Origin: Candidatus Atribacteria bacterium
GTDB lineage: Bacteria > Atribacterota > Atribacteria > Atribacterales > Atribacteraceae
Length of the DNA stretch: 29,943 bases
Reading direction: 5' to 3'
Assembly: GCA_018056205.1 (NCBI GenBank)
Contig: JAGPGC010000002.1
Coordinates: forward strand, 1 to 29,943
In this document: in pieces, positions 1-29,943 of the stretch
How the letters are laid out: every line of letters starts with the position of its first letter
How positions within the stretch are numbered: position 1 is the stretch's first letter
Made by a program: the position numbers and the translations under genes
The notes under the pieces: model-generated
What the model saw: the letters and a program-made list of their open reading frames with translations, nothing else
Database searches by the model: none
Told to the model about the DNA's origin: nothing

Positions 1-270
1 AAACCCAGCTAAGAGAAACTGCTCCCAGCTACTATGTAGTAAGTAAAAACTGTCTCAAACCCTTGATAAATAACCATCAGAAACAGAAAAAGGGGTAACT
101 TCAGTTTAGAGAGAAATGTTAAAAAAGAGCACCTTTTAATAGGGGAAGAAAATTTAAAAAAACCAGAAATATTGAATTTATTATACTTTGGTATTGTAAA
201 AAAATTTTACTAATTATAAAGGGAGAAAATAAGAAAGAATTATCTTACCCTAAATTAAGGAGAATTATGG
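1..270. other. Intergenic left edge, no confident gene
   Basis: AT-rich sequence before the first gene. Short open frames run in from the left edge and stop by about position 111; one of them could be the C-terminus of an upstream gene, but nothing is recognisable. A small inverted repeat (GTAAAA / TTTTAC, about 195-210) lies just upstream of the first gene. No convincing promoter was found; a TTGTAA/TATAAA pair at 194-220 has only a 15-nt spacer. Confidence 0.4.
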
Positions 271-786
271 ATGAATTTATATTTTCTTTTTGTGATTTTA
301 GTGGTATTAATTCTGTTTTTTTGGTGGATTTTCCCACTTTTTTTCCATGGAATTCCCTGGCAACCGACCGACATGAAAAGAGTAAAACGGATGTTAGAGA
401 TGGCGGAACTTAAACCCGAAGAAACTCTTTATGATTTAGGTTGTGGAGACGGAAGAATTTTAATCTATGCTGCTCAGCAATACCATGCCAAAGCAATTGG
501 TATAGAAATTAATCCATGGCTTTATGTCTTGACTTGGATTCGAATTTTTTCCCTTGGTTTACATCATAGGGTTAAGGTTAAACTAAAAAACATCCATGAT
601 GTATCCCTGCAAAATGCAGATGTAATAACAATCTTTCTTTTCCAAAATGTGAATGACCTATTGAGAGATAAATTTTTAAGAGAACTCAAACCAGGAGCAA
701 GAATAGTTTCCTACGTCTGGATATTAAAGGACTGGGAACCAGATTTGGTCGATCAGGAAAATAATCTTTATAAGTATACTCGATGA
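271..786 (+). CDS. Membrane-anchored class I SAM-dependent methyltransferase
   Basis: A 171-residue protein with one hydrophobic N-terminal helix (about residues 3-25), then a short Rossmann-type methyltransferase domain. The SAM-binding motif I, LYDLGCGDG, is at residues 53-61, and an acidic end of strand 2 (GIEIN) follows at 77-81. The later VSYVWILKDWEP stretch resembles the end of small methyltransferases of this type. The start is ATG 271 with AAGGAG at 257-262, an 8-nt gap. The substrate cannot be told from sequence. The N-terminal helix suggests it sits on the inner face of the cytoplasmic membrane, possibly acting on a lipid, quinone or membrane protein (inference). It is followed by a gap of about 150 nt, so it need not be co-transcribed with the LacI gene. 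Confidence 0.75.
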   Translation: MNLYFLFVILVVLILFFWWIFPLFFHGIPWQPTDMKRVKRMLEMAELKPEETLYDLGCGDGRILIYAAQQYHAKAIGIEINPWLYVLTWIRIFSLGLHHRVKVKLKNIHDVSLQNADVITIFLFQNVNDLLRDKFLRELKPGARIVSYVWILKDWEPDLVDQENNLYKYTR

Positions 787-935
787 TATTACTCTCAAGA
801 CGAATGAAATATAGAAATACGAAAGAAAGATTTTGATCAATAAAAAATGGAAAAGTTCCCCTTGAATAAATTTTTTAAAGATCGAGAACAAGATGGAAAA
901 TGGTGATTTTGAAACCTTTTGGGGAGGCATCTAAG

Positions 936-1967
936 GTGGCTACCATTGATGAAATAGCCAAAAGAGCCGGTGTATCAAAAAGTACGGTATCAAATGTTTT
1001 AAATAATCGAGATGAAAGAGTAAGCGTTGACACGAAAGTACGTGTAGAACAGGTCATAGATGAATTGGGATATGGATCCCATCGGAAAAAAAGATCTATT
1101 TATCCAAAATTGAATACTATCACCGTTCTTTTCCCTCATTCTCTGCACCGGCTGTTGGGATTTTCCTTATATCAAGAAATATTCAAGGGAATTGCTTTTA
1201 CTGCTTACCAATTAAACTATCAAATTATAATTACTGCTTCGGGACAAGATTTTCATTCAGCTATGATTTATGAGGACTTGCTTGATACTGACTTAGCCGA
1301 AGGCTATCTCGTTTTAGAATTACTCAAAAGGGATAGTCGCCTAAAATGTTTTACCCATTGCCTAAAACCATTTGTAACGATAGGGAAACCAGAGGTACAA
1401 GATGCGAGGGGAGTAAGCTGGGTTTCGATAGATATGGCTGCCATGGTAGAAAAGGCAGTCCGTAAACTGTTAAATAATGGCCATCGTTACTTAGCTTTTT
1501 TGGGTTTAGAGGATAAGCGGATTTTCACCATTCAAGCTCAAAGAGGTTTTATACGAGCTCTGGATAAAGAACAAATAAGTAAAAGAAATATGAACATTTT
1601 GCATTTAGAGCCAGATCTTTATCAAACCGAATCATTGGTAAAGAATTTATTGAAACAAAACCCAAAAATAACCGCCCTCTTTACTGAAAGCCAAATTTTA
1701 GCCGAAGGAGCTATAAAAGCTGCCAAGGCGCTTGGAATGCAGGTACCTGACGATTTATCAATAATGAGTATGCTGGAAAACCAATCTTCAGCTTTTTTTG
1801 AACCACCTCTTTCTGGGGTAGACTGGAAAGCCAAAGAACTAGGAGAACAGGCGGTTATACTGTTGGTTAAAATCATGGAAGGGCAAAAAAACGATATTTC
1901 TGGTCGATCGATTTCTTCCGAACTAATTATTAGGGAATCTTGTGGAACTAAAAACCAGAAATGTTGA
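936..1967 (+). CDS. LacI/GalR-family transcriptional regulator (orphan)
   Basis: About 343 residues. The N-terminal helix-turn-helix ATIDEIAKRAGVSKSTVSNV is classic LacI type. A periplasmic-binding-protein-like ligand domain follows and ends in the usual LIIRESC motif. I chose the GTG at 936 because GGGGAGG at 921-927 is 8 nt upstream and the protein then starts directly at the HTH. The longer frame from ATG 900 adds twelve residues that match nothing in the family. The hinge after the HTH (GYGSHRKKRSIYPKLNT) lacks the usual N-x-x-A-x-x-L pattern that forms the minor-groove hinge helix, so DNA binding may differ. There is no adjacent sugar or transport operon, so the effector and targets are unknown. 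A strong terminator follows. Confidence 0.8.
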   Translation: MATIDEIAKRAGVSKSTVSNVLNNRDERVSVDTKVRVEQVIDELGYGSHRKKRSIYPKLNTITVLFPHSLHRLLGFSLYQEIFKGIAFTAYQLNYQIIITASGQDFHSAMIYEDLLDTDLAEGYLVLELLKRDSRLKCFTHCLKPFVTIGKPEVQDARGVSWVSIDMAAMVEKAVRKLLNNGHRYLAFLGLEDKRIFTIQAQRGFIRALDKEQISKRNMNILHLEPDLYQTESLVKNLLKQNPKITALFTESQILAEGAIKAAKALGMQVPDDLSIMSMLENQSSAFFEPPLSGVDWKAKELGEQAVILLVKIMEGQKNDISGRSISSELIIRESCGTKNQKC

Positions 1968-1980
1968 ATTTTAATTAATA

Positions 1981-2022
1981 AAATTTTTGGGGGGAGCATG
2001 GTAAAACTCCCCCCAAAAATTT
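1981..2022. terminator. Bidirectional intrinsic terminator
   Basis: A perfect 16-bp inverted repeat: arms 1981-1996 and 2007-2022 with a 10-nt loop. The stem is A/T-rich at its base and G6/C6 in the middle, so a U-run forms on either strand. It serves the LacI gene (plus) and leuD, the last gene of the branched-chain operon (minus), and overlaps the leuD stop codon. Confidence 0.92.
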
Positions 2023-2515
2023 AGGAAGAAATTCTTTCCTTGACCAGATTCATCAAGCCTCCTCGGGATATAATGTCCTGGATAAAAGGAGGGAAAGGTT
2101 GAGCTTGATAAGTTTTGCTTTGACTTATATTAATGATCGTCCCCTTTTTGGTGTCAATTTCGATTTCATCCCCAGGCAGAAGACGTGTTGTGGCTTGTTC
2201 CAACTCTAAGATGGGAAGCCCAATGTTTAAGGCATTCCGATAAAAAATTCTTGCAAAAGAAGATGCGACAATCGCCTTTATTCCTGATGCCTTAATAGCT
2301 AGCGGAGCATGTTCTCGGGAAGATCCGCAGCCAAAGTTTTTGCCAGCAACAATTATTGAATTGAAACTAATTTTCTTTTGAAAATCAGGATCTAAGTCTT
2401 CCATGCAATGTTTTGCCAATTCCAATGGATCGGTGGCAGTAAGGTATCGAGCGGGAATAATAACATCGGTATCGATATTATCCCCGTATTGGATGGCCTT
2501 TCCTTTAATAATCAT
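2021..2515 (-). CDS. leuD: 3-isopropylmalate dehydratase small subunit
   Basis: A 164-residue swivel-domain subunit that pairs with LeuC to isomerise 2- to 3-isopropylmalate in leucine synthesis. Visible family motifs are [15 protein letters not shown] near the N-terminus, [17 protein letters not shown] (substrate loop) and [16 protein letters not shown]. The start is ATG at 2515, preceded by TTGGAG on the minus strand. A longer open frame extends upstream to 2605, but its extra 30 residues are encoded by an inverted-repeat element and are not LeuD-like. It is the last gene of the ilv-leu operon. It is separated from leuC by about 215 nt, unusually far for partner subunits, because of the repeat at 2551-2653. 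Confidence 0.95.
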
Positions 2516-2550
2516 AAAATCAACTCCAACTATAAAAATAATTAAATCAT

Positions 2551-2653
2551 TAAAAAACCACCCACCTCTATATCCCTCCCTGGAGGGGAATAAAAAATCA
2601 AACAATGAAAGGCTTTTAAAAAAATTCCCCTCCAGTAGATGGGTGCTTTTTTA
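2551..2653. repeat. Imperfect inverted-repeat element between leuC and leuD
   Basis: The left end (about 2551-2590) and right end (about 2624-2653) are imperfect inverted copies. Both carry an A-run, a CACCCAC/CACCCAT block and the exact CTGGAGGGGAA / TTCCCCTCCAG arms. The left arm has about 10 extra bases. The element of about 100 bp encodes nothing. It resembles a small dispersed palindromic or MITE-like repeat that landed in the operon, or a processing or attenuation hairpin. A second copy was not found in this window, so the dispersed nature is inference. Confidence 0.6.
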
Positions 2654-2730
2654 GTTTTTACTAATCATTCTCACACTCACTCATCACTGGATTTACAAAA
2701 TAGAAAATGACTTTAGGTCTAACTCAAAAG

Positions 2731-3996
2731 TCAGGGAAGCTGTTCCGGTGAGGTGATATAACCAGCTATAGCCGAACTGGCGGCAATATATGGATTTACT
2801 AGGTAAACCTCACTTTTAATGTGCCCCATTCTCCCAACAAAATTACGATTGGTGGTTGATACGCATCTTTCCCCCTCAGCTAAAACCCCTAAATGCCCGC
2901 CAAGGCAAGGACCGCAGGAAGGAGGGCAAAGAACTGCGCCTGATTCCAAAAAGATTTGAACCAAACCTTCTCTTTCTGCTTGTAAAAGGATAGAAGGGGT
3001 TCCAGGAAAAATATACAACCTTACCCTGGGATGAACTTTACGATTTTTTAAAATTGTAGCAGCTTGCCTTAAATCTTCAATTCTGCCGTTAGTACATGAA
3101 CCAATAACTGATTGATCGATTGAAATTCGTGGCAATGAAAAAACCGAATGGGTATTTTCGGGGAGATGGGGTAGAGCTACCTGGGGTTCGATTGAAGCAA
3201 CATTTACCTCAATAATGTCTTTCCATTCAGCATCTGAATCAGAATGATGTATCTGTGGTTTTCTTGTTGGAGAAACATTAGACAGCATAGCCAAGGTTGT
3301 TACATCAGCTTCCATGATGCCGTTTTTCGCTCCAGCTTCCACTGCCATATTGGCTATAGTAAAACGTCCATCCATGGAAAGGGCGGAAATCGCCGATCCG
3401 GTAAATTCCATACTACAATAACGAGCTCCCTCGACTCCTATTTCTCCGATTATAAAAAGAATAAAATCCTTTCCGGTAACAAACTTACCAGGTTGGCCAG
3501 AGAGAATAAATTTAATTGACTCGGGGACCTTGAGCCAGGTTTCTCCCAAAGCCCAAGCAGCAGCAATATCGGTACTCCCCATCCCAGTAGAAAAAGCACC
3601 TAATGCTCCATAAGTACAGGTATGGGAATCAGCTCCGATAACCAGGTCTCCCGGTAGGACTAATCCTTTTTCTGGAAGGAGGACATGCTCAATACCTACC
3701 GAACCTCCCTCAAAGAAGTTTTTAATCTGGTTTTTTTGAGCAAATTCTCTCATTAATTTTAAATTTTGAGCAGAAGCGATATCTTTAGCAGGAGTATTAT
3801 GGTCAGCTACTAATACCACTTTTTCTGGATCAAACATCGAATCAATTTGATATTTGTTTAATTCCTTAATACTCAAAGGAGCGGTGATATCATTGGCAAG
3901 AACTAAATCAACAGATACCTGGACCAACTCGCCGGCTGATACTTTTTCTTTACCGCTGTGTACGGCAATAATCTTTTCAGTAATTGTCATTCCCAT
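2731..3996 (-). CDS. leuC: 3-isopropylmalate dehydratase large subunit
   Basis: 421 residues, the length of the LeuC/HacA type found in many anaerobes and archaea (shorter than the roughly 466-residue E. coli form). It is an aconitase-family enzyme that binds a [4Fe-4S] cluster. The cluster cysteines are visible in GSCTNG (C301) and CPPSCGPCLGGH (C361, C364). The active-site stretch GADSHTCTYGALGAFSTGMGS spans about residues 121-141. ATG 3996 is preferred over the ATG six bases downstream because GGAG lies 8 nt before the first. It works with LeuD, encoded 215 nt downstream. HacA-type homoaconitase is the alternative, but the ilv-leu context favours leucine synthesis. Confidence 0.95.
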   Translation of the reverse strand: MGMTITEKIIAVHSGKEKVSAGELVQVSVDLVLANDITAPLSIKELNKYQIDSMFDPEKVVLVADHNTPAKDIASAQNLKLMREFAQKNQIKNFFEGGSVGIEHVLLPEKGLVLPGDLVIGADSHTCTYGALGAFSTGMGSTDIAAAWALGETWLKVPESIKFILSGQPGKFVTGKDFILFIIGEIGVEGARYCSMEFTGSAISALSMDGRFTIANMAVEAGAKNGIMEADVTTLAMLSNVSPTRKPQIHHSDSDAEWKDIIEVNVASIEPQVALPHLPENTHSVFSLPRISIDQSVIGSCTNGRIEDLRQAATILKNRKVHPRVRLYIFPGTPSILLQAEREGLVQIFLESGAVLCPPSCGPCLGGHLGVLAEGERCVSTTNRNFVGRMGHIKSEVYLVNPYIAASSAIAGYITSPEQLP

Positions 3997-4027
3997 AGGT
4001 AGTGCTCCTATTTTAAATATTAAATAA

Positions 4028-4062
4028 GGACGGTGAACCTTTTGGAAAGATTCACCCGTCTT
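4028..4062. terminator. Hairpin in the leuA-leuC gap
   Basis: Arms at about 4029-4041 and 4047-4060 can form a stem of about 13 bp with one bulge and one mismatch around a tiny loop. On the minus (coding) strand it is not followed by a clean U-run. It may therefore be a weak or partial terminator or an RNA-processing or stabilising element rather than an operon end. The downstream leuC and leuD have no obvious promoter of their own. Confidence 0.45.
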
Positions 4063-4100
4063 TAAAAAATAAGAAAATAATTTTTTGGTTCTTTCAAATT

Positions 4101-5633
4101 TTATGGGTGGGTTTGGGGGTTAATTTTTTTCTGTTGAGTCATTTTGTTTATTGCTGACAAATAAGCGATAACACTAGCAACTACGACATCTTGATGAGAT
4201 CCTCTTCCTACATAGACAGTATTGTCAGTAAAAATTCGAACTACCACCTCACCTAAAGCTTCAGTACCACCGGATATAGATTGAAGAGTAAAGTTTACCA
4301 AATTTGAAGAAATACCAACCATCTGTCCAATTGCTTTATAAGCAGCATCAACCGGACCAACACCAGTGGCTACTCCCTGCAAAGTTGAACCATTTTCGTG
4401 AATGAGTCTTACTGTGGCCGTGGGAAGAATATTGTTTCCACAGCAGACATGAACAAAATCCAAGCGGTAAACCTCTTCAGTACGAGTAGCTTCATCAGCA
4501 GCAATAAATTGAAGATCAGCTTCAGAAATCTGCTTTTTTTGATCAGCTAGTACTTTAAAGCGTTCAAAAGCTTGATTTAAATCATTTTCGGAAAGATGAT
4601 AACCAAGCTCCTCCAATTTTTTGTTGAAAGCATGTCGACCGGAATGTTTTCCTAATACCAGGACTTTTTCTTCGCGCCCAATCAGTTTGGCATCCATGAT
4701 TTCATAAGTACTCTTTTCTTTCAGTACGCCATCCTGATGGATTCCTGATTCGTGAGCAAAAGCATTTTGGCCAACCACTGCTTTATTGGGTTGGATTAGC
4801 ATACCAGTGAGTTGACTGACTAACCGGCTGGTTCGATAGATTTCTGAATAATTAATCCCAGATTCGGCTTGATAAAAATCGTTACGAACATGTAAACCCA
4901 TAACGATTTCTTCCAGTGAAGCATTTCCAGCTCGCTCACCGATTCCATTAATCGTGCATTCAATTTGACTAGCCCCACCCAACATTGCCGATAATGAATT
5001 AGCAACCGCCATTCCAAGGTCATTATGACAGTGAACGCTGACGATTACCTTTTCGATACCATCGGTATGGTTATATAGATATTGAATTAAGGTTTTCATT
5101 TCTTCTGGTGTAATGTAACCAACAGTGTCAGGTACATTTAAAACCGTTGCCCCAGCTTTAATTATTGCTGAATATACTTGGCAAAGATAATCCCAATCAG
5201 AACGAGTTGCATCTTCAGCTGAGAATTCAACATCACTTACATAACCTTTAGCTCGCTTAACTGCCCAAACTGCTTGTTCCAAAGCTTGTTCACGACTCAT
5301 ATGCAGTTTGTGTTTGAGGTGAATATCAGAAGTAGCAAGAAAAGTATGAATCGCTGGTTGTTCAGAAAAACGAACTGAGTCCCAGGCGATATCGATATCC
5401 TTTTCTTTAGAACGAGCCAGAGAACTGATTATTGGCCCTTTTACTTCCTGGGCAATAGTTTTTACTGCCAATGCATCTCCTGGAGAAGCAACGGCAAAAC
5501 CAGCTTCAATAACATCGACATTGAGACGAGCTAACTGTTTGGCTATTTCTAATTTTTCTTGAACATTTAACGATACTCCTGGAGATTGCTCCCCATCTCT
5601 TAGCGTGGTGTCAAGTATTCGAACTTTTTTCAC
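4101..5633 (-). CDS. leuA: 2-isopropylmalate synthase
   Basis: 510 residues, full length for bacterial LeuA. It condenses acetyl-CoA with 2-oxoisovalerate, the committed leucine step. The DRE-TIM barrel signature [15 protein letters not shown] starts at residue 5. [28 protein letters not shown] and the metal-binding [16 protein letters not shown] are classic LeuA. The C-terminal third is the leucine-binding regulatory domain, so feedback inhibition is expected. The start is GTG 5633 with GGGAGGG seven nt upstream. It lies 16 nt after ilvC. Citramalate synthase is the main alternative, but the motif set and operon favour LeuA. Confidence 0.95.
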
Positions 5634-5649
5634 GCCAGTACCCTCCCAG

Positions 5650-6642
5650 TTATTTTTTTAACCAGGGCATCATATCACGCAGTTGTTTTCCTACTTTTTC
5701 AATGGTGTGTTGAAAATCTTTTTCTCTTAAGGCGTGATACGTTGGACGATTAGCCTGGTTTTCTAAAATCCATTCCCGGGCAAAGCTCCCGTCTTGTATT
5801 TCACTCAGTATCTTCTTCATCTCTTTTTTAGTTTCTTGATTAATAATTCTTGGACCCCGAGTTAGATCACCAAATTCAGCAGTGTCACTTACTACCTGGC
5901 GCATTAAGGTTAAACCTCCTTCATAGACCAGATCAACTATAAGCTTCATCTCATGGAGGCACTCAAAATATGCCACTTCGGGTTGATATCCTGCTTCTAA
6001 AAGGGTTTCAAAGCCAGCTTTTATTAGTGCAGTTAAACCGCCGCACAATACTGCCTGCTCACCAAAAAGATCGGTCTCAGTTTCCTCTTTGAAAGTGGTT
6101 TCTAAAACTCCCGCTCGGGTTGCTCCAATTCCACAAGCATAAGCTAAAGCTAATTCTTTCGCATTGCCTGAAGCATTTTGGTGAACAGCGATCAGAGAAG
6201 GAACTCCTTTTCCTTCTTGATACATTCTACGCACCAAATCACCAGGACCCTTAGGCGCTACCATAATAACGTCAACTGATGATGGGGGAATAATTTGGTG
6301 AAAATGGATATTAAAACCGTGAGAGAACATCAAAACTTTCCCTGGCGAGAGATTTTTGGCAATTGACTGTTGATATACCATTGGTTGAAACTGATCCGGT
6401 ACCAGCATTTGAATTATATCTCCCATTTGAGCTGCTTCATCGGCATTTACTGGAGAAAAACCAACTTTTTTTGCTTTTTCAAAAGCGGGGGTTCCCGGTA
6501 ATTCAGCAACAATAACGTCAATTCCACTATCTCGTAAATTCTGACCTTGAGCACTTCCTTGACTTCCAAAACCGATAATTGACACTTTTTTACCCTGCAA
6601 TAATTCTAATCGAGCATCTTGATCATATAAAATTTTAGCCAT
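5650..6642 (-). CDS. ilvC: Ketol-acid reductoisomerase, class I, probably NADH-type
   Basis: 330 residues, typical class I. It isomerises and reduces acetolactate or acetohydroxybutyrate for valine and isoleucine. All catalytic residues are present: H108, K131, D191, E195, E227, E231 and S252. The dinucleotide-binding loop [10 protein letters not shown] is at 24-33. The cofactor-specificity loop after strand 2 reads [13 protein letters not shown] (45-57). Against the common class I pattern (GLR...S), the arginine and serine that hold the NADPH 2'-phosphate are replaced by L48 and A53, and an acidic E47 appears. That pattern fits NADH use (inference). ATG 6642 follows GGGAGG. It lies 54 nt after ilvN in the operon. 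Confidence 0.95.
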
Positions 6643-6696
6643 GAAATTAACCTCCCTAAATTATATAAATTTATGGTTAATTAAAATCTTTTTGAA

Positions 6697-7182
6697 TTAT
6701 AAGGATTGACTTCCTCGAGCCAAAGCAATTTTGCCGGTTCGAGTCATTTCAATGATTCCGTATTTTTTCAGAAGTTGTTCAAGGGCATCAATTTTATCCG
6801 AAGTTCCAGTAACTTCAATGAGAAGGCTCTTTTCACTTACGTCAATAATCCTCGCCCGAAAAATTTCAGCAGTTTGGACAATTTCTCCACGAAGGTTAGA
6901 AGGAGCATTCACTTTTATTAAGGAAAGTTCTCGATCAACATAGCTGGTTTCAGTGAAATCACTAACCTTGATTACTTCTATTAATTTATATAGTTGTTTG
7001 GTAATTTGTTCAAGTATATCTTCATCACCGCGAACCACTATGGTGATTCGAGAAATAATCGGATCCTGGGTGTGGCCGACGGCAAGACTTTCGATATTGT
7101 ATCCCCGCCTGGCGAAAAGGGACGCCACTCGTGCCAGAACCCGTGGTTTATTTTCTACCAGAACCGATATAATATGTTGCAT
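6697..7182 (-). CDS. ilvN: Acetolactate synthase small (regulatory) subunit
   Basis: 161 residues. An N-terminal ACT domain begins QHIISVLVENKPRVLARVAS and includes FARRGYNIESLAVG, the valine-binding region of the family. The C-terminal half is the usual IlvN/IlvH second domain. It binds IlvB, activates it and confers valine feedback inhibition. The ATG at 7182 is chosen because AAGGAG lies 7 nt before it. A TTG at 7200 would extend the frame by six residues that include the Shine-Dalgarno itself. It lies 20 nt after ilvB. Confidence 0.94.
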   Translation of the reverse strand: MQHIISVLVENKPRVLARVASLFARRGYNIESLAVGHTQDPIISRITIVVRGDEDILEQITKQLYKLIEVIKVSDFTETSYVDRELSLIKVNAPSNLRGEIVQTAEIFRARIIDVSEKSLLIEVTGTSDKIDALEQLLKKYGIIEMTRTGKIALARGSQSL

Positions 7183-7202
7183 GGCATATCTCCTTATCAA
7201 AA

Positions 7203-8870
7203 TTATTCCAAAATCATCTCATCTAATGATTTTCCCGGAGGGACAAAAGGATACACGTTGGTTTCTTTGCTAATGTGACAATCAACAAGGACAGGATGAT
7301 CTTTAACTTCCAAGGCTCTTTGAATGGCTCTATCGAGTTCCTCTTTGTTTCGAACAGAGATACCCTCAACGCCAAATGCCTGAGCAAGGTTGGCAAGATC
7401 GGGATTGATGATATGGGTAAATGAATAGCGACAATTGAAAAAGCATTCCTGCCATTGTCTTACCATGCCTAAGTAACTGTTATTTAAAACGAATATTTTA
7501 AGAGGGAGGCAATTGTTAACTGCTGTAACTAATTCTTGAATTTTCATCATGATGCTTCCATCGCCACTAAAAAGAACTACAGTCTGGTCGGGATTGCCGA
7601 TTTGAGCCCCAATTGCTGCCGGTAGGCCAAAACCCATAGTTCCAAGGCCCCCTGAACTAGCCCAGCGGCGAGGGCGATGACAGAGAAAATATTTTGCTGC
7701 CCACATTTGATGTTGACCAACGTCGGTAACTAAAATGGCATCTCCTCCGGTTGCCTGATAAACTAATTCGATTATAGTCTGCGCTACCAGTTCAGTACCG
7801 GCGGTTGGCTTTGGAATATATTCCATTTTCCATTTTTCAATTTCAGCCAACCAACTATCATTTTTTTTAACTTCGGTTCTTTTGTTGAGTTCGTTGAGAA
7901 CGTTACGTGCGTCACCAACGATAGGAATATTGATCTTGACATTTTTACCTATTTCAGCGGGATCAATGTCAATATGAACGATCTTGGCTTGACGAGCGAA
8001 AGTAGTTGTATTTCCGGTAACTCGATCGTCAAAACGGGTACCCACAGCAATTAAGAGGTCACAATTCATAACCGCCTTGTTGGCATGGTATGATCCGTGC
8101 ATGCCTAACCATCCTAATGAGAGTCGATGATCTTCGGGGATGGCTCCTTTTGCCATAAGAGTATAAGTGACGGGGGTATCGGTTTTTTCTGCCAATTCAA
8201 GAAGAATTTCAGATGCTCCGGAGGCAATAATACCACCTCCAACATAAAATAGCGGTTTTTTTGCTTCTTTTATAGCTTGAGCAGTCATGTTGATCTGGTT
8301 AATATGGCCACGATAGGTAGGTTTGTAACCAGGGATTTCGAGTTTTTCTGGATAGATGAAATCTATTTCAGCTATCTGAATATCTTTTGGGATATCAACC
8401 AAGACTGGACCAGGACGACCAGTAGTAGCAATTAAAAAAGCTTCTCTGATAATCAGGGGAAGGTCCTGAATGTTTTTAATTAAAAAATTATGCTTGGTAA
8501 TCGGCATAGTTATACCGGTTGTATCCGCTTCCTGGAAAGCATCCCTACCAATTAAAGGAGTGGTTACCTGACCAGTGATGGCTACGATAGGAATTGAATC
8601 CATATAGGCATTCGCTAAGCCTGTTACAAGGTTGGTTGCTCCTGGCCCTGAGGTTGCCATACATACTCCAACCTTACCAGTGGTTCGAGCATAACCATCA
8701 GCAGCGTGAGCTGCACCTTGTTCATGACGTACTAAAATATGTTTAATTTCAGGAACCTCATATAAAGCATCGTATATATCTATAACTGAACCACCTGGAT
8801 AACCAAATACGGTGGTAACTCCCTCCTGTTTCAGGAGTTCGATTAGAATTTGAGCACCCTTCATTTTCAA
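7203..8870 (-). CDS. ilvB: Acetolactate synthase large (catalytic) subunit
   Basis: About 555 residues, ThDP-dependent. The N-terminal FGYPGGSVIDIYDAL and the catalytic glutamate in VRHEQGAAHAADGYAR are clear. The C-terminal ThDP/Mg motif GDGSIMMKIQELVTAVNN is complete. It makes acetolactate and acetohydroxybutyrate and partners with IlvN, encoded directly downstream. Start choice is uncertain: the TTG at 8870 has GAGG 8 nt upstream. The ATG at 8864 (MKGAQILIELL) matches family starts well but is 14 nt from the GAGG. A GTG at 8879 sits against the Shine-Dalgarno and is unlikely. Confidence 0.95.
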   Translation of the reverse strand: MKMKGAQILIELLKQEGVTTVFGYPGGSVIDIYDALYEVPEIKHILVRHEQGAAHAADGYARTTGKVGVCMATSGPGATNLVTGLANAYMDSIPIVAITGQVTTPLIGRDAFQEADTTGITMPITKHNFLIKNIQDLPLIIREAFLIATTGRPGPVLVDIPKDIQIAEIDFIYPEKLEIPGYKPTYRGHINQINMTAQAIKEAKKPLFYVGGGIIASGASEILLELAEKTDTPVTYTLMAKGAIPEDHRLSLGWLGMHGSYHANKAVMNCDLLIAVGTRFDDRVTGNTTTFARQAKIVHIDIDPAEIGKNVKINIPIVGDARNVLNELNKRTEVKKNDSWLAEIEKWKMEYIPKPTAGTELVAQTIIELVYQATGGDAILVTDVGQHQMWAAKYFLCHRPRRWASSGGLGTMGFGLPAAIGAQIGNPDQTVVLFSGDGSIMMKIQELVTAVNNCLPLKIFVLNNSYLGMVRQWQECFFNCRYSFTHIINPDLANLAQAFGVEGISVRNKEELDRAIQRALEVKDHPVLVDCHISKETNVYPFVPPGKSLDEMILE

Positions 8871-8886
8871 TGCGTTCACCTCACAA

Positions 8887-10542
8887 TCACTTCATAGCCG
8901 CCCCTTGACTTGTGGGCCGGGCTCTTTCGATATAACGGCCGAGGAGGCCATGAGTATATTTAGGTGGTGGAGGAACAAATTGATCTTGTCGTTTTTGTTT
9001 CTCTCCGTCACTGATTAATAAATCTAATTTTCGGGATGGGATATCAATGAGGATTTCATCGCCATCCTTGACAAGCGCAATTGGGCCTCGCTCATAAGCT
9101 TCGGGAGCGATATGACCGATACAAGGACCCCGAGTTCCACCGGAAAAACGACCATCGGTAACTAAAGCGACATCATGGCTAAGCCCCATCCCAACAATAG
9201 CTGAAGTAGGAGCTAACATCTCTCTCATTCCAGGACCACCTTTGGGTCCCTCGTAGCGAATTACAATTACACTTCCCTTGGAAATTTTCCCCTTAGTAAT
9301 ATATTCCATTGCAGCCTCTTCGCTATCGAAGCAGATAGCCTTACCCCGAAAAACTTTCATGTCTGGACTGACACCAGATTGTTTAACAACTGCTCCTTCG
9401 GGAGCCAAAGAACCTTTCAGTACAGCAATGCCACCTTCTTGGGAATGAGGATTCTCTCGAGATCGAATAACTTCGTAATTAATATATTGAACAGAAGATT
9501 GGATTTCTCTAACCGAAAAACCACTAACGGTTGGATTATCTTCGATTAAATCTCCAAGAACTTTTTCGACGGCAGGAATTCCACCAGCGAAATGAAGATC
9601 TTCCATGAAAAACTCTCCAGCAGGGCGAAGGAGAACCAGATGGGGAACCTTCAAGGAAAGCTGGTTAAAGGTATCAAGATTGATTTCACTCAAACCTAAC
9701 TCATTGGCTAAAGCTAATAGATGAAGCACTGTGTTGGTAGAGCCTCCTAAAGCTAAATCCATGATAATAGCGTTTTTGATAGATACAGCATTGAGTATTA
9801 CCCGGGAGGTCAAATTTTCCTTTATCAGTTGAACAATTTGCTTCCCACTTTCATAACTGATGCGTCGCTTTTCAGCTAAAACCGCTAATGCCGTTCCACA
9901 ACCGGGCAGACTCATTCCCATGGTTTCGGTCAAGCAAGCCATGGTGTTAGCGGTATAAAGCCCCTGACAGGATCCCCCACCAGGGCAAGCTTCAATTTCT
10001 AAGGCTTTTAATTCATTTTCATTGATTAGACCGGCATGGTATTTACCTACTGCCTCAAAGGTATCTCTAACGAAGGAAAGTTTTTTTCCCTGGTACCTGC
10101 CGGAAAGCATAGGTCCAGCAGTCACTACTAATGCCGGAAGGTTTAAACGGGCTGCTGCCATAAGCATTCCTGGTGTAATTTTATCGCAGTTGGTGAGTAA
10201 TACCAAACCATCGAGAGCATGTCCTTTGGCGACTGCTTCAATACTATCAGCAATTACATCGCGGCTTGGTAAGGAATATCGCATACCTTCATGACCCATC
10301 GAAATGCCATCACAAATTCCTGGAACTCCAAAAATAAAGGGAGTTCCGCCTCCAGCTTCAATTCCTCTCTCGATAAAACGTTCTAATTCACGCATATGGA
10401 TATGTCCAGGAACGAGATCAGAGTAGGAGCTGGCTATTCCAACAAAGGGTCTCTCCATTGCTGAGGGTGAGATCCCAGTAGAAAAAAACAAGGAACGATG
10501 TGGGCAACGATCGGGCCCGTTTTTAACTAATTCACTTTTCAT
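8887..10542 (-). CDS. ilvD: Dihydroxy-acid dehydratase
   Basis: 551 residues, full length. It dehydrates dihydroxy-isovalerate and -methylvalerate, the common third step of valine and isoleucine synthesis. The [53 protein letters not shown] and CPGGGSCQG motifs match the IlvD/Edd family with an Fe-S cluster. The signature [16 protein letters not shown] is near the C-terminus. ATG 10542 has GGAGG 7-8 nt upstream. It is the first gene of the operon and follows the T-box leader by about 70 nt. Confidence 0.95.
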
Positions 10543-10612
10543 AAAATTCCTCCTTCATCATAAGTAGTGGCAGTTAATCAGAACTTGGAAAATGAGGGAA
10601 AATTGGGATAAT

Positions 10613-10927
10613 AAAAAACCCCTCGTCCTTCCAGGGACGAGGGGTTTTACGAACTTCCCCGCGGTACCACCCATTTTGCCGGTATATCGGCCTACTCATT
10701 TCAGATACGGGTATTAAACCTATACCATCCTCTATAACGGGAGTTCCCGACCCGGCTTAATAGATTTTCGTTCAGCCTGCAACTCCAGGGTGAGTTTCGG
10801 TATTTCGGATAGGTGCTTACTTTCAGCAAGTGGTAAGCTCTCTGTGACCCCTTCAATACCTACTGAGCCCCTTCACAGTTTTTGCCTGCTTAGAGAGAAT
10901 TGCAACCCTAAGTCATTCTGTAAAAGC
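10613..10927 (-). promoter_or_regulatory. T-box leader, leucine (CTC) specifier
   Basis: On the minus strand the leader carries the conserved T-box TGGGTGGTACCGCG (10673-10660), which pairs with the NCCA end of uncharged tRNA, followed by a strong terminator. Stem I is recognisable. An 8-bp base pairs 10903-10896 with 10786-10779. The AGAGAGC and GCTGAAAG distal-loop elements fall in 10844-10815. In the specifier loop GAAACTCACC, the codon CTC is at 10794-10792, read by leucyl-tRNA. Uncharged tRNA-Leu should stabilise the antiterminator and switch on all seven ilv-leu genes. The ilv-leu leader of Bacillus uses the same codon (established knowledge). Confidence 0.93.
10615..10648 (-). terminator. 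T-box-controlled terminator
   Basis: A perfect 14-bp inverted repeat: arms 10615-10628 and 10635-10648 with a 6-nt loop. On the minus strand it ends in a U-run. Its 5' arm lies just after the T-box sequence, as expected for the mutually exclusive terminator/antiterminator switch. Confidence 0.93.
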
Positions 10928-10933
10928 AGTAGA

Positions 10934-10962
10934 AATATATCATACTCGAGATGAAAATGCAA
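10934..10962 (-). promoter_or_regulatory. Promoter of the ilv-leu operon
   Basis: On the minus strand, -35 TTGCAT (10962-10957) and -10 TATATT (10939-10934) are 17 nt apart. The predicted start is near 10927, immediately before T-box stem I. Confidence 0.75.
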
Positions 10963-11049
10963 GGAAATTATCGATAATTAAAAAAAGATTAATTTTCCCC
11001 CTCGATTAGGATGGAAATAGGTACATTACAAAAATAATAACTCTATGCC

Positions 11050-11078
11050 TTGCAGTCTAGAACAAAGAGAATTATAAT
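11050..11078 (+). promoter_or_regulatory. Promoter of fur-feoA-feoB
   Basis: -35 TTGCAG (11050-11055), 17-nt spacer, then a consensus -10 TATAAT (11073-11078). The Fur-type half-sites begin inside the -10 box and continue over the predicted start. Confidence 0.78.
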
Positions 11079-11104
11079 TATCATGTAATTGATAATGATT
11101 ATCA
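11077..11104 (+). promoter_or_regulatory. Fur operator: three half-sites
   Basis: TGATAATGATTATCA at 11090-11104 matches the 7-1-7 Fur-family consensus exactly. A further ATTATCA at 11077-11083 faces TGATAAT at 11090-11096 across 6 nt, giving a second overlapping inverted repeat. Bound protein would cover the -10 box and start, so iron-dependent repression of the whole operon, including the regulator itself, is expected. Confidence 0.85.
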
Positions 11105-11122
11105 TTATAAATTGGTGGAGAA

Positions 11123-11557
11123 ATGCCTAGTAAAGAGTGGCAAAAAGCTTTAGGGAAACAAAATAAAAAACTTACCTCATCAAGATTGGCCATAATTGAG
11201 GTATTTGAAGAAAATCGAAAACATCTTTCCGCTGAAGAAGTTCATGATTTTTTGAAAAAAAATAATCAAAAAGTTGGGATTGCCACAATTTATCGTAATC
11301 TTGATTTATTAACCCGAATTGGGATTTTGCATCGGGTTAATTTTGGTGATGGGAAAGACCACTTTGAAATGACCCGTAGACCGATTCATCATCATCATCT
11401 GGTTTGCAACAAATGCGGGAAAGTTGTTGATTACAGCGAAATAATAGGAGAAGGAGAGTTTGTTTCTTACTTAGAGAAAGAACTAAACAAACGATATGGA
11501 TTTAAAATTGAATCTCACCAAATTTATTTTTATGGACTATGTGATGAATGTCGATGA
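11123..11557 (+). CDS. fur: Fur-family ferric uptake regulator
   Basis: 144 residues: winged helix (LTSSRLAIIEVFEE..., VGIATIYRNLDLL at about 51-63) followed by the metal-sensing dimer domain. HHHH at 89-92 and CNKC (C95, C98) with CDEC near the C-terminus (C140, C143) give the regulatory-site histidines and the structural zinc site. Fur, PerR and Zur cannot be separated by sequence alone. The downstream feoAB and the Fur box point to iron sensing. ATG 11123 follows GGTGGAG with an unusually short spacing. The gene is 18 nt from feoA in the same operon, so it is probably autoregulated. Confidence 0.9.
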   Translation: MPSKEWQKALGKQNKKLTSSRLAIIEVFEENRKHLSAEEVHDFLKKNNQKVGIATIYRNLDLLTRIGILHRVNFGDGKDHFEMTRRPIHHHHLVCNKCGKVVDYSEIIGEGEFVSYLEKELNKRYGFKIESHQIYFYGLCDECR

Positions 11558-11575
11558 TATTTAGGGTTAAGGGGG

Positions 11576-11857
11576 ATGATTTATTTGGTCCTAAAAAGAT
11601 GTATAACTACTAAATCAACCGATTCGAATGCTACCTTAATTGATATGCTTCCTGGACAAACTGGAATAATTACCGAGATTGATCAGGGTCATGGATTGGC
11701 GAGAAAGCTTTGGGCGATGGGTATCATACCTGGTAAAAAAGTGGTCAAAGTGAGTCAGATTATAGGTGGTGGGCCAATTGTAATCCGCATCGATGCTCAA
11801 GAACTTGCATTAGGGCGTGGTGTAGCAAATAGGATTAAAGTTAAAATAGAGAAATGA
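11576..11857 (+). CDS. feoA: Ferrous iron transport protein A
   Basis: About 93 residues. It is an SH3-like FeoA domain with LPGQTGIITEIDQG, KLWAMGIIPGKKVVKVSQ and ALGRGVANRIKV, the standard family pattern. It is thought to support FeoB at the membrane. ATG 11576 directly abuts a GGGGG run, so the TTG at 11585 (9 nt from AAGGGGG) may be the true start; either leaves the domain intact. The stop overlaps the feoB start by 4 bp (ATGA). Confidence 0.88.
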   Translation: MIYLVLKRCITTKSTDSNATLIDMLPGQTGIITEIDQGHGLARKLWAMGIIPGKKVVKVSQIIGGGPIVIRIDAQELALGRGVANRIKVKIEK

Positions 11858-13563
11858 AGAAAGTCGTTTTGGTTGGTAATCCGAATGTAGGGAAGAGCGT
11901 TTTTTTCACTCGGTTAAGTGGAATATATGCTATTTCTTCCAACTATCCTGGGACAACAGTTGAGATTTCTCGAAGTCAAATAAGTCGTGAAGGGGTAAAG
12001 TTTGAGCTGATTGATGCACCCGGGACTTATGCTTTAGAAGCCGATGCTGAAGCCGAGAGAATTGCTGGGAAGCTAATAGACGAAGCTGATATAGTTATCA
12101 ATGTAATTGATGCTGGTAACCTCGAGCGGAACCTTTATCTCACTTTTGAACTTTTAGAAAAGAAAAAACCAATGGTGATTGCTCTTAATATGTGGGATGA
12201 GGTTCAAAAAAGAGGGATTAAAATTGACCTACAAGCCCTGGCTAAGATTTTAGGTGTACCGGTTATTCCAGTGGTAGCGACCACTGGAGAAGGTATGAAA
12301 AAAGTCATTCAAGCTCTTGACCAAGCCAAGGTGCCAATTTTTGTTCCAAGCTCTCACCAGGAAAGATGGCGTGAAATTGGTCAGGTTATTCAGGCAGTGC
12401 AATCTTTTTCATACCAAAAACCAACTTGGACCGATCGCCTCAAAGAAGCAACACTTTCACCCTTTAGTGGGTTTCTTATTGGTTTGGGAGTTTTATGTGG
12501 AGTTTTTTGGGTAGTCAGGCAGATTGGTGAAGGACTTATTAATTATATTCTTGACCCTTTCTTTTATCGGTTATATTATCCTCTTCTGGTGAATCTTGAT
12601 AGGTATTTGTCCTTTTCTCCTTTTTTAAGGACTATTTTAATTGGTCATTTGGTCGACGGAAAAATCGATTTTGAACAATCGCTTGGATTGCTTTCAACCG
12701 GAATTTATATTGAATTGGGAGTTGTTCTCCCCTATATTGTTGCCTTTTATTTTATTCTTGGGTTATTGGAAGATACTGGCTATCTTCCTCGATTGGCAGT
12801 TTTATTAGATGGATTTTTCCACCACGTTGGTTTGCACGGTTACGCCATAGTTCCTACCTTATTAGGCTTGGGTTGTAATGTACCAGGGATAATGTCTACC
12901 AGAGTATTAGAAAGCAAAACTGAACGATTTATCGTATCGATATTAATTTCGATTGCTATTCCTTGCGCTTCTCAACAAGCACTTATTTTTGGAGTATTAG
13001 GAAAGTATGGCATTATACCAGTTGTGTTAGTTTATTTTATCCTTTTTCTGGTATGGATTATTTTGGGAATTATAATGAAATATACAGTAAAAGGTTATCG
13101 ACCAGCTCTAATTCTGGAAATTCCTCCTTATCGTCTTCCCTATTGGAAAACTCTGCTTCCGAAACTTTGGTTACGGGTGAAAGGATTCTTAAAGGAAGCA
13201 CTCCCCATTGTTTCTTTAGGAATTATCATGGTTAATCTTTTATTTATGACCAATCTTTTCCCTTACATTGCTCAAGTTATTGGTCCTTTTTTCCAGAAGT
13301 ATTTGGGTCTTCCCAGTGAAGTTTCCTTAGTGTTAGTACTTGGTTTTCTTCGAAAAGATATAGCAATGGGTTTACTTGCACCCCTCCAGCTCACGGTTAA
13401 GCAGTTGATTATCTCATCAGTAATGTTGGCAATGTTTTTTCCTTGCGTGGCAACTTTTATGATGATTTTAAAAGAGCTCGGAGCCAAAAAACTTATACAA
13501 GGTACAATAATTATGCTTTTTACCTCTACTATTACTGGATTAATCTTGAATTTGGTTTTATAA
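11854..13563 (+). CDS. feoB: Ferrous iron transporter B, short form
   Basis: 569 residues, short against the 650-770 usual for FeoB. The N-terminal G domain is intact: G1 GNPNVGKS (8-15), YPGTTVE (31-37), G3 DAPG (54-57), G4 NMWD (112-115) and a G5-like VATTGEG near 142-148. The membrane part has several helices from about residue 205, with the GLGCNVPGIMSTRVLE gate motif and, near the C-terminus, FFPCVATFMMILKELG. The usual second-half gate motif S-C-x-A-R-L-P is altered to PCASQQA, keeping the cysteine but losing arginine and proline. It imports Fe2+ across the cytoplasmic membrane. Translationally coupled to feoA; no feoC seen. Confidence 0.9.
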   Translation: MKKVVLVGNPNVGKSVFFTRLSGIYAISSNYPGTTVEISRSQISREGVKFELIDAPGTYALEADAEAERIAGKLIDEADIVINVIDAGNLERNLYLTFELLEKKKPMVIALNMWDEVQKRGIKIDLQALAKILGVPVIPVVATTGEGMKKVIQALDQAKVPIFVPSSHQERWREIGQVIQAVQSFSYQKPTWTDRLKEATLSPFSGFLIGLGVLCGVFWVVRQIGEGLINYILDPFFYRLYYPLLVNLDRYLSFSPFLRTILIGHLVDGKIDFEQSLGLLSTGIYIELGVVLPYIVAFYFILGLLEDTGYLPRLAVLLDGFFHHVGLHGYAIVPTLLGLGCNVPGIMSTRVLESKTERFIVSILISIAIPCASQQALIFGVLGKYGIIPVVLVYFILFLVWIILGIIMKYTVKGYRPALILEIPPYRLPYWKTLLPKLWLRVKGFLKEALPIVSLGIIMVNLLFMTNLFPYIAQVIGPFFQKYLGLPSEVSLVLVLGFLRKDIAMGLLAPLQLTVKQLIISSVMLAMFFPCVATFMMILKELGAKKLIQGTIIMLFTSTITGLILNLVL

Positions 13564-13564
13564 T

Positions 13565-13594
13565 TTGACAGCTATAAAAAGTATAAGATTTAAT
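13565..13594 (+). promoter_or_regulatory. Possible promoter for the PAP2 gene
   Basis: A consensus -35 TTGACA (13565-13570) is followed 18 nt later by TTTAAT (13589-13594). It sits right after the feoB stop, so the PAP2 gene may have its own transcript. Confidence 0.4.
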
Positions 13595-13659
13595 TTTTTC
13601 CACTTTATAGAATCTTTAAGAGAAGTTAGCAAATTTTAAAAAAGAATTGGTTATTTGAT

Positions 13660-14511
13660 GTGAATGAAGAGTTCATTCTTGTTTTACAGCAGTTTTCCCA
13701 TCCAGTATTTGATGTTATTTTCCGGTTTTTTTCTTTTTTAGGATCGGAATTATTTTATTTATTTTTTCTTTCCTTTGTCTATTTATGTTTGGACAAGAAA
13801 ACAGCTATTCGACTTGGTATAGTAATCTTTTTTTCGATGTATATTAATTTTACTTTAAAAGAGTTATTTAATCTTCCTCGTCCTCAGCATCCAAATATCC
13901 GAGTGTTAGAAATAACTGAGGGGAAATCTTTTCCCAGCGGTCATGCTCAATCAGTTACTACTGTCACCTTTTTTTTGGCTTGGTCATTTCCAAAGAAAAT
14001 TTATTTTCTTTTAGCAGTTATTATTAGCTCTTTGGTTTCAATTTCAAGAATATATTTAGGAGTTCACTATCCACGTGATGTTATCGTTGGGGCTGCTTTA
14101 GGTTTTGTTATTGCTCTTTTTTTCTGGTATCTGTTTTATCAAGTTGAACGTTTAAAAATAAAGTTTATACCAATAAGAGAGTTTTTCTTATCATTGCTTT
14201 TGGGGGGATTGTTGTTCTATTTTTCTTCCGATCCTTTGTCGGCTCGTGTTTCGGGATCTCTAATTGGTATATTTTGTGGTGTTATTCTTGAGAAATCCCT
14301 AATTAACTTTGTTCTACCCTCGAGCTTTAAAAATCGTTTGGTACATTATGGATTAGGTATGATTACGGTAATTGCTCTTTACCTTGGAATGAAAGCGATT
14401 TTTCCTATTTCACCTTTAGGATATTTTTTACGATATTTTATTCTCAATTTTTGGATTGTATTCATTATACCTTTGATATTTTATAAAACTTTAAAATATA
14501 AGAGAGAATAA
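13660..14511 (+). CDS. PAP2-family membrane phosphatase
   Basis: 283 residues with many hydrophobic helices. The three-part PAP2 active site is complete: KELFNLPRP (K67, R74), PSGH (92-95) and SRIYLGVHYPRD (R130, H136, D140). Such enzymes remove phosphate from lipid phosphates such as undecaprenyl diphosphate or phosphatidic acid at the outer membrane face. After the catalytic part there are about 140 residues with further helices, longer than minimal PAP2 proteins. The start is GTG 13660 with only a weak Shine-Dalgarno, so the exact start is uncertain. The neighbours do not reveal its substrate. Confidence 0.88.
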   Translation: MNEEFILVLQQFSHPVFDVIFRFFSFLGSELFYLFFLSFVYLCLDKKTAIRLGIVIFFSMYINFTLKELFNLPRPQHPNIRVLEITEGKSFPSGHAQSVTTVTFFLAWSFPKKIYFLLAVIISSLVSISRIYLGVHYPRDVIVGAALGFVIALFFWYLFYQVERLKIKFIPIREFFLSLLLGGLLFYFSSDPLSARVSGSLIGIFCGVILEKSLINFVLPSSFKNRLVHYGLGMITVIALYLGMKAIFPISPLGYFLRYFILNFWIVFIIPLIFYKTLKYKRE

Positions 14512-14613
14512 ATCCTTATATAAATAAGCTAAACTTTCAGAGTATTTATATTTATGTGGTGATAGAAAGTGGTAGGAAGGTCTATTCGGAGCCAAAGGAG
14601 GTAATAAGAAAAA

Positions 14614-15954
14614 ATGAATTCTGTTGAAAAACTTGAAAACCAACTTGATAATTTTAATTTCTCGGAAAGGAAAAAGGCTTTTTTGGAGCTCAAAGCGCTG
14701 GTTGACCAGAAAAATATTTTTTTACCCAGCCCTTCCCCCAAGGTAAACCTCCACTTTCATACCTTTTTTTCCTTTAATGCTTACGGTTATTCCCCTCTTC
14801 ACATTATATGGAGAGCTCGAAAAGAAGGTTTAGCCATGGCTGGTAGTGTTGATTTTGATGTTTTAGATGCTATGGAAGAGTTCCTTTGGGGTGGATTTGA
14901 AATAAACTTGCCAGTATCTAGTGGCATTGAAACTCGGATTTATCTTCCAGAATTTCACGATCGGGAGCTTAGTTCTCCTAAAGAACCTGGTGTTGCTTAT
15001 TTTATGGGAAACGGTTTTACCCGACTTCCAGAATCAGGAACGAAGGCCGAAAAAACTCTGAGTTATTTGAAAGAAATAGCCCAGAAAAGGAATAGAAACA
15101 TTTTAAAAAAGGTTAATTTATATTTACAATTCGTTACTATCGATTTGGAAAAAGAAGTTCTTCCTCTAACACCTTCGGGAAATCCAACTGAACGCCATTT
15201 AGTTATGGCTTATGTTTTAAAAGCCGATCAGGTGTTTTCCGAGCGAAAGGAACTAATAAAATTTTGGTCGGAAAAATTAGAAGTCCTTCCTGAGAAAGTA
15301 GAAGATTTATTAAACTGTAAACCTGATTTCTATGATTTCATTCGTTCTAAATTGATGAAATATGGGGGTGTAGGGTACGTCAAACCCGATGTTGGAGATT
15401 TCCCTCCAATTGAACAAGTAACTGATATGATTTTGGATTTAGGAGCGATTCCCTCTTTTTCCTGGCTTGATGGTACTCGGAGCGGAGAAAAGGATCCAAA
15501 AGAATTACTGGATTTCTGTGAAGCCAAAGGCATTGAAACTTTGTTTATCGTTCCCGATCGAAATTGGGATCTCCCCGATCAAGAAGAAAGCCAGCTGAAA
15601 CTTGCCAAGCTCTATGAAATTGTTGAAGAAGCCAAAAGTAGGGAATTTCCTATTTTTGTGGGAACAGAATTGAATAAATTTGGACAAAAATTTGTTGATG
15701 AATTTGACTCTCCAGCTCTTGCTCCATTAACCCCTTATTTTTTAAGAAGTGCTTGGATACTTTGGGGTCATATGGTTATGGAGAAATCTTCACAACGTGG
15801 ATATACTAGTGAGTGGGCAAAAAAGTCTTTTCGAGACCGAAAAACAAAAAACCAATTCTACTATCAACTTGGTCAAACAATTCCTGCGGATAGAGCACAA
15901 TTAGAAAAAGTAAGTTCCCTTTCAACTGAGGATCTCAAAAGACGATGGGCATGA
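14614..15954 (+). CDS. PHP-domain metal-dependent protein
   Basis: 446 residues. A PHP-type metal motif, NLHFHTFFSFNAYGYSP (H47, H49), is followed by LAMAGSVDFDVLDAMEEF and an ETRIYLPEF stretch. Later, GAIPSFSWLDGT and PIFVGTELNKFGQKF look like the far strands of the PHP barrel. PHP proteins include phosphoesterases such as histidinol phosphatase and polymerase nucleases, but I do not recognise this subfamily. ATG 14614 has GGAGG about 12 nt upstream. Its end overlaps the PfkB kinase gene by 10 bp, so a linked role in sugar-phosphate metabolism is likely (inference). Confidence 0.75.
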   Translation: MNSVEKLENQLDNFNFSERKKAFLELKALVDQKNIFLPSPSPKVNLHFHTFFSFNAYGYSPLHIIWRARKEGLAMAGSVDFDVLDAMEEFLWGGFEINLPVSSGIETRIYLPEFHDRELSSPKEPGVAYFMGNGFTRLPESGTKAEKTLSYLKEIAQKRNRNILKKVNLYLQFVTIDLEKEVLPLTPSGNPTERHLVMAYVLKADQVFSERKELIKFWSEKLEVLPEKVEDLLNCKPDFYDFIRSKLMKYGGVGYVKPDVGDFPPIEQVTDMILDLGAIPSFSWLDGTRSGEKDPKELLDFCEAKGIETLFIVPDRNWDLPDQEESQLKLAKLYEIVEEAKSREFPIFVGTELNKFGQKFVDEFDSPALAPLTPYFLRSAWILWGHMVMEKSSQRGYTSEWAKKSFRDRKTKNQFYYQLGQTIPADRAQLEKVSSLSTEDLKRRWA

Positions 15955-16898
15955 TATTAGTTGTAACTCCTAATCCATGTATTGATAAAACGCTTTTTGT
16001 TGAAAACATTCATCCGCAACCCAAAATCAAGGTGGAAAAAGTTAAGGAAATTGCCGGTGGGAAGGGATCTAATGTAAGTCGAGTGTTACATACACTTGGA
16101 GTGAAAACCGGACATTTTGTTGTATTAGGAGGATATAACGGTCATCAAGTAAAAAGCTTAATGGAATCAGATGGAGTATTTACTTATCCTGCCTGGGTAT
16201 CTCAACCAACCCGAGTTGTTACGACGGTTGTCGATCGCAATTGGCAACAAGTAGCATATTTTGAACCGGGACCGGTTATTTCCTCTCAAGAAATGGATCA
16301 AATTTTATTAACCTTTGAAAAAGTTATTCCATCAGCAGAGTTAATTGTATTTTGTGGAAGTGTTTCCGACCCTAGTGCTCATTCAATTTACTGTCGGATG
16401 ATTCAGACAGCAAAAGAGAAAAGTATAAAAACCATTATTGACAGCCGTGGCATACCGTTGATTGAGGCTTTAAAAGCCAAACCCTGGATGGTGAAAATGA
16501 ACTGTGAAGAAGCCGAAGAAACCTGGGGGAAGAAAATTAATAGGAAAGAAGATTATTACAATTTCTATGAATTTCTTAAAAAAAGTGGAATTGAATATCT
16601 TATTCTCACTTTTGGAGAAAAAGGGGCTTGGTTTCGAGGAGAAGGAATAACTTGGTTTGGTTATTCCCCAAAAGTAATTTCGATTAATCCGGTAGGTTCG
16701 GGAGATTCTTTTTTGGCCGCATTTATATTTGGACTTGTCCATGGCAAAGAATGGAATGAATGTTTAAGACTAGGCCTTGCCGCCGGCGCTGCTAATGCCC
16801 AGACCTGGGATGCTGCAATGGTAACCTGGGATGATATCCAACTTCTTTTACCTGAGGTAAGGGTTGAAACCGGAGACAGTTTTTTTTCTCTCTTTTAA
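15945..16898 (+). CDS. PfkB-family hexose-phosphate kinase (1-phosphofructokinase / tagatose-6-phosphate kinase type)
   Basis: 317 residues. It starts LVVTPNPCIDKTL as in FruK, LacC and PfkB. The first PfkB signature IAGGKGSNVSR is at 36-46. The second signature NPVGSGDSFLAAF carries the catalytic base D254. It phosphorylates a sugar phosphate to a bisphosphate. FruK and LacC cannot be told apart here, but a GatZ/KbaZ-like aldolase subunit lies just downstream in convergent orientation, which favours a tagatose- or fructose-bisphosphate route. ATG 15945 lies inside the end of the PHP gene; a second ATG six nt later is possible. The stop is followed by a gap of about 250 nt. Confidence 0.85.
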   Translation: MGMILVVTPNPCIDKTLFVENIHPQPKIKVEKVKEIAGGKGSNVSRVLHTLGVKTGHFVVLGGYNGHQVKSLMESDGVFTYPAWVSQPTRVVTTVVDRNWQQVAYFEPGPVISSQEMDQILLTFEKVIPSAELIVFCGSVSDPSAHSIYCRMIQTAKEKSIKTIIDSRGIPLIEALKAKPWMVKMNCEEAEETWGKKINRKEDYYNFYEFLKKSGIEYLILTFGEKGAWFRGEGITWFGYSPKVISINPVGSGDSFLAAFIFGLVHGKEWNECLRLGLAAGAANAQTWDAAMVTWDDIQLLLPEVRVETGDSFFSLF

Positions 16899-17144
16899 AG
16901 AAAATTAGAAGAAATATAAAAAGAAATTAAATAAGGTATACCTTGATGTATAGATGATAATAATTTATAAGTATCTAAAATTATTAGACTAAAATGGAAC
17001 TTTTTGAAGATAGGCATAATATTTAAAAATAATTGAGATTCTGATAGTAATTGGCAATAAATAGCAGCGTATGATATAAGAAGAGTTTAAAAGATTTAGA
17101 ATAGGTAAATTTTTGAAAAATATAAAAGATCTTTCCCCTCCTTG
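16899..17144. other. AT-rich intergenic stretch
   Basis: About 245 nt between the PfkB kinase and the convergent terminator. No open frame, repeat or promoter that I can support. Confidence 0.5.
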
Positions 17145-17186
17145 CATTTATGGGGGGCCGACACCAAAATCGGCCCCCCATAAATG
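17145..17186. terminator. Bidirectional intrinsic terminator
   Basis: A perfect 17-bp inverted repeat: arms 17145-17161 and 17170-17186 with an 8-nt loop, containing a G6CCGA / TCGGC6 core. It lies between the converging kinase (plus) and GatZ-like (minus) genes. The U-run is weak on both sides, but the stem is very stable. Confidence 0.85.
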
Positions 17187-17199
17187 TTTATAGGCCTAG

Positions 17200-18498
17200 T
17201 CAAAGTAGGGTTAGAATTTTTTGGTTGAAGTCAATCAAATGAAAAGAATGGAAATATTTATCCATAGCTTTTTCTATAGATGAAGTAACAATATTTGCCG
17301 CTTGATAGCCATTGTATTTTAAATTTTGGTATAGACAAAATCGAGCCTTTACCACTTCTGGTGAAGACCATATATAGCGGCAGCCAGTTTTGGTCAACCA
17401 AGTTCTCCTTTCAGGAGTTAATGAAAAGAAATCAACCCCCTTTTCTTCTTCTAAAAGCCATTTTTCCCAACGTCTACTTTGATAAACCGCCTGTTCTAAG
17501 CTATTTATTAAATTGGATTTTATGGCAATACTCCCATTTTTATCAAGGTGATTTTCGATGTTTTCACACCTAAGAAGTGCATTGTATTCTTCTTCGGTAA
17601 ATTCAGGACCGACGTTGGCTCCCCCCATGCCTGATTGAGGATAGTCAGCAGGATTTTCAACATAATCGGTATAATGTCCTTTAATAAATGATCCATAGGT
17701 TTCAGCTATTTGAACCAATTGATGAGCTACTTGAGGATCGAAGGTTGTGGTATGAAGATCAGTTCCTACTTTTCCTACAACAAAAATTGGCCATACCTCT
17801 GATAAGCCTCGACTTTGAAGTCGACTCTTTAAGCCTTTGAGAAAATTTTCAAAAACCATTAGATCGGCAAGACCCCCATGGACTTCTTCAGTACCTACTT
17901 CATAAGATATTGGTGGAAATTGATGGTTTCGACGAAAGATCTCGGCATGTTCGATTAATTCCACTGTTCTTGTGATTACTATATCTATTGGTAAAATTGA
18001 ACCAGGGGGAAGGGTTTTATCCACGGTGGGATCAACATGGATTAAATCGTAACCAGCTTCAATGGCAGCTTCGAAAGATTTTTTTATCCAATCCATGCAT
18101 TTTCTTAACGGCCAATTTTCCTGGCTTTGTATATCTTTCAACCAAGGACCACCATGATCAACAGCAATAATAATTGGCCCATTATAATCAATAGTTTCTG
18201 CTTCAAGCTTTACCATTTTTACAAATTCAAACTGATTCATTCCGGTATATCCACCATCTAAATCAACCTGATTAAGAGTGGCGGCGAACTTTATTGGAGC
18301 ATTTGCCCTTTGAGCTGCTCTGAGGGCAGCTTTAATGACTGTCTCCGAATTAGGACAGGCAGCAAAAAGTGTCCGGGGGATGTTCTCTAATCGACTTAAT
18401 TCCCACATCTTCCTCATCAGTAAATCACAGGTTGGTATTCCGAGCTTTTTTGCTTGATTACGAATCGGGCTATTGTCAATATATTTACGATCTAACAT
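17200..18498 (-). CDS. GatZ/KbaZ-like class II tagatose-bisphosphate aldolase, 'non-catalytic' subunit
   Basis: 432 residues, the length of GatZ/KbaZ. Family stretches are FAACPNSETVIKAALRAA, FAATLNQVDLDGGYTG, IIAVDHGGPW, HVDPTVDKTLPPG, SYEVGTEEVHGGL, VVGKVGTDLHTTTFD and KGHYTDYVENPADYP. In enterobacteria this protein supports the catalytic GatY/KbaY aldolase that splits tagatose 1,6-bisphosphate. No GatY is present here, so it may act alone or with a partner elsewhere. It keeps a histidine- and aspartate-rich barrel that could bind metal (inference). ATG 18498 has AAGGAGG about 8 nt upstream. Stands alone on the minus strand. Confidence 0.88.
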   Translation of the reverse strand: MLDRKYIDNSPIRNQAKKLGIPTCDLLMRKMWELSRLENIPRTLFAACPNSETVIKAALRAAQRANAPIKFAATLNQVDLDGGYTGMNQFEFVKMVKLEAETIDYNGPIIIAVDHGGPWLKDIQSQENWPLRKCMDWIKKSFEAAIEAGYDLIHVDPTVDKTLPPGSILPIDIVITRTVELIEHAEIFRRNHQFPPISYEVGTEEVHGGLADLMVFENFLKGLKSRLQSRGLSEVWPIFVVGKVGTDLHTTTFDPQVAHQLVQIAETYGSFIKGHYTDYVENPADYPQSGMGGANVGPEFTEEEYNALLRCENIENHLDKNGSIAIKSNLINSLEQAVYQSRRWEKWLLEEEKGVDFFSLTPERRTWLTKTGCRYIWSSPEVVKARFCLYQNLKYNGYQAANIVTSSIEKAMDKYFHSFHLIDFNQKILTLL

Positions 18499-18820
18499 AA
18501 AATATCCTCCTTTTTAGATTAACAATTGAATTCTGGCAAAATCATAAATTTATTCAAAGCAATTAATCCCGATGCATAGTTTATCATTCAATTTAAACGT
18601 GGTGTGAATATCTTTAGATCTTCATAAAAACCTTAACCGAATTATATCTTTCCTCAATTTTCAAAGAAAAAATTTATAAAATGAATAGCAACTTTTTGAA
18701 ATAATGTTAGATTACTAATATTTTTCGATTATACTACTGTTGCCTACCTAAAATTGATTACTATTTTCCATTAGGTGATAAAATTATAAAAGAAAGATGG
18801 GGGATCTCTTTTAGGTTAAC
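18499..18820. other. AT-rich intergenic stretch with weak promoter candidates
   Basis: This gap separates the divergent GatZ-like and lipA-remnant/nifU genes. On the plus strand TTGAAA (18696-18701) and TATTTT (18719-18724) are 17 nt apart. TTGATT (18754-18759) with GATAAA (18777-18782) is a second weak candidate. No gene, repeat or operator that I can support. Confidence 0.35.
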
Positions 18821-18946
18821 ATGATACCACCTGAATGGATTCGAGTTCGTTACCCAAGTAGTAATACCAATCAAAAGACAATTCAATTCCTTGATGATTT
18901 GAAATTACACACTGTCTGTCAAGGAGCCAGATGGGGTATGAAATGA
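18821..18946 (+). pseudogene. lipA: Remnant of lipoyl synthase N-terminus
   Basis: An open frame of 41 codons from ATG 18821 to TGA 18944-18946. It begins with PPEWIRVRYPSS, ends with LKLHTVCQGARWGMK, and has about 15 residues between. Lipoyl synthases begin with the same layout: P-x-W-L-R-V-x-x-P-S, a helix, then LHTVCEEARCPN, which starts the auxiliary-cluster motif C-x4-C-x5-C. Here the first cysteine is kept, the second is tryptophan, and the frame stops just after. The radical-SAM barrel is missing. Three nt later nifU starts. It is either a decayed or deleted lipA, or a retained small leader peptide coupled to nifU translation. The match is from memory of the family. Confidence 0.7.
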
Positions 18947-18949
18947 ACT

Positions 18950-19786
18950 ATGTGGGACTATACTGAAAAAGTTAAAGATCACTTTCTTCATCCTCGAAAT
19001 GTGGGAGAAATTGCAAATCCCGATGCTGTGGGTATTGTTGGGAATATTATTTGTGGTGATGCTTTAAAGCTTACCCTTAGGGTGGATAGGAAAACCAATC
19101 GAATAATTGATGCTAAATTTCAAACCTTTGGTTGTGCTTCAGCAATTGCTAGCTCATCGGTTTTAACCGAATTATTAAAAGGAAAGACTATTGAAGAAGC
19201 TCAAAAGATAAGTAATCAAGATATTGCGGATTATTTGGGTGGACTTCCAGAAGAGAAAATGCACTGTTCGGTGATGGGGCGGGAAGCCTTGGAAGAAGCA
19301 ATAAAAAATTATAAAGGAGAAACTCAACCTCTCGAACCTCAAGGGAAAATTGTCTGTAAATGTTTTAATGTTTCAGAAGAAAAAATCCGTAAGGTTGCTA
19401 AAGAAAACCATCTTACTACAGTCGAAGAAATTACAAATTTTACCAAAGCCGGTGGTGCTTGTAATTCCTGTATTGGGGAGATTGAAGCCATTCTTAAGGA
19501 TGTTTGGTCAATTAAGGAACCAAAAAAAGTTGAAACAAGGTCTCCAAAGAAACTCACCAATTTACAAAAAATTGCTCTAATCCAAGACATTCTGGAAAGA
19601 GAAATCCGACCAAGATTGCAAGCCGATGGCGGGGATATCGAGTTAATCGATATTGAGGGAAATATAGTTGTAGTAGGTTTTCGGGCTATGTGTGTTTCTT
19701 GCCCTATGGGTGGAGTAACTCTTAAAAGTATCGAGGACAAACTTAAGGAGGTTGTTGGCGAAGAAATAATGGTGGTTGAAAGATGA
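18950..19786 (+). CDS. nifU: Three-domain Fe-S scaffold protein NifU
   Basis: 278 residues with the full NifU layout. The N-terminal IscU-like scaffold has C35, D37, C62 and C106. The central [2Fe-2S] bacterioferredoxin-like domain has CKC (C136, C138) and CNSC (C171, C174). The C-terminal Nfu domain has CVSCPMG (C248, C251). Positions agree with Azotobacter NifU to within one residue. It assembles Fe-S clusters with sulfur from NifS, encoded next with a 4-bp overlap. No nitrogenase genes are nearby, so it is probably the general Fe-S system of an anaerobe. Its only upstream Shine-Dalgarno-like sites lie inside the lipA remnant, suggesting translational coupling. Confidence 0.95.
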   Translation: MWDYTEKVKDHFLHPRNVGEIANPDAVGIVGNIICGDALKLTLRVDRKTNRIIDAKFQTFGCASAIASSSVLTELLKGKTIEEAQKISNQDIADYLGGLPEEKMHCSVMGREALEEAIKNYKGETQPLEPQGKIVCKCFNVSEEKIRKVAKENHLTTVEEITNFTKAGGACNSCIGEIEAILKDVWSIKEPKKVETRSPKKLTNLQKIALIQDILEREIRPRLQADGGDIELIDIEGNIVVVGFRAMCVSCPMGGVTLKSIEDKLKEVVGEEIMVVER

Positions 19787-20973
19787 ACATTCTTTATTTC
19801 GATAATAATGCTACAACTCAAGTTGCCCAAGAAGTATTAGATAGCATGCTTCCATATTTTCGAGAATATTATGGGAATCCATCAAGTATGCATACCTTCG
19901 GAGGGCAGCTTTATCATAAGATAGAAGAAGCTCGGGAACAGGTTGCAGCGTTAATTGGAGCAGAGCCAGATGAAATCATCTTCACTAGTTGTGGAACCGA
20001 AAGTAATAATACCGCACTAATGAGTGCTATCGAAACCAATCCAACAAAAAGGCACATTATTACAACTAAAGTTGAGCACCCAGCTGTTCTAAACTTTTGT
20101 AAACATTTAGGTCGTAAGGGATATCATGTGACCTATTTGCCAGTTGACAGTAAAGGAAGGTTGGATTTAGAGTCGCTGGTACAAGCTATCGATGATAATA
20201 TTGCAGTGGTTTCCATTATGTATGCCAACAACGAAACCGGAGTTATTTTCCCCATTGAGAAAATTGGTCAAATTCTTCGAGAAAGAAAAGTGATTTTTCA
20301 TACTGATGCCGTTCAAGTTGTAGGTAAAATACCTGTAAATGTAAAAGAGCTTCCCGTTGATATGCTTACGCTTTCTGGGCACAAAATCCACGCCCCGAAG
20401 GGAATTGGAGCTTTATATATACGGAAAGGTACACGATTTTACCCCTATATAATTGGTGGCCATCAGGAAGGTGGGCGTCGGGCGGGGACGGAAAACGTTG
20501 CTTTCATTATTGGTTTGGGGAAAGCATGTGAGTTAGCAGCAAAGAACTTGAAAAAAGAAGTTGTTTATCTAAATCGACTAAGAGATAAATTAGAAAGTGG
20601 TTTATTAAATAATTGCCCAGATACCAGTATCAATGGTGATCGAGAAAACCGACTTCCGAATACTTCAAATATGAGCTTTGAATACATCGAGGGCGAAGCT
20701 ATCCTACTTCGGTTGAATGAATATGGCATTTGTGCTTCCTCGGGTTCAGCTTGTACTTCAGGGTCGCTGGAGCCCAGTCATGTATTACGGGCTATGGGTA
20801 TTCGTAACACTGCTATTCATGGCTCAGTGAGGTTTTCCTTGAGTAGATATAATCAGGAGAATGAAATTGATCAGTTGATCGAAGTCATGCCAGCAATAAT
20901 CAAAGAATTGCGCCTTATTTCTCCCTTTGGTAGGGAAAGAATAGTGGAAAATAGTTGTTCACCTCAAAAATAA
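19783..20973 (+). CDS. nifS: Cysteine desulfurase NifS
   Basis: 396 residues, a PLP enzyme that takes sulfur from cysteine and hands it to NifU. The PLP lysine is K201 in LSGHKIHAPKG. The catalytic cysteine C324 lies in the mobile loop SSGSACTSGSLEPSHVL. GTESNN (71-76) and the YFDNNATT start are typical of class I desulfurases of NifS/IscS type. It overlaps nifU by four bases (ATGA). A terminator overlaps its stop codon. Confidence 0.95.
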   Translation: MNILYFDNNATTQVAQEVLDSMLPYFREYYGNPSSMHTFGGQLYHKIEEAREQVAALIGAEPDEIIFTSCGTESNNTALMSAIETNPTKRHIITTKVEHPAVLNFCKHLGRKGYHVTYLPVDSKGRLDLESLVQAIDDNIAVVSIMYANNETGVIFPIEKIGQILRERKVIFHTDAVQVVGKIPVNVKELPVDMLTLSGHKIHAPKGIGALYIRKGTRFYPYIIGGHQEGGRRAGTENVAFIIGLGKACELAAKNLKKEVVYLNRLRDKLESGLLNNCPDTSINGDRENRLPNTSNMSFEYIEGEAILLRLNEYGICASSGSACTSGSLEPSHVLRAMGIRNTAIHGSVRFSLSRYNQENEIDQLIEVMPAIIKELRLISPFGRERIVENSCSPQK

Positions 20974-21003
20974 AAAAGGGCGAATGGGATATCGCCCTTT
21001 TTT
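20972..21003. terminator. Bidirectional intrinsic terminator
   Basis: Arms 20972-20983 and 20992-21003 form a perfect 12-bp stem, A6-GGGCGA / TCGCCC-T6, with an 8-nt loop and U-runs on both strands. It ends the nifU-nifS transcript (plus) and the glutaredoxin-FTR transcript (minus), and overlaps both stop codons. Confidence 0.92.
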
Positions 21004-21403
21004 ATTTCCAGAACAAACCGCAATGACAACGGCCATTTTTTTCAACATCTCCCTGGCGAGTAAAAATACAAGGACACACATTGTCTTGAATATTATCAAT
21101 ACGACAGGGACAATAAAAATCCCCGAATCGTTGGTGTTTTTTAAGCAGCCCCTCGACTAAAGCTTCTTTCATTTCATTGAAATGATAACCCCGAAATCGA
21201 GCAAAGTTATCCATTCTTTGTCTTATCTCATCTTCCAAAGTGATATCTTTAGGGCGCTCTAAAACTAATTGATCTGATTTGAAAACCATCACCAACACTG
21301 CTCCACAAACCGGACAGATAATCCTTTTTCCAGCCTCTTTGGTTTCTTTAAGAATAAAGTTGACTTGGCAGACTGGGCAAAGGATTTTTTCCTGAGCACT
21401 CAT
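21002..21403 (-). CDS. Zinc-ribbon + ferredoxin:thioredoxin reductase catalytic-type protein
   Basis: 133 residues. The N-terminal part has two CPVC knuckles (about residues 9-12 and 30-33), a rubredoxin-like or zinc-ribbon fold. The C-terminal part is the FTR catalytic beta type, with CPC, CPC and CHC motifs that hold a [4Fe-4S] cluster beside a redox disulfide. Spacing is CPC-X9-CPC-X13-CHC, unlike the plant/cyanobacterial CPC-X16-CPC-X8-CHC. It probably passes electrons from ferredoxin, or from the ribbon if that binds iron, to the adjacent glutaredoxin (inference). It overlaps the glutaredoxin gene by four bases. No variable FTR alpha subunit is nearby. Confidence 0.88.
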   Translation of the reverse strand: MSAQEKILCPVCQVNFILKETKEAGKRIICPVCGAVLVMVFKSDQLVLERPKDITLEDEIRQRMDNFARFRGYHFNEMKEALVEGLLKKHQRFGDFYCPCRIDNIQDNVCPCIFTRQGDVEKNGRCHCGLFWK

Positions 21404-21645
21404 TTTTCCAAAGCCTCCTTGATGCGAAGTTCGTCATATCCAACAATGACTTCGTCATCAATCACAATGACTGGAAATGCTCTTCGTCCAGAAATTTTCT
21501 GAACTTCATCTATGGTTTTTTCTTTCTCTTCCTCTCTGAGGAGATCAACATCCACCGATTCATAAGGAATTTGATGGTTAGTAAAATATTTCTTTGCCAT
21601 GGTACAAAAAGGACAAGTGCTCAATGCATATAACATTACTTTTTT
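21400..21645 (-). CDS. Glutaredoxin-like thioredoxin
   Basis: 81 residues from ATG 21645, giving MKKVMLYALSTCPFC with the redox pair C12/C15 (CPFC). The cis-proline loop FPVIVIDDEVIVGYDE follows. The start is chosen because GGAGGT lies about 10 nt upstream. An ATG at 21681 would add 12 charged residues containing that Shine-Dalgarno. Its stop overlaps the start of the FTR-type gene, so the two form a two-gene redox operon in which the FTR-type protein likely reduces this glutaredoxin (inference from context). Confidence 0.9.
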   Translation of the reverse strand, partial: KKVMLYALSTCPFCTMAKKYFTNHQIPYESVDVDLLREEEKEKTIDEVQKISGRRAFPVIVIDDEVIVGYDELRIKEALEK

Positions 21646-21681
21646 CATTTCTTTTAATACCTCCTCTTCATGTTTATTCAT

Positions 21682-22195
21682 AATTTTAGTCGAATGATAG
21701 ACAATTGATCGCTATACGAGATAATTTTCTAATCTTTCTTAAGATACCGATTGAGTAATAAAAAATGTGATAAATAAATAGGTATTAAAAAGGAAATTAA
21801 ATAAACATTTTAAAGTATCAATTTCACGCTGAGCATCCTATTCATTTTTCATTTCTAAAGATAATAAAAGAAAAGATTAAAAAGCTACTTTTTTGGGAAG
21901 TCTTATGATTCTATCTGAAGATTTATAATAAGTGTGATTTTTAGCTACACCCTTCCATTAGTAAAATTAGGAGCTTCGTCCTATTATATCTTAAACTCAT
22001 CTTTTATAAATTTATTCATAAAAATTTTAAAAATTTTACTCAATAAAGAGTTTATATATTATTTAAATTAGAGTAAAATGTTTTTAGAAAAATTACCAAC
22101 GATATTGCTTAAAACCAATTTCTATCAGAATTCCTGAAGTAGCAATTTTTGAATGGATATTAATTAATGATAGGGAAAAGGGGAGGGGAATATTA
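21682..22195. other. AT-rich intergenic stretch, nothing supported
   Basis: About 510 nt between the divergent glutaredoxin and SGNH-hydrolase genes. It is very AT-rich, with only a tiny AGGA...TCCT hairpin near 21970. No open frame, RNA gene or repeat that I can support. It must hold the promoters of both flanking genes, but I see no clear pair. Confidence 0.45.
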
Positions 22196-23020
22196 ATGAG
22201 ATTTAAAGATTTATTTATTAAGTTTCTAATATTAGGTTTATTGTTGTTCATTCTATTTTCTCAAACTTATCCATGCGATAGGGATTTGTTTAACTCTTCA
22301 GCTTTTGCCCAGGGAATAAACATTCTTTTTCTACACCATAGTACCGGTCAAGTTATTTGGGAAGGCGGTGTTCCCGATTTAATTGATCAATATAACAACC
22401 TAAACGATACTTCACATTTTATCGATTCCCTAGAATTTCCCAAAGATTATCCTTATGGATGGAGTAACTATCCCTATGATTATTGGAATATCTGGGTTGA
22501 ACATGCTGGAGAAGAGCCATATATGGATGAACCGACTCTGGAAATACTCACTCGAGATTACCAAATGATCATATGGAAACATTGTTTTCCAGTGAGTGAT
22601 ATTGAAGAGGACAGCGGGGAAGCTGATGTGAGTTCCGATGTTAAATCTATTGAAAACTATCAACTCCAATACTTGGCTCTTAAAGAGAAAATGAATGAAT
22701 TTCCCGAAACACTTTTTATTATTTGGACAGGAGCAGCGCAAGTAAGAGGTGCTACCACAAAAGGGAATGCACAAAGAGCACAAAAATTTTTTAATTGGGT
22801 TAAAGAGGAATGGGATCAGCCTGGAGATAATATTTTTATATGGGATTTTTTTCAGTTAGAAACTGAAGGTGGAATTTACTTAAAAGATCAATATGCTGCC
22901 TCTAACGACGATTCTCACCCTAATTATCAGTTTGCTGAAAGAGTTGCACCCTTGTTTGTTCAAAGGATTATTGCTGTTCTTGAGGGAAGAGGCGATGAAG
23001 AAAGTTTGACCGGTGAATAA
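22196..23020 (+). CDS. Secreted SGNH/GDSL-like hydrolase
   Basis: 274 residues. A signal peptide has a hydrophobic core at about 7-24 and a likely AFA|Q cleavage near residue 38. Just after it, INILFLHHSTGQVIW resembles the SGNH block I strand, with S49 as candidate nucleophile. WTGAAQVRG (about 177-185) fits the oxyanion-hole region, and DDSHPNYQFAERVAPLF places a D-x-x-H-like pair (D238, H241) as in block V. The first motif is HHST rather than GDS, so it is a divergent branch. It likely cleaves an ester or acetyl group on an external carbohydrate or lipid (inference). GGGGAGGGG precedes ATG 22196. Single gene, flanked by a minus-strand transporter. Confidence 0.7.
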   Translation: MRFKDLFIKFLILGLLLFILFSQTYPCDRDLFNSSAFAQGINILFLHHSTGQVIWEGGVPDLIDQYNNLNDTSHFIDSLEFPKDYPYGWSNYPYDYWNIWVEHAGEEPYMDEPTLEILTRDYQMIIWKHCFPVSDIEEDSGEADVSSDVKSIENYQLQYLALKEKMNEFPETLFIIWTGAAQVRGATTKGNAQRAQKFFNWVKEEWDQPGDNIFIWDFFQLETEGGIYLKDQYAASNDDSHPNYQFAERVAPLFVQRIIAVLEGRGDEESLTGE

Positions 23021-23075
23021 GCTCGGTTCTAAAAACCCTTTTAAATTATTGGAAAATAACGGAGTTAAAAATTTT

Positions 23076-24287
23076 TTATTCATATCTTAAAGCTGTAATA
23101 GGATCAAGCTTGCTGGCTCGACGGGCAGGTACTATGCCAAAGAACAAGCCAACAGCCAGCGAGACTCCAAAAGATATGATAATAGAACCCAAACTGGTTT
23201 TAGTAACCCATTGGGTATATTTTCCAATTAACTGTGCACTAACTGCTCCAAAAATGATTCCAAGGATTCCTCCCACACAACTAAGTACTGAGGATTCGAC
23301 TATGAACTGAAAAAGAATATCACTCTGACGAGCTCCGATTGCCTTTCGAAGGCCAATTTCTCGAGTCCTTTCTGTGACCGAAACCAACATGATATTCATA
23401 ATTCCAATTCCTCCAACGAGTAGGGATATGCCAGTTATGGCGCCTAGAAAAAGAGTCATTGTACCTGTGACCTGATTTATAGTGTCAAGAATGTCTTGTT
23501 GATTCATTATTGAAAATCTATCAATATTGCCTAATTTTCGAAGGAAAAATCGTTCCAATGATTGAGAAATGGTATTCATTTCTTCAGCAGAATTGGCTTG
23601 AATTGTGATGCTTTGAATATATCTTGAGCCAGTTAATCTTTTTTGGTGGGTTGTAAGAGGAACAAAGACTTGGTTTCCTAAATCTTGAGGACCCATGGTT
23701 TTCTTTTCCATAACACCAATCACTTCAAAGCTTACTCGTCCAATCCTTATTTTATTACCAACAGCTTTATTGATATCACCAAAAAGGTCTATTGCTACGG
23801 TATCACCAATTACTGCGTAATTATTTGAATTAAGGTAATCATACTCACTAAAAAAACGCCCCAAAGAGGGATAGAAGTTCCTAACCTCAGGGTAATTGGC
23901 AGTAGTCCCAACAATTGATACAGATGTACTGTTTCTTCCATAAATAACCGTCCTTCGTTGAGAAGATTCGGCAATAATAGATTGAATGCCGGGTATTGAA
24001 GCAGCTTGAAGATCTTGAAAGTGTTCAATTTTCAATATATTCGACATTCCTCTCATCATAATTGGAGCACCTGGTCGCTGCCGCATAGATCCCCCGACAA
24101 CAGTTAAGAGATTAGAACCCAAACTTCCAATTTGATCTACTATAGAAGCTCGAACTCCAGTACCAAGTGAAATCATAGAGACAACGGCAGCTACTCCAAT
24201 AATGATACCAAGCATGGTAAGAAAGGAACGTAATTTATTGGATATTAGACTTGAGATTGAAGTTCTCAGACTTTCATAAATATTCAT
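23076..24287 (-). CDS. MacB-like ABC transporter permease
   Basis: 403 residues. The N-terminal membrane helix follows SLRTSISSLISNKLRSFLTMLGIIIG, typical of MacB-type permeases. A large periplasmic core domain (about residues 45-270) precedes three C-terminal FtsX-type helices, with GGIGIMNIMLVSVTERTREIGLRKAIGAR between the first two. ATG 24287 is used because GGAGG precedes it. The longer frame to 24395 reads through the end of the adaptor gene. It lies 4 nt after the adaptor. Such permeases need a separate or fused ATPase, and this protein has no ATP-binding domain. Likely exports a peptide, lipid or drug, or acts as a mechanotransmission unit. Confidence 0.9.
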   Translation of the reverse strand: MNIYESLRTSISSLISNKLRSFLTMLGIIIGVAAVVSMISLGTGVRASIVDQIGSLGSNLLTVVGGSMRQRPGAPIMMRGMSNILKIEHFQDLQAASIPGIQSIIAESSQRRTVIYGRNSTSVSIVGTTANYPEVRNFYPSLGRFFSEYDYLNSNNYAVIGDTVAIDLFGDINKAVGNKIRIGRVSFEVIGVMEKKTMGPQDLGNQVFVPLTTHQKRLTGSRYIQSITIQANSAEEMNTISQSLERFFLRKLGNIDRFSIMNQQDILDTINQVTGTMTLFLGAITGISLLVGGIGIMNIMLVSVTERTREIGLRKAIGARQSDILFQFIVESSVLSCVGGILGIIFGAVSAQLIGKYTQWVTKTSLGSIIISFGVSLAVGLFFGIVPARRASKLDPITALRYE

Positions 24288-24291
24288 AGGG

Positions 24292-25581
24292 TTATCTTCC
24301 TCCGCCGCCAAAAGTTCCTCCCATAACTGGAGGAGTATTATGGTGTGTTGTAATTGAAGGAAGAACAACAAGCTCACCCGTTTCAATACCCTCAATAATT
24401 TCTACTTGGTCGCCGTTACGTATTCCAACCTTAACCTCTCTTTCTATTGGTTCGCCTTCTTGATTAGCGATAAGTACAAAGCTTTTTCCTTTTTTTTCTA
24501 TGAGGGCATCGAGAGGAATAATTGTGGCATTCTCTTTATATTCAGTAGTTATTTCAGCTTCAGCAGTCATTTCAGGCCGTATTATTCGATCTGGATTAGG
24601 AATAAGAATGGTAGCATCATAGGTCACTACATTTTCAGTAATTTTTCCCAGATAAGAGATAGAATCAACCTTTCCATTGAAAGGTTTATCGGGAAGAGCG
24701 TCAAGAACTACCCGGGCTTTCATTCCTTCTTGTATACGAGGAACATCGATTTCATTGATGGGAACCACCACTTTCATGGTACTCATATCGTCAATGGTTG
24801 CGGTGATATTAGTAGTAGTTGCACTCCCAGTTTGAATAATATCTCCAACCTTGACATTTACATCAATAACCGTTCCAGAAATTGGGGATTTTATTAGGGA
24901 GGCTTCTAGCTGATTTTTTATTGATTCTAAACTGGCTTTAACTTCAGAGATTTGGGCGCGTCGAATTTCCACATCTTCTTTTTTTGGCTGTTTTTTTAGG
25001 TCATCCAATTGAGCCTTGGATACATAAACGGCTTGTTCTTTAAGGATAACTTGATCTTCACTTTGTTCCAATTGTTCTTTTGATAACCCTCCGGAAGCGA
25101 ATAATTCTCGATGTCGCTCAAGAGTCCGTTGGGCATTTTCCAAAGCTATCAAAGCCTCCTGGTAATTGGCTTCGGCTTGTTTTAGGTCAACTTCGCTTGG
25201 TTGTTGAAGGAGTTTATCCAATTCTGCTTGAGCAGATATGAGCTGAGATTCAATCTTTTGACGACTGATTTCAAGTTCGCGAGTATCCAGCTGAAAGAGG
25301 GGTTGATTTATGGTAACTAGATCACCAGATTTGACAAAAATTTGAACTACTTTTTCCCCAATTTCTGACTTAACCTCAGCACGAGTAAGTGATTCAGCCG
25401 TTCCGACTACTGAAATCGAATTGCTGATCGAACCTTTTTCTACGGGGATAGTTTTATAAATAAGGTCATTTTCTTTTTGGCTGGCAGTAAGTTTATTATT
25501 AAACGAAATTAACCATATTGCAATTATGGCTACACTTAAAATGATTAAGGGAATAATTATTTTTTTTACTTTTTTTGACAA
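24292..25581 (-). CDS. MacA/HlyD-like periplasmic adaptor protein
   Basis: About 429 residues. One N-terminal membrane anchor (KIIIPLIILSVAIIAIWLISF) is followed by a split biotinyl-lipoyl domain. Next is a long alpha-hairpin of two coiled-coil arms (about residues 90-225), then beta-barrel and membrane-proximal domains. The Gly-rich tail GGTFGGGGR is common in MacA-like adaptors. The TTG at 25581 is chosen because GGGGAGG lies 9 nt upstream. The TTG at 25599 would place that site inside the gene. It is the first gene of a two-gene unit with the permease. In a double-membrane cell it would bridge to an outer-membrane channel, but none is encoded here. Confidence 0.88.
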   Translation of the reverse strand: MSKKVKKIIIPLIILSVAIIAIWLISFNNKLTASQKENDLIYKTIPVEKGSISNSISVVGTAESLTRAEVKSEIGEKVVQIFVKSGDLVTINQPLFQLDTRELEISRQKIESQLISAQAELDKLLQQPSEVDLKQAEANYQEALIALENAQRTLERHRELFASGGLSKEQLEQSEDQVILKEQAVYVSKAQLDDLKKQPKKEDVEIRRAQISEVKASLESIKNQLEASLIKSPISGTVIDVNVKVGDIIQTGSATTTNITATIDDMSTMKVVVPINEIDVPRIQEGMKARVVLDALPDKPFNGKVDSISYLGKITENVVTYDATILIPNPDRIIRPEMTAEAEITTEYKENATIIPLDALIEKKGKSFVLIANQEGEPIEREVKVGIRNGDQVEIIEGIETGELVVLPSITTHHNTPPVMGGTFGGGGR

Positions 25582-25653
25582 AGGATTTTTCCTCCCCAAT
25601 CGATATCTAAAGAATGTTGAGTTTCTTTATGTAATTAGGCTTTTTATTTTTTA

Positions 25654-25682
25654 AGTATATTGAATGAATCGGCTTTCTTCAA
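25654..25682 (-). promoter_or_regulatory. Promoter of the adaptor-permease operon
   Basis: On the minus strand, -35 TTGAAG (25682-25677) and -10 TATACT (25659-25654) are 17 nt apart, about 70 nt before the adaptor start. It shows that the operon begins with the adaptor gene. Confidence 0.6.
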
Positions 25683-25979
25683 ATTTATTATTTTTTGTCA
25701 TTCATACCTATATAAAATCAAAAAAAGTTCGGAATTAATGGGGAATCACGATTTTTGATTTCTAATATTTTTTCTTCACAAAAGATATTACTCTTTTATG
25801 AAGTTGAATAGGTTAAATCTTATCAAATTTTATATATTTTTACCTCTTTTTTATAAATTTGTTCTATTTTGTAAATACTATACCGTGATGAGTGAAAAAT
25901 GTTGTTATTCTGTGCCTGAGTTGCCTATGGTATAAGAATGAATAATTCAAATATTCAAAGGATGCTTTAAACAATCTAT

Positions 25980-26245
25980 TCAGGGCTGAGGGCATAAAGG
26001 TCTCAACTGACGACACACTGTCACCCTGGGGCTTCATATTCCGAAGCCTTGAGGGTCTCAACTTTTTTATTTTTTAAAATATATAAAAAATGGGATTCTC
26101 ACGTCGTAAACTTGGGCGTTTTCCCCAAGTTGATTTTTTAGGCTTTATCTTTCATCCCACGCCGTAGGCTGCTCTGCTCCTTAGAATGACGGAGAGGGTC
26201 AATGGGATTGCCGCGTTGATGAGCTCTTCCCAATGATGGAAGAGT
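25980..26245. repeat. Cluster of degenerate non-coding repeats and hairpins
   Basis: GGTCTCAACT occurs twice in direct orientation (25999-26008 and 26054-26063), flanking a hairpin GGCTTC / GAAGCC (26030-26048). A second hairpin AACTTGGG / CCCAAGTT (26109-26131) is followed by a T-rich run and looks like a terminator. Three decayed copies of one pattern (GGGATT or CCCACGCCGT..., GCTCCT or GCTCTT, then AATGAC/AATGATGG) lie at about 26091-26110, 26153-26192 and 26202-26240. This looks like a scar of dispersed repeats. An open frame across it on the minus strand (25864-26061) is not a credible gene. Confidence 0.5.
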
Positions 26246-26396
26246 AGTAGTATGAGGTTTATCAATTGTTACTGGTTATTTATCATTAGTTACCGAATTA
26301 ATAGTAAATATATCGACTAAGGAAGTAATTTGCAATCATTAAAAAGAATAACTATTTAATCAGGAATATCCTTCCAGGGTTTTAAAGGAGGTTAAT

Positions 26397-26425
26397 TTGA
26401 TAGGATCAAGACAATGTGATATATT
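26397..26425 (+). promoter_or_regulatory. Promoter of the LacI-PTE-M24 operon
   Basis: -35 TTGATA (26397-26402) and -10 TATATT (26420-26425) have a 17-nt spacer. The predicted start near 26432 falls at the edge of the palindromic operator. Confidence 0.72.
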
Positions 26426-26428
26426 TAA

Positions 26429-26455
26429 ATGAACGATACCATTAACGTTCATGGT
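26429..26455 (+). promoter_or_regulatory. LacI-type operator
   Basis: ACCATTAACGTTCATGGT (26438-26455) is an 18-bp palindrome with one mismatch pair and the central CG typical of LacI-family operators. It is nested with ATGAACG (26429-26435) facing CGTTCAT (26446-26452). It covers the start of transcription, so autorepression of the operon by its first gene product is expected. Confidence 0.7.
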
Positions 26456-26462
26456 GATTTTT

Positions 26463-27482
26463 ATGAAGAAAAGTAACCATCCAACCATTCGGGAAATTGC
26501 CCAATTAGTTGGTGTTTCGGCAAATACAGTTTCGAGAGCCTTGAATAATAAACCGGATGTGAGTTCTGAAACCAGAAAAAACATTATTAAAACCGCTCAG
26601 TTTCTAAATTATTCTCCCAATGCAATTGCAAGAGCTTTGGTGCAAAGAACAACTCGAACCATTGGGATGGTAATGAGCGACATATCCGATCCTTTTTTTG
26701 GAGAAATGGTAAAAGATGCTGAAGTGTTTTTTCGAGCACATGGATACAATCTAATTCTCTGTAATACTCAGGAAAATTCCAACCAAGAAAAAGGTTCAAT
26801 CGAAGCTTTAATCAATAAAAGGGTTGATGGAATACTATTAACCCCGGTGGGGAAGAACGGAGAAAACATCCAGGAAATTTTTAAAAACCGAGTCCCTATA
26901 GTTTTATTGGGTAGATATTTCGATAAACCATCGGTACCGAGTGTTACTTCAAACGATGAAAAAGGAGGGTACCTGGCTACTCGACACCTCATAGAATTAG
27001 GGCACCAAAGAATCCTTTTTGTTAACGTTTCTCATCATATTTCAAGTGCTCGAGATCGTTTTCGTGGTTACCAAAAAGCTCTTAAAGAATTTAGCTTAGA
27101 ATACGATCAATCTTTGCAAATTCAAACCAGCTTTGATTTAGAAGATACTTATCAGAAAACAAAAAAGTTTTTTGACCAGCAAAGGAAAGTAACAGCTGTT
27201 GTTGTATTCTGTGATATTTTAGCTATAAGCGTTATGAAAGCGATTATCGATGTAGGATTTAAAATTCCCCAGGATATTTCAATAATAGGGTTCGACAATA
27301 TTAAAATTGGATCTCTGCTTCCCAGCCCCTTAACAACTATTGATCCAAATAAGAAAAAGATGGTCGAAAAGGCTTCGGAAATCCTTTTAAATGCCATTAA
27401 GTTAGATAACGTTGAAAGAGGTAATATATCTATCGAACCAACTTTAGTTATTAGGTCTTCTACACAATCACCAATTTTATAA
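26463..27482 (+). CDS. LacI/GalR-family regulator of the adjacent catabolic operon
   Basis: About 339 residues. The HTH TIREIAQLVGVSANTVSRAL is followed by a good hinge, NYSPNAIARALVQRTT, and a full ligand-binding domain: GMVMSDISDPFFGEMV, DGILLTPVG, ISIIGFDNI, and the ending PTLVIRSST. I prefer ATG 26463 because the ATG at 26451 lies inside the operator and adds only MVIF; GGTGA lies 5 nt upstream of 26463. Unlike the orphan LacI protein at 936-1967, this one heads an operon, with the phosphotriesterase-like gene 52 nt downstream. The inducer is probably the substrate or an intermediate of that pathway (inference). Confidence 0.9.
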   Translation: MKKSNHPTIREIAQLVGVSANTVSRALNNKPDVSSETRKNIIKTAQFLNYSPNAIARALVQRTTRTIGMVMSDISDPFFGEMVKDAEVFFRAHGYNLILCNTQENSNQEKGSIEALINKRVDGILLTPVGKNGENIQEIFKNRVPIVLLGRYFDKPSVPSVTSNDEKGGYLATRHLIELGHQRILFVNVSHHISSARDRFRGYQKALKEFSLEYDQSLQIQTSFDLEDTYQKTKKFFDQQRKVTAVVVFCDILAISVMKAIIDVGFKIPQDISIIGFDNIKIGSLLPSPLTTIDPNKKKMVEKASEILLNAIKLDNVERGNISIEPTLVIRSSTQSPIL

Positions 27483-27534
27483 AATTCATGATAATGGTTT
27501 TTTAAGAACATAATAATAAAGGAGGTTAGGAAAA

Positions 27535-28620
27535 TTGAATGTTATGACCGTTTGTGGTGAGAAAAAAATTGAAGATTTGGGCGTTGTCCTTCCTCATGAA
27601 CACCTATTTATCGATATTAGCAATCAGTTTACCGAACCCGTAACTCCATTTGGAAAAAAATTGGCTTACCAAAAAATTAATATGAGTAATCTCGGGTATC
27701 TTCGTCGGGATCCATATGTGGTAAAAGATAATTTAGTTCTCTCTGATTATAATATCGCTCGTGATGAAATAATGACTTTTAAAGAATGTGGGGGGCAAAG
27801 TATTATTGATGTTACTCCAATAGGAATTGGTCGCAACCCAAGTCAGTTACAACAGCTCATGATAGAAACCGGGGTAAACATTATTGCTGGTTGTGGGTTT
27901 TATACCTATGATACTCATACTGCTGATATTGAAGAAAAATCAGTTAATGATATAACCGAAATAATCAGGAATGACTTGTTAATTGGAATGGATCAAACTG
28001 GAGTTCGTTCTGGCGTAATTGGTGAAATTGGGACAAGTCAACAAATTCATCAAAACGAAAAAAAGGTTCTTCAAGCAGCAGGTAGAGCTCAGTCACAAAC
28101 TGGAGTTCCGCTTTTTGTTCATATCTATCCTTGGTCAGAAAACGGTATAGAAGTCTTAAATATTTTAGAAAGTGAAGGAGCCAATCTTTCCCAAGTGGTC
28201 ATCTGTCATTCGGATGTGGAAATTAACCCAAATTATATGATATCAGTAATGAAACGGGGTGCGTTTATCGAATTTGATAATTTTGGAAAAGAGTTTTGGA
28301 TTCCTATTGAAAAAAGGGGTTTTGCTGGGGGAAATTTTGCTACTGATCGAGACCGAGTCCAGGTAATCCGTAAGCTCGTCGACCTTGGATATCAGGATCG
28401 ACTTCTGATGACCAATGATATCTGTTTAAAAATTATGCTCCATGCTTATGGGGGATGGGGTTATGATCATATTATTTCCAATATCGTTCCAATGCTTATT
28501 GATGCTGGAGTTGAAGAAAAGACTATTTGGGGCATAATAAAAGAGAACCCTCAACAACTTTTTTTGGGGATAAAAAACAAGGAGGTTAATCATAAACATG
28601 GCCGATCTGAGAATAAGTGA
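27535..28620 (+). CDS. Phosphotriesterase-family amidohydrolase (probable lactonase/esterase)
   Basis: 361 residues, an amidohydrolase-fold barrel. Metal ligands are visible: H21 and H23 (PHEH), E164 as the bridging acidic residue in VIGEIG (in place of the carboxylated lysine of true phosphotriesterase), H196 (FVHIYP), H225 (ICHSD) and D295 (MTNDI). All six sites are present, so it should be active with two metals. The family includes lactonases, carboxylesterases and phosphotriesterases; the substrate is unknown. TTG 27535 is the start, with GGAGG 9 nt upstream; the ATG at 27544 is too far. The gene overlaps the next by 23 bp. Confidence 0.85.
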   Translation: MNVMTVCGEKKIEDLGVVLPHEHLFIDISNQFTEPVTPFGKKLAYQKINMSNLGYLRRDPYVVKDNLVLSDYNIARDEIMTFKECGGQSIIDVTPIGIGRNPSQLQQLMIETGVNIIAGCGFYTYDTHTADIEEKSVNDITEIIRNDLLIGMDQTGVRSGVIGEIGTSQQIHQNEKKVLQAAGRAQSQTGVPLFVHIYPWSENGIEVLNILESEGANLSQVVICHSDVEINPNYMISVMKRGAFIEFDNFGKEFWIPIEKRGFAGGNFATDRDRVQVIRKLVDLGYQDRLLMTNDICLKIMLHAYGGWGYDHIISNIVPMLIDAGVEEKTIWGIIKENPQQLFLGIKNKEVNHKHGRSENK

Positions 28621-29767
28621 TCAAGACTTTCAGCGCCGGGTAAATAGCTTACAAGAAGAAATGAGAAAAGAAAATGTTGATTTATGGGTGGGTTATTCAA
28701 GCGAAAGTGAAGCCTCGATAACTTTGTATTTAGCTGGATTTCAGCCTTTTTTTGATTTTGCTGGTGTTATGGTACCCAGGGAAGGCGAAGCAGTATTAAT
28801 TACTGGTGGACCTGAATCATATGAGATGGCAAGGGAATTTTCTCGGATTAAGAAAATTCTTATTCATGGTTTGTTTGTTGAAACTTCAGCACCGGAATGG
28901 GTTCCTGACACAGAAATTTTAGATTTTTCTAACCTAATTCCCCAAGTTATGGGAAGTATTCGACCAAAAAAAATTGCTATAAGCCAATGGAATACTTTCC
29001 CCTATATCATTTTTAAAGATTTGATAAAAAATGTTCCCAATGCTGAAATCGTGTCTGGTGATAAAATGCTTCTTCAAGTTCGACAAATTAAGTCAGAAGA
29101 AGAAATTACGGTCATTGCTGAAGCTTACCGTATCACCGAGGAGTCAGTGAAACGTGCTTTAGAAGTTGCTCAAATAGGAGTCAGTGAAAGATTTTTAGAA
29201 AATGAAGGTCGTAAGGTTATGCTTGATTTGGGAGCAGAAGGAACCTCTTATCCAATTTGGGTTTGCTCAGGAAAAAATACTTCTCGTAGTTTGTGCAAAT
29301 CCACCAATAAACCGATTCAGGCCAACGAATTAGTCCAAATTACCTTTGGTGCTCGTTATCAAGGATATTGTGGGAATATGTGCCGGGTTTTTTCAATGGG
29401 AGAACCCAATCCAAAAGTTAAAAAAATGATGTCAGTTGCCCTTCAATCAATGAATGATGCCCTTGATATGATACGACCAGGTGTTCTTTCAACCGATGTT
29501 TTTAAAAAATATTATAATCATCTTGCTCAATATGGTTGGGAAAAGTTTACTCTATATGGTCCAGCTCATGGGACAGGTGTTTCAGAAGTAGAAGGTCTTT
29601 GGTTGTCGGAAAATAATCCTTTTGTCATCCAACCTAATATGGTGTTTAATATTGATATATGGCTCACTGATGGTGAAGTGGGTATGCGGTATGAAGATGG
29701 AATTGTGGTTACTAAAAACGGGATTCGAGAGTTAAATCCTTACCGTCGTGAGATTATTATACTATAA
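28598..29767 (+). CDS. Creatinase-like M24 protein lacking most metal ligands
   Basis: 389 residues: a creatinase N-terminal domain (about 1-150) and a C-terminal M24 'pita-bread' domain. In metal-dependent aminopeptidase P relatives the five ligands are Asp, Asp, His, Glu, Glu. Here the equivalent positions are T249 (in QITFGARYQGY), N260 (GYCGNMCR), H324 (PAHGTG), D353 (NIDIWL) and E366 (GMRYEDG). Three of five are changed, as in metal-free creatinase, so it is likely not a peptidase but a hydrolase of a small C-N or amidine compound, or another pathway enzyme (inference). ATG 28598 has GGAGG about 12 nt upstream, inside the end of the preceding gene. Confidence 0.82.
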   Translation: MADLRISDQDFQRRVNSLQEEMRKENVDLWVGYSSESEASITLYLAGFQPFFDFAGVMVPREGEAVLITGGPESYEMAREFSRIKKILIHGLFVETSAPEWVPDTEILDFSNLIPQVMGSIRPKKIAISQWNTFPYIIFKDLIKNVPNAEIVSGDKMLLQVRQIKSEEEITVIAEAYRITEESVKRALEVAQIGVSERFLENEGRKVMLDLGAEGTSYPIWVCSGKNTSRSLCKSTNKPIQANELVQITFGARYQGYCGNMCRVFSMGEPNPKVKKMMSVALQSMNDALDMIRPGVLSTDVFKKYYNHLAQYGWEKFTLYGPAHGTGVSEVEGLWLSENNPFVIQPNMVFNIDIWLTDGEVGMRYEDGIVVTKNGIRELNPYRREIIIL

Positions 29768-29795
29768 ATGAGATATTAAAAAGGAGGGTTTTTGC

Positions 29796-29943
29796 TTGGA
29801 CAAGGTTAAATTTGCAGTGATTGGTCTGGGTTGGTTTGGGCAAAAACATTGTGAAGTTTTGTCAAGTCTAAGTCATGTTGAGCTTTATGCTCTGTGTACC
29901 CGAACCGAATCGAGGTTAAGAGAATTGGGAGAGCGCTTTCAGG
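29796..29943 (+). CDS. Gfo/Idh/MocA-family oxidoreductase (5' part)
   Basis: The first 49 residues are visible; the gene runs off the right edge. VKFAVIGLGWFGQKH is the N-terminal NAD(P)-binding motif G-x-G-x-x-G, followed by LSSLSHVELYALCTRTESRL as in Gfo/Idh/MocA dehydrogenases. TTG 29796 follows AAGGAGGG by 8 nt. It lies 28 nt after the M24 gene, so it is the fourth gene of the LacI-led operon and suggests a sugar, polyol or cyclitol-like substrate (inference). Confidence 0.85.
   Translation, partial: MDKVKFAVIGLGWFGQKHCEVLSSLSHVELYALCTRTESRLRELGERFQ

Follow-up and report, generated by a model that had tools for sequence, protein, structure and literature searches.

The 41-codon open reading frame that precedes nifU in the window (the whole stretch of DNA that was analyzed, 29,943 nt of a Candidatus Atribacteria draft genome) is very probably the 5′ portion of a truncated lipA, the gene for lipoyl synthase, left by a deletion in a setting of decaying lipoate synthesis, with nifUS now probably placed behind the former lipA promoter. 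We reached this view by comparing six genomes of the genus, namely that of the window (G000) and five congeners (G001–G005). G000 is a draft of 75.9% completeness in 202 contigs, and so the absence of a gene from it carries little weight.

The frame (18821..18946, + strand) translates as MIPPEWIRVRYPSSNTNQKTIQFLDDLKLHTVCQGARWGMK, and its last codons and stop codon (18944–18946) are supplied by the deletion junction and by nifU leader sequence. To its left lies a GatZ/KbaZ-like gene (17200..18498, − strand), identified by profile match and blastn, which in this genus adjoins lipA or nifU on that side. To its right, nifU (18950..19786, + strand) starts 3 nt after the stop codon and is intact, with NifU_N, BFD-like [2Fe-2S], and NifU C-terminal domains and a match to TIGR02000. 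The nifS cysteine desulfurase gene (19783..20973, + strand), also identified by profiles, shares its first 4 nt with the end of nifU.

The original prediction, made from the sequence by eye, was that the short frame preserves the N terminus of LipA, and a profile search was suggested as a check. Residues 4–37 matched positions 2–35 of the 286 in the NCBIfam lipoyl synthase model PRK05481 (E = 6.1e-5), Pfam LIAS_N matched with E = 3.3e-4, and three other models, of LipA or of broader groups containing it, matched with E values of 0.0014–0.0052. None of these matches reaches its curated cut-off (for LIAS_N, 21.5 bits against 27), the cut-offs being set for whole proteins. When ten genomes were searched with the peptide, the best matches outside the window were the LipA proteins of two members of its own genus, G001 (74% identity, E = 2.6e-13) and G004 (68%, E = 4.1e-11). 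These profile matches and identities confirm that the frame is derived from LipA. At the DNA level, the homologous stretch (18830..18933, + strand), which corresponds to LipA residues 7–40 plus the TG of cysteine codon 41, is 77.9% identical to G001 lipA over 104 nt (blastn, with tblastn in agreement).

The product of the frame is not a working LipA. LipA carries two cysteine motifs for two [4Fe-4S] clusters, and the 41 residues of the stub contain a single cysteine, which we take to be the first Cys of the auxiliary-cluster motif. Although its matched residues correspond to the N-terminal part of lipoyl synthase (TIGR00510/PRK05481), the radical SAM domain, the other cluster cysteines, and the remainder of the protein are missing.

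The gatZ-(lipA)-nifU-nifS block is syntenic across the genus as far as the contigs permit. In G004, gatZ and nifU (from 1839) flank an intact lipA (372–1232 of the reversed contig), with gene order and strand as in the window; lipA and nifU share a single contig and are separated by 606 nt. In G001, an intact lipA directly follows gatZ near the end of one contig, and nifU is found near the end of another. No exact overlap as long as 20 nt was found between these two ends, and we infer the join across the contig break, where lipA very probably lies directly before nifU. An intact lipA in front of nifU, which the original prediction had proposed to look for in related genomes, is thus present in G004 and very probably in G001. 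In the other three congeners (G002, G003, and G005), no lipA separates gatZ from nifU, and no lipA remnant was detected there (best tblastn E = 0.25). We found no second lipA in G000, as far as its 75.9% completeness goes. The stub therefore has the marks of a gene remnant: it is homologous to lipA and occupies a syntenic position at which relatives carry the intact gene, on one contig in G004 and by flanking synteny in G001.

Between G001 and G004, synonymous divergence is similar for lipA and nifU (dS 0.455 and 0.487), as expected under vertical inheritance; nifU of G000 differs from those of the five congeners with dN of 0.04–0.07 and dS of 0.94–1.11. In a NifU+NifS tree rooted with three Nitrospirota sequences and one Desulfuromonadaceae sequence, G000 is the earliest branch of the genus (the five congeners group apart from it with support of 93; support within them is 74 and 90, and 71 for G002 with G004). 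Given this branching, lipA at the nifU site would most simply be ancestral, with a minimum of three losses if the partial one in G000 is included. The independent losses depend on this small tree, and another NifU+NifS tree, in which NifS of four genomes is missing, orders G002, G004, and G005 differently. As a separate observation on nifUS (18950–20973), among the nifU relatives from other genera listed in the GTDB scan, the closest are mostly Nitrospirota by record title, at no more than 75% identity; the best matches listed from within the family, order, and phylum do not exceed 59% and cover part of the protein only. A horizontal origin of nifUS in the genus is possible.

The translation start signals of lipA have decayed in the window. 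At the position of the lipA ATG of G001 and G004, the window reads TAG (18812..18814, + strand), as judged by DNA comparison with both genomes and with the LipA protein P0003, whose N terminus is also MV-N. The alignment at this site contains a 4 nt length difference and is partly ambiguous, and still no ATG remains. The ATG of the stub falls on a different codon from the lipA start of G001 and G004. Predicted Shine-Dalgarno pairing is −17.4 kcal/mol for lipA in G001 and −13.8 kcal/mol in G004 but only −3.6 kcal/mol for the stub. Truncation, the absence of an ATG at the lipA start, and a weak Shine-Dalgarno sequence are again features of a gene remnant.

An alternative, raised with the original prediction, is that the stub has been retained as a leader peptide: it would be translated, and ribosomes would re-initiate at nifU 3 nt past its stop codon, coupling the two. 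We consider this unlikely. The distance of 3 nt between stop and start is like that of translated coupling leader peptides, and the open frame and its codon-position bias (described below) speak for the proposal. The start signals, however, point the other way, because in the stub both the lipA start codon and its strong Shine-Dalgarno pairing have been lost. It had also been proposed that nifU has no good Shine-Dalgarno sequence of its own outside the stub. The nifU site is indeed weak, with a predicted pairing of −6.8 kcal/mol in G000, but it is equally weak (−6.3 to −6.6 kcal/mol) in the five congeners, none of which has the stub. The stub thus took over no lost nifU function, and nothing needed replacing; translational coupling was rejected as the leading explanation because of this near equality. 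Nor is the 41-residue frame conserved in relatives, another check that had been suggested: none of the five congeners holds it, the site being occupied by an intact lipA (G001 and G004) or showing no match. In a search of about 5.8 billion proteins, restricted to those close to the peptide in length and with exact 5-residue words in common, the only match was the window's own entry, which comprises four member sequences and one contig. The stub thus differs from coupling leader peptides in being absent from relatives, in having weak start signals, and in preceding a site that is about as weak where no stub exists.

Third codon positions account for most of the differences between the stub and G001 lipA (5, 4, and 14 at the first, second, and third positions; n = 23), with dN = 0.157 and dS = 0.98. 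When 23 neutral changes were simulated, the probability that the frame stayed open with at most nine residue changes was 0.00055. With 11 neutral changes it was 0.49, a generous value in that the other 12 changes were assumed to alter no residue. Its open state and third-position bias indicate that the stub frame was under selection for much of its divergence from G001. A fairly recent deletion fits the open frame, and a selected peptide fits it too.

Alignment with G004 supports the suggestion that the stub was left by a deletion, as does the intact lipA at the syntenic position. Relative to G004, 1,329 nt are absent from the window, beginning inside lipA codon 41 and ending ~15 nt (15–16) before nifU. 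Codon 41 encodes the cysteine after “...CQ-x-AR.” The junction (18933..18935, + strand) reads TG of this codon (TGT in G001 and TGC in G004), then G, and then the nifU leader. The original prediction described a cysteine changed to tryptophan; the Trp codon is there, but it is better explained as the deletion junction than as a substitution, and the GMK-stop tail of the stub likewise derives from the junction. We infer a single deletion event, with the G004-like arrangement as the starting point. No shared words longer than 6 nt were found between the two breakpoint flanks of G004, which makes a repeat-driven assembly collapse unlikely. The junction could in principle be an assembly artefact, in which reads from strains with and without lipA were wrongly joined, and the G000 draft does contain a diverged overlap between contig ends (90% identity), a sign of mixed strains. 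We regard such an artefact as improbable, because the gene order and strand are the same as at the G004 locus, the breakpoints lack a repeat, G000 has a single full NifU, lipB is independently broken in G000, and the start region of lipA shows the decay that a real remnant would. (The other NifU match in G000 is a separate 64-residue NifU-like domain on contig C167.) The weakest alternative is a chance resemblance of a random frame to LipA, for which it can be said that the profile matches stay under the curated cut-offs owing to the shortness of the stub; it is contradicted so directly by the DNA homology to G001 lipA and by the syntenic position between gatZ and nifU that we give it virtually no weight.

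The proximity of lipA and nifU had been thought to make sense in terms of cluster repair. The auxiliary cluster of LipA is regenerated by NfuA in E. coli, and by NFU1 for the human enzyme (PMC9585516). We examined the nifU loci of the best 80 of at least 582 relatives in GTDB, with flanks of up to 6 kb and often less. At only one of these 80 loci was lipA found near nifU, and this was the G004 locus itself. The idea that the adjacency reflects Nfu repair of LipA thus finds no support in other lineages, and a conserved lipA-nifU partnership was ruled out on the same count.

The deletion that very probably truncated lipA also reached into the region upstream of nifU. In all five congeners, a TATAAT box is followed by a 28 nt block, ACTAARTATATCGAAWAACTAATAAAGG, which ends 14 nt before nifU. 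With up to three mismatches allowed, a single copy of the block is present in each congener and none in G000, where the residual nifU leader (18935..18949, + strand) is 15 nt long and, by comparison with the congeners, lacks the TATAAT box and all but the final 2 nt of the block. ACTAARTATATCGAAWAACTAATAAAGG is a possible operator for iron-sulfur control; a search for its 16 nt core (up to three mismatches) near Rrf2-family genes at 11 loci gave no convincing copy of the kind expected for an Rrf2/IscR operator. Rrf2-family matches numbered one in G000 (C2:11171-11551) and two in each congener, and the second gene of G000 may have been lost or may simply be unassembled.

Because nifUS is intact and conserved and its own promoter region is gone, its transcription probably depends today on the promoter that once served lipA. 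A −10-like element, TAGGTGATAAAAT (18772..18784, + strand), which by alignment is also present upstream of lipA in G001 and for the most part in G004, is our candidate for the current nifUS promoter element. It was not picked up by a consensus promoter scan of 18490–18960, which gave two promoter-like matches against a mean of 2.9 in shuffled sequences, that is, no more than chance; a terminator scan of the same interval found none. An Rfam scan of three loci gave four matches, all below gathering scores and all at the G005 locus (L055), with none at the window locus (L001) or at L050.

The events may be reconstructed as follows. The genus ancestor would have had the order gatZ (on the − strand), lipA, nifU, nifS, with separate upstream signals for lipA and for nifU. 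In the G000 lineage, a deletion (1,329 nt when measured against G004) that began in lipA codon 41 and stopped 15 nt short of nifU would have removed most of lipA together with the nifU promoter region. The strong ribosome site and start codon of lipA have decayed. Transcription of nifUS would now start at what was the lipA promoter, and the stub would form an untranslated or weakly translated part of the leader. A bolder version, in which nifUS was rewired from its own promoter and 28 nt element to the lipA promoter and the LipA frame now serves as a translated leader that tunes nifU, would mean that a regulatory element was built out of a dead enzyme gene; it seems to us doubtful at best. The stub looks like ordinary gene decay, a deletion remnant rather than a regulatory peptide. 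It resembles bacterial pseudogenes and deletion remnants in being the truncated front of an enzyme gene that has lost its start signals and has a syntenic intact copy in relatives, and it differs from them in that the deletion entered the promoter region of the next gene and the remnant lies within the nifUS leader.

Other lipoate synthesis genes are also in decay. The octanoyltransferase gene lipB is broken in five of the six genomes, including G000, and so the stub fits a wider loss of lipoate synthesis in the genus. Only G004 has a full lipB frame (PRK14345, E = 1.2e-51; TIGR00214, E = 4.8e-46; both over their cut-offs); lipB of G001 has one internal stop, and G000, G002, G003, and G005 have remnants. 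The G000 remnant, which contains stops, lies at the end of contig C99 (C99:90-360, L204), and part of it is also found near 105–180 of the window. There, a residue of lipB (105..180, + strand; 24 residues, E = 0.029, weak alone) precedes the gene at 271–786 and is supported by 89.9% identity between window positions 105–270 and the end of C99. The two versions, about 90% identical and both at contig ends, suggest mixed strains.

LipA matches over the cut-off were found in three of the six genomes (G001, G003, and G004). The G003 gene is a different lipA, located elsewhere (C1:52512-53973, L053) beside an LplA-type gene, with which it may form a replacement pair; G003 has no lipA at the nifU site. 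Further LplA-type genes are present in G001–G004; we found none in the incomplete G000, and in G005 only a broken lipB fragment. GcvH is present in five genomes and was not found in G001. The alternative lipoyl synthase LipS2 gave no match over the cut-off in ten genomes. G005, which is 98% complete, has GcvH and an E2 gene, yet no LipA over the cut-off, intact LipB, or LplA was found in it. The Atribacter laminatus paper (PMC7736352) makes no mention of lipoate or lipoic acid. It describes strain RT761, which may or may not belong to the genus compared here, as requiring yeast extract; this would be compatible with a cofactor need without demonstrating one. A small search of one open-access library found no paper on lipoate gene decay that mentions Atribacter, which does not prove that none exists.

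The odd short frame before nifU thus resolves as gene decay and is, as a feature, ordinary in kind. Stages of loss can be seen within one small genus: both lipA and lipB are intact in G004, lipA is intact and lipB has one stop in G001, and at these loci in the other four genomes both genes are either gone or present as remnants (with the different lipA of G003 elsewhere). The most interesting consequence of the deletion is the probable promoter swap of nifUS, which would make this locus a natural case in which a deletion put an iron-sulfur assembly operon behind the promoter of another gene.
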